Shown here in pieces: positions 1 through 64,000 of a stretch of 64,000 bases of DNA (its first letter is position 1; every line of letters starts with the position of its first letter). Origin of the DNA: an uncultured Acidobacteriota bacterium (GTDB lineage Bacteria > Acidobacteriota > Vicinamibacteria > Fen-336); NCBI GenBank assembly GCA_902826455.1, contig CADEEV010000018.1, positions 1 through 64,000 on the forward strand, given 5' to 3'. The translations under genes were made by a program, and so were the position numbers. The notes beneath the pieces were generated by a model. The model worked only from the letters and a program-made list of their open reading frames with translations, searched no databases and was not told the origin of the DNA.

Positions 1-1201
1 CGCCGCCCCGCAGCCGGCCCAGGAAGCGCCCGATCCGCGCCGCGCCCTCCTCGAGCTCGCCCATGGCCCGCGCGAACGAGAGGCGCATGTAGCCCGGGGC
101 GCCGAAGCCCTCGCCGGGCACCAGGGCGACGCCCTCCTCGTCGAGCAGGCGCGTGCCCAGAGCGAGCGTGGTCGGCACGGCCTTCGAGAGATACGCCTCG
201 AAGTTCGGGAACAGGTAGAAGCCGCCGCCCGGCTTGACGCAGGTGAGGCCCGGCAGCGCGGAGATCGCGCCGTAGATGAACTTGAAGCGCGCGCGGTACT
301 CGGCGGCGAGCTCCCCCACGAGGGCCTGGGACCCCGCGAGCGCCTCGACCGCTCCCGCCATCGCGAACGTCGTCGGGTGCTGCGTCGAGTGCGAGATGAG
401 GGCGGCACTCGCTTCGATCAGCGGCTTGCTGCCGAGGATCCAGCCGATGCGCCAGCCCGTCATGCAGTACGTCTTCGAGGCCGTCCCCAGGATCACGAGC
501 TTGTCGCCCAGGATCTTGTGGACGGCCGGCAGCAGCGCCTTGTCGATGGGCAGGAAGCTCAGCCGCGCGTAGGTGTCGTCGTAGAGCAGCGTGATGCCGT
601 GCTTCTTGCACAGCCGGGCTATGGCCAGCAGGTGCTCCGACGCGATGACGGCGCCGGTCGGGTTCGACGGGCTGTTGACGAGCACGGCGCGCGTCTTCGC
701 CGTGATCGCCTTCGCGATCTGGCGCGGCGCGATCGCGAAGCCGTCCTTCTCCCGGCACGTGACGAACACGACCTTCGCGCCCGCGAGGCGCGCGGCCTCG
801 GCGAAGGTCGGCCAGTGGGGCGTCGGCAGGATCATCTCGTCGCCCTTGTCGAAGAGCGCCTGGCAGGCGAGATAGAGCGCCTGCTTGCCGCCCACCGTGA
901 TGACGGACTCCCCCGGCGCGAACGAGACCCCGAAGTCCTCCTTGTAGCGCGCCACGACGGCCGCCCGCAGCTCGGGCGTGCCGGCCGCCGGCGCGTACTT
1001 GGTCTTCCCCGCCGCCATGGCCGCGTTGGCCGCCGCGTTGATGTGGGCCGGCGTCGGCTGGTCGGGCTCGCCCACGCTGAAGTCCAGCACGCTGCGGCCG
1101 CTGGCCCGGAGGGCTCCGGCCCGCTGGGACATCGCCACCGTCGGGGACACCTCGATCGCGCGCGCGCGCCGCGACAACGCCACTCCGGGAACCGCCTTCA
1201 C
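1..1201 (-). CDS. PLP-dependent class I/II aminotransferase (aspartate aminotransferase-like), 3' end cut off
   Basis: Likely transfers amino groups between an amino acid and a 2-oxoacid in the cytoplasm. 400 codons are visible without a stop, close to the family's full length. Seen: the substrate-arm motif SVGEPDQPTP near the start, the family motif NSPSNPTGAV, YDDTYA (cofactor Asp/Tyr), and a Schiff-base lysine in TASKTYCMTGWRIGW. The C-terminal part includes VKPGGGFYLFP and RLSFA. The GTG start has GGAGG six bases upstream and overlaps the coaD stop as GTGA, so the genes are translationally coupled. The AspC/Ib-like class is clear; the exact substrate is not. Confidence 0.93.
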   Translation of the reverse strand, partial: MKAVPGVALSRRARAIEVSPTVAMSQRAGALRASGRSVLDFSVGEPDQPTPAHINAAANAAMAAGKTKYAPAAGTPELRAAVVARYKEDFGVSFAPGESVITVGGKQALYLACQALFDKGDEMILPTPHWPTFAEAARLAGAKVVFVTCREKDGFAIAPRQIAKAITAKTRAVLVNSPSNPTGAVIASEHLLAIARLCKKHGITLLYDDTYARLSFLPIDKALLPAVHKILGDKLVILGTASKTYCMTGWRIGWILGSKPLIEASAALISHSTQHPTTFAMAGAVEALAGSQALVGELAAEYRARFKFIYGAISALPGLTCVKPGGGFYLFPNFEAYLSKAVPTTLALGTRLLDEEGVALVPGEGFGAPGYMRLSFARAMGELEEGAARIGRFLGRLRGG

Positions 1202-1740
1202 CTCGACCTCCTTCGCCGACGACGCGGCACGACATAGCCTTCTGGAGCCGACTTCTCACGGAGGCGGCGCTCGACCAGGGCGGGCACGAGCCCGCTGACG
1301 TCGCCTCCCAGGTGGAACACCTCCTTCACGAGGCGCGACGAGAGGTACGAGTAGCTCTCGGGGGCCATCATGAAGACCGTCTCGATCCTCGGGTTCAGCC
1401 GGCGGTTCATGAGGGCCATCTGCAGCTCGTACTCGAAGTCCGAGATGGCCCTGAGCCCGCGCACGATCACGGTGGCGTCGACCTTCATCGCGTAGTCCAC
1501 CAGCAGGCCCGAGAAGGTCTCGACCCGCACCCTGGGGTTCTTGCGGTAGGCCTGGCGGATCAGGTCGATGCGCTCGTCCACGGTGAAGAGCGGCCGCTTC
1601 TCCGAGTTCACGAGGATCGCGACGATCACCTCGTCGAACACCGAGAGGCAGCGCGTGATGATGTCCACGTGACCGTTCGTGATGGGGTCGAAGGTGCCGG
1701 GGAACACCGCCACCGAACGACGCCTGGACTTCGTCTTCAA
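1198..1740 (-). CDS. coaD: Phosphopantetheine adenylyltransferase (CoaD)
   Basis: Catalyses the penultimate step of coenzyme A synthesis, 4'-phosphopantetheine + ATP to dephospho-CoA. Seen: the nucleotidyltransferase motif FPGTFDPITNGH, the central VRGLRAISDFEYE, and the C-terminal SSRLVKEVFHLGGDVSGLVP. The TTG start (bases 1738-1740) is preceded by AGGAGG at a spacing of eight and places the core about ten residues in; upstream in-frame sequence lacks family similarity. At 180 residues it is slightly longer than the usual 160 because of a basic C-terminal tail ending in repeated Arg. It lies 17 bases after rsmD, the common rsmD-coaD pairing. Confidence 0.96.
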   Translation of the reverse strand: MKTKSRRRSVAVFPGTFDPITNGHVDIITRCLSVFDEVIVAILVNSEKRPLFTVDERIDLIRQAYRKNPRVRVETFSGLLVDYAMKVDATVIVRGLRAISDFEYELQMALMNRRLNPRIETVFMMAPESYSYLSSRLVKEVFHLGGDVSGLVPALVERRLREKSAPEGYVVPRRRRRRSR

Positions 1741-1757
1741 GCCGCGGGCCTCCTGCT

Positions 1758-2315
1758 TCAGGACGCCCGGTAGAACGTGAGGCGGTGGTCTCCCACGCGC
1801 ACCTCCCGGGTGGCCCGAAAGCGCCCTATTGTCTCCGGGAGCGCGCGCTTGTGGAAGTGCTCGGCCACGAGCACGCCGTCGGTCGCGAGGAGCCCGCAGG
1901 CGGAGATTGCCTCGATCACGGGCTCGTAGAGGTCCGCGGCGTAGGGCGGATCGAGATAGATGACGTCGAAGCGCAGGCCGCGCTCGGCCAGGGCCGGCAG
2001 CGCGGTGCGGGCGTCCTGGCGGAAGATCTGGACGTCGCCGCCCGCGCCCGCGACGAGCGCCGCGTTCTCGCGCAAGGCGTTGACCGCCGGTCCGCTCTGC
2101 TCGACCAGCACCACCCTCGAGGCGCCCCTGGAGAGCGCCTCGAGGCCGACCGCGCCGCTGCCGGCGAAGGCGTCCAGCACGCGCGCGCCGGGCATCACCG
2201 GGGCGAGGATGTCGAACAGCGTCTGGCGCACGCGAGCGCCCGTGGGCCGGGTCTCGGTTCCGGCCGGCGTCTTCAGGCGACGCCCCTTGTTCCGGCCGGC
2301 GAGGATGCGGCTCAT
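1758..2315 (-). CDS. rsmD: 16S rRNA (guanine(966)-N2)-methyltransferase RsmD
   Basis: SAM-dependent methylation of G966 of 16S rRNA. The 185-residue protein has the expected N-terminus (MSRILAGRNKGRRLKTP), then TRPTGARVRQTLFDIL, the SAM-binding VLDAFAGSGAVGLEALSRGA and the catalytic DPPY in VIYLDPPYA. Length and motifs match the family. The ATG overlaps the recG stop codon as ATGA, so it is probably co-translated with recG. coaD follows immediately. Confidence 0.96.
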   Translation of the reverse strand: MSRILAGRNKGRRLKTPAGTETRPTGARVRQTLFDILAPVMPGARVLDAFAGSGAVGLEALSRGASRVVLVEQSGPAVNALRENAALVAGAGGDVQIFRQDARTALPALAERGLRFDVIYLDPPYAADLYEPVIEAISACGLLATDGVLVAEHFHKRALPETIGRFRATREVRVGDHRLTFYRAS

Positions 2316-4402
2316 CCCACCCTCGCCAGTCCGAAGCGCCTCTCCCAGCCACCGCCCTCGATGAACGCGCGCAGCGCGGGCGGCGCCTTCACGAGGTCGT
2401 GGACGTAGGAGAACGCCTCGATGCGGGCCGTCTCGAGCAGGGCGCGGTCCCGGATGAGCTGCGCGATGCGCAGGTTCGGCAGGCCCCACTGCCGGGTGCC
2501 GAAGAAGTCGCCCGGCCCGCGGATCTCGAGGTCCTTCTCGGCGATCGCGAAGCCGTCGTCGCTGCGCACCATGACCCCGAGGCGCTCCCGGGCCACGTCG
2601 GAGAGCCGGCCATGGGTCATGAGGATGCAGGTCGAGGCGAAGGCGCCGCGGCCCACGCGGCCGCGCAGCTGATGGAGCTGGGACAGGCCGAAGCGCTCGG
2701 CGTGCTCGATGACCATGATCGTGGCGTTCGGCACGTCGACGCCCACCTCGATCACGGTCGTGGCCACGAGCACCTGGAGCGCGCCCCGGGCGAAGGCCGC
2801 CATGACGGCTTCCTTCTCGGGCGCCTTGAGCCGCCCGTGGAGCAGGCCGACGGCGACGCCGGGCAGCGCCCGCGCCCATTCCGTGGCCATCTCCGTCGCC
2901 GCCTTCACGTCCTCGAGCTTCTCCGATTCCTCGACCAGCGGGTACACGACGTAGGCCTGGCGCCCTGCGCCGAGCTCCCGACGCACGAGCTCGAGCACCT
3001 CGCGGCGCTGGGTCGCGGGCCGCTGCTCGGTGCGGATCGGCGTGCGGCCCGGCGGCCGCTCGTCCACCACCGACACGTCGAGGTCGCCGTAGGCGGTGAG
3101 CGACAGCGTGCGCGGGATCGGCGTCGCGGTCATGACCAGCACGTCGACGTCGAAGCCCTTGCGCCGCAGGTCCTCGCGCTGCAGCACGCCGAAACGGTGC
3201 TGCTCGTCGATCACCGCGAGGCCCAGGCGCTGGAACGCGACGCCTTCCTGGATGAGCGCGTGGGTGCCGATCGCGATCTTCGTCTCGCCGGACGCGAGGC
3301 GCTGGTAGGCCTCGCGCCGCTCCTTGCCCTTCAAGGCCGAGGTCAGCAGCTCGACGGGATAGGGGACCTTCGCGAGCAGCCGCCTGAAGCTCAGGAAATG
3401 CTGCTCGGCCAGGATCTCGGTCGGCGCCATGAACGCGGACTGGTAGCCGTTCTCGGCCGCGATCACGATCGAGAGCAGCGCCACCATGGTCTTGCCCGAG
3501 CCCACGTCGCCCTGGACCAGTCGGTTCATGGGATGCGGCGAGCGCATATCGTCGGCGATTTCCCTCAGCACACGCTTCTGCGCCCCCGTGAGCCGGAACG
3601 GCAGGATGCGCTTGACCGACTCGCGGGCCTGGTCGGTGATCGCGAAGGCGATGCCCTTCTGCTCGCCGCGGACGCCCTCGCGGCGCCGCGCGAGGCCGAG
3701 CTGGAACAGGAAGAACTCCTCGAGGATCAGCCGGCGGTGGGCCGGGCTGCGGGCGGCGTTGAGCGCCGCCACGTCGTCGCCCTGGGCCGGGCAGTGGGCG
3801 CGCCGCAGGGCCTCGCCGCGGCCCGGCACCTCGAGACGCGAGCGCACCTCGGCCGGGAGCGGGTCGGGCAGGTCGTCGGGAATCGTCTCGGCGAGCGACA
3901 TGAGCACGCGGCGCAGCGACTTGCCGGCCAGCGGCCCCAGCTTCTCGTAGATCGGCACGATGCGGCCGGTGTGCAGCGAGGCCTGGTCCTCCTCGTCCAG
4001 CACCTCGTACTCGGGCGACGTGAGCGCCAGCTGGCGGCTGCCCGGCGCGTCAACGTCCACGAGGCCGTAGAGCACGACGCGCGTGCCCTTCGTGAGGGTG
4101 TCCTTGAGGAACGGCTGGTTGAACCAGATCGCCTTCAGCCGCCCGCTCTCGTCCTCGAGGCGGATCTCGTAGAGCGACACGCGGCGCGCGCGCCGCAGGC
4201 CCGCCACGGCCACGGTGCCCGAGACCGCGACCTTCATGCCCGGCCGCAGGTCCCCGATGCGTGCGAAGGCGCTGCGGTCCTCGTAGCGGAACGGCAGGTG
4301 GTACAGCAGATCCTCGAGGGTCTCGACGCCGAGCTTCCGGAGCGCCTCGGCGCGCTGAGGCCCGACGCCCTTGACGTACTGGACCGGAGCGGCCAGGTCC
4401 AG
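2312..4402 (-). CDS. recG: ATP-dependent DNA helicase RecG
   Basis: Branch-migration helicase that reverses stalled forks and processes recombination intermediates. Seen: an N-terminal wedge/OB region (VQYVKGVGPQRAEAL, then LPFRYEDR), Walker A GDVGSGKTMVAL, DEQH box, TATPIPRTL, and the C-terminal RGRVGRG and IRGPGDFFGTRQ motifs. The first in-frame ATG (4237) would remove the conserved N-terminus. Coding similarity continues to a CTG at 4400-4402, two bases after the stop of the preceding gene, giving 696 residues, close to the 693 of E. coli RecG. No in-frame ATG, GTG or TTG was found between the CTG and 4237, so I place the start at CTG; this is inference. It sits between an exported protein gene and rsmD. 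Confidence 0.93.
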   Translation of the reverse strand: MDLAAPVQYVKGVGPQRAEALRKLGVETLEDLLYHLPFRYEDRSAFARIGDLRPGMKVAVSGTVAVAGLRRARRVSLYEIRLEDESGRLKAIWFNQPFLKDTLTKGTRVVLYGLVDVDAPGSRQLALTSPEYEVLDEEDQASLHTGRIVPIYEKLGPLAGKSLRRVLMSLAETIPDDLPDPLPAEVRSRLEVPGRGEALRRAHCPAQGDDVAALNAARSPAHRRLILEEFFLFQLGLARRREGVRGEQKGIAFAITDQARESVKRILPFRLTGAQKRVLREIADDMRSPHPMNRLVQGDVGSGKTMVALLSIVIAAENGYQSAFMAPTEILAEQHFLSFRRLLAKVPYPVELLTSALKGKERREAYQRLASGETKIAIGTHALIQEGVAFQRLGLAVIDEQHRFGVLQREDLRRKGFDVDVLVMTATPIPRTLSLTAYGDLDVSVVDERPPGRTPIRTEQRPATQRREVLELVRRELGAGRQAYVVYPLVEESEKLEDVKAATEMATEWARALPGVAVGLLHGRLKAPEKEAVMAAFARGALQVLVATTVIEVGVDVPNATIMVIEHAERFGLSQLHQLRGRVGRGAFASTCILMTHGRLSDVARERLGVMVRSDDGFAIAEKDLEIRGPGDFFGTRQWGLPNLRIAQLIRDRALLETARIEAFSYVHDLVKAPPALRAFIEGGGWERRFGLARVG

Positions 4403-4404
4403 GC

Positions 4405-5010
4405 TTAGAACTCGAGGAAGGCTTTGCCGGGCGCCAGGCGGATCTTCCTGGCGGAGTACGGCAGGCGGAACGGCGAGAGGATGTCGAAGCCCTGGGGGTT
4501 CTCCCGGGTCTTGGTCGCCTGCGCCACGAGGTTCGCCACCACCGAGCTCGCCAGCGGGATCGAGGCGATGCGGACCTCCTCGGGCACGACGGTGCCGAAG
4601 CCGTCCTCGCTCGTGAGCTTCGCGCGGAGCTCCACGGGCACCACGCCGCCCAGGAGCGAGAGCGGGTTGAAGCCCGAGCCGGCCGCCTGCTTCAAGGGGA
4701 TCTGGCCCAGGTCCACGTTTCCGGTGGCACTGACCCGGTCCTTCTCGAAGCGCACCGCGAGGTCCGTCAGGCCCTTCGGAAGCTGCGGCGCCAGGGTCAG
4801 GTTGACCCAGGAGTTGAGCTCGCCGTCGCGCACCATGATCGGCCCGTCCGCCGGCGGCTGGCGGCGCTTGAGGCGCGCCTCCATGTCCGCGAAGCGCTGG
4901 GCCAGGGCGTCGGCCGCTTCCCAGCTGAGGCCCGCCCGCGGCACCGGGCGGGTGTCGGCGGCGTGGACGGTGAGGGGCAGCAGCAACAGCACGGCCGGCA
5001 GCGACTTCAT
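4405..5010 (-). CDS. Exported protein of unknown function
   Basis: The 201-residue protein starts with a signal peptide (MKSLPAVLLLLPLTVHA, cleavage likely after Ala). The mature part has no catalytic motif that I recognise. The pattern of amphipathic beta strands (DLAVRFEKDRVSATGNVDL, PVELRAKLTSEDGFGTVVPE) resembles DUF2993/TULIP-like lipid-binding proteins, but this is weak. It stands directly upstream of recG and downstream of the TPR gene, 21 bases away. The start has no Shine-Dalgarno sequence; a TATAAT lies six bases upstream of the ATG. Confidence 0.8.
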   Translation of the reverse strand: MKSLPAVLLLLPLTVHAADTRPVPRAGLSWEAADALAQRFADMEARLKRRQPPADGPIMVRDGELNSWVNLTLAPQLPKGLTDLAVRFEKDRVSATGNVDLGQIPLKQAAGSGFNPLSLLGGVVPVELRAKLTSEDGFGTVVPEEVRIASIPLASSVVANLVAQATKTRENPQGFDILSPFRLPYSARKIRLAPGKAFLEF

Positions 5011-5016
5011 GGATCG

Positions 5017-5022
5017 ATTATA
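5017..5022 (-). promoter_or_regulatory. Possible -10 box for a leaderless transcript
   Basis: On the minus strand TATAAT lies exactly six bases before the ATG at 5010, so transcription would begin at or next to the start codon. No TTGACA-like -35 is visible at 16-18 bp. The same arrangement recurs elsewhere in the window. Confidence 0.45.
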
Positions 5023-5031
5023 GCGACGCGC

Positions 5032-6579
5032 TCACTTCTTCGGCGGCTTTCCGGCGAGGGCCCGCGCTTCGGCGTTGCCGGGGTCCGCCTTGAGGGCGCG
5101 CTCGGCCTCGGCCTTGGCCTCGGCGTTGCGCCCCGACTCCTTCAGCAGGCTCGCGAGCTCGACACGCACCGCGGCGTCGTCCTTGACCCACAGGGCCATG
5201 CGTAGCTCGCTCAAGGCCTTCTCCTTGTCGCCGCGGCGCCGGTGCATGCGCGCGAGCAGGACGTGGGCCCGGTCGCCGTAGGGATCGAGGTAGGCCGCCT
5301 GGGTGAGCTCGCGCTCCGCGCCGTCGAGGTCGCCCGCTTCGGTGAGCTTCTCCGCGCGCCCGAGATGCGATGCCGCGTACTGGCGATCGCCCCACTGCTC
5401 CTCGTCGAGGGCGAGCGGCTCCTCCCAGAAGAGCGGGCGCTCGAAGCGCCGGTTGATGTCGGGCTGGGTGAGCGCCTCGTAGGCCGGGGCCGTGGCGACG
5501 AACGGCTTCCACTCGGCGTCGGCCTCGGCCTCGTGGCCGGCGCGGCGCAGCGACCACGCGAGCACCACGCGCGCATGGGCGTCGCCGGGCAGCTCGCGGA
5601 CGACGCCGCGCATCCAGAACACCGCGGCCTCGGCGTCGCCCTCGACGAACAGGGCGAAGCCGACGTTGAACGGGATCTCGGGAAACGACGGCCCGCCGGT
5701 GGCCGCCTGCTTGAGCACGTCGGAGGCCTTGACGCCCGAGGGGCCGCCGCCCAGCCGCAGCAGCGCCAGCGCGTAGTTGTTCAGCACCGCGGCGCTCGAG
5801 CCGGCGCGAGCCAGGGCTCCGTAGAGCGCGGCGGACTCCTGGTAGCGGCCCAGGTCGAGGAGCGCGATCCCCTGGAGGAAGCGCGCCTCGCGCGAGACCG
5901 CCGACGCGGCGCTCACCCGCCCCAGGGTCTCGTTCGCGGCCGCGCTCTCGCGCGCCACCACCTGCAGGCGGCCCAGCGCCACGCGGGCCTCGTCGTAGCC
6001 CGCGTCGAGCGCGATCGCCTGCTGGTAGAAGCGCTTGCGCGACGCGGCGTCCGACGCGGCGAGGCCGCGGCCTAACATGCGGTACGCCTCGAAGGGCGGG
6101 CTCGCGGTCCGGCGCAGGAACTCCTCGCGCGTCCCGGCGGGAGGCGTCTCGCCCGCGAGGGCGATGTCCCAGGCCAGCGTGCGCAGGAGCTGCGGCAGGG
6201 TCTCGAGGGGACCCGAGGCGCGCAGGGGCGCCGAGAGCGTGCCGCGCTGGACGTCGAGCAGCCGCAACGCGACCGCGACCTGGCCGCCGGCGCCTTCCCA
6301 GCTGCCGATCACGATGCGGCCCGCGCCGAGGGCCTCGGCGATGCGGATCGACGTGGCCCGGGTGAGCTGCAGCTCCGGGATCTCGAGGGTCTCGTGGGCG
6401 CGCAGCCGATCGGCCGCCTCGATCGCCGGCACGCCCAGCTCGCGCAGCGCGCGGGGCAGGCCGTCGGCGACGGCGTCGGACACCCAGGCCCGCTCCGCGT
6501 CGCTCGGCCCCGTCGGCGGCAGCACCAGGGTCGGGGCCGCGGCGGCGCCCGCCGCCAGGACCAGGGCCAGCAGCGTCAC
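5032..6579 (-). CDS. Exported TPR-repeat protein
   Basis: 515 residues. A short hydrophobic N-terminus (VTLLALVLAAGAAAA) suggests export. The first ~170 residues resemble the TolB-N/GUN4-like region often placed before TPRs (RIAEALGAGRIVIGSWEGAGG, then VALRLLDVQRG). From about residue 190 on there are many TPR units, such as LGRYQESAALYGALARAG and GDLDGAERELTQAAYLDPYGDRAHVLLARMH split over two helices, and a final AEAERALKADPGNAEARAL. A scaffold role in the envelope is likely; the partner is unknown. The GTG start overlaps the stop of the GNAT gene as GTGA. Confidence 0.82.
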   Translation of the reverse strand: MTLLALVLAAGAAAAPTLVLPPTGPSDAERAWVSDAVADGLPRALRELGVPAIEAADRLRAHETLEIPELQLTRATSIRIAEALGAGRIVIGSWEGAGGQVAVALRLLDVQRGTLSAPLRASGPLETLPQLLRTLAWDIALAGETPPAGTREEFLRRTASPPFEAYRMLGRGLAASDAASRKRFYQQAIALDAGYDEARVALGRLQVVARESAAANETLGRVSAASAVSREARFLQGIALLDLGRYQESAALYGALARAGSSAAVLNNYALALLRLGGGPSGVKASDVLKQAATGGPSFPEIPFNVGFALFVEGDAEAAVFWMRGVVRELPGDAHARVVLAWSLRRAGHEAEADAEWKPFVATAPAYEALTQPDINRRFERPLFWEEPLALDEEQWGDRQYAASHLGRAEKLTEAGDLDGAERELTQAAYLDPYGDRAHVLLARMHRRRGDKEKALSELRMALWVKDDAAVRVELASLLKESGRNAEAKAEAERALKADPGNAEARALAGKPPKK

Positions 6580-7523
6580 GCCGGCAGCTCGATGCGCGCG
6601 GGAGGCCGCACCCAGGCGTGGGCGGTGAACTCGCGGCGCAGCCGGAAGCCCATCTGCTCGTACAGACGATAGGCGACGTGGTTGTCGACCGTGACGGAGA
6701 GGCTCGCGGTCGCGAGGCCGCGGTCGCGGAACGCGCGCAGCGCCTGGCTCACCAGCAGCCGGCCGAGCCCCTTGCCCTGGGCGGCGGGGCTCACGGAGAC
6801 CTGGCAGAGGTGACCGTTGGTGCGCGACAGGTCGCTCGCGAGCACGACGCCCATGGCCCCGTCCCCGCCGTCGGCCAGGAACGACGCCTCGGTGTCGAAG
6901 CGTCCGCAGCCCGAGCGCAGCACGAGCGTCTCCACGAAGCCGCGGCACAGGCCGGGAGTCGTGTAGGTGAGGTTGAGGGCCGCGTCGAGGCTGCCCTCGT
7001 GGGAGCGGTGGATGAGGCGGGCGGCGGCCGCGATGTCCTCGCGCCGGAACGGACGCAGCCGGAAGCGCGCCGGGGCGTCGGGCAAGGGCTCGTTCAGGTC
7101 GCGAATCAGGTAGTGGCGGCGCCGCGCCCGGAAGCCGGCGGCCTCGAACCGGGCATCGGCGAGCGCGGCCGTCGAGAACAGGGTCTGGCACTCGACACGC
7201 TCGCTGCCGACCTGGCTTTGGGCCTCGGGCAGGAGCGCGTCGAGGACGCTCTCCTCGAGACCCCGGTCGCGGCAGCCCTCGCGGGCGAACAGCGAGCCCA
7301 CGATCGCGCGCTGGTTGTCGATCATGTAGTAGCCGTAGGCGAGGCACTCGCCGCCGTCCTCCACGACGCGGCCGGTCAGGCTGCGGCGGTCGAGGCCCCC
7401 GGCCACGGCGGCGGCCACGTCGGCGTAGTCCCAGGAGAGCTCGCGGCCCCAGAAGGCCGCTTCTTCGTCGAGCAGCGGGCGCAGCTCGCGAGCGCTGAAC
7501 TCAGTGAGCGGACGGGTCCGCAC
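6576..7523 (-). CDS. Tandem GNAT-family N-acetyltransferase
   Basis: About 315 residues with two GNAT modules. The N-terminal half (~1-150) has a degenerate fold with AYGYYMIDNQRAIVGSLFA. The C-terminal half (~165-315) carries the acetyl-CoA site VSVSPAAQGKGLGRLLVSQAL followed by LSVTVDNHVAYRLYEQMGF, typical of an active GNAT domain. The substrate cannot be predicted. The GTG start at 7523 is chosen because similarity begins there; it overlaps the end of the PilZ gene by 23 bases and the Shine-Dalgarno sequence is weak. Confidence 0.85.
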   Translation of the reverse strand: MRTRPLTEFSARELRPLLDEEAAFWGRELSWDYADVAAAVAGGLDRRSLTGRVVEDGGECLAYGYYMIDNQRAIVGSLFAREGCRDRGLEESVLDALLPEAQSQVGSERVECQTLFSTAALADARFEAAGFRARRRHYLIRDLNEPLPDAPARFRLRPFRREDIAAAARLIHRSHEGSLDAALNLTYTTPGLCRGFVETLVLRSGCGRFDTEASFLADGGDGAMGVVLASDLSRTNGHLCQVSVSPAAQGKGLGRLLVSQALRAFRDRGLATASLSVTVDNHVAYRLYEQMGFRLRREFTAHAWVRPPARIELPA

Positions 7524-7875
7524 TGCGCCTTCGTCGCTCCGCGTCCAGCAGGCCCCGCAGGCGCACGGCATCCTTCGCCGGCAGCCCGAGGAACTGCAGG
7601 CCCGTCAGGTAGAAAGGTGCCTCGCCCGGCTGCGACTCGCCGTCGAGGGACGCTTCGGTGACGCGCACCTTGACGCCCAGGGGTCCGTCCGGAAGCTCGA
7701 GACGCAGGTCGAGGATCGCGCCGGTGTCGAGGGACGAGGGACAGCGCGCGAGGCAGCCGGACAGGCTCAGGTCGATCACGGTCACGTCGCGGGCGGCTCG
7801 GCCGGTGAGCTGGCCCGGCACGCGCAGCGCGAGGCGCGGCGAGCGGCGGCGCGAGACGTCGCGGGCGTTGTCCAT
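7501..7875 (-). CDS. PilZ-domain c-di-GMP-binding protein
   Basis: 124 residues forming a single PilZ domain. The c-di-GMP binding elements are visible: the arginine cluster RRRSPRLALR near residue 9 (RxxxR) and VIDLSLSGCLA (D/NxSxxG). A stretch LTGLQFLGLP closes the barrel. It is the first gene of the minus-strand run leading to recG and coaD, and is divergent from the membrane protein gene at 7942. It probably acts as a small c-di-GMP receptor; the target is unknown. Confidence 0.9.
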   Translation of the reverse strand: MDNARDVSRRRSPRLALRVPGQLTGRAARDVTVIDLSLSGCLARCPSSLDTGAILDLRLELPDGPLGVKVRVTEASLDGESQPGEAPFYLTGLQFLGLPAKDAVRLRGLLDAERRRRSADPSAH

Positions 7876-7902
7876 CACGGGAACCGCCGCATTGTAGCGC
7901 GG

Positions 7903-7908
7903 TATAAT
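7903..7908 (+). promoter_or_regulatory. Perfect TATAAT in divergent intergenic gap
   Basis: TATAAT lies 33 bases before the ATG at 7942, in the 66-base gap between divergent genes. No clear -35 is present. On the opposite strand a TACAAT (7891-7896) could serve the PilZ gene. Both are suggestions from sequence alone. Confidence 0.4.
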
Positions 7909-7941
7909 CGTCCTCGCCCCGCCACGGGTCGCCCCCACACG

Positions 7942-8340
7942 ATGAACGAAGCACGGCCGCATCCCGGCATCGTCGCGAGCGTCGCGTTCTTCGCGGCGGC
8001 GGGAGCCCTCGAGATCCTGCTCCCGATCCTGAGCGAGCCGGGGCTGCCCTTCGTCCGCCTCTGGGAGGCCGCCGGCCGCGGCACCTTCCATTTCCTGCTC
8101 GCCCTCGGGTTGTGGCAGCGCGTCGCGCTGTGCCGCTCGATCGCGATGGTCTACTGCCTCGCCGCCCTCGCGACCTACGGGGCCGTGCTCGCCCTGGCCT
8201 TCGCCCACGCGCCCTTCCTGTTCCCGCGCCCCGTGGTCCTCGGCAGCCTCTTCGAGGTGCCGTCGTGCGCGCTGCTCTACCCGTGGCTCCGCTCTCCGGC
8301 GGCGTCGGTCGCCTTCGACCGGCCGCTCCTGCCCCGGTGA
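7942..8340 (+). CDS. Small integral membrane protein of unknown function
   Basis: 132 residues with about four hydrophobic segments (for example IVASVAFFAAAGALEILLPIL, GTFHFLLALGLWQ and AMVYCLAALATYGAVLALAFA). No family recognised. It overlaps the following sensor kinase gene as GTGA, so a membrane partner or accessory role for that kinase is possible but unproven. No Shine-Dalgarno sequence is evident. Confidence 0.75.
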   Translation: MNEARPHPGIVASVAFFAAAGALEILLPILSEPGLPFVRLWEAAGRGTFHFLLALGLWQRVALCRSIAMVYCLAALATYGAVLALAFAHAPFLFPRPVVLGSLFEVPSCALLYPWLRSPAASVAFDRPLLPR

Positions 8341-11027
8341 ACGCGCCCCTGCCGAAGCCGGGCGCGGGCCCCCTCGAGGCGCTCACGCGCGTGGCGATCG
8401 CCGCGGCGCGCTCCGCCGACCTCTCGGGCGTCCTCAGCATCGGCCTGGAGGCCGCGCTCGAGGCGCTGGACGTCGGGCTCGGGGCCGTCTACCTGCTCGA
8501 CGAGGGCCGCGGCGAGCTGCGCCTCACGCCTCACCACCGGGGGCTCTCGATCGCGTACGCGGAGGCGGTGGCGCGCTTCCGCACCGGCGAAGCGCTGATC
8601 GGCCGGGCCCTGCTCACGAGCGCGCCCGTCGTGGTCCGCGACCTGGCGAGCACGGTCGGCGCCCGCGAGGCGACGCGACGCCTGGGCGTGCGCAGCGTCG
8701 CCTTCGCCCCGCTCTTCGCCCGGGGCCGCGCGGTCGGCATGCTGGCCCTGGGCAGCCTCGAGCCACGGGACTTCTCGGCCGGCGAGCTCGACCTCCTCGA
8801 GTCCCTCGGTGGCTTGCTGGGGAGCGCCGTGGACAACGCGCGTCTCGCGCGGCGCGCCGAGCGGCACCTCGACCAGGTGAAGGCCGTCGCGGAGATCGAC
8901 CGCGCGATCGTCGAGGACGGCGAGCTCGCCGGGATGCTCGGCGTCGTCGCCCGCGAAGCGGCGCTGCTCGGCGATGGCGATGCCGTGATCTTCCTGCTCG
9001 AGGAGGGCGCCCTGCGCGTGGGAGCGTTCCACGGGAGCGGGTCCGCGGCGGTCCTCGGGGACCCGCCGGCCCTCGCTGGAACCCCGGTCGCGACGCTGCT
9101 CGCGACCTCGGCCGCGAGCGTCACCGAGATCGCGACCGGTTCCGGCCCCGCCAGGGCGTTCCTCGTTCCGATGCGGGCCGGCGAGCGCGTCCTCGGCGGG
9201 CTCGTCGTGGTGAAGCCCGAGGCCGAGAGCGCCGACCTGGATCTCGACCTCACGATCCTCTCGACCTTCGGCAGCCAGGCCGCGGTCGCCCTCGCCAAGG
9301 CGCGCGGCCGCGAGATGGAGCGGCGCCGGGCGGGCCAGCTCGCCCTGGTGTCGGCGGCGTCCGAGATCGCCGCCTCGACCCTCGACAGCGACGCGCTCCT
9401 CGGCAGCCTCGCCCGCTACATCCAGCGCTCGTTCCAGTACTACGCGGTGTCGGTCTACCTGGTGGACGCCGAGGCGCGCGAGGCGCGCTTGAGCGGCGCG
9501 GCCGGCGCCGCCACGGTGATGCCCCGCGACCACCGCATGAAGTTCGGCACGGGCATCATCGGACGCGTGGCGGAGCACGGCGAGTACGTGCTCGCGAACG
9601 ACGTCTCGCGGGAGGCGCACTTCCTGCCGTCGCGGATGGAGTCCACGCGCGCGGAGCTGTGCGTGCCGGTGCGCCTGTCCGGCGAGGTCGTGGCGGTCAT
9701 CAACGTCGAGAGCGACCGCGTCGGCGCCTTCGACGAAGGAGACCTCGTCGCCCTCGACGCGATCGCGGCCCAGATCGCGTCGTCCATCCGCAACGCCCGG
9801 GTCTTCGCCGACAAGGTGCGGGCCCTGCGCAACCTCGAGGTGGTCCAGGAGATCACGAACGTCCTCAACAGCGACCTCGACCTCGGGGCGCTCCTCGACC
9901 GCATCGCCCGCCGCAGCGTCGAGGTGGTGCGCACGGCCCAGCGCGGCGCCGTGCTGCTCTACGACGGCGAGTCGCTGCGGGTGCGCTCGAGCCACGGCTA
10001 CGCGCGTCCCGAGGCCCTCGCGACGACCCGCCTCGCCTTCCACGAGGGCCTCGCGGGCAGCGTCTTCGTCGGCGGCATCGGACGCATGGCGACGCCCGGC
10101 GATCACGGCAGCGCCGAAGCGGCCTTCCGCGAGGCGGCGGGCGGGGCCGTGGCCAAGAGCGCGCTGTGCGTGCCGATCGCGCTGCCCCGCGAGAAGCTCG
10201 GCGTGCTGCTCCTCGAGAACGCCACCTCGCCGGGCGCCTTCGACCCGGCGGACGTGCGCTTCGCCGCCACACTCGCGGACCAGGCCGCGATCGCCATGGG
10301 CAACGCCTTGCGCCTCTCGAAGATCCTCGAGCTCGACCGCCACCGGCGCGAGTACCTCTCGAACGTGAGCCACGAGCTGCGCACGCCCCTCACCATCGTC
10401 CACGGCTACCTCGAGGCCCTGGCCGACGGCAGCGCCGGAGAGCGCAGCGCGGAGTTCCTGTCGGTCGCGTGCGCCGAGAGCGCGCGCCTGGGACGCCGCA
10501 TCGACGAGGTGCTCGAGGTGGCGCGCCTCGAGCAGGGCGTCGCCCAGAAGCACCTCGAGTGGGGTCCCGTCGCACTCGACGGCGTCCTGCGCAAGGTGAA
10601 GAAGGCCCTCCAGCAGGAGGCGCTGCTGAAGGGCGTGCGGCTCGACGAGGACCTCGCTCCCGAGCTGCCGGCGATAGCGGGCGACGAGCGCCTGCTGACG
10701 CTGCTCGCCATGAACCTGGTCGAGAACGCCGTGAAGTTCACGCCCGAGGGCGGCCGCGTCGGCATCGGGCTCGAGGTCCGCGGGGCCGACGTCGTGCTGA
10801 GCGTGACCGACACGGGCATCGGCATCGCGCCCGAGCACCAGGGCCGCATCTTCGAGAAGTTCTACACCGTCGACGGCGGCCTCTCGCGCAGCCACCGCGG
10901 CGCGGGCATCGGCCTCTATCTGGCCCGCGAGGTCGTGCTGATCCACAGCGGTTCCCTGGACGTGGCGAGCCGCCCCGAGGGCGGCACCCGCTTCGAGGTC
11001 CGGCTGCCCTTGCGCCCCGTCCGCTGA
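8337..11027 (+). CDS. Soluble multi-GAF sensor histidine kinase
   Basis: 896 residues. The N-terminal ~650 residues form four GAF-like modules; repeated elements include GEALIGRALLTSAPVVVRDL, GTGIIGRVAEHGEYVLANDV and LCVPVRLSGEVVAVINVES. HisKA follows with the phospho-acceptor His679 (SHELRTPLTIVHGYLEAL). The ATPase domain has N797 in NLVENAVKFTPEGG, DTGIGIAPEHQGRIFEKFY, and GAGIGLYLAREVV. No transmembrane segments are seen, so it senses cytosolic ligands or works with the small membrane protein encoded just upstream (GTGA overlap). No response regulator gene is adjacent. Confidence 0.94.
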   Translation: MNAPLPKPGAGPLEALTRVAIAAARSADLSGVLSIGLEAALEALDVGLGAVYLLDEGRGELRLTPHHRGLSIAYAEAVARFRTGEALIGRALLTSAPVVVRDLASTVGAREATRRLGVRSVAFAPLFARGRAVGMLALGSLEPRDFSAGELDLLESLGGLLGSAVDNARLARRAERHLDQVKAVAEIDRAIVEDGELAGMLGVVAREAALLGDGDAVIFLLEEGALRVGAFHGSGSAAVLGDPPALAGTPVATLLATSAASVTEIATGSGPARAFLVPMRAGERVLGGLVVVKPEAESADLDLDLTILSTFGSQAAVALAKARGREMERRRAGQLALVSAASEIAASTLDSDALLGSLARYIQRSFQYYAVSVYLVDAEAREARLSGAAGAATVMPRDHRMKFGTGIIGRVAEHGEYVLANDVSREAHFLPSRMESTRAELCVPVRLSGEVVAVINVESDRVGAFDEGDLVALDAIAAQIASSIRNARVFADKVRALRNLEVVQEITNVLNSDLDLGALLDRIARRSVEVVRTAQRGAVLLYDGESLRVRSSHGYARPEALATTRLAFHEGLAGSVFVGGIGRMATPGDHGSAEAAFREAAGGAVAKSALCVPIALPREKLGVLLLENATSPGAFDPADVRFAATLADQAAIAMGNALRLSKILELDRHRREYLSNVSHELRTPLTIVHGYLEALADGSAGERSAEFLSVACAESARLGRRIDEVLEVARLEQGVAQKHLEWGPVALDGVLRKVKKALQQEALLKGVRLDEDLAPELPAIAGDERLLTLLAMNLVENAVKFTPEGGRVGIGLEVRGADVVLSVTDTGIGIAPEHQGRIFEKFYTVDGGLSRSHRGAGIGLYLAREVVLIHSGSLDVASRPEGGTRFEVRLPLRPVR

Positions 11028-11033
11028 CCGCGC

Positions 11034-11039
11034 GATAAT
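11034..11039 (+). promoter_or_regulatory. Possible -10 box for a leaderless transcript (GATAAT)
   Basis: GATAAT ends eight bases before the TTG start codon of the amidase gene, which has no Shine-Dalgarno sequence. This supports the unusual TTG start and a transcript beginning at or near it. A TTGCGC about 18 bp upstream is a weak -35. Confidence 0.4.
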
Positions 11040-11047
11040 TCCCGTCC

Positions 11048-12439
11048 TTGGAACCCTTTGCCCGCTCTCCTGCCGGAGCACCCGGCCCCCGTGCGCGGGG
11101 CGACGAGTTCGTCGTCGCCCTGGAGGCGGTGAGCCGCGGCATCCGGGATCCCGTCGCCAAGCTGAAGTACATCCGCGGCTCTCTCGACCGCTACCGCAGC
11201 CTCGATCGCGCCGTGAGGTTCATTCCCGGCAAGGCCCTGCGCCGTCACGTGTATCGCTGGCTCAGCCTCGAGAGCCTGGGTCCGCTGCTGCGCGCCGACC
11301 CCTTCGGAGGCGCGCCGCCCGTGGATCCGCGCACCCGGCGCTCGCGCTTCGTGACCCGCGTCTCGATGGTCTCGACGGCCGCCGCCGGCATCGCCGCGGT
11401 GGCCTTCGCGACGTGGTCCCTGCCGCGGCCGACGCCGGTAGTGAAGGCCGCGGCCCCGGCCCTGGCCCTGGCGCTGCCCCCGGTGGTCGAGACCCCGGTG
11501 AGCCTGCCCGTGGGCATAACCCCCGCCGCGGTCTGGCTCGTCGAGAAGGGCGAAGGCTGGGAGCAGTACAGCAACGGCCTGCGCATCGACACGAGCCACG
11601 CCGTCGCCGGCGATCCCCGGCGCTTCCAGGTGTTCGACGAGGCCGGCGCCCTCGACCCGGAGGTCCACGACCAGCCCGTGGGCATCCTGTTCCACACCTC
11701 GGAGAGCGACATCTGGCCGCTCGAGGCCTCGTTCAACGAGACGCTGCGCGACAGCAGCCAGCGCCTGCTGCGCTATCTCCAGCGCAACCGCACGTACCAC
11801 TACCTCGTGGACCGCTTCGGCCGCGTGTTCCGGGTCGTGAACGAGGAGAGCAAGGCGAACCACGCGGGCTACTCGGTCTGGGCCAAGCCGGGCCGGGTCT
11901 ACCTGAGCCTCAACAACGCCTTCCTGGGCGTCGCCTTCGAGAGCCGCTGGGAAGGCGGCCAGGCCCTGCCGATCACCCAGGCGCAGCTCGCGGCCGGCCG
12001 CAACGTCACCGAGTACCTGCGCCAGCGCTACGACATCGAGGCCGACATGTGCGTCGCCCACGGCCTCGCCAGCGTCAACCCGAAGAAGCACCTGATCGGG
12101 CACCACATGGACTGGTCGCGGGGCTTCCCGTGGGCCGCTTTCGGGCTCCCGGACCAGTACAAGCGCGAGGCGCCGAGCGTGGCGCTGTTCGGGTTCGGCT
12201 ATGATGACGACTTCTTGAAGGTCCTCGGAGAGCCCTGGCAGGGCGTTCGCGACGGCGAGCAGCGGCTCGCGAGCGAAGCGCAGCGCCGGGGCGTCGCGGT
12301 GGACGAGGTGCGGCAGGAACGACAGGGACTCTACGATCGCTCGATCCGGGCGCAGGCCGCGGCGGAGAAGAGCGCCGTTGCGAGCGTTGCGGACCAGAGG
12401 CCGGTGAACCGGCCGCGAACGTCGGCTAGCGGAGGATAG
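11048..12439 (+). CDS. Membrane-anchored N-acetylmuramoyl-L-alanine amidase (amidase_2/PGRP fold)
   Basis: Cuts the bond between MurNAc and L-Ala in peptidoglycan. 463 residues: a cytoplasmic N-terminal ~100 residues with basic helices, one TM segment (~105-123, VSMVSTAAAGIAAVAFATW), a proline/alanine linker, then the amidase domain. Putative zinc ligands and active-site residues are in GILFHTSES, YHYLVDRFGRVFRVV, ANHAGYSVW and LIGHHMDW. A C-terminal basic, Glu/Arg-rich tail of about 60 residues follows. The TTG start is chosen because it opens the frame and lies next to a -10-like box. It precedes the actin-like gene by only four bases, perhaps linking wall remodelling to that cluster. Confidence 0.85.
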   Translation: MEPFARSPAGAPGPRARGDEFVVALEAVSRGIRDPVAKLKYIRGSLDRYRSLDRAVRFIPGKALRRHVYRWLSLESLGPLLRADPFGGAPPVDPRTRRSRFVTRVSMVSTAAAGIAAVAFATWSLPRPTPVVKAAAPALALALPPVVETPVSLPVGITPAAVWLVEKGEGWEQYSNGLRIDTSHAVAGDPRRFQVFDEAGALDPEVHDQPVGILFHTSESDIWPLEASFNETLRDSSQRLLRYLQRNRTYHYLVDRFGRVFRVVNEESKANHAGYSVWAKPGRVYLSLNNAFLGVAFESRWEGGQALPITQAQLAAGRNVTEYLRQRYDIEADMCVAHGLASVNPKKHLIGHHMDWSRGFPWAAFGLPDQYKREAPSVALFGFGYDDDFLKVLGEPWQGVRDGEQRLASEAQRRGVAVDEVRQERQGLYDRSIRAQAAAEKSAVASVADQRPVNRPRTSASGG

Positions 12440-12443
12440 ACGA

Positions 12444-13508
12444 ATGGCAGAAGAGCGGAAGGATCACCTCTGGAAAGTGGCGCAGGAGGCCGAGGAGCGC
12501 ATCGACGACCTCATGAAGACCGGCGCCAGTCCCATGGGGCTCGACGTGGGCACCGCCAAGATCGTGGCCTCGCGCCGCAAGGCGAAGGACATCGAGTGCG
12601 CGGCCCAGCTGAACGCGTTCATCCCCGTCCCCTACTCCAAGTTCACCGAGACGATCCTCGGCCAGAACGACATCGCCTACTACCGCGAGGGCGGCGAGCT
12701 CGTCATCTACGGAACGGACACCGAGCGCTTCGCCAACATGTTCAACGCCGAGGCGCGCCGGCCCATGGCCGACGGCCTCCTGAACCCCCGTGAGACGCGG
12801 GCGATGCCCGTCCTCGAGGCGATCCTCACGAACCTCGTGCCGAAGCCCAAGGTGCAGGGCGAGATCCTCGCCTTCTCGGTGCCCGCGGCCCTGCCGGGAC
12901 GCGAGGCCGCCCTCACGTACCACGAGGCGACCCTGCGCGGCTTCTTCCAGGGCCAGGGCTACAAGCCCGTGGCGATCAACGAAGGCCTCTCGGTCATCTT
13001 CTCGGAGCTCGAGGACAACAACTTCACCGGCATCGGCATCTCGTGCGGCGGCGGCATGTGCAACGTGACGCTCGCGTTCCTGTCGATCCCCTCGATCATG
13101 ATCGGCATCGGCAAGGGCGGCGACTACATCGACTCCGCCGTGGGCGCCGTGGTGAACGAGCACGCGACGCGCGTGCGGATCCAGAAGGAAGAGGGCATCG
13201 ACCTGTCCCGGCAGCCGAAGGACAAGTTCGAGCGCGCGATCCGTATCTACTACGAGGAGCTCGTCGAGAGCCTCGTCGACGGGCTGGCGAAGGCGCTCTC
13301 CACGGCCGAGACGCTGCCCCGCACCGACCGCCCGCTGCCGATCGTGCTGTCGGGAGGCACGGCGAAGCCCAAGGGCTTCAAGGACCTGTTCGAGAAGGCG
13401 CTCAAGGGCCGCGCGCTGCCCATCGAGGTCGCCGAGATCCGGCTGGCGAAGGACCCGCTCACGGCCACGGCCCGTGGCGCCCTGATCGCCGCGATGTACG
13501 AGAAGTAG
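12444..13508 (+). CDS. Divergent actin/HSP70-fold ATPase (MreB/FtsA/MamK-like)
   Basis: 354 residues. The phosphate-1 loop is GLDVGTAKIV (32-41) and the adenosine-site motif is LSGGTAKPKGF (~302-312). The phosphate-2 loop is GISCGGGMCN (198-207), where the Asp usual in MreB or FtsA (DxGGGT) is replaced by Ser/Cys. An N-terminal helix of about 28 residues precedes the fold. A filament-forming or scaffold ATPase is likely; the lost acidic residue hints at altered hydrolysis. GGAGG precedes the ATG. A strong terminator follows, so the next gene is largely a separate transcript. It does not match MreB, ParM or FtsA closely enough to name. Confidence 0.82.
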   Translation: MAEERKDHLWKVAQEAEERIDDLMKTGASPMGLDVGTAKIVASRRKAKDIECAAQLNAFIPVPYSKFTETILGQNDIAYYREGGELVIYGTDTERFANMFNAEARRPMADGLLNPRETRAMPVLEAILTNLVPKPKVQGEILAFSVPAALPGREAALTYHEATLRGFFQGQGYKPVAINEGLSVIFSELEDNNFTGIGISCGGGMCNVTLAFLSIPSIMIGIGKGGDYIDSAVGAVVNEHATRVRIQKEEGIDLSRQPKDKFERAIRIYYEELVESLVDGLAKALSTAETLPRTDRPLPIVLSGGTAKPKGFKDLFEKALKGRALPIEVAEIRLAKDPLTATARGALIAAMYEK

Positions 13509-13532
13509 GCCACGGACCAGCCGACGTCCCCG

Positions 13533-13565
13533 AGGCCCCGGCGCATGCCGGGGCCTTCTTCTTTT
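13533..13565 (+). terminator. Rho-independent terminator after actin-like gene
   Basis: A perfect 10-bp stem (AGGCCCCGGC at 13533-13542 with GCCGGGGCCT at 13547-13556), a GCAT loop and a T-rich tail (TCTTCTTTT). Confidence 0.9.
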
Positions 13566-13575
13566 GTGGCCCTGC

Positions 13576-13581
13576 TACACT
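13576..13581 (+). promoter_or_regulatory. Possible -10 box for a leaderless transcript (TACACT)
   Basis: TACACT ends eight bases before the ATG at 13590, immediately downstream of the terminator. The gene has no Shine-Dalgarno sequence, so a leaderless start is plausible. Confidence 0.4.
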
Positions 13582-13589
13582 CGACGCCG

Positions 13590-15995
13590 ATGCGACGGAA
13601 GACGGGCCTCGGCCTCGTGCTCGCGTTCCTGTGCCTCGCGGCGCCGGCCTTCGCGGTCAAGGAGTGGTACGACCACTACCTGCTCGCCCGGGACCGCCTG
13701 ATGCCCGCGGGCAAGTGGGCCGAGGCGGCCGCGAGCCTGCAGGAGGCGATCCGCCTCAAACCGACGCCCGCGGTGAACGAGCAGACCTACGGCCTGCAGT
13801 TCGTGGACTATCTCCCCTACTACCAACTCGGGATCTGCGCGCTCCGGACCGGCGACCTCAACTCGGCGATCCGCTACTTCAACGTCGAGGAAGGCAAGGG
13901 CCAGATCAAGCGGGCCGAGTCCTCCTACCGCGACCTGATCCGGCTGCGGGCCGAAGCGGAGAGCGGCGAGAGCCAGCGCCTCGCGCGGCTCGCGCGCGAG
14001 ACGGTGGAGCGGCTCCTGAGGGAAGCCCAGGACCTGGCCCGGGGCCGCCGCTACGACGAGGCCCTGGCGCGCCTCGCCCAGGCCCAGGCCGGCGCCGCCA
14101 ACCTCGATCCGGCGATGCAGCAGAAGGTCGTCGAGGTCCGCGACCGCGTGCGCGGCGAGCAGCGCGAGCTGGCCGACGGCACGGCGCGCTCGCAGCGCCT
14201 GGAGCAGGCCCTCGCCGAGGGCGGCCGGCTCCTCGACGACGGCCGGGCCACCGAGGCGATCCTGAAGTTCGACGAGGTGCTCGCCCTCGATCCGCGCAAC
14301 GCGCGGGCCGACGCCGGGAAGAAGGAGGCCCAGGAGCACATCCGCACCCGCGAGACCCGCGAGACGCTGCTGCAGCGCGCGAACCTGGGCCGCTCGCTCT
14401 TCCAGGCCGGCAAATACGAGGACGCCCTCGAGCCCCTCACCGACGCCGCGGCCGACCCGACGAACAGCGAGGCCCGCGAGCTGCTCGAGAAGGCGCGCAG
14501 GATGGTCGAGGGCATGCGCGTGCAGAAGGACCTGCGCGCGCGCATCGAGGCCCTCATGGCCGACGCCGAACGGCTGCTGGCGGCGCGCAAGTACCCCGAG
14601 GCCTGGGTCAAGCTCGACAGCGTCCTGCAGCTCGACCCCGAGAACGCCCGGGCCCGCGAGCGTCTCACGAGCGCCCAGCGCATGACGGGCCAGGACCTGT
14701 TCGCGAACCTCTTCCCGAACTTCCCGCCGCTCCTCACGTTCTTCGAGCCCAAGGCCCTCGAGGTGGAGGGCCGCTCGGTGGGCGTCGTGGGCGTCGCCAC
14801 CGACGACCGCGGCATCGTGGCGATCGAGTTCAAGCAGGACGGCCGCCCCGTGGGCCGCCAGGTGCCGCCGGCCTCGGGAGACGCCGGCGAGGCCCAGCGC
14901 AGCGTGCGCTTCGACCGGGAGTTCCCCCTGGAGGCGGGCGAGAACGAGATCAGCGTGACGTCCTACGACACCCAGGGCGAGTCGCGCACGGAGACCTTCA
15001 AGATCGTGCGCCGCCTGCGCATCTGGGAGCGCCGGGCCTTCTTCCCGTCGGCGGCCGGCGTGGCCTTCGCCCTGGTGGGCGGCGGCGTCGCGCTGCAGCG
15101 CGCCCGCCGGCGGCGGGCGGTGCGCAAGCGCTTCAACCCGTACATCGCCGGGGCGCCGGTCCACGACGACGAGATGTTCTTCGGGCGCGACAAGCTGATG
15201 GCCCGCATCCTCAACGTGCTCCACCACAACTCGCTCATGATCACGGGCGAGCGGCGCATCGGGAAGACCACGTTCATGTACCACCTGAAGCGCGCCCTCG
15301 AGACCGACCACGGCACCGAGTACCGCTTCTTCCCCGTCTTCACCGACCTGCAAGGCGTGCCCGAGGACAACTTCTTCCACGCCGTCATGGCCGACGTGGT
15401 CGACGCCCTGGAGCTCTCCCCCGCCACCCTGGGGGCCCTGCGCTACCGCGAGGACGGCGCCTACGACGGGCGCGACTTCAGCCACGACCTGCAGCGCGTC
15501 GTCGAGGAGCTCGCGACCCGCACCGACAAGAACGTGAAGCTGGCCCTGCTCATCGACGAGGTCGACGTCCTCAACGAGTACTCGGAGCGCATCAACCAGC
15601 GCCTGCGCAGCATCTTCATGAAGACGTTCTCCGAGCACCTGGTGGCCATCATGAGCGGCGTCGGCATCAAGCGCGCCTGGAAGAGCGAAGGCAGCCCCTG
15701 GTACAACTTCTTCGACGAGATCGAGCTCAGCTCCTTCACCCGCGAGGACGCCGAGGCCCTGATCCGCACGCCGGTCGAGGGCATCTTCCGCTTCGAGCCC
15801 GACGCCGTGGAGCGCATCCTCGAGGCCAGCGAGCGCAAGCCCTACGTGATCCAGAAGTACTGCATCCACGCCCTCAACCACATGCTCGAGGAGGATCGCG
15901 AGGTGGTGCGCGTCGAGGACGTCGAGGCGGTGCGCGAGACCGTGCGCTTCGAGGGCCGCGACGTGGGCCCGCGCGCGACACCTGTGGCAGACTAG
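13590..15995 (+). CDS. Membrane-spanning protein: periplasmic TPR region plus cytoplasmic P-loop (STAND/archaeal-type) ATPase
   Basis: 801 residues. The signal sequence is MRRKTGLGLVLAFLCLAAPAFA. Residues ~25-370 are TPR-like helices (for example RYDEALARLAQAQAG, ILKFDEVLALDPRNARA, WVKLDSVLQLDPENARARE). Residues ~380-475 form a beta-rich domain. A TM segment lies at ~484-503, then a basic stop-transfer stretch. The ATPase domain (~518-780) has NPYIAGAPVHDDEMFFGR, Walker A GERRIGKTT (Lys559) and Walker B LALLIDEVDVL. Topology is therefore a periplasmic sensor with a cytoplasmic NTPase. The short entry motif NP(Y/F)IAG...FFGR recurs in the next gene product. Start ATG 13590 is chosen for the signal peptide. 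Function unknown. Confidence 0.85.
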   Translation: MRRKTGLGLVLAFLCLAAPAFAVKEWYDHYLLARDRLMPAGKWAEAAASLQEAIRLKPTPAVNEQTYGLQFVDYLPYYQLGICALRTGDLNSAIRYFNVEEGKGQIKRAESSYRDLIRLRAEAESGESQRLARLARETVERLLREAQDLARGRRYDEALARLAQAQAGAANLDPAMQQKVVEVRDRVRGEQRELADGTARSQRLEQALAEGGRLLDDGRATEAILKFDEVLALDPRNARADAGKKEAQEHIRTRETRETLLQRANLGRSLFQAGKYEDALEPLTDAAADPTNSEARELLEKARRMVEGMRVQKDLRARIEALMADAERLLAARKYPEAWVKLDSVLQLDPENARARERLTSAQRMTGQDLFANLFPNFPPLLTFFEPKALEVEGRSVGVVGVATDDRGIVAIEFKQDGRPVGRQVPPASGDAGEAQRSVRFDREFPLEAGENEISVTSYDTQGESRTETFKIVRRLRIWERRAFFPSAAGVAFALVGGGVALQRARRRRAVRKRFNPYIAGAPVHDDEMFFGRDKLMARILNVLHHNSLMITGERRIGKTTFMYHLKRALETDHGTEYRFFPVFTDLQGVPEDNFFHAVMADVVDALELSPATLGALRYREDGAYDGRDFSHDLQRVVEELATRTDKNVKLALLIDEVDVLNEYSERINQRLRSIFMKTFSEHLVAIMSGVGIKRAWKSEGSPWYNFFDEIELSSFTREDAEALIRTPVEGIFRFEPDAVERILEASERKPYVIQKYCIHALNHMLEEDREVVRVEDVEAVRETVRFEGRDVGPRATPVAD

Positions 15996-16002
15996 GCCTC
16001 GC

Positions 16003-17034
16003 ATGCGCAACCCCTTCATCGCCGGGAGCTGGGTGCGGGCCGAGAACTTCTTCGGCCGCACCGCGATCCTGCGCGACGTCCTCGAGGGCGAGCGCGATTC
16101 GCTCTGGGTCGTGGGGGCGCGGCGCCTGGGCAAGACGAGCCTCCTGAAGGAGCTCGAGCATCGCGCCCTCCAGAACCCCCAGACGCCCTTCGTGCCGCTT
16201 TACTGGGACCTGCAGGGCAGCGCCGACGCCCGCGGCCTGGCCGACGGCCTGCTCGGCAGCGTCGAGGACAGCGAGGCGTTCCGGCGCGCCACCGACATCG
16301 CGGTCGAGGACCTCGAGGGCCACAGCGTCGCCGACATGCTGACGACGCTGGTGCGGCGCACCGTGCGCAGCGGCTGGCGGCTGCTGCTCCTGATCGACGA
16401 GGCCGAGGAGTTCCTCACGGTGGCGCGCACCGACGCCGCCGTGCTGCCGCGCCTGCGCCGGGTGTTCCAGAAGGGCAACGAGGTGCGCACGGTGCTGACG
16501 GCCACCCGCCGCCTGGCCCAGATCGACGACCTGCCCGACGTGGCCACGTCCCCGTTCCTGCAAGGCTTCATTCCCGCGCTCTACCTGACGCCGCTGCAGC
16601 CCGAGGAGGCCCGGGCGCTGCTCGCCCGCGGCAAGTTCAGCGAGGAGGAGCAGGCGCGGATCCAGGAGCGCACCGCGAACCATCCCTTCCTGCTGCAGCT
16701 CATCGCGAGCCGCCTGTTCGAGAGCCGGGACCTCGCGGCGACCCTCGACCAGGTCGCCGCCGACGAGATGGTCTCGAACTTCTTCTCCGTGGACTTCCAG
16801 ACCCTGGACGCCCGCGAGCGCGCGCTGCTCGAGCCCGTGGCCCGCAGCGGCGAACAGAGCCTCGACGAGCTGGCGCGCGCCGCCGCGGTCTCGAAGGAGA
16901 CGGCGGAGACGCTGCTGTTCGGCCTGCGGATGATGGGCTACCTGTCCCTCGAGAACGGCCGCTTCCGCATCGGCAACTGGTTCTTCGAGCGCTGGCTGCG
17001 CCGCGTGGCGGCCGCCGAGCCGAGGCCCGCATGA
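16003..17034 (+). CDS. Cytoplasmic P-loop ATPase (archaeal-ATPase/STAND-like) paired with the preceding one
   Basis: 343 residues, all soluble. The N-terminus, NPFIAGSWVRAENFFGR, parallels the ATPase entry of the preceding protein. Walker A is GARRLGKTS (Lys44), Walker B LLLLIDEAEEF, and a sensor-like stretch TVLTATRRL follows. The C-terminal ~80 residues look like a winged helix (LDELARAAAVSKETAETLLFGLRMMGYLSLENG), as in Orc/STAND ATPases. It starts seven bases after the previous stop and overlaps the next gene as ATGA. The pair may act as a two-part NTPase; the partner or substrate is unknown. Confidence 0.85.
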   Translation: MRNPFIAGSWVRAENFFGRTAILRDVLEGERDSLWVVGARRLGKTSLLKELEHRALQNPQTPFVPLYWDLQGSADARGLADGLLGSVEDSEAFRRATDIAVEDLEGHSVADMLTTLVRRTVRSGWRLLLLIDEAEEFLTVARTDAAVLPRLRRVFQKGNEVRTVLTATRRLAQIDDLPDVATSPFLQGFIPALYLTPLQPEEARALLARGKFSEEEQARIQERTANHPFLLQLIASRLFESRDLAATLDQVAADEMVSNFFSVDFQTLDARERALLEPVARSGEQSLDELARAAAVSKETAETLLFGLRMMGYLSLENGRFRIGNWFFERWLRRVAAAEPRPA

Positions 17035-17287
17035 TCATCGGCGTCAACCGCACCTGTGCCCACGAGGGCCGCGAGTACCACATCCAGTGCGAGGACCTCG
17101 GGGTCGAGCAGGCTTCCTTCGAGGTGCGCGTCTACGACAAGGGCACGGTGCTCTGGCACAAGCGCGTGCCGTACGCGGACATCGTCGCCAGGAACCTGCC
17201 GAAGATCGAGTTCGAAGAGGCCCTGCGGGCGCTGATGGAGAAGACCATCCACACCGTCCAGGCCGCGATCAGCAAGGGGAAGCTGAA

Positions 17288-17291
<4 letters not shown>
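17031..17291 (+). CDS. Small conserved-looking protein of unknown function
   Basis: 86 residues, soluble. The first half is beta-rich with two cysteines (NRTCAHEGREYHIQCEDLG); the second half is helical (LPKIEFEEALRALMEKTIHTVQ). It overlaps the upstream ATPase gene by ATGA, so it is probably co-translated with it. No family recognised. It converges with the helicase gene, the stop codons overlapping. Confidence 0.8.
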
Positions 17292-18694
<1,403 letters not shown>

Positions 18695-18702
18695 AACAGG
18701 CG

Positions 18703-18710
18703 ATTATAAT
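18703..18710. promoter_or_regulatory. Palindromic ATTATAAT shared by divergent genes
   Basis: ATTATAAT is its own reverse complement, so TATAAT reads on both strands. On the minus strand it stands eight bases before the helicase ATG (leaderless). On the plus strand it lies 21 bases before the yggX-like ATG, which has a GAGGGG Shine-Dalgarno sequence. No -35 element is evident on either strand. Confidence 0.5.
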
Positions 18711-18731
18711 CACTAGTTTGCTGAGGGGCGC

Positions 18732-18970
18732 ATGAGCCTGACGTGTGAGCGGTGCAAGAATCCGGGGGAGCCGCCTTCCCTGGCCAAGGTCGCCTTCATG
18801 GGGCCGCAGAAGGCCAGGATCCTGGCCGGCATCTGTTCCTCCTGCTGGAAGGAATGGGAAGGCATGGAGGTGAAGGTGATCAACGAGTACCGCCTGAACT
18901 TCATGGATCCCCAGCACCGCGAGGTCCTGAAGAAGGCCTGCGCGGACTTCCTGGGGCTGGAGCCGGCCGA

Positions 18971-18974
<4 letters not shown>
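18732..18974 (+). CDS. YggX-like Fe(II)-trafficking/oxidative damage protein with two CxxC motifs
   Basis: 80 residues. The C-terminal ~45 residues match the YggX family pattern (W..W.....INE..LN...P.HR..L......FL): SSCWKEWEGMEVKVINEYRL then LNFMDPQHREVLKK. YggX proteins protect iron-sulfur enzymes from oxidants. Here the N-terminus differs: it has CERC and CSSC, four cysteines that could bind zinc or iron. The GTGA overlap couples it to the ABC-F gene. Function by family only. Confidence 0.75.
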
Positions 18975-21039
<2,065 letters not shown>

Positions 21040-21043
<4 letters not shown>

Positions 21044-22086
21044 GACGGGAGTGGCTGCTCGCGGGGCTCGCCCTGCTCGCCACCCTCGGCGCCCTCGAGG
21101 CCGGCTTCCGCCTGCTGGCGGCGGCGCAGGGCCGCCGCACCCTCGCCGCGGCCGAGACGCGTCGCTCCTCGCTCGGACCGGCGGACGAGGCGCGCCTCGG
21201 CGACATCGTGCGGCCGAGCCCGCTGCGCGACGTCGTCTACGAGCTCGTGCCCGATCTCCACGTGCGTTTCCTCGGCCAGCCGCTCTCGACGAGCGCGGCC
21301 GGCTTCCGGGACCGCGGCTATCCCCTTGCGAAGCCCGCGGGCACGCGCCGGGTTCTCGGCATCGGGGACTCGGTGATGTTCGGCTGGGGCGTCGCGGACG
21401 GCCTCGACTACCTGTCGCTGGCGGAGGCGCGCCTGGCGAGCCCCGGCCGGGCCGTCGAGATCCTCAACCTGGCGGTGCCCGGCTACAACTCCGTGATGGA
21501 GGTCGCCGCCCTGCGCGAGCGCGGGCTCGCCTACGCACCGGACCTGGTGGTCGTGGGCCTGTGCGGGAACGACGGCGGGCTTCCCTACTTCCTGCAGGAC
21601 CCGCCGGAGCCGTTCGCCTACGACCGCTCGTTCCTGGTCGACTTCGTACGGGCGCGCCTGGCCGGCGAGACCGACGAGGAGGGCGATGCGAGCGGCCTCG
21701 TGATCCGGCCCTTGAACGCGGGCTGGCGCGCGGCGCGCTCGGGCCGCGCCGCCCGGGTGCCTCCCCGCTACGCCCACATGACGGGGCTCACGGCCTTCCG
21801 TCGCGCCTTCGAGGAGCTCCGCGAGCTCGCCACTCTCCACGGCTTCGAGGTGCGGGTGCTCTACTATCCGAACGCGCCGCCGGAGATGCGGGAGATCGTG
21901 TCCGAGGTCGGCTTCCAGAGCGTCAACACGGCCGGGGCCATCCGCCGCTTCCTGAACGAGCGGGGCGGCGAGGCGGCGCTCTCGCAGCTCCGGCTCTCGG
22001 CACGCGACCCGCATCCCTCCGGCGCCGGCCACGCGCTGATCGCGGACGTGCTGGCGCCGGAGCTCGAGAAGACCCTCGGCCCCTAG
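21040..22086 (+). CDS. Membrane-anchored SGNH/GDSL-type hydrolase
   Basis: 348 residues: an N-terminal TM anchor (WLLAGLALLATLGALEAGF), then an SGNH fold. Catalytic blocks are GIGDSVMFGWG (Ser111), the oxyanion Gly in LNLAVPGYNS, CGNDGG (Asn), and DPHPSGAGH (Asp/His) near the end. It may be an esterase acting on wall or exported polysaccharide; AlgJ/AlgX-like roles are possible. No ATG, GTG or TTG start is available before the TM segment. The frame opens at CTG 21040, overlapping the ABC-F stop as CTGA, so a CTG start is proposed. Confidence 0.8.
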
Positions 22087-22880
22087 ATCCGGCCGGCCTT
22101 GCGGGCGGCGCGCGCCCACAGCCAGTCGTTGAGGCCGGGCGCCACAGCGTTCAGCCAGACGAGGCCGCGCGACAGGGCGTGGGGGTAGACCTCGGGCGTC
22201 GGATGCTTCGCGCAGCCCACGATCGCGCGGGCCACGTCGAGGGCGGTCTGCTGCGGCCCGACGGCGCCGCCCTTGCGGCCCTGCGACTCGCGCTCGGCCA
22301 CCTCCACGAACTCGCTCTCGGTGCCGATCGGATGGACCGACGAGGCGTACACGCCGCTGCCGCGCAGCTCGACGCGCAGCGCCTCCGTGAGGCTGATCTG
22401 GGCGGCCTTCGTCGCGGCGTAGGCCCCGCCGGCCGGCATCGCCCGGTGCCCGACGATCGACGAGATGTTGACGATCAGGCCCCGGCCCTGGCGCCGCATG
22501 ATGGGGATCGCCGCCTGGCAGCCGTACACCGTGCCCAGGTAGTTGACGCGCATCAGGCGCTCGTAGTCGGCGGCCGGCGTCTCCTCGACACGGCCGCGCA
22601 CCCCGTAGCCCGCGTTGTTCACGAGCACGTCGAGGCGGCCGAAGCGCTCGACCGTCGCGTCCACGAAGCGCCGCACCTGCTTCTCGTCGGCCACGTCGAG
22701 GGCCAGCACGAGGGCCTCGGAGCCGCTCGCGCGGATCGCCTCCGCCAGGGCGTCGAGGCGGTCGGTGCGACGCGCGCCGATCGCGACGCGCGCGCCCTCC
22801 CGGGCGAACTCGAGGGCCGTGGCCCGTCCGATGCCGGCCGAGGCGCCCGTGATCGCCACGACCGCGCCCGTGATCTGCAT
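22083..22880 (-). CDS. Short-chain dehydrogenase/reductase
   Basis: 265 residues, classical SDR. Seen: TGASAGIGRATA (NAD(P) binding), NNAGYG, and the Ser-Tyr-Lys triad in NISSIVG and GGAYAATKAAQISL. An Arg cluster after the second strand (ARRTDRL) suggests NADP(H). The C-terminal region (GLVWLNAVAPGLNDWLWARAARKAG) is typical of membrane-associated members. The substrate is unknown. It lies 13 bases after the hydrolase gene in the same operon. Confidence 0.92.
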   Translation of the reverse strand: MQITGAVVAITGASAGIGRATALEFAREGARVAIGARRTDRLDALAEAIRASGSEALVLALDVADEKQVRRFVDATVERFGRLDVLVNNAGYGVRGRVEETPAADYERLMRVNYLGTVYGCQAAIPIMRRQGRGLIVNISSIVGHRAMPAGGAYAATKAAQISLTEALRVELRGSGVYASSVHPIGTESEFVEVAERESQGRKGGAVGPQQTALDVARAIVGCAKHPTPEVYPHALSRGLVWLNAVAPGLNDWLWARAARKAGRI

Positions 22881-22893
22881 GGCCGGGAGGCTA

Positions 22894-23556
22894 TCAGAGT
22901 CCGAGAGCGTCGAGGAAGCGCGTCGTCTCCGAGACGAGGAGAGCCTCGATCGCGGCCGCCTTCAGGCCGGCGCCCCGCGCGCCCTTGTAGCCATGGTCGG
23001 CGCCCTCGATGCGGACGAGCCGCGCGCGGGAACCGAGCCGCGCCGTGACCGCCTCGATCAGGTCCCAGCGCGCGAACTCGTCGCGCGTTCCCTGGAGGAA
23101 CAGCATCGGCGCCGTCACCTGGGGCAGGTGCCGGTCGCGGAGCTGCGTGGGCTTGCCCGGCGGGTGCAGCGGATAGCCGAGGAAGATCAAGGCGTCGGCC
23201 GCGACTCCGGCGGCCACCGCCTGCGACGCGATCCGGCCGCCCATGGACTTGCCTCCGAGCACCACGCGCGCGGCGCCTCGGCGCCGCACCTCGTCCGTGA
23301 CTGCGGCGACCGTCGCCTCGAGGACGGGAGCAGGATCGGGGAAGCGGCGTCCCTCCTCGGTATACGGGAAGTTGTAGAGCACGACGGCACGCCCGGAGGC
23401 CGCGAGAGCCTCCGCGATCCGCAGCAGGAACGGCGTCTGACGGCTCCCTCCCGCCCCCGGTCCGAGCGCCACGACGGTGCTTCCGGCGCCGTGGAGCGTA
23501 GCGGAGACCTCGCGTTCGCCCACGCGGACAGTGATCGGCGTCACGCCCGCGAGCAT
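22894..23556 (-). CDS. Alpha/beta hydrolase of the KANL3/Tex30-like type
   Basis: About 220 residues. Seen: ALGPGAGGSRQTPFLL near the N-terminus, the nucleophile elbow GGKSMGGR, LGYPLHPPGKP, FLQGTRDEFA (Asp) and GADHGYKG (His). These are the hallmarks of this small hydrolase family. The substrate is unknown. The ATG at 23556 is preferred. A GTG at 23592 would add 12 residues, but would leave two bases to the divergent start at 23595. The SDR gene follows closely. Confidence 0.82.
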   Translation of the reverse strand: MLAGVTPITVRVGEREVSATLHGAGSTVVALGPGAGGSRQTPFLLRIAEALAASGRAVVLYNFPYTEEGRRFPDPAPVLEATVAAVTDEVRRRGAARVVLGGKSMGGRIASQAVAAGVAADALIFLGYPLHPPGKPTQLRDRHLPQVTAPMLFLQGTRDEFARWDLIEAVTARLGSRARLVRIEGADHGYKGARGAGLKAAAIEALLVSETTRFLDALGL

Positions 23557-23594
23557 AACCTCGCGTCGGACCACGGTGTAAACTGACGCCACTC

Positions 23595-24287
23595 ATGCCC
23601 ACCCGCCGCATCGTCGTCGTGTCTCAGGTCGATCTCTCTCCAGAGCTGGGAGATACGGTGCTGTGGCGGCCGGGCGTCGAGCGCGTCTTCTGGCCCGATC
23701 CCGCCGGCGCGTTCAAGACCATCGAGAACGCGAACCCCCGGCTCGTGGTGGTCGACGGCGCCGACACGGTGGCCGCCTGCGCCCTCATCGGGGAGCTGCG
23801 GGCCGACGTGCGCACGCGCCCGCTCTCGATCGCGGCCTTGAGCCGCTCCACGGGCCTCGAGGACGAGGCGGCGCTGCGCGGCGCCGGCGCCAACCTGGTG
23901 CTCTCGGGCCACGTGGACCCGTACCTGTGGGACGGCCGGCTCGAGGAGCTGATGACCGTCCCGAAGCGCCGCGACCTGCGCATCCCCGTGCTCTTCGAGC
24001 TGTGGTCGCGCTTCGACTCGGAGGCGCCGGCCGTCGCAGGCACCGCCCTGAACGTTAGCTTGAACGGGGCGCTGATCGAGACAGAGGAGTTCCTGGACGT
24101 GGGCTCGAAGCTGGACCTCGCCTTCGAGCTGCCGGGCGACGCCGACCGCCTGAAGGCGCTCGGCCAGGTCGTGCGAGAGGACGACGCGGGCACGGGGCGC
24201 TATCGCGCCGGCGTCGAGTTCCTCGTCCTGCGGGGCGACGCACGCGCCCGCCTCGCCGCGTTCCTCGGCGAGACTCCGGAGGCCTGA
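23595..24287 (+). CDS. Response-regulator-like N-terminal region fused to a PilZ domain
   Basis: 230 residues. The N-terminal ~120 residues resemble a receiver domain (RLVVVDGADTV; TRPLSIAALS; GAGANLVLSG), but the usual acidic pair and the conserved Lys are not clear, so it may not be phosphorylated. The C-terminal ~110 residues are PilZ: RRDLRIPV, then TALNVSLNGALIE (NxSxxG) and AGVEFLV. It probably reads c-di-GMP. It is followed one base later by the gspA-like gene, which suggests a link to secretion or pilus function. The start has no Shine-Dalgarno sequence and a TAAACT ten bases upstream. Confidence 0.82.
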   Translation: MPTRRIVVVSQVDLSPELGDTVLWRPGVERVFWPDPAGAFKTIENANPRLVVVDGADTVAACALIGELRADVRTRPLSIAALSRSTGLEDEAALRGAGANLVLSGHVDPYLWDGRLEELMTVPKRRDLRIPVLFELWSRFDSEAPAVAGTALNVSLNGALIETEEFLDVGSKLDLAFELPGDADRLKALGQVVREDDAGTGRYRAGVEFLVLRGDARARLAAFLGETPEA

Positions 24288-24288
24288 G

Positions 24289-25824
24289 ATGTACGAGGCC
24301 TACTACGGCTTCCGGGAGAAGCCGTTCAACCTCACGCCGGACCCGAAGTACTTGTTCCTCTCGGCGCGGCACACGGAGGCCTTCGCGCACCTGGAGTTCG
24401 GCCGGCGCGAGCGCGGCGGCTTCATCGTCATCACCGGCGAGGTGGGCACCGGCAAGACGACCCTGGCGCGCTACTTCCTCGGCAACCTGGGCGAGCAGGC
24501 GGCGACGGCGGTCGTGCTCTACCCCGCGCTCACCGCGGCCGAGCTGCTGCGCTCGATCCTCGACGACCTCCACGTCCCGGTCGCGGGCGACTCGCTCAAG
24601 GACCTGGTGGACGCGCTCCACAAGTTCCTGCTCGAGAGCCACGCGGCCGGCCGCAACGTGGTGCTGCTGATCGACGAGGCCCAGGACCTGTCGTCGGACG
24701 TGCTGGAGCAGATCCGGCTCATCTCCAACCTCGAGACGGACACGGAGAAGCTGATCCAGATCGTGCTCATGGGCCAGTCGGAGCTCCACGAGCAGCTCAG
24801 CCGGCGCGAGCTGCGGCAGCTCGCGCAGCGCGTGACGGCCCGCTATCACCTGGCGCCTCTCAACCGGGAGGAGACCGAGGAGTACATCCGCCACCGCCTG
24901 CGGGTGGCCGGCGGCGAGGACAAGGTGGCCTTCACGGCCGGCGCCCTGGCCGCGATCCATCGCAACGCCGGCGGCGTCCCGCGCCTGGTCAACCTCATCT
25001 GCGATCGCGCGCTGCTCGCGGGCTACGTGAAGGCCACGCGGCAGGTGGACGCGGCGATGGTGCGGCGGGCGGCCCGCGAGGTGCGCGGCGAGGAGCCGGG
25101 AGCGGCCTGGTCGCCGGCGCTCGCCGCGGGCTGGGGACTCGCGGCCGTGCTCGCCGGCGTGGTCGCGTTCGGCGTGCTGAGCCGGGGTCCCGCCTCGGCG
25201 ACGGCGGTGCGCCCCGAGCCCACGCCGGCCGCAAGCCCCGTCGCGACCCCGGTGCCCGCCACGGCGCCCGCCGGCGCCCTCGACGCGCTGCTGCTCTCCC
25301 TGCCTCCCGCCGGCTCCTTCGAGACCGCTGTGGCCGCGGTCCAGGGACTCTGGGGCGCGGGACCCCTCGAGCGCAGCTTCGTGCGCACGCATCTCGAACA
25401 GCTGCGGAGATTCGACGTGCCGGTGGTGCTCGAGATGTTCCACCCCTCGCGCCGTGCCACGAGCTACGTCGCTCTGCTCTCGCTCGGCGGCGACGTCGCG
25501 GTGGTGGGAGACGGCCGCGGCGGCACGCTGAGCGTGTCCCTCGCCGAGCTCGACCGCCGCTGGACGCGCCAGGCCCTGTTCCTCTGGCGCGACGTCGAGG
25601 CGACGGGCGGCGGTCACGACCCCGTGCGCACGGCCGCCTTCGTGCGCGCCAGCCTGACGCGGCTCGGGTACGAGGGAGCCGTTGCGGACCTCACGGCCGA
25701 GGTCGCGCGCTTCCAGCGCGACACCGAGCTCGCCGCCGACGGCGTGATCGGCAACCAGACCCTGATGGCCTTGTACAGCCTGGGCCTCTACGAGCGGCCC
25801 CGCTTGTCCGCGAGGCCGCGATGA
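24289..25824 (+). CDS. gspA: GspA/ExeA-type ATPase with C39-like and peptidoglycan-binding domains
   Basis: 511 residues. N-terminal AAA domain: FGRRERGGFIVITGEVGTGKTT (Walker A Lys56) and LLIDEAQDLS; the Y.F...PF...PDP.Y opening is typical of ExeA. A TM segment at about 280-300 is followed by a Pro/Ala linker. The periplasmic part has a C39-peptidase-like fold without obvious catalytic Cys, and ends with a peptidoglycan-binding motif (FQRDTELAADGVIGNQTLMAL). In Aeromonas, ExeA with ExeB inserts the type II secretin through the wall. gspB overlaps by ATGA. Confidence 0.92.
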   Translation: MYEAYYGFREKPFNLTPDPKYLFLSARHTEAFAHLEFGRRERGGFIVITGEVGTGKTTLARYFLGNLGEQAATAVVLYPALTAAELLRSILDDLHVPVAGDSLKDLVDALHKFLLESHAAGRNVVLLIDEAQDLSSDVLEQIRLISNLETDTEKLIQIVLMGQSELHEQLSRRELRQLAQRVTARYHLAPLNREETEEYIRHRLRVAGGEDKVAFTAGALAAIHRNAGGVPRLVNLICDRALLAGYVKATRQVDAAMVRRAAREVRGEEPGAAWSPALAAGWGLAAVLAGVVAFGVLSRGPASATAVRPEPTPAASPVATPVPATAPAGALDALLLSLPPAGSFETAVAAVQGLWGAGPLERSFVRTHLEQLRRFDVPVVLEMFHPSRRATSYVALLSLGGDVAVVGDGRGGTLSVSLAELDRRWTRQALFLWRDVEATGGGHDPVRTAAFVRASLTRLGYEGAVADLTAEVARFQRDTELAADGVIGNQTLMALYSLGLYERPRLSARPR

Positions 25825-26399
25825 GCCTCATCCTCGAGGCGCTGCGCAAGCGCGAGCGCGAGAAGCAGGTTCCGGAGCGCGGGTTCCTGGTGATGGCGCC
25901 CACGCCCTGGGCCGCGGCGCCAGGCCGCAGCCTGGGGACGCTGCTCCTCGCCGGCCTCGTGGCCTTCGGCCTTGGCGTGGCCTTCATGGCCTGGCGGACG
26001 CCCCGTGCGCTGCCGCCGGCGCCGCCCGCCACCGTCCCTGCCCTCGCCGTGCCGGGGCACGCGACGCCCGGCACGCTCCTGCCGGCGCCCGTTCCGACGC
26101 TGCCAGCGGTCGTCGCGCCGCTCCCGGCGCCACGCGCCGAGCCGGGGCCGCCCCAGCCCGTGATGCCGGCGTCGGATCCGACCGCCGAGCCCGGCCCGGC
26201 GCCCACGCGCGAGACGCCGCCGGATCCCGCCCACTTCGTCCTGCAGGCGATCAGCGAGCGCGACGGGCGGCCGGTGGCGTTGATCAGCGACCGCCTCATG
26301 CGCGAAGGCGACGTCTGGCAGGGGGCCCGGGTCCTCCGCATCGGCGACACCGAGGTCGAGCTCGAGGTGGGCGGCCAGCGCGTGACGCTGCGCTTCTAA
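25821..26399 (+). CDS. gspB: GspB-like type II secretion assembly protein
   Basis: 192 residues. The start MSLILEALRKREREKQ is the GspB hallmark. A TM segment (LGTLLLAGLVAFGLGVAFMAW) and a long proline-rich periplasmic linker follow. The C-terminal domain (AISERDGRPVALISDRLM...GDTEVELEVGGQRVTLRF) fits the GspB C-terminus. It partners GspA; no other type II secretion gene is in the window. Confidence 0.9.
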   Translation: MSLILEALRKREREKQVPERGFLVMAPTPWAAAPGRSLGTLLLAGLVAFGLGVAFMAWRTPRALPPAPPATVPALAVPGHATPGTLLPAPVPTLPAVVAPLPAPRAEPGPPQPVMPASDPTAEPGPAPTRETPPDPAHFVLQAISERDGRPVALISDRLMREGDVWQGARVLRIGDTEVELEVGGQRVTLRF

Positions 26400-26401
26400 C
26401 C

Positions 26402-27448
26402 ATGGAACCGACGCACCTCCGGAGCCACACGCCGCTGTCGCTGGCGACGCATTTCCGCGATCTCGGCCTCAGCCCGACACTCGCGCGCCGCGTCGTGAAC
26501 CGCGTCGTGGGCGAGGACCGCGACGACCTCGAGGGGATTCCGGGCCTGCCCCGGCGCGCGAGCGACGCCCTCCAGGGTCACGGCGACCTGCGTCGGCTGC
26601 GCGTCGTGGACCGCCGCCGCAGCGCCGTGGATCCCTTCGTGAAGTACCTGTTCGAGTCCGTGGACGGGCGGCGCTTCGAGACGGTGCGGATACCCCTCGA
26701 GAAACCGCGCTTCAGCGTGTGCGTCTCGTCCCAGGTGGGTTGTGCCCTCGCCTGCGGCTTCTGCGAGACCGGCCGGCTGGGCTTCGAGCGCAACCTCGAG
26801 GCCTGGGAGATCGTCGAGCAGGTGCTGACGGTGCGCCGCGAATCTCCGGAGCGTCCCGTGACCGGCGTCGTCTTCCAGGGCCAGGGCGAGCCGTTCCAGA
26901 ACTACGACGCCGTGATCCGCGCCGCCGAGATCCTGCGCGATCCGAGCGGCGGGCGGCTGCGCGGCGATCGCATCACGATCTCGACCGTGGGCCTGCTGCC
27001 GATGATCGAGCGCTACACGGACGAGGGTCATCCCTATCGCTTGATCCTGTCGCTCACCTCGACGGACCCGGAGAAGCGGGCGCGGCTCTTGCCCGTGGCC
27101 CGGCGCTACGACGTGGCGGACCTCGCGCAGGCCATGCGGCGTCACCAGGCGCGCCGGGGCGGGCCCGTCAACCTCGCGTGGGTGTTGATGTCCGGCGTCA
27201 ACACCGGTGCGGACGAGGCCCGCGAGCTCGGCCGGCTGTTCCGAGGCGTCAAGGTGCGGCTCTCGGTGATCGACGTCAACGATCCGACGGGAGAGTTCGA
27301 GCGCGCCGGCGACGAGGAACGCAGCGGGTTCCTGAACGCACTTGCCGAGAACGGGATCGGCTTCGTGCGGCGCTACTCGGGCGGGCCGGACATCCACGCG
27401 GCGTGCGGCATGCTGGCGTCGGCCGCGCGCGGAGGCGCCGTCGTATGA
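26402..27448 (+). CDS. RlmN-like radical SAM RNA methyltransferase
   Basis: 348 residues. Radical SAM cluster cysteines C114, C118 and C121 (CALACGFC) follow the family's FSVCVSSQVG, where C107 matches the conserved upstream Cys. The C-terminal C335 (DIHAACGMLA) is the methyl-carrying Cys of RlmN/Cfr. RlmN methylates A2503 of 23S rRNA and A37 of tRNA. The canonical GMGEP is GQGEP here, so the sequence is a divergent member; target not certain. It starts two bases after gspB. Confidence 0.85.
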   Translation: MEPTHLRSHTPLSLATHFRDLGLSPTLARRVVNRVVGEDRDDLEGIPGLPRRASDALQGHGDLRRLRVVDRRRSAVDPFVKYLFESVDGRRFETVRIPLEKPRFSVCVSSQVGCALACGFCETGRLGFERNLEAWEIVEQVLTVRRESPERPVTGVVFQGQGEPFQNYDAVIRAAEILRDPSGGRLRGDRITISTVGLLPMIERYTDEGHPYRLILSLTSTDPEKRARLLPVARRYDVADLAQAMRRHQARRGGPVNLAWVLMSGVNTGADEARELGRLFRGVKVRLSVIDVNDPTGEFERAGDEERSGFLNALAENGIGFVRRYSGGPDIHAACGMLASAARGGAVV

Positions 27449-28704
27449 AGAGACGCGTGCTGCTGACGACGGTCTGTGCCTTGCTGGTCTCGGCCTGCGC
27501 GTCCGCCGACGCTCCCGGAACGCCGGCGCCTTCGCCCACGCCCACGACCGGCGCGCGCTTCCCGTTCCCACAGCACGTGACCTACGCCGCCGGCACCCTC
27601 AGGCTCACGCGCCGCACCCAGGCGCAGCAGGACGACGACGTCCGCGCGCTCTACGCGCGCTGGAAGACCCGCTACCTGGCGAGCGCCGGCGCTGCCGGCG
27701 ACGGCTCGCCGCTGTATCGGGTGAGCTTCGGCTCGAGCAATCCCGGCCGCACCGTCTCCGAGGGACAGGGCTACGGCATGGTGATCGTGGCCCTCATGGC
27801 GGGCCACGATCCCGACGCGCGCGCGCTCTTCGACGGGCTGTGGCGTTTCGTCCTCGCCCACCCGAGCGGCAGCGACGAGCGGCTCATGGGCTGGCAGGTC
27901 CCGGAGCAGGGCAGCTCGGACAGCGCCTTCGACGGCGACGCGGACATCGCCTACGGCCTCGTTCTCGCCGACCGGCAATGGGGCAGCGCGGGCGCCGTCG
28001 ACTACGCGACGGCCGCGCGGCGCGTGCTGGCCGGGGTGCTCGAGTCCACGATCGGTCCCCAGAGCCGCCTCCCGATGCTCGGCGACTGGACCGATCCCGG
28101 CGGCTCGCCCCACAACCAGTACACGCCGCGCACGTCCGACTTCATGCCGGCGCACTTCCGCGCCTTCGCGCGCCTCACGGGCGACCCGGCCTGGAACGAG
28201 GTGGTGGCCCGGACCCAGGCGGTCATCACGGCGCTGCAGGCGCAGTCCGCGCCGGCCACGGGCCTTCTCCCGGACTTCGTGGTCCAGGCGAACCGTACGC
28301 CGCGCCCCGCGCCCGCCGGCTTCCTCGAGGGCGAGAACGACGGCGCCTATTTCTACAACGCCTGCCGCGACCCATGGCGCATCGCGACCGACGCGCTCGT
28401 CAGCGGCGACGCCACGTCGCTGGCCCAGGCCCGCAAGATCAGCCGTTGGCTGCGCGGCGCCACCGGCGGCGACCCGCGCCGGATCGCGGCGGGCTACCGT
28501 CTCGACGGCCGGCCCATCGACACGGGCTACTTCACGACGGCGTTCGCGGCGCCGCTGGCCGTGGCCGCGATGACCGACCCGGACGGCCAGGCCTGGCTCG
28601 ACGGCGTCTACGACGCCGTGCGCGATCACCCCGAGGATTACTACGAAGACAGCCTCGCGCTGCAGGCGCTGTTCGTGCTCACCGGCAACTACTGGGCGCC
28701 GTAG
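27445..28704 (+). CDS. Glycoside hydrolase family 8 lipoprotein
   Basis: 419 residues, an endo-glucanase/chitosanase/xylanase-type inverting hydrolase. The signal peptide ends in a lipobox-like LVSAC, so it is probably lipidated. GH8 motifs: SEGQGYGM (likely acid Glu106) and the signature AFDGDADIAYGLVLADRQW (Asp163/Asp165). The (alpha/alpha)6 pattern continues to YFTTAFAAPLAV. Substrate beyond beta-1,4 glycans not assigned. It overlaps the RlmN-like stop by ATGA. The end converges with FkbM with a 16-base overlap. Confidence 0.92.
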   Translation: MKRRVLLTTVCALLVSACASADAPGTPAPSPTPTTGARFPFPQHVTYAAGTLRLTRRTQAQQDDDVRALYARWKTRYLASAGAAGDGSPLYRVSFGSSNPGRTVSEGQGYGMVIVALMAGHDPDARALFDGLWRFVLAHPSGSDERLMGWQVPEQGSSDSAFDGDADIAYGLVLADRQWGSAGAVDYATAARRVLAGVLESTIGPQSRLPMLGDWTDPGGSPHNQYTPRTSDFMPAHFRAFARLTGDPAWNEVVARTQAVITALQAQSAPATGLLPDFVVQANRTPRPAPAGFLEGENDGAYFYNACRDPWRIATDALVSGDATSLAQARKISRWLRGATGGDPRRIAAGYRLDGRPIDTGYFTTAFAAPLAVAAMTDPDGQAWLDGVYDAVRDHPEDYYEDSLALQALFVLTGNYWAP

Positions 28705-29402
28705 CTTCCGACGCTGCGGAAGATGAAGTTCCGACCGTCTTCGCAGACGCTGGCCTCGTAGCCGAGGCCCGTCAGGAGTTCCAGGCAGCGCGTCCGATTC
28801 TCGTTCTCCCACAGCTCGACGTAGAGCATGGGGCGATGGGCCCGCAGCGTGGCGAGCCCGCCCTCGAGGACGAACCACTCGAAATTCTCGACGTCGATCT
28901 TGATCGCCGCCGGGCCCGGCGCCATGGCGAACCCGAAATCGTCGAGCCGGCGCATCGGCACCGAGCGCCGCAGCCCCTCGTTGCGCTCGCCGATGCTGTC
29001 GTGGACGACGTGGCTGAGGCCGTGGCGCCGCGCGCCGTGCTCGACGGGCAGCACCATCTCCGCCGCCCCTTCGCGGTCCCCCAGGGCGCAGGCCTCCACC
29101 TGCACGTTGGCGAGGCCGTAGCGCCCGATGACGCGTCGCAGGACGGCCAGGTTCTCCGACATGGGCTCGAAGGCCACGACCCTGCCCCGGCGCACGTGAC
29201 GCGACAGGTGGACGGTCATCACGCCGAGGTTTGCGCCGATGTCGAGGACGAGGCCGTCCTCGGGGATCGCCTGCAAGAAGCTGAAGAACCCGCGCTCCTC
29301 GCCATCCTTGCGCAGCGTCGCGACCTTGTAGCGCGCGAACAGGTACAGGTAGCTCTCGAGTCCCAGGAGGCGCTGGAGCAGCCCGATCGTGAGTTCCTTC
29401 AG
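28689..29402 (-). CDS. FkbM-family SAM-dependent methyltransferase
   Basis: 237 residues. Motifs: LVLDIGANLGVMTVHLSRHV (SAM-binding loop), VVAFEPMSENLAVLRRVI, and IKIDVENFEWFVLEGG typical of FkbM. FkbM enzymes O-methylate sugars or small molecules. No ATG, GTG or TTG opens the frame ahead of the conserved region; a CTG at 29400-29402 overlaps the decarboxylase stop as CTGA and is taken as start. Gene order after a PLP decarboxylase suggests an accessory function, but no natural-product cluster is seen. Confidence 0.84.
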   Translation of the reverse strand: MKELTIGLLQRLLGLESYLYLFARYKVATLRKDGEERGFFSFLQAIPEDGLVLDIGANLGVMTVHLSRHVRRGRVVAFEPMSENLAVLRRVIGRYGLANVQVEACALGDREGAAEMVLPVEHGARRHGLSHVVHDSIGERNEGLRRSVPMRRLDDFGFAMAPGPAAIKIDVENFEWFVLEGGLATLRAHRPMLYVELWENENRTRCLELLTGLGYEASVCEDGRNFIFRSVGSYGAQ

Positions 29403-30820
29403 CAGAGCTCGGCCGCGGTCTCGCGCAGGTCGTCGAGACCCTGCTGCAGGCGTTCGCGATGGGTCCTGAAGGACAGGACGCAGATCCGCAGCGTGAAGCG
29501 TCCGCGCAGCACCGTGCCGCTCAGGTGGACGCGCTGGCGGGCGTTCACGGCCTCGAGCCAGCGGCGGTTGAGAGCGTCGGTCGCAGCCGCGTCGAGGGCC
29601 GGGGGCTCCAGCCGGAACGCGAACAGGGACAGTTGCGGCTCCGCGACGATCCGGACCTGCGGCAGTTCCCGGACGACCTCGCAAGCCCACGCCGCCAGGT
29701 CCAGCTTCTCGTCGAGGGCGGCCCGGAACGCGGCGGCTCCGTGGAGCCGCAGCGGCAGCCACACGCGCAGGCCGCGGAAGTCGCGCGACAGCTCCGGGGA
29801 CAGATCCGCGAAGTCGACGCGGCCCGGCTCGTCCTGGGCCTGCGGGAGGTACTCGGCCGTCACGTTGTGGGCGCGGCGGAGGGCCGCCGCGTCCCGGACC
29901 ACCAGCGCTCCGTTCCCGTAGGGAAGGAACAGTCCCTTGTGGGGATCGAGGACGATCGAGTCGGCGCGCTCGATGCCCTGGAGCGCCGCTTTCCCCCGCT
30001 CGGTCATCAGGAAGGAGCCGCCGTAGGCCGCGTCCACGTGGAAGCCGAGGCGCTCGGCGGCGGCCAGCGACGCGATGGCCTGCAGGTCGTCCACCGCGCC
30101 GGTGTTCGTCGTTCCGGCGCTGGCCACCACCAGGAAGGGCTGGAGGCCGGCCGCGCGATCCGCCCTGACCGCGGCGCGCAGCGCGGCGACGTCCATGCGG
30201 AACAAGGCGTCGGTCGCCACGGCGCGCACGTTGCGGACCGGAAAGCCGGCCAGCTGCGCGGCTTTCTTGATCGAGTGGTGGGCCTCCTCCGACACGTACA
30301 GCGTGCCCTTCAGGAAGTCTTCCGGCAGTCGCGCGGCACGCGCCATGACGATCGCCGAGAAGTTCGCGAGGGACCCGCCGCTCGTCAGGATCCCGCCGGA
30401 TTCCGGCCCGTAGCCGGCAAGATCGCAGAACCACCGCACGACGTTGGTCTCGATCTGCACGAGGCCCGGGGCCGCGGCCCACACGCCGACGTAGCGGTTG
30501 ATGGCCGAGCCGAGCAGCGACGCGACCGCCGACGTGAACAGCCCGCCGCCCGGGATGTAGGCGAGGTAGCCGGGCCCCGCGCAGTTGAAGCTCTTCGGGG
30601 CGGCCCGTTCGAGGAGGAGGTCGAGGACCTCGTCGAGCGAGCCGGCGGCCTCCGGCATCGCCTCCACCAGGGACCGGGCCAGCGCGGCGCCGCCCTCGAC
30701 GTCGCCGGCCTTCTGCCGGGGCAACGAGGCCACGTGGGCCACGACGCGGGCGGACACGGCCGCCAGCAGGCGTTCCATCTCCGGCGTGTCGAGCTCGAGT
30801 TCCGGAAAGCGGTCGCTCAT
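29399..30820 (-). CDS. PLP-dependent group II amino-acid decarboxylase
   Basis: 473 residues. Typical motifs: SGGSLANFSAI, HHSIKKAAQLAG, GTTNTGAVDD, HVDAAYGGS, and the Schiff-base Lys in DPHKGLFLPYG. The closest class is aromatic-L-amino-acid/glutamate-type decarboxylases. The substrate cannot be fixed from sequence; AADC-like is the first guess. The ATG is preceded by TACAAT eight bases away and has no Shine-Dalgarno sequence. It lies downstream of the alpha-2-macroglobulin gene. Confidence 0.93.
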   Translation of the reverse strand: MSDRFPELELDTPEMERLLAAVSARVVAHVASLPRQKAGDVEGGAALARSLVEAMPEAAGSLDEVLDLLLERAAPKSFNCAGPGYLAYIPGGGLFTSAVASLLGSAINRYVGVWAAAPGLVQIETNVVRWFCDLAGYGPESGGILTSGGSLANFSAIVMARAARLPEDFLKGTLYVSEEAHHSIKKAAQLAGFPVRNVRAVATDALFRMDVAALRAAVRADRAAGLQPFLVVASAGTTNTGAVDDLQAIASLAAAERLGFHVDAAYGGSFLMTERGKAALQGIERADSIVLDPHKGLFLPYGNGALVVRDAAALRRAHNVTAEYLPQAQDEPGRVDFADLSPELSRDFRGLRVWLPLRLHGAAAFRAALDEKLDLAAWACEVVRELPQVRIVAEPQLSLFAFRLEPPALDAAATDALNRRWLEAVNARQRVHLSGTVLRGRFTLRICVLSFRTHRERLQQGLDDLRETAAELC

Positions 30821-30828
30821 CGCGCGTC

Positions 30829-30834
30829 ATTGTA
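30829..30834 (-). promoter_or_regulatory. Possible -10 box for a leaderless transcript (TACAAT)
   Basis: On the minus strand TACAAT ends eight bases before the decarboxylase ATG. No Shine-Dalgarno sequence precedes it. It lies within the 24-base gap from the alpha-2-macroglobulin stop and overlaps nothing coding. Confidence 0.4.
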
Positions 30835-30844
30835 CGCGGCGCGA

Positions 30845-33800
30845 CTACGGCTCGATCGTGGCCCTCCACTCGTCGGCGAGGGCCGCGATGCCCGGCGCGT
30901 ACATCGCGTAGCCGTGGGCCGGCAGCGCGTGGTAGTCGCCGGGCGTCTCGGCCCGCAGCACGTAGCGGATCACCTGGCGGCCCTGGGCGAGATGGGTGAT
31001 GAAGAACGCGACGCGCTCGTCGCGCAGCTCCATGTTCGAGCACAGGCCGTCCCCGTAGCGCGCGCCGCTCACGAGGTCGACCGGCTCGAAGCCCGCGGGC
31101 TTCGGATCCTCGAAGACGAGATGGTCGTAGGCCGTCGGCGCCTCGATGGCGAGGCGCACCTCGACCTCCTCGCCGCTCTTCACCGCCGCCAGGCTGGGCA
31201 CCCTCACGTAGTCGTACTCGAGCCGCCGCTCGCCCTGGCTCTCGGCCACGCGCGGCGTGCGCCGGTAGTACTCGCGGGTGAGCCGCAGGTCCGTGCCGGC
31301 GCCCCTGATGTCCTCCTCCTTCGTGAAGTAGCGCAGGCTCGCGGTGTAGTAGAGGACCCCGCTGCCCGTGACCTTCACCGACACGGTCTTGCGGCCGGCG
31401 CCGAGCTCGGCGTCGCCCAGCACCAGCGTGTCGTCGAAGGCGAAGCCGTTCTGCGGGGTGATCCGGAACGTCTTCGTGATGCCGCCGGCCCGCACCTCCG
31501 CGGTGAGGTCGGCGCCCGTCTCGCCCGCTCCCTTCGCGAACGCCGCGAGGGCGTAGATGGCGTGGGCGGTGTCGCGGGTCGAGTCCCAGCGGCTCCCCTG
31601 GCGGTTCAGGAGCAGCCAGCGCGCGACCTTCGGCGCGAGCGGATGCTCGGGAGCGATCTCGGCCAGCGCCCACAGGGCAAAGGCCTGGGTCTCGACCCGG
31701 TCGTTCTCCCAGAACCACCAGTGGGACGCGACGCGCCACGACGCGGTGTCGGAGGCCGCGTCGACCTGGGCCAGGTCCTCGAGGTTCGACACGATCGTCT
31801 TCGCGTCGGCCGTGCGCCCCGAGCGCTGCAGCGCCAGGGCGAGCAGCGACCTGCCGTGAACCGTCAGGTCCTCGCGACGTGCGAAGAGCCGATCCAGTCC
31901 TTCCGGCTTGCGGCCGGCCGACGCCAGGGCGAAGGCGGCGTAGGCGCGCTCGTGGAGCGAATTCGAGTCCTTCACGTGGCTCTCGAGGAACGCGACACCG
32001 CGGCCCAGCGCGTTCTCGTCGACGGCGACGCCGGCCGCCTTCGCGGTGACCAGGCCGTAGACCACGTAGGCGCTGATGCGGATGTCGCTGGTATCCGCCC
32101 TCCACCAGCCCCAGCCGCCGTCGTCGCCCTGGAAGGCGTACAGCCGGCCGAGACCCGCCCGCACCATGGCCTCGAGCTCGGCCGCGTCGAAGACCGGGTC
32201 CTTGTCGCGGCGGTAGGAGCGGTCCTTCGTGATGAGCCGCCGGCGCGCCGCGAGGTCCTCGAGGCGCAGGCCGCTCTCCTTGAAAGTGCGCGCGAGCAAC
32301 ACCGCCGGCAGGAAGCGGCTCATGGTCTGCTCGACACAGCCGTAGGGATAGTCGACGAGATACGGGACTGCTTCGACCAGCGACGAGAGCAGCGTCGGCG
32401 CCACGGTCAGCGTGAGCTGCGCCGAGCCCGCCCCGCGCTCGGACGGCACGTCGAACACGAGCTCGCGGCTCTCGCCCGCCCGCATCCGACCGGCCTGCGA
32501 GACCTGCTTGTCGACGCCGTGCACGAGCGCCTCGAAGCTCATCTCGGCAGCGTCGGATTCGATCCTCGTGAGCGCCGACACGCGGATCTTCGCGGTCCCC
32601 ACGCCCGTCACGCGGGCAGGCCACTCGACGCGCACCTGCCCGTTCTTCTCGACGCGCAGCTTCGACGTGCCGGGCGACTCGAGGCGCAGCACGTCCGAGA
32701 CCTCGAGTCCGGCCGTGACGTCGAGGGCTTCGGCGGTGTCGTTCACGATCAGCGCCGACAGCAGCACGCGGTCGCGCTCCACGAAGAAGCGCGGCGACTG
32801 CAGGCGCACCGTGAGGTCCTTTCGCGCGACGACGCTCGCGATGGCCTCGCCCACGCGAGCCTGGGCGTCTCCGCCGCGTGCCACCACCTTCCAGTCCGTG
32901 AGCGAGTCGGGAAAGCGGACCGTGACGCTCGCCTTCCCGTCGGCGTCGGTGGTGACGGCCGCGTTCCAGTAGGCCGTGTCGGCGAAGACCGAGCGTGTCT
33001 GTGCGGCAGCCAGCTCCTCGCGATCGGCCCCGGCCTCGTTCGCCCGGAGCCCCGCCTCCTCCTTCAGCAGCCTCTTGCCTGCGCCGACGAAGGCGGCCTG
33101 GGCGGCCGGCGCCGGCGCGTTCGGGGCCATCACCCCGGCCGCCATCCCGTCGGCGGCGACCTCGACCGTCTGATCGAGCTCCAGCTCGTCGCCGGCCCAG
33201 TCCGAGCGCTGCCGCCGCAGGTCGCCCCACCAGCCCGGCGGCATGCCGTGGCGCCGATAGGCCACATCCTTCGCCTGGCGCCAGGGGGCGCCCGCCGCGT
33301 GCAGGGCGAACGAGGACGTCTCCTGGACCTGCACTTGCCGCCGGTCGCCGTAGAAGAAGGTGCGGATGTCCGGCGCATAGGGCGCCTGGATCGCTTCCAC
33401 CGACCGATCCGTGACGGCGAGGAGCAGGGATGCCGCGACGGGCCGCCCCGCGGCGTCGCGCACGACGAGGTCGATGACGCCTTCGGCGCCCGGCTTCACC
33501 GTGCCGCCTCTCGGCGTCGCCTCGACGCTCAGGAACCGCGGCGTCGGCGGCACCAGGATCTCCTGTTGTGCGGAGTACACCTGGCCGTCGCTGACCAGCG
33601 TCGCCCGCAGGAAGGCGTTGGGCGCGTGGCTCCGCGTCAGCGCCAGGGAGACGACGCGCCGCTTCCCGTCCAGGGCCACGGTCCGATGCCGGAGGATCCG
33701 CCCGCCCGCTTCCTCCGTCAGCAGCACGCTGCCGCGGCGCGACGACGACAGCAGCACGCGCGCGGTCTCGCCCTCCCGGTACTGGGCATGCTCGAGGCTG

Positions 33801-36550
33801 AGCTCGATGTCCTGCAGCCGGAAGAGATCGCTCGTCGTGCCGTCGTCGGCCACGTCGAAGACGTGCTCCGCCGTGACCGGCTCCTGCCGTTCGTCCGCGG
33901 CGGCCAGCGCGACGCGATACTCGCCGCCGGTCGCGGGCGCGAAGCGCAGCGTGCCGCGCCCCGTGGCGTCGAGCTTCAGCGTCTGCTCGAGAACGGGGGA
34001 CTCGCTCACCGTCTCGTGGAGCGACGACCAGGTCCGGCGGAAGACCGTCGCCTTCGGCGTCGCGGCCACCGGCCGGCCGTTGGGATCCGCCGCGGCGATC
34101 GCGAACGTGGCGGTCTCGCCGGTGCGGTAGAAGCCGCGGTCCGGCTGCACGAAGAGGGAGAACGCCGCCCGGGAGGCGCGCACCGTGCCGGCGCCCTTCA
34201 CCTCGCGGCGCGACAGGTCGGTGACCTCGGCTTCGATCTCGTAGCGACCGTCTTCACCGGGCCGGGTCGGGAACTCGATCGGCGCGCGCCCGGAGGCGTC
34301 GGTACGTGCCCTGCCTTCGGTGACGACCTGACGCGATCCACCGCGCCACGGCCGGGTGCCGATCTCGCCGAAGAACCAGGAGTTCTCTTCGCGGAACGGC
34401 CAGAAACTGAGACCCGGCTGCCAGAAGACGCGCCACGTCACGGCGGCGTCGGCCACCGGCGAGCCGAAGTAGTACTGCGCGATCACGCTGGCCTTGCCCG
34501 GCGCGCCGGCGCGAAGGGCGTCGCCCGCCTCGACCGTGACCTCGTAGTCCGGCTTCCGGTACTCCTCGACGCGGAACTGGCCGCCGGCCACGTTCACGCG
34601 GCCGTCGCCGCCGACCTCGATCTGGAAGGCGTACTCCCCCAGGGGCGCCTCGTCGCCCAGCGCCAGGCTCCCCGAGACGACGCCGAACGCGTCCGTGACG
34701 TGCACGTGGCGATACAGCTCGTTCCCCTTCGGGTCCCGCACCACGATGCTGACGCTCGCCTGGGCGAGCGGGCGGCCGCCGGTCTCCGACGCGCGCAAGG
34801 CCTGCGCACGGAACTGCACGCTGTGGCCGGGCCGGTAGACGGGACGGTCCGTCGACAGGTGGATGCGCACGGGTACCGCGTCGCCCCACCAGTACGCGTA
34901 GGCCTCGGGCGTCGCCGCGATGCGATCGCCGATGATCGCCACGGCGTCGAGCACCCGGTTCTGCCGCTCGCGCGTAAGGGCCAGGCTGAACGTCCCGTCG
35001 GGGCCCGTGCGCCCCCTCACCACGTTCGTGCGGACGTCGTTCTTCCAGGGCTCGCGCTCGCGGGTCACGAGCGACGCGCCCTCGACCGCGGCCCCGGTCA
35101 CGGCGTCGGCCACGTAGAAGAGGCCCTGCTCCGACCCGACCTTCTGGACGAGGGCGAGGTCCGAGACGATCACGTAAGTGGCGTACGCGACGCCGGCGGC
35201 GCGCGCTTCCACGCGGTAGAGACCACGGGCGAGCTGCGGCAGCGGGACCTGGGCCGAGCGGTGCTGATGCGAGCCGTCGTCGCCGGTCGCGTGCTGCCAA
35301 GTGGCCGCAGCACCTGCGGGGGGCGTCGCGCCGGGCGCGCTCGGGGCGTCGCGGAAGCCGGCATCGGCGCGCGCGAGGCGAACCGGATCGAGGAGCACGG
35401 CTTCGGGATCCAGGCGATCGGCGCGGAACACCACCGTCGTCACGTTCCGGGTCGTGACGCCGAGGCTCACCGCCCGGCCGGGGAGCACGGGCCCGGGCGT
35501 GTCGAACGACAGCTCGACGCGCCGCAGGTCCTGCAGCGCCGCCTTCGCGTCGGAGGACCAGGGGCTCTTCGGGTAGCGCGCCACGACGGCCTCGTAGGCG
35601 GTCTCCGCGGCGCGCGGCTCGCCCTGTTCTTCGAGCATGCGAGCGGCGCCGAACGCCGCATCGTCCGCCAGCGGATCCTGCGGGTAGCGGCGGCCCAGCG
35701 CCTGCATGTCCTCGACGGGACTGCCGAGCCGCGTCAGGGCCTCGGCTTCGTCCTTCGTCAGGGGTCGATCCGCCTTCTTCAGCGCTTCGACCTGTCCCCG
35801 AAGCCGATGGCGCTGGAGGGCGCTCGCGTAGGTGGCGAGGGCGCCGGAGCGCGTGTCGTTGCCGGCGCGGGCCACGACCTCGCGGTAGAGGGCGTCGGAG
35901 CGCAGGAACGCGGCCCACTCCCGGCGCGGCGCGAAGTAGCGGTCGCTCACGCGCGTGATCTTCGAGAGAGGCATCGGGCCCGAGCCCCAGCGCGACTGCA
36001 GCACGTCCGCCAGGTCGAGATCGGTCGCGAGCACCTCGACGAGCACCTCGCGGGCCGAGCCACCTACCGGCAGCTTCCCGTCCTCGACGAGGTAGAGGAT
36101 CTCGCGGGCCGTCTCGAGGTGCGCGAGCGCCGCGGCCTGGTCCTCCGCCTGGAGCCAGACCTGCTCGCCCTCGCGGTTCTCTCCGCCGCGACGGAGCTGG
36201 TCCCCGACCTTGAAGCCCTGATGGTCTGCGCGCAGGTAGACGTCCGCGAGCAGGCGGCGCGCACGAACGCCTTCGAGGGAGTCGCCGCGCCGGGCGACGA
36301 GCGCCTCGCCTTCCCGCAGCGCCTCGTCCCACTCTCCCAGCCCCGCCAGGCTCGCGACGACGCGGCGCTCCTTCAGGGGATCGGGGGCGGCCTTGAGCTC
36401 GGCGCGGAACAGCACGAGCGCCTTCTTGAAGTCCTTGCGGGCGAAGGCCGTCTCTCCGGTCTCGACGGCGGCGCCGGCGCCTTTCGAGGCGCCCTGCGCG
36501 AGGAGCACCCCGAGGCCGGGGACGACGAGGATCGCAAGCAGGCGTCGCAT
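30845..36550 (-). CDS. Bacterial alpha-2-macroglobulin with N-terminal TPR region and intact thioester
   Basis: 1901 residues, one of the largest genes here. A signal peptide (MRRLLAILVVPGLGVLLAQG) without a lipobox Cys implies a periplasmic or secreted protein. Residues ~30-340 have TPR-like helices (FARKDFKKALVLFRAELKA; ALGRRYPQDPLADDAAFGAARM). MG domains follow, for example LSTDRPVYRPGHSVQFRAQA and VQPDRGFYRTGETATFAI. The bait region is near the middle. The thioester site is YPYGCVEQTMSRF (Cys1405), as in the family (CxEQ). A helical thioester domain with WGWWRADTSD precedes a C-terminal receptor-like domain. It likely traps proteases. Start ATG has GGAGG eight bases upstream. The gene lies upstream of the decarboxylase and FkbM genes. 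Confidence 0.94.
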   Translation of the reverse strand: MRRLLAILVVPGLGVLLAQGASKGAGAAVETGETAFARKDFKKALVLFRAELKAAPDPLKERRVVASLAGLGEWDEALREGEALVARRGDSLEGVRARRLLADVYLRADHQGFKVGDQLRRGGENREGEQVWLQAEDQAAALAHLETAREILYLVEDGKLPVGGSAREVLVEVLATDLDLADVLQSRWGSGPMPLSKITRVSDRYFAPRREWAAFLRSDALYREVVARAGNDTRSGALATYASALQRHRLRGQVEALKKADRPLTKDEAEALTRLGSPVEDMQALGRRYPQDPLADDAAFGAARMLEEQGEPRAAETAYEAVVARYPKSPWSSDAKAALQDLRRVELSFDTPGPVLPGRAVSLGVTTRNVTTVVFRADRLDPEAVLLDPVRLARADAGFRDAPSAPGATPPAGAAATWQHATGDDGSHQHRSAQVPLPQLARGLYRVEARAAGVAYATYVIVSDLALVQKVGSEQGLFYVADAVTGAAVEGASLVTREREPWKNDVRTNVVRGRTGPDGTFSLALTRERQNRVLDAVAIIGDRIAATPEAYAYWWGDAVPVRIHLSTDRPVYRPGHSVQFRAQALRASETGGRPLAQASVSIVVRDPKGNELYRHVHVTDAFGVVSGSLALGDEAPLGEYAFQIEVGGDGRVNVAGGQFRVEEYRKPDYEVTVEAGDALRAGAPGKASVIAQYYFGSPVADAAVTWRVFWQPGLSFWPFREENSWFFGEIGTRPWRGGSRQVVTEGRARTDASGRAPIEFPTRPGEDGRYEIEAEVTDLSRREVKGAGTVRASRAAFSLFVQPDRGFYRTGETATFAIAAADPNGRPVAATPKATVFRRTWSSLHETVSESPVLEQTLKLDATGRGTLRFAPATGGEYRVALAAADERQEPVTAEHVFDVADDGTTSDLFRLQDIELSLEHAQYREGETARVLLSSSRRGSVLLTEEAGGRILRHRTVALDGKRRVVSLALTRSHAPNAFLRATLVSDGQVYSAQQEILVPPTPRFLSVEATPRGGTVKPGAEGVIDLVVRDAAGRPVAASLLLAVTDRSVEAIQAPYAPDIRTFFYGDRRQVQVQETSSFALHAAGAPWRQAKDVAYRRHGMPPGWWGDLRRQRSDWAGDELELDQTVEVAADGMAAGVMAPNAPAPAAQAAFVGAGKRLLKEEAGLRANEAGADREELAAAQTRSVFADTAYWNAAVTTDADGKASVTVRFPDSLTDWKVVARGGDAQARVGEAIASVVARKDLTVRLQSPRFFVERDRVLLSALIVNDTAEALDVTAGLEVSDVLRLESPGTSKLRVEKNGQVRVEWPARVTGVGTAKIRVSALTRIESDAAEMSFEALVHGVDKQVSQAGRMRAGESRELVFDVPSERGAGSAQLTLTVAPTLLSSLVEAVPYLVDYPYGCVEQTMSRFLPAVLLARTFKESGLRLEDLAARRRLITKDRSYRRDKDPVFDAAELEAMVRAGLGRLYAFQGDDGGWGWWRADTSDIRISAYVVYGLVTAKAAGVAVDENALGRGVAFLESHVKDSNSLHERAYAAFALASAGRKPEGLDRLFARREDLTVHGRSLLALALQRSGRTADAKTIVSNLEDLAQVDAASDTASWRVASHWWFWENDRVETQAFALWALAEIAPEHPLAPKVARWLLLNRQGSRWDSTRDTAHAIYALAAFAKGAGETGADLTAEVRAGGITKTFRITPQNGFAFDDTLVLGDAELGAGRKTVSVKVTGSGVLYYTASLRYFTKEEDIRGAGTDLRLTREYYRRTPRVAESQGERRLEYDYVRVPSLAAVKSGEEVEVRLAIEAPTAYDHLVFEDPKPAGFEPVDLVSGARYGDGLCSNMELRDERVAFFITHLAQGRQVIRYVLRAETPGDYHALPAHGYAMYAPGIAALADEWRATIEP

Positions 36551-36652
36551 GGTTCAAGGCCTCCGCCACCCCTACAGCCTCGGGGGCGGCTTCATTCCCG
36601 TGACTGTAACCGACTCGCCTCCGGCGCTTCCGGCTGTTTCACGGCTTTTTAC

Positions 36653-36681
36653 TTGACCAGTCAACCATTGATGCCTAACGT
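36653..36681 (+). promoter_or_regulatory. Putative MarR promoter with self-operator
   Basis: TTGAC-CA-GTCAA (36653-36664) is an inverted repeat whose first half is a -35-like TTGACC. Seventeen bases further on is TAACGT (36676-36681), a poor -10 (three of six). The MarR ATG is at 36710. This layout suggests autoregulation of the MarR-YceI operon by MarR. Confidence 0.5.
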
Positions 36682-36709
36682 GTCTAGCGTGAAGCGGAGG
36701 AGCGGCGCC

Positions 36710-37198
36710 ATGCAGCGGGAGATCCGGCAAGGCCGTCCGTTCGGCTCCTGCAGCCAGGAGGCGACCCTCGGGCTGCTGCGCACGTCGGACCTGGTGCGCC
36801 GGCAGCTGGCCCAGGTCGTCGAGCCCCTCGGCATCACGCTCCAGCAGTACAACGTGCTGCGGATCCTGCGCGGCGCCGGCGAGGCAGGCCTGCCGACCCT
36901 CGAGATCGTGGAGCGGATGATCGAGCAGGCTCCAGGCATCACCCGCCTCATGGATCGGCTCGAGGCGAAGAAGCTCGTGCGCCGCAAGCGCTGCGATGCG
37001 GACCGCCGCCAGGTGCTGTGCTGGATCACCCCGCCTGGCCTCGAGCTGCTCGGGCGCCTCGACGCGCCGATGCTCGCCGCCGACGAGGCGATCCTCGGCC
37101 GGCTGCCGATCCGCAAGATCGAAACCCTCATTCGTGTTCTCGACGACGTCCGGTCCGGCATCGCGACCGCACCGCAACCGACAAACAAGGGAGAGTAA
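36710..37198 (+). CDS. MarR-family transcriptional regulator
   Basis: 162 residues. Winged helix-turn-helix: LQQYNVLRILRGAGEAGLPTLEIVERMIEQ, then GITRLMDRLEAKKLVRRKRC, then the wing DADRRQVLCWITPPG. Usual MarR length. It begins at the ATG with GGAGG upstream, downstream of a TTGAC/GTCAA palindrome, and is followed three bases after its stop by the YceI gene. It probably controls itself and yceI. The inducer is unknown. Cysteines (C17 or so in FGSCSQ, RKRCDADRR, QVLCW) might allow redox sensing; this is speculative. Confidence 0.9.
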   Translation: MQREIRQGRPFGSCSQEATLGLLRTSDLVRRQLAQVVEPLGITLQQYNVLRILRGAGEAGLPTLEIVERMIEQAPGITRLMDRLEAKKLVRRKRCDADRRQVLCWITPPGLELLGRLDAPMLAADEAILGRLPIRKIETLIRVLDDVRSGIATAPQPTNKGE

Positions 37199-37201
37199 GA
37201 C

Positions 37202-37804
37202 ATGCGTAGATGGATGATCGTTGCGGCGCTCGCCGCGTTCACGTCGCCGGTTTTCGCCGCCGACACGTACGTCGTCGACAAGACCCACGGCGAGGTCGGG
37301 TTCCAGATCACCCACCTCGGCCTGTCGAAGGTCAAGGGCTGGTTCGGGGACTACGAGGGCACGATCGTGGTCGATGCGGCGAAGCCGGAGGCCTCGTCCG
37401 TGGAGTTCATGATCAGGGTCGCCAGCATCAACACCAACAACGAAGGCCGCGACAAGGACCTGCGCGAAGGCGAGGGGCTGTTCGAGGCCGCCAAGTTCCC
37501 GACGATCACCTTCAAGAGCACCAAGGTGGTGGCGAAGGGCAAGGACGCCTACGACGTGACCGGCAACTTCACGATGCACGGCGTGACCAAGACCCTGACG
37601 CTCCCGATCAAGGTGCTCGGGCCGATCACGGATCCCTGGAAGAACGTCAAGTACGGCTTCGAGACCCAGACGGTCCTGAACCGCAAGGACTACGGGATCA
37701 CCTGGCACAAGACGATGGACGGTGGCGGGCTCGTCCTGGGCGACGACGTCACGGTGACGATCAGCCTCGAGGCCGCGAAGAAGAAGGACGAAGCCGCGAA
37801 GTAA
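37202..37804 (+). CDS. YceI-family periplasmic lipocalin-like protein
   Basis: 200 residues: signal peptide ending SPVFAAD, then a beta-barrel with VGFQITHLGLSKVKGWF, INTNNEGRDKDLREGEGLFEA split by a turn, FTMHGVTKTLTLPIKV and DYGITWHKTMDGGGLVLGDDVTV. These are the YceI signature segments, binding isoprenoid-like lipids in known members. GGGAGAG precedes the ATG. Co-transcribed with marR. Confidence 0.94.
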   Translation: MRRWMIVAALAAFTSPVFAADTYVVDKTHGEVGFQITHLGLSKVKGWFGDYEGTIVVDAAKPEASSVEFMIRVASINTNNEGRDKDLREGEGLFEAAKFPTITFKSTKVVAKGKDAYDVTGNFTMHGVTKTLTLPIKVLGPITDPWKNVKYGFETQTVLNRKDYGITWHKTMDGGGLVLGDDVTVTISLEAAKKKDEAAK

Positions 37805-37834
37805 CGGCCGCTCTCTTCGAGAGGCGCGCGGTTG

Positions 37835-37840
37835 TAGACT
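37835..37840 (+). promoter_or_regulatory. Possible -10 box for a leaderless transcript (TAGACT)
   Basis: TAGACT ends six bases before the ATG at 37847, with no Shine-Dalgarno sequence. The gap after yceI is 42 bases. Confidence 0.4.
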
Positions 37841-37846
37841 CTCGCC

Positions 37847-39202
37847 ATGAGTCGACACCTCGCGCCTCTCCTCCTGTTGTTCGGGGCCGCGGCCTCCGCG
37901 CAGCAGGCGCCCCGCCTCGCGATCCCCTACGAGCTCTTCCGCCTGCCGAACGGCCTGACCGTGATCGTCCACGAGGACCACTCGGCGCCGATCGCGACGG
38001 TCAACACCTGGTATCACGTGGGCTCGGGACGCGAGACCCCCGGCCGCACCGGCTTCGCCCACCTGTTCGAGCACATCATGTTCGAGGGTTCGAAGAACGT
38101 GCCGGAGGGCGGCTTCGACCGCTGGCTCGAGGCCGTGGGCGGGAACAACAACGGCTCGACCAACAACGACCGCACGAACTACTACGAGGACGTGCCGGCG
38201 AACGCCGTCGAGGTGCCGCTGTTCCTCGAGTCCGACCGCATGGGCTTCCTGCTCGACGCCATGTCCCCGGCCAAGGTCGACGGCCAGCGCGACGTCGTAA
38301 AGAACGAGCGGCGTCAGTCCTACGAGAACCAGCCCTACGGCATGGCCGAGCTGCTGCTCCTCGAAGCGCTGTACCCGAAGGGCCATCCCTACAGCTGGCC
38401 GACGATCGGCTCCATGGAGGACCTCTCGGCCGCGAGCTACGAAGACGTGGTGGGCTTCTTCAAGACCTGGTACGGCCCGGCCAACACCAGCGTTGTGATC
38501 GCCGGAGACGTGGACGCCCAGGCGATGCGCGCCGCCGCGGAGAAGTGGTTCGGCGAGGTGCCGAAGGGCCGGCCCGTCGAGCCCCTCGTCCCGAAGCCCG
38601 TGAGCCTCGCGGCGGAGAAGCGTCTCGTCCACGAGGACCAGGTTCAGCTGGCGCGCCTCTACCTGCAATGGCCCGTGCCCGCCGCGTACTCGGCTCCCGA
38701 GGCCGGGCTCGAAGCCCTCGCCTCGGTCCTCGCCGACGGCAAGAACTCGCGCCTCTACAAGCGTCTCGTGTACGAGCTGCAGGTCGCCCAGGACGTCACC
38801 GCGTACGTCGACGGCGGGGCCCTGGCCTCGGCGTTCAACGTCGTGGTGACGGCGCGCGCCGGCCACGGCCTCGAGGAGATGCGGCGGCTCGTCGACGAGG
38901 AGATCCTGCGGCTGAAAGCCGAGCCTCCCAGCGAGCGTGAGCTGACCCGCTTCAAGAACCAGGCGGAATCCGGCATGTACAACCGCCTCGAGCGCGTCGC
39001 GAACAAGGCCAATCTCCTGAACGAGTACTACACGAGCACGGGCGACCCCGACTTCCTGGCGGAGGATCTCGCACGCTACCAGGCCCTCGCTCCCGGGGAT
39101 CTCACCGCGCTCGCGGCGAGCTACCTCGGAGAGGGACGCGTCGCGTTGTCGATCGTGCCGGCGGGAAAACGCGACCTCGCCCTCCCGGAGGTGACCCAAT
39201 GA
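37847..39202 (+). CDS. M16-family zinc metallopeptidase (active subunit)
   Basis: 451 residues with a signal peptide (MSRHLAPLLLLFGAAASA). The inverted zinc motif HLFEH (His72, Glu75, His76) and a downstream glutamate Glu154 (in VVKNERRQSYENQ) match M16 catalysis. The rest shows the two-domain M16 fold, ending in QVAQDVTAYVDGG and FKNQAESGMYNRLERV. It is expected to act in the periplasm on short peptides, and probably pairs with the next gene product. Confidence 0.94.
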   Translation: MSRHLAPLLLLFGAAASAQQAPRLAIPYELFRLPNGLTVIVHEDHSAPIATVNTWYHVGSGRETPGRTGFAHLFEHIMFEGSKNVPEGGFDRWLEAVGGNNNGSTNNDRTNYYEDVPANAVEVPLFLESDRMGFLLDAMSPAKVDGQRDVVKNERRQSYENQPYGMAELLLLEALYPKGHPYSWPTIGSMEDLSAASYEDVVGFFKTWYGPANTSVVIAGDVDAQAMRAAAEKWFGEVPKGRPVEPLVPKPVSLAAEKRLVHEDQVQLARLYLQWPVPAAYSAPEAGLEALASVLADGKNSRLYKRLVYELQVAQDVTAYVDGGALASAFNVVVTARAGHGLEEMRRLVDEEILRLKAEPPSERELTRFKNQAESGMYNRLERVANKANLLNEYYTSTGDPDFLAEDLARYQALAPGDLTALAASYLGEGRVALSIVPAGKRDLALPEVTQ

Positions 39203-40641
39203 AGCCGCTCGCGTGGCTCCTCTGCGGCGCGCTCCTTCCCGTCGTGGCCTCGGCCGATACGGTCGATCGCACGAGGCCTCCCGCGCCCGGGCCGGCGCGG
39301 CCCCTCACGATCCCCGCCGCGCAGGCCCTGAGCCTCGGCAACGGCCTGCCGGTCCTGCTCGTCGAGTCCCACGAGGTGCCGGTCGTCCACGTCCGGCTGC
39401 TGGTGCGGGCCGGCGCCGCGGCCGACCCGCTCCCTCGAGCGGGCCTGGCCTCGATGACGGCCGACATGCTCGACGAGGGCGCCGGCGGCCACGATGCGCT
39501 GGCGCTCGCCGACGCCCTGGACTTCCTCGGCGCCGACCTCGGCACCTACGCGGGTTGGGATTCCTCGGCCGCCGACCTCCACGTCCCCTCCGCTCGCCTC
39601 GAGCCGGCGCTGGCCCTCCTCGCCGACGTCGTACAGCGGCCCGACTTCCCGGCGGCCGAGCTCGAACGGCTGCGCAAGGAGGCGCTCACGCAGCTCCTCC
39701 AGGATCGGGACGAGGCCGGCGCGATCGCGAGCCGGGCGCTGTCCCAGGCCATCTTCGGCCGTGGGCACCGCTACGGGATCCCGTTCGGCGGCGACGCCAC
39801 GGCCCTCGCGGGTCTCGACGCCGCGGCCTTGCGCACGTTCCACGACCAGTTCTACCGGCCGAACAACGCCGTGCTGATCGTGGTCGGGGACGTGACGCCC
39901 GCGGTCCTGCCGCTCCTCGAGCGGGCCTTCGGCGGCTGGGCCAAGGGCGGCGTGACGGCGACGCTCCTGGCGACGCCCGCGCCGGTGAAGGGCCGGACGG
40001 TCTATCTCGTGGACCGCCCCGGGTCGGCCCAATCAGCGATCCGCTTCGGCCGGGTGGGCCCGTCGCGCTCGACCCCCGACTACGCGGCCCTCGAGGTCAT
40101 GAACACGCTGCTCGGCGGCTCCTTCACCTCGCGGCTCAACGACAACCTGCGCGAGCAGCACGGCTACGCCTACGGCGCCTTCTCGGGCTTCGACTACCGC
40201 CGCACGGCGGGCGTGTTCGGCGCCGCTTCCGACGTCCAGACCCAGTCCACCTCCGAGGCCCTGACGGAGTTCATGAAGGAGCTGACGCGTATCCGGACGC
40301 TGCCTCCCGCCGACGACGTCGTGCGCGCGCGCAACTACCTGGCGCTCTCCACGGGCGGCGAGTTCGAGACGACGCGCCAGCTCGCGGCCCGCTACGGCGA
40401 GCAGTGGCTGTACGGCCTGCCCGCCGACACGTTCACGTCGTTCGTGCCGAAGGCCCTCGCGATCGGCCCGGAGCAGTTGCGCCGGACCGCCGTCTCCCAG
40501 GTCGACGTCCAGAACATGGCGATCGTGGTGGTGGGCGACATGAAGACCGTCGAGGCGAAGGTGCGTGCTCTCGGCCTGGGCCCCGTGCGCAAGCTCTCGC
40601 TCGACGAGGTCATGGGCCCCGCCCCGAAGCTCTCGGAATAG
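39199..40641 (+). CDS. M16-like peptidase partner without zinc site
   Basis: 480 residues with a signal peptide (MKPLAWLLCGALLPVVASA). It has the M16 fold (ASMTADMLDEGAGG where HxxEH would be, and LLGGSFTSRLNDNLREQHGYAYGAFSGF in the C-terminal half, the region supplying R/Y in M16B). The zinc ligands are absent. In two-gene M16B pairs the inactive subunit shapes the chamber. The ATG overlaps the stop of the active subunit (ATGA). Confidence 0.93.
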   Translation: MKPLAWLLCGALLPVVASADTVDRTRPPAPGPARPLTIPAAQALSLGNGLPVLLVESHEVPVVHVRLLVRAGAAADPLPRAGLASMTADMLDEGAGGHDALALADALDFLGADLGTYAGWDSSAADLHVPSARLEPALALLADVVQRPDFPAAELERLRKEALTQLLQDRDEAGAIASRALSQAIFGRGHRYGIPFGGDATALAGLDAAALRTFHDQFYRPNNAVLIVVGDVTPAVLPLLERAFGGWAKGGVTATLLATPAPVKGRTVYLVDRPGSAQSAIRFGRVGPSRSTPDYAALEVMNTLLGGSFTSRLNDNLREQHGYAYGAFSGFDYRRTAGVFGAASDVQTQSTSEALTEFMKELTRIRTLPPADDVVRARNYLALSTGGEFETTRQLAARYGEQWLYGLPADTFTSFVPKALAIGPEQLRRTAVSQVDVQNMAIVVVGDMKTVEAKVRALGLGPVRKLSLDEVMGPAPKLSE

Positions 40642-40651
40642 GCCCTCGTCG

Positions 40652-40674
40652 CCTCCTGTAAGGCAGGCAGGAGG
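40652..40674 (+). promoter_or_regulatory. Hairpin that could hide the Shine-Dalgarno of the next gene
   Basis: CCTCCTG (40652-40658) pairs with CAGGAGG (40668-40674), a 7-bp stem with a 9-base loop. The right arm is the ribosome binding site for the ATG at 40681, so folding would block translation. Regulatory meaning not demonstrated. Confidence 0.5.
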
Positions 40675-40680
40675 TGGACG

Positions 40681-41565
40681 ATGCGTAGCCTGCGGCGGAT
40701 CCCGACGTTCCTCGGCCTGGCGATGGGCCTGGCCGTGCCTGCGGTGGCCCACGACTACGGTTATCGCGAAGCCGGCTCCCTCGTGGGAGTCTCGCTCTCG
40801 GTGGGCGGCCGTTCGACGCCGCTGCTCGCGGCCCGCGACGGTTCGGGCCGCTTCTACCTCGAAGCCCGCGAGGGCCAGTCGTACGAGGTGACGCTCACCA
40901 ACCGCACGGGCGAGCGGCTGGGGGTCGCGCTGGTCGTCGACGGCCTGAACGCGATCAGCGGCCAGCGGCAGCCGGGGTCCGCGCCCGGCCGGATGTACGT
41001 CCTCGCGCCCTGGGAAGACACCGTCGTCCGGGGCTGGCGCAGCTCGCTCTCGGACGTCCGGCGCTTCACGTTCGTCGACGAGCGTGGGTCCTACGCGGCG
41101 CGCTCGGACAAGGCCAACTCGAAGATGGGCTGGATCGAGGTGGTGGTCTACCGCGAGCAGCGCCGCGCGGTGTCGCGCCCCTACCCCTTCCCGTACCAGC
41201 CCTACGCGGAGCGGCCCGGCGCCGACGACCGCGGCCGCGAGGAGGAGTCCACGGCGAGACGGGCGCCGGCGCCGCCGGCCTCGGCTCCCGCGGAGGGGAT
41301 GTCGCGCGACCAGGCCGAGAAGCTGGGGAGCCTGGGCTACGGCGGCACGGCACAGGCGTACCCCGGCACCGGCTGGGGCCGCCAGACGTACGATCCCGTC
41401 GAGATCGTCTCCTTCGACCCCCAGCCCCGGGCGGCGGAGCGCGTCACCCTTCGCTACGAGTACGCGCCGGCGCTGCGGGCCCTGGGGCTGCTGCCTCCCC
41501 AGTGGTGGGCGCGGGACCGCCTGCAGGACCGGGACGGGGGGTTCGCTCCGGCCCCGCGGTGGTGA
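40681..41565 (+). CDS. Exported protein of unknown function
   Basis: 294 residues: signal peptide (LGLAMGLAVPAVAHDYG), then a ~130-residue beta-rich domain (GQSYEVTLTNRTGERLGVAL; WIEVVVYREQ) that may be a carbohydrate- or protein-binding module. A proline/alanine/arginine-rich linker and a C-terminal segment (VEIVSFDPQPRAAERVTLRYEYAPAL split) follow. Strong GGAGG ribosome site in a hairpin. The last 122 bases are antisense to the tail of the MFS gene; one of the two C-termini may not be right. Confidence 0.8.
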   Translation: MRSLRRIPTFLGLAMGLAVPAVAHDYGYREAGSLVGVSLSVGGRSTPLLAARDGSGRFYLEAREGQSYEVTLTNRTGERLGVALVVDGLNAISGQRQPGSAPGRMYVLAPWEDTVVRGWRSSLSDVRRFTFVDERGSYAARSDKANSKMGWIEVVVYREQRRAVSRPYPFPYQPYAERPGADDRGREEESTARRAPAPPASAPAEGMSRDQAEKLGSLGYGGTAQAYPGTGWGRQTYDPVEIVSFDPQPRAAERVTLRYEYAPALRALGLLPPQWWARDRLQDRDGGFAPAPRW

Positions 41566-42682
41566 GCCGCACGGTTTCGTGAAGCAGCAGCAGGACGAGC
41601 GTCGAGGCCAGCCAGCACACGGCAATGGCCTCGACGCTCGCACGTTGCGCGATCCAGCCGATGGCTCCCGGCAGCAGCGCCGCGCCGATCGAGCCCACCG
41701 AGACCTGGAAGCCGACCGCGTTGCCCGCGTGGGCCGGCCCGACACGCCGCGGAGTGCCCGCGATCAGTAGCGGGAACGTCGGGGCCAGACTGAGGCCCAT
41801 CAGAACGAGACCGAGGCCGTCCGCCCACGGGGAGAGCGACGCGCAGACCAGGCCCGCGCCCACGGGGGTCAAGGCGACGCCGGCTCTCAGGACGCAGGTC
41901 GGACCGAGGCGGTCCGCGAGCGCCCCCGAGAGCATCCGGCCGACCGTGAGGCTCGCCCAGTAGCACGAGACCCAGAGCCCTGCCGGCGTGGCCCGCAGTT
42001 GGCGGCCTTCCGTGAGCAGGCTGAACGCCCATTGGCCGACGCTCGACTCGAGGCCCACGTACCAGAAGAACAAGGCCATGTTCCCCTGGACGGGCCACCG
42101 GCCAAGGCTCTCCCAGAGGCTCGCGGCGGGATGCTGGCTCGCGACCGCCCCGACGTCCCAACGCGACCGCGTGCGGTGGAAGGCGACGCCCAGGGAGCCG
42201 ATCGCGAGAGCCAGGACGCCGTAACCCCAGCGCCATCCGAAGCCCCAGGCGAGCGCCGTGGTCATGACGAGCGGCCCGAGGCTCGCGCCGATGCCCCAGC
42301 AGGCGTGGAGCCAGCTCACGCGGCCGGCGGTGAAGTGCGAGGCCGCGTAGGCGTTGATGCCGGCGTCGATCGCCCCGGCGCCCAGGCCCGCGAGCACTCC
42401 ACCCACGAGGACCAGGGACCAGAAGGGTGATACGACGTAGAGCACGAGGCTCGTCGCCACGAGCCCGCTGCTCCCGGCGAGCACGCGGCCCAGACCGAAG
42501 CGCGCGACCACGCGGCCGCTCCCGAAGCTCGAGACCAGGTAGCCGATCGTGACGGCCGTGAGCAGCAGCCCCAGCCGGTCGATGGGCAGGCCGAAGCTAC
42601 GGCGCATCGACGCCCAGGCGACACCGAGCACCGCGTCGGGCAAGCCCAGGCTGACGAAGGCGAGGAGCGCGAGAAGGTACAG
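41444..42682 (-). CDS. Major facilitator superfamily transporter
   Basis: 412 residues if started at CTG 42682, with about 12 hydrophobic helices. MFS loop features: DRLGLLLTAVTIGYL, SFGSGRVVARFGLGRVL, and the repeat-half ALADRLGPTCVLRAG. The first helix (LYLLALLAFVSLGLPDAVLG) would be truncated by the first TTG, so the CTG next to the SMP-30 stop (TAGCTG) is chosen. Sugar or drug export/uptake not assigned; the next gene upstream encodes an SMP-30 lactonase, so a sugar-acid transporter is possible. The C-terminal ~40 residues are low complexity. Confidence 0.85.
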   Translation of the reverse strand: MYLLALLAFVSLGLPDAVLGVAWASMRRSFGLPIDRLGLLLTAVTIGYLVSSFGSGRVVARFGLGRVLAGSSGLVATSLVLYVVSPFWSLVLVGGVLAGLGAGAIDAGINAYAASHFTAGRVSWLHACWGIGASLGPLVMTTALAWGFGWRWGYGVLALAIGSLGVAFHRTRSRWDVGAVASQHPAASLWESLGRWPVQGNMALFFWYVGLESSVGQWAFSLLTEGRQLRATPAGLWVSCYWASLTVGRMLSGALADRLGPTCVLRAGVALTPVGAGLVCASLSPWADGLGLVLMGLSLAPTFPLLIAGTPRRVGPAHAGNAVGFQVSVGSIGAALLPGAIGWIAQRASVEAIAVCWLASTLVLLLLHETVRLTTAGPERTPRPGPAGGPAPTTGEAAAPGPAAPARTRSEG

Positions 42683-43666
42683 CTAGAAGCCCCGCGCCGC
42701 CGTCTTCACCCGCACGAGCCAGTGGTTGGCGGCGATGAACACGTCGCCATTCTCTCCCCAGGCTAGGTTGCCCGTCTTCACGCCGGTGACCAGGCGCCCG
42801 AGGCGGGTGCCGTCGGGAGCGAAGACGGTCACGCCCAGGGGGCCCGTCGCCCACACGTTGCCGTCCCGATCGACCTTGAGGCCGTCGGGTCCGCCCTCGC
42901 CCGGCTTCCTCCACGCCCGTGGATCCGCGAACACGCGCGCAGGGCCGAGGCTCCCATCGGCGAGGACCGAGAGCGCCAGCCACTGGCCCGCGGAGTTGCC
43001 GATGTAGAGCGTCGTCTCGTCGGGCGAGAACGCGATGCCGTTCGGCGCCTCGATGTCCCGGGCCACGAGCGAGACGACTCCTGCGGGCGTGACGCGGTAG
43101 ACGCCCTGGAACGGCGTCTCCTTCGCGGGATCCTCGAACGTGCCGGGCAGGCCATAGGGTGGATCGGTGAAGTAGAGGTCGCCGTTCGAGCGGTAGACGA
43201 GGTCGTTCGGGCTGTTGAAGCGCCGCCCTTCGAAGCGATCCGCCAGGACGCTGAGGCTCCCGTCCTTCTCGCGCCGGACGATGCGGCGGTCGCCGTGCTG
43301 GCAGAACACGAGCCGCCCGTCCCGATCCCAGGCGAGACCGTTCGAGCCCGGCTCCGGCCCCTGGAACGGGGGCGCGCCGCTATAGCCGCTGCGCTCCAGG
43401 ACGGTCGTGACGATGCCGTCCTTCCAGCGCTGGATCCTGTTGCGGGGCACGTCGGAGAAGAGCAACGATCGGTCGGCCTTGTCCCACAGCGGCCCCTCGG
43501 CCCATTCGAGACCCTCGGCCACCCTCTCGAGCACCGCGTCTTTCGGAACGAGGGCGTCGAAGCGAGGGTCGTAGCGCTCGATCGCGCCGATCCGCACCGG
43601 CTCGAGCGCCGACGCGCTCGTCGCACCGAGGATCGCCGCACACACGACCAGTGTCGTCACCTGCAT
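42683..43666 (-). CDS. SMP-30/gluconolactonase-family exported beta-propeller
   Basis: 327 residues: signal peptide (LVVCAAILGATSASA), then a six-bladed propeller. Family motifs are EGLEWAEGPLWDKADR, GSNGLAWDRDGRLVFCQHG, NSPNDLVYRSNGDLYFTDPPYG, APNGIAFSPDETTLYIGN and PDGLKVDRDGNVWATG. Metal ligands lie in the conserved E, N and D positions of these. It likely opens lactones of sugar acids. GGGAGGG Shine-Dalgarno. It overlaps MFS by adjacency, probably one operon. A paralogue lies at 53775. Confidence 0.93.
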   Translation of the reverse strand: MQVTTLVVCAAILGATSASALEPVRIGAIERYDPRFDALVPKDAVLERVAEGLEWAEGPLWDKADRSLLFSDVPRNRIQRWKDGIVTTVLERSGYSGAPPFQGPEPGSNGLAWDRDGRLVFCQHGDRRIVRREKDGSLSVLADRFEGRRFNSPNDLVYRSNGDLYFTDPPYGLPGTFEDPAKETPFQGVYRVTPAGVVSLVARDIEAPNGIAFSPDETTLYIGNSAGQWLALSVLADGSLGPARVFADPRAWRKPGEGGPDGLKVDRDGNVWATGPLGVTVFAPDGTRLGRLVTGVKTGNLAWGENGDVFIAANHWLVRVKTAARGF

Positions 43667-43733
43667 TCACCCTCCCGGCCTGCCGGTTGGGGAATCGTAC
43701 TGCGGGCGCGGGTGCTCGCCAGGTGCCTCGGAC

Positions 43734-46700
43734 CTAGCGGATGCGGAAGGCGACGTCGCCGAGATCCTGCACGGCGCTGTCCTTGGCCCACGCGACACGC
43801 ATGCGGGCAACGGTCGTCGAGGGACCGGTCACGAGCCAGGAGTACGTTCCCTCCACGTCGGTCGTGTTCGTCACGGCCTGGCCCGCGGGAAGCAGGGAGG
43901 TCCAGGTCGCCCCGGCGTCCCGGCTCAGCTCCACGATCACGTCCTCGAACGCGCCGACGTTGTGGGACCAGCGCACGGTGTGGCGCGAGCCGATCGCCCA
44001 CGCGACGGCCGTGTTGGGCGTGCTGACCGTGACGAACGGAGCCGCGATCTCGAACGCCACGTCGCCCACGTCCGCCAGATCCGGCCGACCCGCAGGGCTG
44101 ACGCGCACGAGAGCCTGGCTGGTCGTGCTCTGGGGCAGGGTCACGAGCGCCGTACCCGACGTCGCCGCGCCGGCGAACGTACCCAGGGAGCTCCAGGTCG
44201 CGCCCCCATCGCCGCTGACCGCGACGTCGAACAGCTGCCCGGCACCGAGAACGTGGGTCCACTTCACCTGCCGCACGGATCCGGCGGCCCAGCTGACCGC
44301 GTCGTTGGGGTACGTCACCTCGATCGGCGACGCGATCGTGAACTCCCCGTCGTTCTCGTCGAGCGCACCCCCCGCCGACGTCGCCCGGATCCGCGCGTGC
44401 GCCGTGGGCGGTCCCGTGACGAGCCAGGCGAAGACAGTGCTGACGGCCGCCGTCGTGGCGACGGAGCCGATCGGGCTCCAGGTCGCGCCGCCGTCGCGGC
44501 TGACCTCGAACAGGACGGACTCCCCGGCGCCCACGCCCTGGTTGACGCGGATCGAGCGGGTCGTGCCGGCCCGCCAGACGACGCCGGCGTTCGGCGCGGT
44601 GACGCGCAGGTAGGGCGCGAGGATCTCGAAGGGGTTGTTGCTCGTGTCGCTGGCGGCCGGCGTCTCGACCCACGTGACTCGGACCCGCCCACCTGTGGTC
44701 GCGGGGCCCGACACGAGCCACGCGAACGAACCTGCGGTGGCCGAGGTGTTGAATGCGCCGGTGGCGATGTCGGCCCACGACGCGCCGTCGTCCCGGGAGA
44801 GCTCGAGACGCACGACGGCGCTCGCGCCGAGGTTGTGACTCCAGGCGATCGTGCGAGTCGAGCCGGCAAGCCAGCGGGCGGACCCGTTGGGCGCCTGCAC
44901 GTGGACCTGCGGCGTGCCGGCGGCTAGCGTGAAGTGGGCATCCGAGACGTCCTGGGCCTGCTGGCTGGCGTCGTGGGCCGTCACCCGCAGCCTCGCCGCC
45001 TGGGTCGCCGGGCCTCCGGCCGTGAACGCGCACGTCGTCGCGGGCGCCGGCAACTGCGTACACGCCGGGATCGGCGTCCAGGTCGCGCCGCCGTTCCGGG
45101 AGAGCTCGACGTCGAACGACGTGGGCTGACCCGTGAACGCCCAGCGGACGTGGAGCGCCGTGTTGGTGAAGCGCCTCTCGCCGCCGTTCGGCGACGTCAC
45201 CGTCACGCCCAGGACCTGCGGGTTCGCGACGTCGTCGTCGAGGATCGTGCCAGTCGCCACGGCGTCCGTCAGCACTCCCCCGCCGGTCGGATGGCTCAAG
45301 GTCACGAAGAGCTGCTCGTCCGGTTCGTCGTCGACGTCGCCCAGGACCGGCACCAGGATCGTGGCCGACGGGCTCGTGTCGCTCAGCGACACGTGTCCCG
45401 AAGCGGCCGTGTAGTCGCTGCCTGCGCTCGCCGAGTCGTCGGAGCTCGCGAAGTCGAAGCCGACGCTGTGGCCGGCCGTCAGGCCCGTGGCCGTGACGGT
45501 GAAGACGAGGTCCGTCGTGCCCGAGTCGCCTTCGGTCACGGGAGTGGCGTCAGAGATGACGATGCTCGACGCGGCCGGCGAATGGTCGGGTCCGTAGCGG
45601 CGCACCAGCTGGTTGAGGGCATCGGTGACGTAGACGTTGCCGTTGGGATCGCGCGAGAGGCTCGTCGGCCGCAGGTTGACGGTCAGCGGGCTACCGTCGC
45701 CGTTCGGCGCGTAGAGCGGATAGGACGTCCCGGCGATCGTCTCGATGGTCTCGTCCGCGCCGCCCACGATCCGGCCCTGGGCGTTGGCCTCCACGCGGCG
45801 GATGAACTGCTCGCCGATCAGCAGATCGCCGTCGTCCTCGAAGGCGAGGGACAGCGGATGGCACATCGACGCCGCGCTCGCGGGGCCGCCGTTGCCACCC
45901 GAGCTGCACGAGGCGAACCCGGGTCCCTCGTCGAGGGGCCCGATGCCCGCGATCGTCGAGATGATCTCGTCGTCGGCGCTGCCGTCGTCCGGAACCGGAG
46001 GCCCGGCCACGACACCGTCGGCGCCCGTGTCGACGCGCCTCACACGGAAGGCCGAGGAGTCGGCGATGAACAGGTTGTCGAACGCGTCGACCGCGAGCTG
46101 CTGCGGAGAGCGCAGCTGAGCGCTGCTCGCCTTGCCTCCATCTCCCGAGGAGCCGTAGACGCCCGTGCCCGCGACGGTGCTGAGGATCTCCGCCGGATCG
46201 TCGCCGTTCACGAAGCCGTCGGCGCCCGCAGCGATCCTCCGCACCCGGCCCTGCTGCTCGGAATAGAAGACGTTGCCGTGGGAGTCGACGGCGAGTCCGA
46301 CGATGGTACCGAGGGTGGCAGCGACGGCCAGGACGCCGTCGCCCGACGCCGTCGGCGTCGGCGTCGGACAGGCGGTGCCGGCGACCGTGGTCGCACCCCC
46401 CAGCGCCGTCAGGCGCACGATCTGGCAGGTGGGGCCGGTCGCGACGAGGATGCTGCCGCCCGGCTCCAGCGCCAGGGCGGACGGCCGCGGCAGCGATGCG
46501 GCGGTCTCGATGATGCCGCCCGAGACGCGCCGGACCCGGTCGTGCAGGCGATCGGCGATGTACAGGTCGCCGTCGGCGTTCGCCACGGCCGCCGCGGGCT
46601 CGTCGAGGCTCGCGCTGGTCGCGGGAATCCCGTCGCCGTTGTAGGCGGTGAGCGCGTTGCCCGCCACCGTGACGAGCACCTCGTCGGGATTCTCGGGCTC

Positions 46701-49424
46701 CGCGACCGCGATCGGGCCCAGGGTCGTGAGGCCGTCGGCGCACAGCCGGACCTGCGCCGTCGAGTCGAAGACCGGCGTCAGGAAGCTCACGCTCGCGCCG
46801 AGGTTCGACCAGGTGCCTCCCGACAGTCCCTGGAGACTCACCTGGCCGAGGTCGCGGGCCTTGATCGTCTGGGTGAGACAGACGTCGACGGTCGCGAACG
46901 TCGCGTTCGTGCTGAGGACGTAGGCGACGCCTGGAACGACCGGGCGAAGGCCGGCCGGCAGGGCGCGCGGAAAGACCCCGACCACCAACGAGGCGTTCCC
47001 GCCCGGAGCCTGGACGCCGTGAAAGCTCAGCGTCACGGGCGTGCCCCAGAGCAGATCCGAGGGCATCACCGGCGCTGGGTCTCCGGGCGGCACCGGGACC
47101 TGGTTGAGCCCCACCGTCACCTCGAAGTCGCCCGTGGCCGTGAGGCCGCCCGAGTCCTGGGTCGTGCAGTGGACGACGGTCGTGCCGATCGGGAAGCGGT
47201 AGCTGCCGGTATCGACGTCGCAGTTGGCGGTCAGCAGGCCGTCCTCGGCATCGAAGCCGTTCACCGTGAGGAACAGCACGACGCCCGTCGGATCGGCGGT
47301 CAGGGTGCTGAGATTCGGGGGCACCTGGACGAGCGGCGGCGTGTTCGCCCCGGGATCGACGCTCCCGAGGCGGTTCGTCTCGAGGTCCCACGCCGGCGGC
47401 GCCGGAGACGGGCCCTGCAGGCCGTTCGTCGCGTAGAAGAGCTGGCCGTTCGCGTCGGTCGCGATCCGGAACTGCGGATCCGCCGCGGCCGCGTTGGAGG
47501 GAACGGGGAACGCGGCGCTCGAGGACCGGAGCTGGCCGCTCGGATAGAAGACGCTGATCGAGCCGGCCCAGGGCACGGTCTCCGTGGGATCGACGGACAG
47601 GCTCGCGAGCACCGGGGCGCCCGACGGCAGCAGCCGGAGGTCGGTGACGCGCTCCACCATCGCGCCCGGACGCGCCGTGTACTGGAGGCCGAACGCCAGG
47701 AGGTTCGGGCTGCCGGCGGCGTCGACCTCGAAGCGCGCCAGGCGCAAGCCGCGGTTGGCGGCGGGCGACTGCGGCAGCGACGGGTACGGCGCGGTCGGCA
47801 CCGTGCTCGGGAACACCGTGCTGAAGCCGTCCGCCGCGACGGTCAGGGAGCCCGCCGGCCCGAGCGCCAGTGCCAGGCCTTCCTGGCTGTCGACGTCCCA
47901 GAGGTAGGAGGCATAGATCAGGGAGGCGGGGCCGGTCCGGGTCGTGTCGATCGTCAGGAGATCGAGACAACCGAAGTTGAGCAGCGTCGTGCACGACGAC
48001 CGGTAGGCGTCGGGCGTCGGCACGAGACTGCCCTGGCCCCAGTTGCGGCCGAGCACGAACGCGCGGCCGGAGTCGTCGACGGCCAGCGCGTAGTTGCCCG
48101 GGATGCCGGCGCTGCCGAAGTCGTCGGTCGTGAGGAAGGTTCCGTAGAGCACGCTGCCGGTGGAGTCCATCTTCGTGAGCACGGTCGCGTTGTCGCCCCC
48201 GGGCTCGCAGACCGGCGACGAGCCTGGCCAACCGTTGACGGCGTCGACGTTGAACCCGTTCAGGACGAGCCCCGGCATGCCGGGCTCGACCGTGCGGCAG
48301 GAGCCGAGGAGGTAGAGGTTCTCCTGGGCGTCGACCGCCAGGGCCTCGACGCGGTTGAAGAACTGGCTGTAGTTCGCGACCGGGAGACGCCGCACCGCCG
48401 GCGCGCCGCCCGAATCGTCGACCGCCACGACGGTTGTCACGTGGAGGTTCGGGACCAAGGGATTCTCGTAGCCCGTGAAGTAGGCCGTGCCGTTGGCCCC
48501 GACGACGAGCGTCCCGCACAGGTCGGTGTCCTCGAACAGGATGGAGTAGACCGGGCTCGTGCCCGTGGCGTCGAGCTTGGTCAGGAAGCAGACGCCGCCG
48601 AGGGCGCCCGGGAACGCCTGCGTCGCCGGGTAGCCGGCGCCCGACGACGCCGAGCCGAGAAGGTAGGTCTCGCCGGCCGCGTTGCTGCCGAAGCCGGCGA
48701 GCCGATCGTCGCTCGCCGAGCCGATCGCGAAGACCGGGTCGATCACGAGAGCTCGGGATGCGTCGTAGGGCCCCAGGCCGAACGTCGCTTCGCGTCGACC
48801 CTCGTGGACCTCGTACCGGGCGGCGACCGGCTCGCGTGTCGCACCTCGCTCCTGATACACGACGGGCGCCTTCAATCGAACGGTGCCGCCTTCGACCCGG
48901 AGGGCGAGCGCGCCATCGTGCTCCAGGGCCAGGCCGCTCACCCCTTCGAAGGCGATCCGGATCTGGCGCGGGTCGGCGTGGGCCGCCACCACGAAGTCGA
49001 ACTCGAGGTTCCGCTCGGTCCGGTAGTACTCGACGTCGACGCCGTCGTAGACGCCGGGGCGATGGACGCGGCGGTAGGACGGCACGCCACGGAGCCGCCC
49101 GCTCGCGCCACGGCCGGCGTGGTACAGCAGGCCCGGCAGCCGGTCGACTCCGTCGAGCGGCGCGTCGTCGTTCGAGCCGACGAGGCGCAGGCGAACGGGC
49201 GTGGCACGGCCGCGCATCGAGACCTCGGCCCCGTCCCGCGACAGGAGGAAGGTGGCATCGGTGCCCCTGGAGACGAAACGGCCGGCGTCCGCCACGAACC
49301 CGGCCGTGCCGGGCCGCAGCTCGAGCGGCCGTTCGTGGGCCTCGGCAGGCGCGGCCAGGAGCGCCGCGAGGCCGCAGCAGACCGACGAAACCCACGCACT
49401 GATCCGGATGACCTTGGCGCCCAT
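43734..49424 (-). CDS. Giant secreted beta-propeller/Calx-beta/tandem-repeat surface protein
   Basis: 1896 residues with a signal peptide (VSSVCCGLAALLAAPAEA). Domain order by similarity: an N-terminal SBBP-type domain (~35-230; VYDGVDVEYYRTERNLEFDFVV split), bladed propeller segments (~230-690), a HYR-like beta domain (~695-770; GTTVVHCTTQDSGGLTATGDFEVTV split), NHL-type repeats (~915-1280; VDAFDNLFIADSSAFRVRRV), a Calx-beta domain (~1290-1400; DDEPDEQLFVTLSHPTGGG), and five tandem ~97-residue repeats to the C-terminus. There is no sorting signal at the end. A structural or adhesion role outside the cell is likely; nothing enzymatic is seen. AAGGAG precedes the ATG. Confidence 0.9.
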   Translation of the reverse strand: MGAKVIRISAWVSSVCCGLAALLAAPAEAHERPLELRPGTAGFVADAGRFVSRGTDATFLLSRDGAEVSMRGRATPVRLRLVGSNDDAPLDGVDRLPGLLYHAGRGASGRLRGVPSYRRVHRPGVYDGVDVEYYRTERNLEFDFVVAAHADPRQIRIAFEGVSGLALEHDGALALRVEGGTVRLKAPVVYQERGATREPVAARYEVHEGRREATFGLGPYDASRALVIDPVFAIGSASDDRLAGFGSNAAGETYLLGSASSGAGYPATQAFPGALGGVCFLTKLDATGTSPVYSILFEDTDLCGTLVVGANGTAYFTGYENPLVPNLHVTTVVAVDDSGGAPAVRRLPVANYSQFFNRVEALAVDAQENLYLLGSCRTVEPGMPGLVLNGFNVDAVNGWPGSSPVCEPGGDNATVLTKMDSTGSVLYGTFLTTDDFGSAGIPGNYALAVDDSGRAFVLGRNWGQGSLVPTPDAYRSSCTTLLNFGCLDLLTIDTTRTGPASLIYASYLWDVDSQEGLALALGPAGSLTVAADGFSTVFPSTVPTAPYPSLPQSPAANRGLRLARFEVDAAGSPNLLAFGLQYTARPGAMVERVTDLRLLPSGAPVLASLSVDPTETVPWAGSISVFYPSGQLRSSSAAFPVPSNAAAADPQFRIATDANGQLFYATNGLQGPSPAPPAWDLETNRLGSVDPGANTPPLVQVPPNLSTLTADPTGVVLFLTVNGFDAEDGLLTANCDVDTGSYRFPIGTTVVHCTTQDSGGLTATGDFEVTVGLNQVPVPPGDPAPVMPSDLLWGTPVTLSFHGVQAPGGNASLVVGVFPRALPAGLRPVVPGVAYVLSTNATFATVDVCLTQTIKARDLGQVSLQGLSGGTWSNLGASVSFLTPVFDSTAQVRLCADGLTTLGPIAVAEPENPDEVLVTVAGNALTAYNGDGIPATSASLDEPAAAVANADGDLYIADRLHDRVRRVSGGIIETAASLPRPSALALEPGGSILVATGPTCQIVRLTALGGATTVAGTACPTPTPTASGDGVLAVAATLGTIVGLAVDSHGNVFYSEQQGRVRRIAAGADGFVNGDDPAEILSTVAGTGVYGSSGDGGKASSAQLRSPQQLAVDAFDNLFIADSSAFRVRRVDTGADGVVAGPPVPDDGSADDEIISTIAGIGPLDEGPGFASCSSGGNGGPASAASMCHPLSLAFEDDGDLLIGEQFIRRVEANAQGRIVGGADETIETIAGTSYPLYAPNGDGSPLTVNLRPTSLSRDPNGNVYVTDALNQLVRRYGPDHSPAASSIVISDATPVTEGDSGTTDLVFTVTATGLTAGHSVGFDFASSDDSASAGSDYTAASGHVSLSDTSPSATILVPVLGDVDDEPDEQLFVTLSHPTGGGVLTDAVATGTILDDDVANPQVLGVTVTSPNGGERRFTNTALHVRWAFTGQPTSFDVELSRNGGATWTPIPACTQLPAPATTCAFTAGGPATQAARLRVTAHDASQQAQDVSDAHFTLAAGTPQVHVQAPNGSARWLAGSTRTIAWSHNLGASAVVRLELSRDDGASWADIATGAFNTSATAGSFAWLVSGPATTGGRVRVTWVETPAASDTSNNPFEILAPYLRVTAPNAGVVWRAGTTRSIRVNQGVGAGESVLFEVSRDGGATWSPIGSVATTAAVSTVFAWLVTGPPTAHARIRATSAGGALDENDGEFTIASPIEVTYPNDAVSWAAGSVRQVKWTHVLGAGQLFDVAVSGDGGATWSSLGTFAGAATSGTALVTLPQSTTSQALVRVSPAGRPDLADVGDVAFEIAAPFVTVSTPNTAVAWAIGSRHTVRWSHNVGAFEDVIVELSRDAGATWTSLLPAGQAVTNTTDVEGTYSWLVTGPSTTVARMRVAWAKDSAVQDLGDVAFRIR
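43737..45212 (-). repeat. Five tandem ~97-residue coding repeats
   Basis: The C-terminus of the giant protein has five copies of a KNH/Ser-Thr-rich-like unit. Each has PN-x-W-x-G (RWLAGSTRTIAWSHN, VWRAGTTRSI, SWAAGSVRQVKWTH, AWAIGSRHTVRWSHN) followed by ELSRDGGATW-like text and a final F-x-I. They are diverged, so DNA identity is moderate. Period about 290-300 bases. Confidence 0.85.
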
Positions 49425-49494
49425 TGCATCTCCTTGGACCCCGGCACGCGGCGGAGCCCGTCAGAGGGGACGCGTCAACGAAGGAGGAAAGCTC

Positions 49495-51591
49495 TCACTT
49501 CTCCCGGGACGCGAAGGTCCCGTTCCAGTCGGCGGGGGGCGGGTTCGCGGCAAGTTCACGGCACCGGCTCGCGAGAACCGCGGAGGGGCCGTCGTCCGCC
49601 AGCGGCTCGAGCGTCTCCAGAGCGGCTTGGAAACGGCGCTCGCGATACGCCGCAAAGGCCGCTTCGTACGCGCGCGCCGTGTCCGACGGCACGCGCGGAG
49701 CCGCCTCGGTGCCGAGCAGCTCGTAGACGGTGACCCCCTGGGTCTTGCCCTTGACCGCCACGACGTCCACGAGCCGGAACGCGAACTCCGGCCCCGCGTC
49801 CCGCCGCACGGCCTCGCTGACCAGGATCTGCGTGCCGTACGCCTTGTTGAGGCCCTCCAGGCGCGACGCCAGGTTGACCCCGTCGCCCAGGGCCGTGTAG
49901 CTCATCCGATCCGGCGCGCCGAAATGGCCCACCATCACCTCGTCGCGGTGGAGCCCGAAGCGCGTGTGGAACGGCGGCAGGCCGACCCACGCGGGAGACG
50001 CGAAGAGCGCCTCGGTGGCGTCCCGGCAGGCGAGAGCCGCCGCGCAGGCCCGGCGAGCGTGATCGTCGGTCGGCTCCGGGGCGTTCCACAGCGCCATGAC
50101 CGCGTCGCCGATGTACTTGTCGACGGTGCCGCCGTGGCCGTGCACTGCGGTCGTCATCGCCTCCAGGTAGCGCCCGAGAGCCGCGGCCAGCACGTCGGGC
50201 GCCAGCAGCTCCGAGTGCGTGGTGAAGTCGCGGATGTCCGTGAACATCACCGTGAGATCCCGCAGCTCGCCGCCGAGCCTCGGCTCCTGTCGGGCGCGAT
50301 ACAGCTGGCGCACCAGACCCACCGGGACGTACTTCCCCATCGCGCGCAGCGCCGTCTTCGCCTGCTCGAGATCCTCCATCACGTCGCTCACGTCGCGGAA
50401 CGGGGACGCCGCAGGCGCCGGGGCGAAGTCGAAGTCGCGCATGCGCGCGGCGGAATGGACGATGCGGTCGAGACCGCTGCGAACCCGACGCAGTCCCCAG
50501 GCCCCGGCCACGGTCAAGGCGGCCAGCGCGCACACCGAGACGAGGATCAGGCGGCGCCGGGTCGCGTCGAGAGGTGCCAGGTAGTGCGCCTCGGGAACGA
50601 GCACCCCGACCCGCCAGTCCTGGGTGCCCGCCAGCGTCAGCACCGACAGGAGGAAGTACCGCCCTCCGACATCGAAGCGCGCGGACCGGCGCGACGTGGC
50701 CGCACCGGTCCCGAGCATCGCAGGGTCCGCCAGGGCCCGACGCACCTCCTCGGGCACGGCCTCCGCGCTCGCGCGCAGGTCCTCGCCCTGCTCCTGGAGC
50801 GGATGGTCGGACCCGAGCCGGGTGATCAGGCGGCCTTCGGCGTCGGCGACGAAGACGCGGTGGGAGTCGGACGGGTTGTCGGTCTCGACGCGAAGCCTGG
50901 CCACGGCGTCGAGGTGCTCGGCCAGCAATCCCACGCGGACCACGCCCACGAGGCCGCTGGCCTCGCTCGTGACGGCCTGCATCACGGTGACGACGACCCG
51001 GCGCTCGGCCGCCTTCCGGCTCGCATCGCTCTCGGCGTAGTGCAAGTCGGTCCACAGCGGCTCCATGGAGAACCGGCGGTGGGCGACGGTCGCGGCGAAC
51101 GTCGGGTGGTCCGTGGGGTCCTCGGGCGTTCCGGGCTCCCGGACGAAGGCCCCCTCGTCGAGCCGGGTCGATCCGGCGCTCCGCCGGCGCAGGAAGGAGG
51201 CGCGCTCCGCGCCATTCCGGCGCACCTCCCGCGTCAGGATCGGCGCGCCCGGGGACGCCTCGCGGAACACGGACACCTGCCAGCCCCCGGCCGACTCGGC
51301 TCGCGTGAACGTGGCTTCGCCCAGCTCCCGGTTTGCGATCACGCGCGCGAACAGGGCGGCCTCCACGGCACGCGGGCTCGCGGGATCGAGGATGCCGCCG
51401 CGGACCTGGGCGTCGATGTCGAGGACGCTCGCCTCGGCTCCGTGGAGCGAGGCGGCCACGATCGCTCCCGCGCGCGTCGCGGCCTCGTCGCGGAGCCGGC
51501 CGGCGGCTCCCAGGAGCGACGCGCGCCAGCCGCCGAGAACGAGAGCGAGCAGCAGCGCGACGACGAGGGCGACTCCGCCCAGCGTCGCCAC
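49495..51591 (-). CDS. Membrane class III adenylate/guanylate cyclase
   Basis: 698 residues. First TM ~8-22, an extracytoplasmic Cache-like sensor region (~30-340), second TM ~345-365 (LILVSVCALAALTVAGAWGL), a linker, and the cyclase catalytic domain (~445-620). Metal-binding aspartates are D452 in VMFTDIRDFT and the one in VDKYIGDAVMALW; transition-state residues in VNLASRLEGLNKAYG. A short C-terminal TPR-like tail (YRERRFQAALETLEPL) follows. cAMP is the likeliest product. GTG 51591 is used; a CTG at 51612 overlapping the DoxX stop is an alternative. The neighbouring NDH-2 fusion can bind cyclic nucleotide. Confidence 0.93.
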   Translation of the reverse strand: MATLGGVALVVALLLALVLGGWRASLLGAAGRLRDEAATRAGAIVAASLHGAEASVLDIDAQVRGGILDPASPRAVEAALFARVIANRELGEATFTRAESAGGWQVSVFREASPGAPILTREVRRNGAERASFLRRRSAGSTRLDEGAFVREPGTPEDPTDHPTFAATVAHRRFSMEPLWTDLHYAESDASRKAAERRVVVTVMQAVTSEASGLVGVVRVGLLAEHLDAVARLRVETDNPSDSHRVFVADAEGRLITRLGSDHPLQEQGEDLRASAEAVPEEVRRALADPAMLGTGAATSRRSARFDVGGRYFLLSVLTLAGTQDWRVGVLVPEAHYLAPLDATRRRLILVSVCALAALTVAGAWGLRRVRSGLDRIVHSAARMRDFDFAPAPAASPFRDVSDVMEDLEQAKTALRAMGKYVPVGLVRQLYRARQEPRLGGELRDLTVMFTDIRDFTTHSELLAPDVLAAALGRYLEAMTTAVHGHGGTVDKYIGDAVMALWNAPEPTDDHARRACAAALACRDATEALFASPAWVGLPPFHTRFGLHRDEVMVGHFGAPDRMSYTALGDGVNLASRLEGLNKAYGTQILVSEAVRRDAGPEFAFRLVDVVAVKGKTQGVTVYELLGTEAAPRVPSDTARAYEAAFAAYRERRFQAALETLEPLADDGPSAVLASRCRELAANPPPADWNGTFASREK

Positions 51592-51608
51592 CAGGGCCCG
51601 CCCCAGGG

Positions 51609-52109
51609 TCAGGACGTCGCCCGGGCCGCGGCGCCGGGCTCGCGCACGAAGCGCGCGAGCAGCGTGTCGAGGCTCAGCTTGCCCGGGCCGTACACGACGA
51701 GCCAGAGCAGGAACAGCCCGTAGACGACCGGCACGACGTCCGTGAGCCCGGAGTCGCCGCGCATGAAGAAGGCCTCCAGGAAGCTCTCCTTGTCGGCGGT
51801 CAGGAGGGCGACGACCATCGTGGAGCCCAGCAGCGCGGCGATGATGCGTGTCCCGAGGCCGACGATCAGGAGCATGCCGCCGTAGTACTCGAGACGCGAG
51901 ACGAAGGCGGCGTTCAGCTCCGGCATGGGAATGCCGAGGTCCGTGAAGAAGGCGACGGTGCGGTCGACGTTCGCGAGCTTGCCGCGGCCGGTCAGGAAGA
52001 ACGCCTGACCGATCAGGAGGCGGGTCACGAGCGGCGGCAGGAACGCGAGGGTGGCGGCCACGACGAGTCCGAGGCGGGTGGCCCGCCGGACGGGAGCGAG
52101 AGCGGACAT
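51609..52109 (-). CDS. DoxX-family membrane protein
   Basis: 166 residues, four TM segments (for example PLVTRLLIGQAFFLTGRGKL; GGMLLIVGLGTRIIAALLG; PVVYGLFLLWLVVYGPGKLSLD). The DoxX pattern RL..G..F...G..KL is present. These quinone-linked membrane proteins are found in many oxidative or metal-stress operons. AGGAGG precedes the ATG. It lies between NDH-2 and cyclase genes on the same strand. Confidence 0.92.
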   Translation of the reverse strand: MSALAPVRRATRLGLVVAATLAFLPPLVTRLLIGQAFFLTGRGKLANVDRTVAFFTDLGIPMPELNAAFVSRLEYYGGMLLIVGLGTRIIAALLGSTMVVALLTADKESFLEAFFMRGDSGLTDVVPVVYGLFLLWLVVYGPGKLSLDTLLARFVREPGAAARATS

Positions 52110-52179
52110 CGTATGAGTCCTCCTGAAAGCAGGGTCTTCCCCGCGTGTCTAGGGCTTGGATGCCGGCCGTCCGGCGAGG

Positions 52180-53778
52180 TTACCGCACTTCGGCGTCGGC
52201 CAGCCGCCGGCCCAGGCTTTCCTCGAAGCTGGCACGCAACGCCGCCAGGTTCCTGGCGAAGGCCGCGAAATCGCCCCTGCCGATGCTGATCACGTCGGTG
52301 GGCTCGAGAGCGCGCACCGTGGCCGTCCGGGCCAGATCGCGCAAGAGCGCCACCTCGCCGAAGTACTCGCCGGCTCCGAGGGTCGCGAGCCGCGAGGGCT
52401 CGGCGCCGCCCTGCCGGACCACCTCCACCCGGCCCGTCTCGATGACGTAGAAGCGATCGCCGATCTCACCCTCGCTGACGATCGCCTCACCGGGCTCGAA
52501 GTGGGCGCGGTCCACCTTCTCCGTGCGGAACACCTTGAGCTGGACGATGTTGCGCTGGAACAGCAGGTCGAGGGTCCAGTCGAGGGCGACGCGCACCTGT
52601 CGTTCCAGGCCCGGCAGCTTGAGGAGGTAGATCGTGCGCCAGAGCCACCAGGCCAGGAACCCCTTGATCCTGAAGCCGAGGATCTCGGCCACCGCGCTCC
52701 GCGCGCCGAGCGACGCGAGCTTGCCGAGGCCGCCGAACACGAAGGGCTTCGGAGCGCCGCCGCGGATCGCCGCCACGATGTTGTCGGCGCACGTGTGCGC
52801 CTGACGGATGGCGTTCTGCGCCGTGGGGGCGTACGTGGTCCCATCCGCCATCGGGACGGCGGCGTTGTCGCCGAGCGCCCAGAGGCCCGGGTACCCGGTC
52901 ACCGACAGCGTCGCGTCCGTCGCGATGCGGCCGCGGCTCAGCGGGCACGGCAGCGTCTTCAGCAGCGGGTTGGGCGCGTTGCCCACGGTGCTGATCAGCG
53001 TCCGCGTCGCGAGCGTCGTGCCGTCCGAGAGGAACACGTGCTCGGCCGTCGCCGCCTTGCACTTCACGTTCAGCAGGATCTCGATGCCCCGCCGCCGCAG
53101 TTCGTCGGCGGCGTACTCGCCGAGCCCGGGCACCACCTCGGGCAGGATCCGGGCCTGGCTGTGGACCAGCACGAAGCGCACGTCCTCGGGGCGGATGTTG
53201 CGGTAGTGCGGCAGCACCAGGTCCACCATCTCCTGCAGCTCGCCGATCGTCTCGACGCCGCTGAAGCCGCCGCCGATCACGACGAACGTCGTGGCCGCGC
53301 GGCGATGGTCCGCGTCGGTCTCGATGTCGGCCTGCTCCAGGCAGCCGATCACGTGATTGCGCAGGTAGAAGGCGTCGCCGATGTTCTTGAGGGCCAGCGA
53401 GTGCTCGGCGAGCCCGGGCAGGCTCGACAGGTCGACGATCGTGCCGAGGGCCAGCACCAGGTGATCGTAGGGGAGGCTCCTCAGGTGCTTGCGGTCACCG
53501 GCACCGATGTGGACCTGCCGCGCCACGGTGTCGATCGACTCGACCTCGCTCGAGTAGAAACGCACCCCCGGCAGCATGCGCCGCAGGGGGTTCGCGATCT
53601 GGCTCGGCTCGATGGCCCCGGCGGCCACCTCGGGCAGCATCGGCTGGAAGACGAAGTAGTTCTCGCGGTTCACCAGGCTGATCTCGACGGACGCGTCGCC
53701 CTCGAAGCGGCGGCTGAGCCGCTTCGCCGTGAACGCCCCGCCGAAGCCGCCGCCCAGCACCACGATGCGCGTCGTCAT
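52180..53778 (-). CDS. Type II NADH:quinone oxidoreductase fused to a cyclic-nucleotide-binding domain
   Basis: 532 residues. The N-terminal ~400 residues are NDH-2: FAD motif VVLGGGFGGAFTAKRL, NAD motif FVVIGGGFSGVETIGEL, the GYPGLWALGDNAAVP motif and AQNAIRQAHTCADN. Residues ~365-400 give the membrane-association helix. The C-terminal ~411-525 form a CNB domain (FEPGEAIVSEGEIGDRFYVIETG; the phosphate-binding cassette GEYFGEVALLRDLARTATV). Ligand-gated NADH oxidation is a plausible role. ATG overlaps the preceding gene's stop (ATGA). Confidence 0.93.
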   Translation of the reverse strand: MTTRIVVLGGGFGGAFTAKRLSRRFEGDASVEISLVNRENYFVFQPMLPEVAAGAIEPSQIANPLRRMLPGVRFYSSEVESIDTVARQVHIGAGDRKHLRSLPYDHLVLALGTIVDLSSLPGLAEHSLALKNIGDAFYLRNHVIGCLEQADIETDADHRRAATTFVVIGGGFSGVETIGELQEMVDLVLPHYRNIRPEDVRFVLVHSQARILPEVVPGLGEYAADELRRRGIEILLNVKCKAATAEHVFLSDGTTLATRTLISTVGNAPNPLLKTLPCPLSRGRIATDATLSVTGYPGLWALGDNAAVPMADGTTYAPTAQNAIRQAHTCADNIVAAIRGGAPKPFVFGGLGKLASLGARSAVAEILGFRIKGFLAWWLWRTIYLLKLPGLERQVRVALDWTLDLLFQRNIVQLKVFRTEKVDRAHFEPGEAIVSEGEIGDRFYVIETGRVEVVRQGGAEPSRLATLGAGEYFGEVALLRDLARTATVRALEPTDVISIGRGDFAAFARNLAALRASFEESLGRRLADAEVR

Positions 53779-55388
53779 CGCTTCTCCCCCTGCGGCCGGA
53801 TCCCGGGAACGTTCAGCCGCATGCGGTAGAGCGCGCCCCGCGCGCAGAGGTACAGGCTGCGGCCGTCGGTGTCGCCCCACGCGAAGTTGTGGGGATGCCG
53901 CGGGGTCAGGATCGTCCCGAGGTGGGTGCCGTCGGGCGCCAGCACCCACAGGCCGCCGGGTCCCGACACGTAGACGTTCCCCTGCTGGTCGACCTTGATC
54001 CCATCGATCGCGTCCTCGCCGGGTGCGCCCGTCATGTCGACGAACGCGCGACCGTTCGTGAGGGTGGCGTCGGCCGCGACGTCGTAGCGCATGACGACCT
54101 TGCGCTGCGGATCCCAGTTGCCGACGTACAGCGTCTTCTCGTCGGGCGAGAAGGCGATGCCGTTCGGGCCGCCGAGCTCCTTCGTCAGCAGCTTCAGCCG
54201 GCCCCCGACGAGGGCGTAGACGCCCGCGAACGGCAGCTCCTTGCGCGGATCGTCCGCGAACTTCGGCAGCCCGAAGGGCGGATCGGTGACGAACAGGGCG
54301 CCGTCGGAGCGGTAGACGAGATCGTTCGGGCTGTTGAGGCGCTTCCCCCGGTAGCGCGCGGCCAGCACGGTCTCCCGGCCGTCGGACTCGACGCGGATCA
54401 CGCGGCGCCGGCCGTGCTGGTCGATCGTGAGCCGGCCCTGGGCGTCGAGCGTCAGGCCGTTCGAGCCCGGCTGGGCGTACTCGGCGATGTCCGCGCCGTC
54501 GTAGCCCGCGTTCTCGCGGAACACGGAGAGCTCGGCCGCACCGGTCGCGTACCTGTAGATGCGGTTCGCGTTCGGGTCGCTGAACAGCAGGGAGCCCGTC
54601 TCCTCGATCCAGACCGGCCCCTCGGTGAACCGGAAGCCCTCCGCGAGCTTGTGGAGCTTCGGGTTGGGCGGCACGATCGCGTCCAGGCGCGGATCGAGCC
54701 GCACGACCTCCAGGTTCACCTCGTGGGGCGGGACGGCGTACGGACCGCTCCAGCCGTCGCGGTAGAACGAGAGCCGCGCCAGACGCATCCAGATGTAGTT
54801 GGTGGGCGGATTGGAGAGCGGCCCGTTCGCGCCGAAGATCGCGAGCTCGATGCGCTGGCCCGGCTTCACGTCGCGCCCGACGACAAGGCGGTTCACCGCG
54901 TTCCAGCCCGCGATCACCGACCCGCCGGACTGCGCGCCGCGGCGTGGCAGCTCGCCGTCCACCCACACCTCGGCATAGTCGTCGAGGGAGGTCTCGAACA
55001 CGGCGGTCGTGCCGTTCGTCTCGATGCCGCCGACGCGCTCCGGGATCGTGAGTGCGATGCGGTACCAGTTGAAACTGAGCCGGCCCGCGCCGCGCCGGGT
55101 TGCCAGCGTCGTGGGATCGAGGGCCTGCCAGCCCGAGTCGTCGAAGCCGGCGACGCCCGCGTGGGGCTCGACATCGTGGGTTCGCGTCGGGTCGCCCGTC
55201 GGCTGGCCGTCGGCGCCCGCGCGCTTGAACTCGACGTCGACGATACGGGCATCCGCATAGCGCCACGTGCCCTTCACCGCCGCCACGCCTTCGGCGGTCG
55301 TGAGCTCCACGGTCGCCGCCGGTTCTCCCGTCGGCACCGCCGGCTCGACGAGCCCGGCGAGCGCGACGCACAGCAGGAGGGCGTTCAC
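53775..55388 (-). CDS. SMP-30/gluconolactonase-type propeller with an N-terminal jelly-roll domain
   Basis: 537 residues: signal peptide (MNALLLCVALAGLVEPAVP), a galactose-binding-like jelly roll (~25-235; FDDSGWQALDPTTLATRR; YAEVWVDGELPR), and an SMP-30 propeller (~240-530). Motifs include EGFRFTEGPVWIEETG, GSNGLTLDAQGRLTIDQHG, NSPNDLVYRSDGALFVTDPP and GGPNGIAFSPDEKTLYVGN. A close relative is at 42683. GTG overlaps the preceding gene's stop (GTGA). Lactone hydrolysis is inferred from family. Confidence 0.9.
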   Translation of the reverse strand: MNALLLCVALAGLVEPAVPTGEPAATVELTTAEGVAAVKGTWRYADARIVDVEFKRAGADGQPTGDPTRTHDVEPHAGVAGFDDSGWQALDPTTLATRRGAGRLSFNWYRIALTIPERVGGIETNGTTAVFETSLDDYAEVWVDGELPRRGAQSGGSVIAGWNAVNRLVVGRDVKPGQRIELAIFGANGPLSNPPTNYIWMRLARLSFYRDGWSGPYAVPPHEVNLEVVRLDPRLDAIVPPNPKLHKLAEGFRFTEGPVWIEETGSLLFSDPNANRIYRYATGAAELSVFRENAGYDGADIAEYAQPGSNGLTLDAQGRLTIDQHGRRRVIRVESDGRETVLAARYRGKRLNSPNDLVYRSDGALFVTDPPFGLPKFADDPRKELPFAGVYALVGGRLKLLTKELGGPNGIAFSPDEKTLYVGNWDPQRKVVMRYDVAADATLTNGRAFVDMTGAPGEDAIDGIKVDQQGNVYVSGPGGLWVLAPDGTHLGTILTPRHPHNFAWGDTDGRSLYLCARGALYRMRLNVPGIRPQGEKR

Positions 55389-56236
55389 TGCGCCCGCACC
55401 TTGACGGCGTAGTAGGTGATCGGCCCAGGCACGCCCTTGAACCAGTGCGGCACGCCGTTCGGGATCACGACCACGTCTCCCGGCTGGAGCTCGCGGGTCT
55501 CGCCGCCCTTGATCGAAGCGCCGCGGATCTCCTCGGGGCCGGTCTCCCTCCCCTCGACGATCGTGCCGCCCGTGACGAGCGTCGCCTTCCCGGTGAGCAC
55601 GTGGAGGATGTCCGTGTCCTTCGTGTGGATTTCGACCTGGCCCGGGCCGTCGCGACGGCTCGCGTGGATCTTGTACGCGCCGACCTCGAGGAGTGGCGCG
55701 CCCTTTGCGAAGCCGGAGGCCACCTGCTCGGCGGGAAGGAACGTGACGGTTCCGGGCGCAGGCGCGGCCGCCACGGCGTTGGCGCCGGCGATCGCGAGCT
55801 CCTCGTCCTGGGCTGCGCTCGAGGCGCCGCTGACGCCGACTGCGCCCACCACCTGACCGTCCACCACGATGGGGATGCCGCCCTGCAGGGGCGTGAAGTC
55901 GACCGTCGTCATGGCCGTGCGGCCCTTGTTGATGATGTCCTCGAAGACCTTCGTCGGCTTCTTGAACAGCACGGCCGTGCGGGCCTTGCCGATCGAGATG
56001 GCCGCCCCCGCCGGGAAGGTGCCGTCGATGCGCTCCACGGCCATCAGGTTGCCGCCCTCGTCCACGACCGCGACCACGCCGGTAGCGTTGTTCTTCCTCG
56101 CCTCGGCCACGGCCGCGCCGATCGCGAGGCGCGCGCCTTCGAGGGTCAGCGACTTCCTCGTTGCGACCTGGGCCTGGGCCGCGGCGGGACACAGAGCCAG
56201 CACGAGCGCCAGGACGACCGACCTGCGAATCCTCAT
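55385..56236 (-). CDS. Exported GlcG/HbpS-like (DUF336) domain fused to a cupin
   Basis: 283 residues with signal peptide (VVLALVLALCPAAAQA). Residues ~30-150 are GlcG/HbpS-like: ARKNNATGVVAVVDEGGNLMA, FPAGAAISIGKARTAVLFKKP, GGIPIVVDGQVVGAVGVSG. Residues ~165-280 are a cupin: YKIHASRRDG, HTKDTDILHVLTG (metal His/Glu positions) and LQPGDVVVIPNGVPHWFKG. HbpS-type domains bind haem or cofactors outside the cytoplasm; cupins bind metals. Function in the cell unknown. It heads the operon with SMP-30 and NDH-2 and has the GGAAT-N16-CCGAT motif upstream. Confidence 0.9.
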   Translation of the reverse strand: MRIRRSVVLALVLALCPAAAQAQVATRKSLTLEGARLAIGAAVAEARKNNATGVVAVVDEGGNLMAVERIDGTFPAGAAISIGKARTAVLFKKPTKVFEDIINKGRTAMTTVDFTPLQGGIPIVVDGQVVGAVGVSGASSAAQDEELAIAGANAVAAAPAPGTVTFLPAEQVASGFAKGAPLLEVGAYKIHASRRDGPGQVEIHTKDTDILHVLTGKATLVTGGTIVEGRETGPEEIRGASIKGGETRELQPGDVVVIPNGVPHWFKGVPGPITYYAVKVRAQ

Positions 56237-56265
56237 GTCCTTCCTCCTCTTTCCTCGCGAGCCTG

Positions 56266-56291
56266 ATCGGACGGCGGCCCGGCCCTATTCC
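56266..56291 (-). promoter_or_regulatory. Near copy of the GGAAT-N16-GCGAT motif (site E)
   Basis: On the minus strand GGAAT (56291-56287), 16 bases, then CCGAT (56270-56266). It lies 29 bases upstream of the GlcG-cupin ATG, nine of ten motif bases matching. The -35-like half lies in the loop of a strong hairpin. Confidence 0.6.
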
Positions 56292-56313
56292 TCCGGGAAC
56301 AGGCCGGGCCGCC
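56273..56313. repeat. Strong intergenic inverted repeat (12-bp stem)
   Basis: GGCGGCCCGGCC (56273-56284) pairs perfectly with GGCCGGGCCGCC (56302-56313) around a 17-base loop, itself containing TTCC/GGAA. No T-tract follows on either strand, so it is not an ordinary rho-independent terminator. Could stall transcription from yhs or stabilise an mRNA end. Confidence 0.75.
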
Positions 56314-56334
56314 CGCGAGAAGGGAGAAGAGGAC

Positions 56335-56769
56335 CTACTTGCGCTCGACGTTCGGCCAGTGCGACTCGGCCGTGCCGATGATCGTCGGCAGCTCCTTCTC
56401 CCAGAGCTGCTGCACCTTCTTGTCGTGGTTCACGTACAGCCTGCCGTCGACGATCTTCCAGGCGAAGGGATCGGCGTCGACCGCGTAGCCCCGGGACACG
56501 CCGAAGGCGCAGAAGCCACCGAACCGGGGAGCGTACTTCGCGGGATCGGCCACGAAGGCGTCGCGGTGCGCGGCGCTCGCGAAGCGCCAGCGCGCGCCGT
56601 TCCACTCCGTCTCGAAGGACGACTGGCCTTCCACGGGCTTTCCGTCGGTGAAGTAGGCCACCGCGTCGTAGCCGGACAGCGCGAGGCCCTGCTTCGTGAA
56701 CACGGGCTCGGCCGCGTGCGCGGCGAGACCCAGAACGCTGAATACGAGTGCGGCCACCAGACGTCGCAT
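56335..56769 (-). CDS. Exported YHS-domain protein
   Basis: 144 residues: signal peptide (LVAALVFSVLGLAAHA), then a YHS domain with the core LALSGYDAVAYFTDGKPVEG, FASAAHRDAFVADPAKYAPRF split, and GGFCAFGVSRGYAVDADPFAWKI. A single Cys in GGFCAFG. YHS domains often bind metals such as copper. GGAGG five bases before the ATG. The gene is divergent from the hydrolase and within the GGAAT-motif locus. Confidence 0.93.
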   Translation of the reverse strand: MRRLVAALVFSVLGLAAHAAEPVFTKQGLALSGYDAVAYFTDGKPVEGQSSFETEWNGARWRFASAAHRDAFVADPAKYAPRFGGFCAFGVSRGYAVDADPFAWKIVDGRLYVNHDKKVQQLWEKELPTIIGTAESHWPNVERK

Positions 56770-56811
56770 GACAACCTCCATGGGTACGGTGAACGCCGCG
56801 GTGCCCGAAGT

Positions 56812-56826
56812 ATTCCGCGCCGGAAT
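56812..56826. promoter_or_regulatory. 15-bp palindrome ATTCCG-CGC-CGGAAT between divergent genes
   Basis: The palindrome provides a GGAAT on each strand. The plus copy is site A; the minus copy is followed 15 bases later by GCGTT, 22 bases before the YHS ATG. Back-to-back -35 elements of two divergent promoters would explain it. A dimeric-regulator operator is the alternative. Confidence 0.55.
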
Positions 56827-56847
56827 GGGGCGCACGGCGGCGGCGAT
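56822..56847 (+). promoter_or_regulatory. GGAAT-N16-GCGAT motif (site A)
   Basis: GGAAT 56822-56826 and GCGAT 56843-56847, separated by 16 bases. The hydrolase ATG is nine bases further on, so the transcript would be nearly leaderless. Exact match to sites B, C and D. Most likely an ECF sigma promoter (-35 GGAAT is typical of ECF factors). Confidence 0.7.
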
Positions 56848-56856
56848 GAATCCGCC

Positions 56857-57819
56857 ATGATGACCACGGCTCTTCTCGGGCTCGCCCTCGCGGCGGGCTC
56901 TCCCGACGCGACGCGCTACGCCACGGTGCGCGTCGACGGCGTCGACGTCTTCTATCGGGAGGCGGGCGATCCGGCGGCGCCGACCGTGCTGCTGCTCCAC
57001 GGCTTTCCCGCCTCGTCCTTCATGTTCCGCGAGCTGATCCCGCAGCTCGCCGGCCGCTATCACGTCGTGGCTCCGGACTACCCCGGCTTCGGCCTGAGCG
57101 CCTTTCCCGATCGCGGGGCATTCCCGTATACGTTCGAGAACCTGGCGCGGCATCTCGACGCGTTCACCCGCGTGCTCGGGCTCCGGCGCTACGCGCTCTA
57201 CATCCAGGACTACGGCGCGCCGATCGGTCTGCGCCTGGCCCTCGCGCATCCGGAGCGGGTCACGGCCCTCGTGGTCCAGAACGGGAACGCCTACGCCGAG
57301 GGCTTGAGCGATGCGTGGGGACCCCTGCGGGAGCTCTGGCGCGACCCGAGCGACGCGCATCGTGAAAGCGTGCGGGGCTGGCTCACCGCCGAGGGCCTGC
57401 GCCAGCAGTACCTGGCCGGTGTCCCTGAAGGCCTCCAGGCCCGCTTCAGCCCCGACACCTGGACCCTCGACTGGCTGCGCCTCAGCCGTCCCGGCAACGT
57501 CGACATGCAGATCGACCTCTTCTACGACTACCGCACGAACGTCGCGCTGTACCCGCAGTTCCAGGCGTTCCTCCGCGATCGGCGCCCCCCCACCCTGATC
57601 GTGTGGGGCCGCTACGATCCGTTCTTCACCCTCGCGGGGGCCGAGGCCTATCGCCGCGACGTCCCGGGCGCCGAGCTGCACGTTCTCGACACGGGCCACT
57701 TCGCCCTCGAGAGCCATGCCGCGCCGATCGGCGCCCTCATGCTCGCTTTCCTCGAGCGCAGCGGAATGGCCGCCGGCGCGGCAGCGATCCACGAGGCGAA
57801 CCGGGAGGATCGAGAATGA
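56857..57819 (+). CDS. Alpha/beta hydrolase (haloalkane dehalogenase/epoxide hydrolase-like)
   Basis: 320 residues. The oxyanion motif is LLLHGFPASSF; the nucleophile is Asp118 in YIQDYGAPIG, as in dehalogenases and epoxide hydrolases. The acid is in VWGRYDPFF and the His in LDTGHFALESH. A cap domain lies between. A short N-terminal hydrophobic segment (TALLGLALAAGSPD) may be a signal. The second Met (56860) is an alternative start. The stop overlaps the bufferin-like start (ATGA), so the two are translationally coupled. Substrate unknown. Confidence 0.88.
   Translation: MMTTALLGLALAAGSPDATRYATVRVDGVDVFYREAGDPAAPTVLLLHGFPASSFMFRELIPQLAGRYHVVAPDYPGFGLSAFPDRGAFPYTFENLARHLDAFTRVLGLRRYALYIQDYGAPIGLRLALAHPERVTALVVQNGNAYAEGLSDAWGPLRELWRDPSDAHRESVRGWLTAEGLRQQYLAGVPEGLQARFSPDTWTLDWLRLSRPGNVDMQIDLFYDYRTNVALYPQFQAFLRDRRPPTLIVWGRYDPFFTLAGAEAYRRDVPGAELHVLDTGHFALESHAAPIGALMLAFLERSGMAAGAAAIHEANREDRE
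57763..57788 (+). promoter_or_regulatory. GGAAT-N16-GCGAT motif (site D)
   Basis: GGAAT 57763-57767 and GCGAT 57784-57788, 16 bases apart, in the 3' end of the hydrolase gene. The bufferin-like ATG lies 27 bases downstream with GGGAGG between. An internal promoter for the bufferin-like gene fits. Confidence 0.65.
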
Positions 57820-58181
57820 AGAAGGACAAGCTGCTCGTGGCCGCGATCGCCGGCATCGCCCTGGGGGCCAGCGCGCCCGGCGCGGCGCGGGCCGACGAGG
57901 CGAAGGCCGACGTGAAGTGCTACGGCGTGAACGGCTGCGGCGTGCACGCCAAGTGCTCGGTGGCCGCGGACGATCTCGAGGCGATCAAGGCCCTGGTCGG
58001 GCCGAAGGAGTGGAAGGCGAAGTACGGGAAGTCCGAAGCCCACAGCTGCGGCGCCCACGCCAAGTGCGGCGCGTCGTCCAGCATCCTCAACTGGGTGCCG
58101 ACGAGCGCCGAGCAGTGCAAGACGGACGGGGGCTTCGTGATCGCGACCGAGAACGGAAAGAAGGTCGCGAAGAAGGCGTAA
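57816..58181 (+). CDS. BufA2-like periplasmic bufferin-type metallophore candidate
   Basis: 121 residues with signal peptide (AAIAGIALGASAPGAARA). Six cysteines in the mature part: KCYGVNGCG, HAKCSV, HSCGAHAKCGA, and SAEQCKTDGG. The pattern C-x-G-x-N-x-C...S-C...K-C...LNWVPTSAEQC resembles the bufferin A2 family of ribosomally made, Cys-modified copper-binding proteins. BufB/BufC maturation genes are not in the window. Terminator immediately after. Confidence rests on pattern, not alignment. Confidence 0.7.
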   Translation: MKKDKLLVAAIAGIALGASAPGAARADEAKADVKCYGVNGCGVHAKCSVAADDLEAIKALVGPKEWKAKYGKSEAHSCGAHAKCGASSSILNWVPTSAEQCKTDGGFVIATENGKKVAKKA

Positions 58182-58203
58182 CGGGCGGGTCGCTGCCGTG
58201 GCT

Positions 58204-58237
58204 CGGGCGTCCGGGGCTCCGGACGCCCGTTTTTCTT
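58204..58237 (+). terminator. Rho-independent terminator after the bufferin-like gene
   Basis: A perfect 11-bp stem (CGGGCGTCCGG at 58204-58214 with CCGGACGCCCG at 58219-58229), a GGCT loop and TTTTTCTT. Confidence 0.93.
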
Positions 58238-58245
58238 CCGCGTCG

Positions 58246-58271
58246 GGAATGCGACGCTTGCCACGGGCGAT
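58246..58271 (+). promoter_or_regulatory. GGAAT-N16-GCGAT motif (site B)
   Basis: GGAAT 58246-58250 and GCGAT 58267-58271, 16 bases apart, just after the terminator. The sigma factor GTG lies 11 bases downstream with no Shine-Dalgarno sequence. Probably the autoregulated promoter of the sigma/anti-sigma operon. Confidence 0.72.
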
Positions 58272-58282
58272 GCAGCCTCCGG

Positions 58283-58837
58283 GTGGAGGACACGCTGCTG
58301 GTCGACGCGCTCCGGCGAGGTGAGGCTCCGGCCTTCGAGACGCTCGTCCGGAATCATGGGCCCCGCTTGCTGGAGATGACGCGCCGCCTCCTGCGCCATG
58401 ACGACGACGCGGCCCGGGCCGCCGTCCAGGACGCGTTCGTCCTCGCGTTCGACGCGATCGAAGGGTTCGACGGCGTGGAGCTCGCGGCATGGCTGCACGA
58501 CCTCGCGCGGAGCGCCGCGCTCCTTCGCCTGCCCCGGCCGCTCGCCGAGGAGCCGATCGACGCGCTGCTGCCGGCGTTCCTGGACGACGGCCACCACGTC
58601 CGGCATCCCCACGCGTGGTCGGCGCCCGCGGAGGCCGGCGCGCCGGTGCGCGACGCCGTGGACCGCCTGCCGGACGCCTTCCGTATCGTGCTCTTGCTCC
58701 ACGACGGCGAAGGACTGGGAGTGAGCGCGGTGGCGCGAGCGCTCGGCCTCACCGACAATCTCGTGAAGCTTCGCCTGCACCGGGCCCGCCAGGCCCTGCG
58801 CGGGCTGCTGGAAGCGCACTTCGGGCGGGAGAACTGA
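58283..58837 (+). CDS. ECF-type RNA polymerase sigma factor (first of two)
   Basis: 184 residues. Sigma-2 region (~15-75): AFETLVRNHGPRLLEMTRRLL then AAVQDAFVLAFDAIEGFDG and LAAWLHDLARS. Sigma-4 region (~125-180): VDRLPDAFRIVLLLHDGEGLG, VSAVARALGLTDNLVKLRLHRARQAL. Both are more diverged than in the second sigma. The GTG start fits the site B promoter 11 bases upstream. The stop overlaps the anti-sigma ATG (TGATG). Confidence 0.88.
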   Translation: MEDTLLVDALRRGEAPAFETLVRNHGPRLLEMTRRLLRHDDDAARAAVQDAFVLAFDAIEGFDGVELAAWLHDLARSAALLRLPRPLAEEPIDALLPAFLDDGHHVRHPHAWSAPAEAGAPVRDAVDRLPDAFRIVLLLHDGEGLGVSAVARALGLTDNLVKLRLHRARQALRGLLEAHFGREN

Positions 58838-59085
58838 TGGGCTTCGACGTGACGTGCCGCGACTTCGTCCGGTTCCTCGACGACTACCTGGCGGGAGCCC
58901 TGGCCACCGAGCAGGTGGCCGCCTTCAACGACCACCTCGCGGCCTGCCCCTCGTGCGTCTCCTACATGAAGACGTATCGCGAGACGATCCGCCTCGGGAA
59001 GCTGGCGCTCGCCCCCACGAGCGAGCCGGTCCCGGACGACATCCCCGAGGATCTGGTCCGGGCGATCCTCCAGTCCCGCAAGTAA
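58837..59085 (+). CDS. Soluble zinc-finger anti-sigma factor (zf-HC2), copy 1
   Basis: 82 residues. Zinc finger HxxxCxxC: FNDHLAACPSCVSY, with a further upstream Cys in VTCRDF. There is no membrane segment, so it is a cytoplasmic ASD-type anti-sigma, likely redox- or metal-sensitive. It follows its presumed sigma (TGATG overlap). Copy 2 is 40 bases away. Confidence 0.88.
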   Translation: MGFDVTCRDFVRFLDDYLAGALATEQVAAFNDHLAACPSCVSYMKTYRETIRLGKLALAPTSEPVPDDIPEDLVRAILQSRK

Positions 59086-59125
59086 CCTCCGGCGTTCCTC
59101 GGCATCTGAAGCTCCGAGGACGAAG

Positions 59126-59380
59126 GTGAAGCCATCCCTGACGTGTCGCGAGTTCGTCGAGTTCCTGGACCGCTATCTCTGCCGGGAGCTGCCGGCCGAG
59201 ACCTCGGCCCGCTTCGACGCGCACCTGGCCTGCTGCCCCACGTGCTCGGCCTACGCGAGCACGTACCGCGAGACGGTCGCCCTCGCCCGCCGCGCCTTCG
59301 AGGCCGACGACGCGCCGGTCTCGGGCGTGCCCGAGGAGCTGGTGCTCGCGATCCTGGCCGCGTCCCGCCCCACGACGTAA
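59126..59380 (+). CDS. Soluble zinc-finger anti-sigma factor (zf-HC2), copy 2
   Basis: 84 residues, clearly duplicated from copy 1: LTCREFVEFLDRYLCRELPAE vs VTCRDFVRFLDDYL. The finger is FDAHLACCPTCSAY, with an extra Cys. GTG start, weak ribosome site. It precedes the second sigma, to which it may be dedicated. Confidence 0.88.
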   Translation: MKPSLTCREFVEFLDRYLCRELPAETSARFDAHLACCPTCSAYASTYRETVALARRAFEADDAPVSGVPEELVLAILAASRPTT

Positions 59381-59435
59381 CCCCGGCCCACCCGCGGCAT
59401 CCAAGGGTGCGACGCCAAACAGGAAGGGATGCCAC

Positions 59436-59996
59436 ATGCTGGAAGCCACGCTGACGACCCCGGTCCTCGAGACGCTCACGACGCAGCCCAGCCGTAGCCT
59501 GACCCTGGAGGAGCGCTTCGAGACCGAGGCCATGCCGCACATGCGCCAGCTGTACGGCACCGCCTACCGGCTCACGCGCAACGCCGCCGACGCCGAGGAC
59601 CTGGTCCAGGAGACGTTCCTGCGCGCCTATCGCGCCTTCGCCGGCTACACCCCCGACACCAACGTGCGCGCCTGGCTCTACACGATCCTCTACCGCGTGC
59701 GCGCCGACCACTACCGGCGCGTGGGCCGCTCGCCGCAGACGGTCGAGCTGCTCGACGAGGGCCCGGCCGTCGCGCCTCCCCAGGACGCGATGGCCCAGGG
59801 CCAGGAGGAGATCGCGCGCGCCCTGGCCGCGTTGCCCGAGGCGTTCCGGGCTGCCGTCGTCCTCCGCGACATGCAGGACTTCAGCTACGACGAGATCGCG
59901 GGGATCCTCGCGGTCCCCATCGGCACGGTGATGTCGCGCATCCATCGCGGCCGCGCCCTGCTGCGCACGGCGCTCGCCGGGGTGGTTCGCTCGTGA
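59436..59996 (+). CDS. ECF-type RNA polymerase sigma factor (second of two)
   Basis: 186 residues. Sigma-2: RQLYGTAYRLTRNAADAEDL, VQETFLRAYRAFAGY, NVRAWLYTILYRV. Sigma-4: LAALPEAFRAAVVLRDMQDF, YDEIAGILAVPIGTVMSRIHRGRALLR split. A canonical ECF group member. AGGAAGGG precedes the ATG. The stop overlaps the cupin-like GTG as GTGA. Confidence 0.95.
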   Translation: MLEATLTTPVLETLTTQPSRSLTLEERFETEAMPHMRQLYGTAYRLTRNAADAEDLVQETFLRAYRAFAGYTPDTNVRAWLYTILYRVRADHYRRVGRSPQTVELLDEGPAVAPPQDAMAQGQEEIARALAALPEAFRAAVVLRDMQDFSYDEIAGILAVPIGTVMSRIHRGRALLRTALAGVVRS

Positions 59997-60277
59997 CCCA
60001 GCGGTACGTCGGCGGCCGCAACCTGCTCACGAGGCACGAGGCCGCTGGCTACGGCGGCCTGTTGGTCGTCAAGCCGGGTCCTCTCTGGAGCGTATCGGTC
60101 ATCGTGCCGGAGGAGGGCCAGACGATCGAGGCCCGGGGCGGCGAGACCGTCTACGCCTACGAGACGGTCGACGGTGGGCGGGCCGAGGGCTTCGAGCTCG
60201 GCCCCGGCGACCAGGCCACGCTGATCCGCGCCGGCCTCCCCCACTCCTTCGTCGAGTGGCGGGTCGAGAGGGCCTGA
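59993..60277 (+). CDS. Small cupin-like protein coupled to an ECF sigma gene
   Basis: 94 residues, soluble, all-beta in pattern (GGLLVVKPGPLWSVSVIVPE; YAYETVDGGRAEGFELGPGD; LIRAGLPHSFVEWRV). The end looks like the second cupin motif (GLPHSF). Metal ligands are few. GTGA overlap with the sigma factor suggests tight coupling. Some anti-sigma factors (ChrR) carry a cupin, which makes a regulatory role possible. Not proven. Confidence 0.7.
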   Translation: MTQRYVGGRNLLTRHEAAGYGGLLVVKPGPLWSVSVIVPEEGQTIEARGGETVYAYETVDGGRAEGFELGPGDQATLIRAGLPHSFVEWRVERA

Positions 60278-60282
60278 GGGCC

Positions 60283-60308
60283 GGAATATCCGCCGTGCCG
60301 CCCGCGAT
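60283..60308 (+). promoter_or_regulatory. GGAAT-N16-GCGAT motif (site C)
   Basis: GGAAT 60283-60287 and GCGAT 60304-60308, 16 bases apart, six bases after the cupin-like stop. It lies 22 bases before the ATG of a 56-codon gene. It may drive the operon to the DnaJ-like gene. Confidence 0.68.
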
Positions 60309-60330
60309 CTGACTGTCGAGGCGGTGCGCT

Positions 60331-60501
60331 ATGGCCGGTGCTCTCCAGGACGTGACGACGCGGACGAACGATGGGATCGAGGCGCGGGAGCTCGACGTGC
60401 GGGCGCTGCTGAAGGCGCTCCCCGAGCCCGAGATGCCGGAAGGCCTGGAAGACCGACTGCGCGCGTTCCTGCAAGGACGTCGGGGGTTCGTCGGTCACTG
60501 A
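60331..60501 (+). CDS. Small protein of 56 residues, unknown
   Basis: MAGALQDVTTR... with the helix-rich core LDVRALLKALPEPEMPEGL and EDRLRAFLQGRRG. Third positions are overwhelmingly G or C, as in real genes here, and GAGGCGG precedes the ATG by about eight bases. Site C lies upstream. No family recognised. Could be a small regulator or anti-sigma-like helix. Confidence 0.6.
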   Translation: MAGALQDVTTRTNDGIEARELDVRALLKALPEPEMPEGLEDRLRAFLQGRRGFVGH

Positions 60502-60553
60502 TCGCTCGCCTGACCGCGTGGGGCTCCTCGCGTTAAGCTCCGCGCGAGACCCG

Positions 60554-61258
60554 ATGCCCTTCCTCACCGCGCACTGGCGGCATCTCGCGATGCTGAACTA
60601 CGAGGTGGCGCCCGCCCTGGTCGCGCCTCTCGTGCCCGCGGGCACCGAGCTCGACTACTGGCAGGGCCATACCTACCTCTCCGTCGTGGGGTTCCTGTTC
60701 CTCGACACACGGGTCCTGGGGCTGCCGATCCCCTTCCATCGCAACTTCGAGGAGGTGAACCTCCGCTTCTACGTCCGGCACGAGGCCGCCGACGGCTGGC
60801 GGCGGGGTGTCGTCTTCATCAAGGAGCTGGTGCCGCGCGCCGCGATCGCGCTCGTGGCGAACGCCCTCTACAACGAGAAATACTCGGCCGTGCCGATGCG
60901 CCACGAGATCACGACCCACGGCGCGGCCTATCACTGGAGCCTCGGCGGCAGGGAGCACTCCGTCCGCATCCAGGCGGGTGCCCCATCGGCGCCGCTGCGG
61001 CCCGAAAGCCAGGAGGAGTTCATCGCCGAGCACTACTGGGGCTACACGGCGCAGCGTGACGGTGGCACGGTCGAGTACCACGTCCGGCATCCGCAGTGGA
61101 CCGTGGCCCCGGCCGCTTCAGCGGTTCTCGACTGCGACGTCCGGCAGGTCTACGGCGACGCCTACGCCGAGGCCCTGAGCGGTGCGCCGTCGTCGGCCTT
61201 CCTCGCCGATGGCTCCGCCATCACGGTCTCTCGCGGCGTCCGGCTGGAACCTCGATGA
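60554..61258 (+). CDS. DUF2071 (YqjF-like) protein
   Basis: 234 residues. MPFLTAHWRHLAMLNYEV, VPAGTELDYWQGHTYLSVVGF and NFEEVNLRFYVRHEA are typical of DUF2071, a fold related to acetoacetate decarboxylase; C-terminal parts LVANALYNEKYSAVPMRH and FIAEHYWGYT also fit. Function unknown. ATG 60554 preferred to the earlier GTG. Ends with ATGA overlap into the propeller gene. Confidence 0.88.
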   Translation: MPFLTAHWRHLAMLNYEVAPALVAPLVPAGTELDYWQGHTYLSVVGFLFLDTRVLGLPIPFHRNFEEVNLRFYVRHEAADGWRRGVVFIKELVPRAAIALVANALYNEKYSAVPMRHEITTHGAAYHWSLGGREHSVRIQAGAPSAPLRPESQEEFIAEHYWGYTAQRDGGTVEYHVRHPQWTVAPAASAVLDCDVRQVYGDAYAEALSGAPSSAFLADGSAITVSRGVRLEPR

Positions 61259-62175
61259 GTCGCGTCCTTGCCCTCAGCCTGCTGGCAATGGGAGCATCCG
61301 CGATGCCCTCCGAACCGACCGCGATAGCGAAGGTCGCGCTCGCGACCCTGACCGTGCCCGGTTACCCCGACTTCCTCGTGGCGGACCGCGACGACGTGTG
61401 GCTGACCAACGACGGTCGCGTCGAGAAGTGGCGTCTCGGCAGCACGTCGCCGGTCGCCTCAGTAGCCGTGGCCGAGCCGTGCGGCGCCATGGCCGTCGAC
61501 TTCGGAGCGCTCTGGGTCGCGAACTGCAAGGACGCGTCGCTCGTCCGCATCGACCTGCAGACGAACGCCATCGCGGCCGTCCTGAACACCGGCCTGGCCG
61601 AGCCCAAGGGCGAGCTGAGCATCGCGGCCGGCGCCGGCTCGATCTGGCTGCTGACCGATGCCGCCGGCGTCCTCTCGCGGATCGACCCCGCGACGAACAA
61701 GGTCGTCGCGACCATCGCGGTGAAGCCGAGCTCCTTCGCCGCGGCCTTCGAGTTCGGCGCCGTGTGGATCACGAACACTGAGAACGCCTCGGTGCAGCGC
61801 ATCGACCCGGCCACGAACGCGGTCGTCGCGACGATCCCCGTGGGTCCGCGGCCGTTGTTCCTGGCTGCCGGCGAAGGCGGCGTGTGGAGCCTCAACCAGG
61901 GCGACGGCACCGTCTCGCGTCTCGATCCGGCGACGAACGCCGTGGCCGCGACGATCGACGCCGGCGTGCCGGGCACGGGCGGCGACATCGCCACTGGCGC
62001 CGGCCGCGTCTGGGTGCGCGCCAAGGCGGTCCTGCTCTCCGCCATCGACCCCGCCACGAACCAGGTCGTCGAGCGCTTCGGTCCGCCGGCCGACAGCGGC
62101 GCCGTGCGAGTCGCCGGGCCCAACGTCTGGGTCACGGACCACGACACGAACACTGTCTGGGTCTTGAAGCCGTGA
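61255..62175 (+). CDS. Exported YVTN-type beta-propeller protein
   Basis: 306 residues with a signal peptide (VLALSLLAMGASAMP). Repeated units of ~42 residues such as IDPATNKVVATIAVKPSSFA, IDPATNAVVATIPVGPRP, LDPATNAVAATIDAG, and FGAVWITN/GGVWSLN/GRVWVR. These form a seven-blade-like propeller. No catalytic residues. It may bind a ligand or act as scaffold. Overlaps the DUF2071 and protease genes as ATGA and GTGA. Confidence 0.88.
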   Translation: MSRVLALSLLAMGASAMPSEPTAIAKVALATLTVPGYPDFLVADRDDVWLTNDGRVEKWRLGSTSPVASVAVAEPCGAMAVDFGALWVANCKDASLVRIDLQTNAIAAVLNTGLAEPKGELSIAAGAGSIWLLTDAAGVLSRIDPATNKVVATIAVKPSSFAAAFEFGAVWITNTENASVQRIDPATNAVVATIPVGPRPLFLAAGEGGVWSLNQGDGTVSRLDPATNAVAATIDAGVPGTGGDIATGAGRVWVRAKAVLLSAIDPATNQVVERFGPPADSGAVRVAGPNVWVTDHDTNTVWVLKP

Positions 62176-62723
62176 AGCAATTCCCGCTGGTCTTCCGTCT
62201 GCAGCGGGTCCGGGTCTGCGTCCACTGGAGTGTCCTGCTGCTCGCAGCTCTCCTGGTGGGCTTCGCGGGACGGCAGTTCCTGGATGCACTCGCTGCCGCG
62301 ATCTCGTTCTTCGGCGTGATGCTGCTCCACGAGTGGGGCCATGTTCTCGCGGCCCGTCGCCTCAGGTGCCATGTGGACGCTGTCGAGATCTTTCCCTTCT
62401 TCGGCCGCACCCTCTACTCGTCGCCCTACGCGCGGCTCGACCAAGCCGTGGTGGCATGGTCCGGAGCCCTGCTCCAGCTCGCCGTCGCGACGCCCATCAT
62501 CGCCGTCGTGAACCGGTTCGGCTTTACCGATTGGGGAGCTGCAAACGCAGTGCTCGCCCTCTTCGGCTACTTCAGCGCCGGCATGGCCGCGTTCAACCTG
62601 CTACCCGTCGCACCGCTGGATGGCGCCCAAGCCTGGCCGATGCTGCCCGCCCTGGCGCGAAGGCAGTGGCGGGAACGGGCATCGGGCCGCCCCCCTCGCG
62701 GGCCGGACCCTTGGGTTCGATGA
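62172..62723 (+). CDS. Site-2-protease-like (M50) membrane metalloprotease
   Basis: 183 residues, about four TM segments. The zinc site is HEWGH (His53, Glu54, His57) in a TM helix, and the third ligand is in NLLPVAPLDGAQAW. A short, minimal M50 protein without a PDZ or CBS domain. Such proteases cut membrane anti-sigma factors or other proteins; the nearby anti-sigma factors are soluble, so the substrate is elsewhere or unknown. GTG start overlaps the propeller stop. Confidence 0.9.
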   Translation: MKQFPLVFRLQRVRVCVHWSVLLLAALLVGFAGRQFLDALAAAISFFGVMLLHEWGHVLAARRLRCHVDAVEIFPFFGRTLYSSPYARLDQAVVAWSGALLQLAVATPIIAVVNRFGFTDWGAANAVLALFGYFSAGMAAFNLLPVAPLDGAQAWPMLPALARRQWRERASGRPPRGPDPWVR

Positions 62724-63025
62724 CGACTCCCACGAGCAGCGCGGTTGTCGAGCGCATCCTCCTCGGACTCGGAAGGACGATCGTCGGTCTGGCTTTCGGC
62801 ATCGTCGTCCTCGGCGCTCTGATCCTGTCGTTCTTCGCGTGCTGCGGCTGGGATGGTTCGACCTGGGTCGATCCCCGCGTCAGTCCCCATGGGCCCTACG
62901 TCACCATCCTCCTGGTGTGGCCTGCGATCGGCGCCCTGTGCTTGCTGGGTCAAGGCCTGATCACCGAGATGGCCAACGCGCTCGGCTGGATTCGAAAGCG
63001 CCTGTCAGGAGCTCGCCGTGGATGA
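62720..63025 (+). CDS. Small membrane protein of unknown function
   Basis: 101 residues, two TM segments (TIVGLAFGIVVLGALILSFF; YVTILLVWPAIGALCLLGQG) and a CC pair in SFFACCGWDG. ATGA overlap with the protease and 8-base overlap with the DnaJ-like gene. Function unknown. Confidence 0.75.
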   Translation: MTTPTSSAVVERILLGLGRTIVGLAFGIVVLGALILSFFACCGWDGSTWVDPRVSPHGPYVTILLVWPAIGALCLLGQGLITEMANALGWIRKRLSGARRG

Positions 63026-63536
63026 CCTGCGGCGGGCTCGCGCCATCCTCGGCGTGCCCGAGGGCACGACGCCGGAGCAGCTGCGCGCCCGCTATCGCGA
63101 GCTCGTGAAGCAGTGGCACCCCGATCGCTACGCGCGCGACCCCCAAGGGCAGATCGAAGCGGAAGCCCGCATGCGGGAGATCAACGTGGCGTTCGACCTG
63201 TTGCTCTCGGCCGGCTCGACGCCGTTCGTCGAGAGCCCACAGGAGCCGTCGACGGCCCCACCGCGGGCTCCCGTCCCCGGCCAGCGACTCACCCGCGAGC
63301 AGATCGAGCGCATGATCCAGTCGATCGGCACGTCCGATCCCTTCGAAGACCTGGTCGGCACGGTGCCTCCCCGCTATCGCCGGTTCTCGCTCACGGGCGC
63401 GACGCTGTTCGCCCTCTACTGGAGCGTCGCCCTGACGCTGCGGCGCCTGGGGCTCGCCTGGGGGGCGGCGAGCCTGACCGCGCTTGTCCTCGTCGGCGCC
63501 GGCTACCTCGGCTGGCGCTTCCGCAAGAAAACCTAG
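63018..63536 (+). CDS. J-domain protein with C-terminal membrane segments
   Basis: 172 residues. N-terminal J domain (~1-65): LRRARAILGVPEGTTPEQLRARY, QWHPDRYAR with HPD (His34). C-terminal TM segments (LTGATLFALYWSVALTL; AASLTALVLVGAGYLGWRF). Recruits an Hsp70 to a membrane partner, probably one encoded upstream. GTG start. Confidence 0.9.
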   Translation: MDDLRRARAILGVPEGTTPEQLRARYRELVKQWHPDRYARDPQGQIEAEARMREINVAFDLLLSAGSTPFVESPQEPSTAPPRAPVPGQRLTREQIERMIQSIGTSDPFEDLVGTVPPRYRRFSLTGATLFALYWSVALTLRRLGLAWGAASLTALVLVGAGYLGWRFRKKT

Positions 63537-63565
63537 CCGGCGCGCCCCGGCGAACCAGAAAATCC

Positions 63566-63610
63566 TTGACGGTTTGTACTGTGCGGCATATAGTATGTGT
63601 CATCTACTAT
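63566..63610 (+). promoter_or_regulatory. PadR promoter and putative operator
   Basis: -35 TTGACG (63566-63571), 17-base spacer, -10 TATAGT (63589-63594): a good housekeeping sigma promoter. ATAGTA (63590-63595) and TACTAT (63605-63610) form an inverted repeat with a 9-base spacer overlapping the -10, probably the PadR operator. A second pair TTGTAC/GTACAA (63574-63579, 63621-63626) flanks it. Confidence 0.75.
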
Positions 63611-63628
63611 GTCTCGCCCGGTACAAGT

Positions 63629-63967
63629 ATGAGCGACCCCTTCGAGACCCTCCGGCTCGAGCTCCGCCGCGGCAGCCTCGTCCTCGCCGTGCTGGCCGCC
63701 CTGCGCTCCGAGCAATATGGGTACACCCTGCGCAAAGCGCTCGAAGAGCAGGGTTTGGACGTCGACGAGGGCACGCTGTATCCCCTGCTCCGCCGCCTCG
63801 AGAGCCAGGGCCTGCTGCAGAGCGAGTGGCGGGAAGAGGAGAAGCGCAACAAGCGCTTCTACAAGCTCTCCACGGACGGCCGGCGGGTCTTCAAGGACCT
63901 GCTCGGCGAGTGGGAAGGGCTCGCGACGTCACTCGAGGGAATCCTGAAAGAAGGGAGCGCGCGATGA
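63629..63967 (+). CDS. PadR-family transcriptional regulator
   Basis: 112 residues. The winged helix: RRGSLVLAVLAALRSEQYGYTL, LDVDEGTLYPLLRRLESQGLL, EEEKRNKRFYKLSTDGRRV. Classic PadR-like length and motif. Probably autoregulated through the ATAGTA/TACTAT site. The following membrane protein gene begins with ATGA overlap, the usual PadR-membrane-protein pairing. Confidence 0.95.
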   Translation: MSDPFETLRLELRRGSLVLAVLAALRSEQYGYTLRKALEEQGLDVDEGTLYPLLRRLESQGLLQSEWREEEKRNKRFYKLSTDGRRVFKDLLGEWEGLATSLEGILKEGSAR

Positions 63968-64000
63968 GCGTCGATCTCGTGGACCGCTATCTGCAGGCCG
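63964..64000 (+). CDS. Start of a PadR-linked membrane protein gene (cut off)
   Basis: Only 12 codons visible (MSVDLVDRYLQA). The start resembles the HAAS-type N-terminus (DLVDRYL) of membrane proteins found after PadR genes. ATGA overlap with padR supports it. Confidence 0.6.
   Translation, partial: MSVDLVDRYLQA

Follow-up and report, generated by a model that had tools for sequence, protein, structure and literature searches.

A repeated GGAAT-N16-GCGAT motif points to a self-activating regulon of a duplicated SigH/SigR-like ECF sigma factor in an Acidobacteriota genome

Introduction

The closest described counterparts of the system analyzed here are SigH with RshA in Mycobacterium tuberculosis and SigR with RsrA in Streptomyces. 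RsrA-type ZAS proteins carry a zinc site with the spacing C-x25-H-x3-C-x2-C. Related ECF sigma factors may share one promoter element and be told apart by the other, e.g., SigX and SigW of Bacillus subtilis, which have the -35 in common and are distinguished by the -10. The SigH protein of M. tuberculosis prefers GGAAYR at the -35 (PMC4803200). In the SigH open complex, residues M181, S182, and R186 contact the -35 bases, the -10 trimer lies at -11 to -9, and any base change in the G-T-T of this trimer abolishes activity (PMC6411747). A second point of comparison comes from metal stress: the SigF metal-stress response of Caulobacter unites an ECF sigma factor with bufferin-type and DoxX genes (PMC3511200), and bufferin clusters include sigma factor and DoxX genes (PMC12452194).

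Here, we describe a locus in a 64-kb stretch of contig C18 (hereafter, the window; position 1 is also the first base of the contig) that shares with the SigH/RshA and SigR/RsrA systems the GGAAYR-type -35, the GGAAT-N18 distance to the -10 trimer, identical base-reading residues for the -35, CHCC zinc anti-sigma genes, and autoregulation, the last of which is predicted here. Unlike these systems, it has GAT and not GTT as -10 trimer in seven of nine sites, an anti-sigma gene of another type that lies upstream of its sigma gene, and different regulon genes that are clustered on a single contig. It resembles the Caulobacter SigF regulon in uniting an ECF sigma factor with bufferin-like and DoxX genes in one set, but there is no MNIO gene next to the bufferin-like gene, the anti-sigma factors are of the zf-HC2 type instead of NrsF, and the promoter of Caulobacter SigF differs from the motif of the window. 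In comparison to SigX and SigW, the split between two promoter codes is here deduced from sequence, and it separates a family-wide copy from a second copy that is attached to a gene island.

Results

Genes of the locus

The part of the window studied here encodes the following genes (coordinates on C18, strand, product):

51609..52109, minus, DoxX (HvfX model just below cut-off)
52180..53796, minus, NDH-2 with C-terminal cNMP-binding domain (open frame)
53775..55403, minus, SMP-30/gluconolactonase-type protein (open frame)
55385..56236, minus, GlcG/HbpS-like domain plus cupin
56335..56769, minus, YHS-domain protein
56857..57819, plus, alpha/beta hydrolase (ATGA overlap with the bufferin-like gene)
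57816..58181, plus, bufferin-like protein, secreted and Cys-rich (BufA2 model, below cut-off)
58283..58837, plus, sigma1, first ECF sigma factor (type differs from sigma2)
58837..59085, plus, ZAS1, soluble zf-HC2 anti-sigma factor with CHCC motif (overlaps the sigma1 stop)
59126..59380, plus, ZAS2, soluble zf-HC2 anti-sigma factor (46% identical to ZAS1)
59436..59996, plus, sigma2, second ECF sigma factor, SigH/SigR-like paralogue (proposed motif reader)
59993..60277, plus, 94-aa protein, cupin-like by eye (coupled to sigma2)
60331..60501, plus, 56-aa protein (no zinc finger, no membrane helix)

Matches to PF04542, PF08281, and zf-HC2 all exceed their cut-offs, i.e., these are ECF sigma factors with only regions 2 and 4 and an adjacent anti-sigma factor. 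More specific models are matched below their thresholds: sigma2 scores 151.5 bits against TIGR02947 (SigH_actino; cut-off 251.55), while ZAS1 and ZAS2 reach 24.2 and 27.0 bits against the RsrA model TIGR03988 (cut-off 62.5). Nevertheless, both soluble ZAS proteins can be read directly to carry C-x25-H-x3-C-x2-C. The bufferin-like protein scores 27 bits against the BufA2 model NF050166 (cut-off 60) and has no MNIO gene (PF05114) beside it, the MNIO genes of this genome being found only on contigs C56, C1, and C13; for both reasons we do not class it as a bufferin. Its homologues in three genomes of the same family are preceded by different sequences and have no sigma factor gene nearby. Over a stretch of 25 residues, the 56-aa protein is similar to an anti-sigma linker; it could be a remnant or have a regulatory role.

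A promoter-like motif concentrated on one contig

Nine promoter-like sites were found on C18, three of them beyond the end of the window:

56266..56291, minus, GGAAT-N16-CCGAT, before the GlcG/HbpS-cupin gene (predicted leader of 21 nt with Shine-Dalgarno sequence)
56792..56816, minus, GGAAT-N15-GCGTT, weaker, before the YHS gene
56822..56847, plus, GGAAT-N16-GCGAT, before the alpha/beta hydrolase gene (predicted leaderless)
57763..57788, plus, GGAAT-N16-GCGAT, 27 nt ahead of the bufferin-like gene (Shine-Dalgarno sequence present)
58246..58271, plus, GGAAT-N16-GCGAT, before the sigma1-ZAS1-ZAS2-sigma2-cupin operon (putative autoregulatory site)
60283..60308, plus, GGAAT-N16-GCGAT, before the 56-aa gene
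72736-72711, minus, outside the window, before a GMC oxidoreductase gene
78480-78455, minus, outside the window, before a large glycoside hydrolase gene
78491, plus, outside the window, GGAAT-N17-ACGTT, before an SDR gene

A preliminary description of this DNA had reported the four exact copies of GGAAT-N16-GCGAT, the minus-strand CCGAT copy, the N15-GCGTT variant before the YHS gene, and distances of 9-29 bases to the start codons, all of which we recovered; the four exact copies lie on the plus strand. It had also expected well below one exact copy in 64 kb, which agrees with a mean of 0.11 in dinucleotide-shuffled versions of the window, none of which (0/100) reached four. The genome-wide search that it had proposed returned seven exact copies in 5,258,802 bases on 108 contigs, and five of these seven are on the 88.9-kb contig C18. 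As a control, the motif read backwards had no match in the whole genome. When spacings from N13 to N19 are taken together, the genome has 41 sites, with clustering on C18 confined to N16: five exact sites are seen there versus 0.096 expected from the other spacings (Poisson P ~6e-8), and the 3.5-kb core with four exact sites gives P ~8e-12. The relaxed pattern GGAAT-N16-VCGWT has eight matches on C18 and none in 340 kb from elsewhere in the genome, with other spacings at background. These enrichments are based on pattern searches of the whole genome and of those 340 kb. The GGAAT-N16-GCGAT repeat in the window is a real motif.

A few matches were put aside: the relaxed match at C18:83395 falls within long open frames and is not closely followed by a gene start, the site at C5:161246 is antisense within a gene, and all genome-wide copies of GGAAT-N16-GCGTT other than the one at position 23507 of contig C54 overlap coding sequences, either internally or at their ends, and look like chance. 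The site at C3:199570 may be a further candidate; it is at the end of one gene, and a nucleotidyltransferase gene begins 9 nt behind it.

The three sites at 72736, 78480, and 78491 had not been noticed before; the copies before the GMC oxidoreductase and the glycoside hydrolase are 12-22 kb downstream. Two pairs are arranged back to back, i.e., the YHS and hydrolase sites, with -35 boxes 5 bp apart, and the sites at 78480 and 78491. Also newly seen was that the 57763 copy sits within the hydrolase gene, at its 3' end. The site at 56291 is predicted to drive four closely spaced genes (GlcG/HbpS-cupin, SMP-30 lactonase, NDH-2, and DoxX).

Features of the sites beyond the two boxes

The -10 is of the CGAT type in seven of the nine C18 sites and of the CGTT type in the other two (YHS and SDR). 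In 9/9 sites, the base following GGAAT is A or G, with a purine background of 0.42 in this genome. When the sites are aligned on the -10, all nine have a C nine bases past it, followed by a purine in eight; a column as strong as this C arises in only 0.8% of random nine-sequence sets. Neither the purine nor the C column played a part in finding the sites, which share little sequence beyond the two boxes and this C. The C-R step would be a pyrimidine-purine start of the kind expected of promoters. With the numbering of the SigH open complex, the predicted starts fall on the C or one base past it. The resulting predicted leaders are either ca. 13-21 nt long with a Shine-Dalgarno sequence or only 0-3 nt, so that the transcripts of the hydrolase, sigma1, and the glycoside hydrolase would be leaderless or nearly so, an aspect that had escaped the preliminary description.

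The second sigma factor is the likely reader

The best solved homologue of sigma2 is M. tuberculosis SigH, and sigma2 nests in a clade that is found across its bacterial family (tree support 100/98). A second copy in the same genome, on C54, is 61% identical to it. We found GGAAT-N16-[GA]CGTT just upstream of the close sigma2 homologues in 10/10 family genomes (G002, G003, G005-G007, and G009-G013) as well as upstream of the C54 copy. These orthologues belong to the same clade as the window sigma2 and agree with its motif in the -35, in spacing, and in the first bases of the -10, but they differ in having RCGTT, i.e., the middle base of the trimer is T there and A in the window, and in a membrane-anchored anti-sigma factor that is encoded downstream. 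This one-base difference from the ancestral -10 had gone unseen before. A clustered regulon was not seen in any of the ten family genomes.

The equivalents of M181, S182, and R186 are all kept in sigma2 and its clade. Given that SigH does not tolerate changes in its GTT, sigma2 must have changed specificity if it reads GAT. The positions by which SigH reads the -10, 88 and 92, are R and D in sigma2 as in its GCGTT-linked relatives, and nearby differences specific to sigma2 are G75 to D and a change to H at position 93. As a simple cause of the -10 change, the exchange at position 75 is only a lead, since the L094 homologue with E at this position has GGAAT-N16-ACGTT upstream. Searches with sigma2 for the locus in GTDB genomes gave only distant homologues, most of which lack the motif, and no second genome with both sigma2 and the GCGAT motif was found among the genomes searched, none of which is of the same genus.

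A zinc-finger anti-sigma factor with an apparent membrane segment is encoded downstream of the sigma2 orthologues in the family genomes and downstream of the C54 copy. The window sigma2 instead has the soluble ZAS2 upstream, and ZAS2 does not align with the C54 anti-sigma factor. An exchange of the anti-sigma partner would be the simplest reading of these gene orders, with ZAS1 as the presumed partner of sigma1.

The predicted target genes occur elsewhere without sigma2 and without the motif

The 94-aa protein has a single relative among the other genomes of the phylum that were sampled, and the search with it led to G209, a distantly related genome within the phylum. Within ca. 16 kb, G209 encodes counterparts of the lactonase (58%), GlcG, YHS, GMC oxidoreductase (71%), aquaporin, glyoxalase, glycoside hydrolase (58%), and subtilase genes together with a sigma1-type sigma factor, a soluble ZAS, and the 94-aa protein, while sigma2 is absent from this island. 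G034, a genome of the same class, has a similar gene set with a sigma1-type sigma factor and ZAS and again without sigma2, and G016 and G015 have parts of the island. GGAAT-N16-CGAT is not repeated in the islands of any of these four genomes. The target genes would represent a conserved island that is linked elsewhere in the phylum to another type of sigma factor.

The existence of this island without sigma2 and motif was likewise new compared to the preliminary description, which had held that relatives sharing the locus but not the motif would be evidence against a regulon. Such relatives do exist, but they also lack sigma2. Absence of the motif from islands without sigma2 supports the assignment to sigma2 rather than refuting the regulon: in the comparison with G209 and G034, sigma2 and the motif either occur together or are both missing, and the sigma1 type occurs without the motif.

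Alternative readers and alternative functions

Sigma1 (58283-58837), as the presumed partner of ZAS1, could read the motif itself, with sigma2 having another target or acting downstream. It is encoded directly behind the 58246 site, its type is the one common to the islands of related genomes, and its divergence might have given it an unusual specificity. Yet, among about eighteen close homologues none has GGAAT-N16-CGAT within ca. 1.5 kb, and no repeats of this pattern were found in the 10-20 kb around sigma1 homologues. Because sigma1 has diverged, these homologues prove nothing about sigma1 itself; its -35 helix, however, has K and L at 181/182, where SigH has the GGAA-reading pair M181/S182, and it has a shortened specificity loop. 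With the motif missing at the homologues and the helix diverged, we rejected sigma1 as the reader and consider this assignment unlikely. Slightly less probable still is that another ECF sigma factor reads the motif instead of or together with sigma2, even though the genome has at least 11 sigma1-like matches and the C54 sigma factor keeps the same -35 residues and has its own GGAAT-N16-GCGTT site, akin to the CGTT of the YHS and SDR sites. One such candidate, a sigma1 paralogue at C18:67525-68043, has no GGAAT site in its upstream region and a helix of the sigma1 type, and the C54 site is GCGTT against CGAT in 7/9 C18 sites, with the cluster going along with the window copy.

That the repeats are not promoters at all, being operators of a DNA-binding regulator or a product of chance and GC-rich composition, could be suggested by the copy at 57763 inside a coding sequence. 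But the spacing is fixed at 16 only, the sites are placed right before start codons in Shine-Dalgarno or leaderless arrangements, and the purine and C columns, the match to SigH-type promoters, and the scarcity of other shared sequence make this reading very improbable. The second sigma factor (59436-59996) is therefore the likely reader of the motif; we prefer it over sigma1 based on the ancestral motif at its orthologues, its conserved -35 residues, and the joint presence or absence of motif and sigma2.

Discussion

We propose that the locus constitutes a dedicated self-activating ECF regulon in which sigma2 reads GGAAT-N16-GCGAT and would transcribe its own operon and about eight further units, and we assign this reading a probability of roughly 0.77. 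A compact self-activating regulon under one of the two sigma factors had been suggested before; this core is supported, with sigma2 as the favored reader, and the proposed regulon extends further than described, to 78.5 kb on C18.

On this proposal, lifting of anti-sigma control would free sigma2 to read GGAAT-N16-GCGAT, with region 4 binding GGAATR and region 2 binding G-A-T where SigH reads G-T-T. Transcription of the sigma1-ZAS1-ZAS2-sigma2-cupin operon by sigma2 would create positive feedback, and the further units, spread over ca. 27 kb, would be co-transcribed by it: GlcG-cupin/lactonase/NDH-2/DoxX, YHS, hydrolase, bufferin-like, 56-aa, GMC oxidoreductase/glyoxalase, glycoside hydrolase, and SDR. 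Their products would act in metal binding and in the oxidation of sugars and quinones. The factor controlling sigma2 would be ZAS2, possibly by sensing redox state or metals through its CHCC zinc site. Sigma2 binding, start sites, and control by ZAS2 are all predicted from the DNA. We infer that the regulon may serve metal/oxidative stress together with sugar oxidation; metal or thiol stress is a guess suggested by the CHCC site as well as by the genes for DoxX, the YHS protein, and the bufferin-like protein.

The likely history, as far as sequence comparisons tell, is that a duplicate sigma factor took over a conserved island, with a shift of the -10 that it reads from GCGTT to GCGAT and with a soluble anti-sigma factor in place of the membrane one. 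A fuller version, to which we give slightly less than even odds, is regulatory capture: a duplicated SigH/SigR-like ECF sigma factor would have joined a conserved stress/sugar-oxidation island, swapped its membrane anti-sigma factor for a copy of the island's soluble ZAS, and shifted its -10 from GTT to GAT, thereby avoiding cross-talk with its sister, and it would have gained at least seven promoters over ca. 22 kb of the island.

If true, this would be a before-and-after case of a sigma factor changing its recognition code and gaining a regulon. This genome and ten relatives still have the ancestral promoter and sigma factor, and island copies in other genomes have neither of the two. The sigma-promoter code could be tested directly, as the -10 differs by one base and the specificity region by a few residues. 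For the biology of the Acidobacteriota, a stress regulon would gain a predicted promoter, a reader, and a gene list, and the bacterium itself is apparently rewiring an existing set of genes under a new switch.

Additional sigma factors and motif copies

Further features of this genome lie on the window's own contig, C18, and on another contig, C3:

C18:67525-68043 (locus L008:5513-6118), minus strand: third ECF sigma factor, 48% identical to the first one, sigma1
C3:199570-199595 (locus L001), minus strand: exact copy of the GGAAT-N16-GCGAT motif, 9 nt 5' of a nucleotidyltransferase-like gene and at the end of another gene

The third ECF sigma gene is directly followed by a subtilase gene, and this pair is kept in the distant genome G209 (57% and 63%); no GGAAT site was found upstream of the sigma gene. 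The motif copy on C3 is possibly an extra target, or else a chance occurrence.

Sigma1 (window 58283-58837) has a weak region 2, a specificity loop one residue short and an unusual L at a -35-contact position; judged by its sequence, it looks degenerate and may have lost its active sigma role. Two sigma2-type homologues (L052 on G054:C31 and L060 on G022:C24) each contain a single in-frame TGA inside the match.

Neighboring genes

Homologues of the bufferin-like protein (46-56%) at L072-L074 (genomes G013, G011, and G006) are flanked by a membrane-protein gene on one side and a serine-hydrolase-like gene on the other, with a different, partly conserved sequence, GTTTCGG, upstream. The NDH-2 (window 52180-53796) carries a cNMP-binding domain at its C-terminal end, an apparently uncommon fusion. 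Along a 25-residue stretch the 56-aa protein (window 60331-60501) is 48% identical to an anti-sigma linker; it has neither zinc finger nor membrane helix and is possibly a remnant of the lost membrane anti-sigma.
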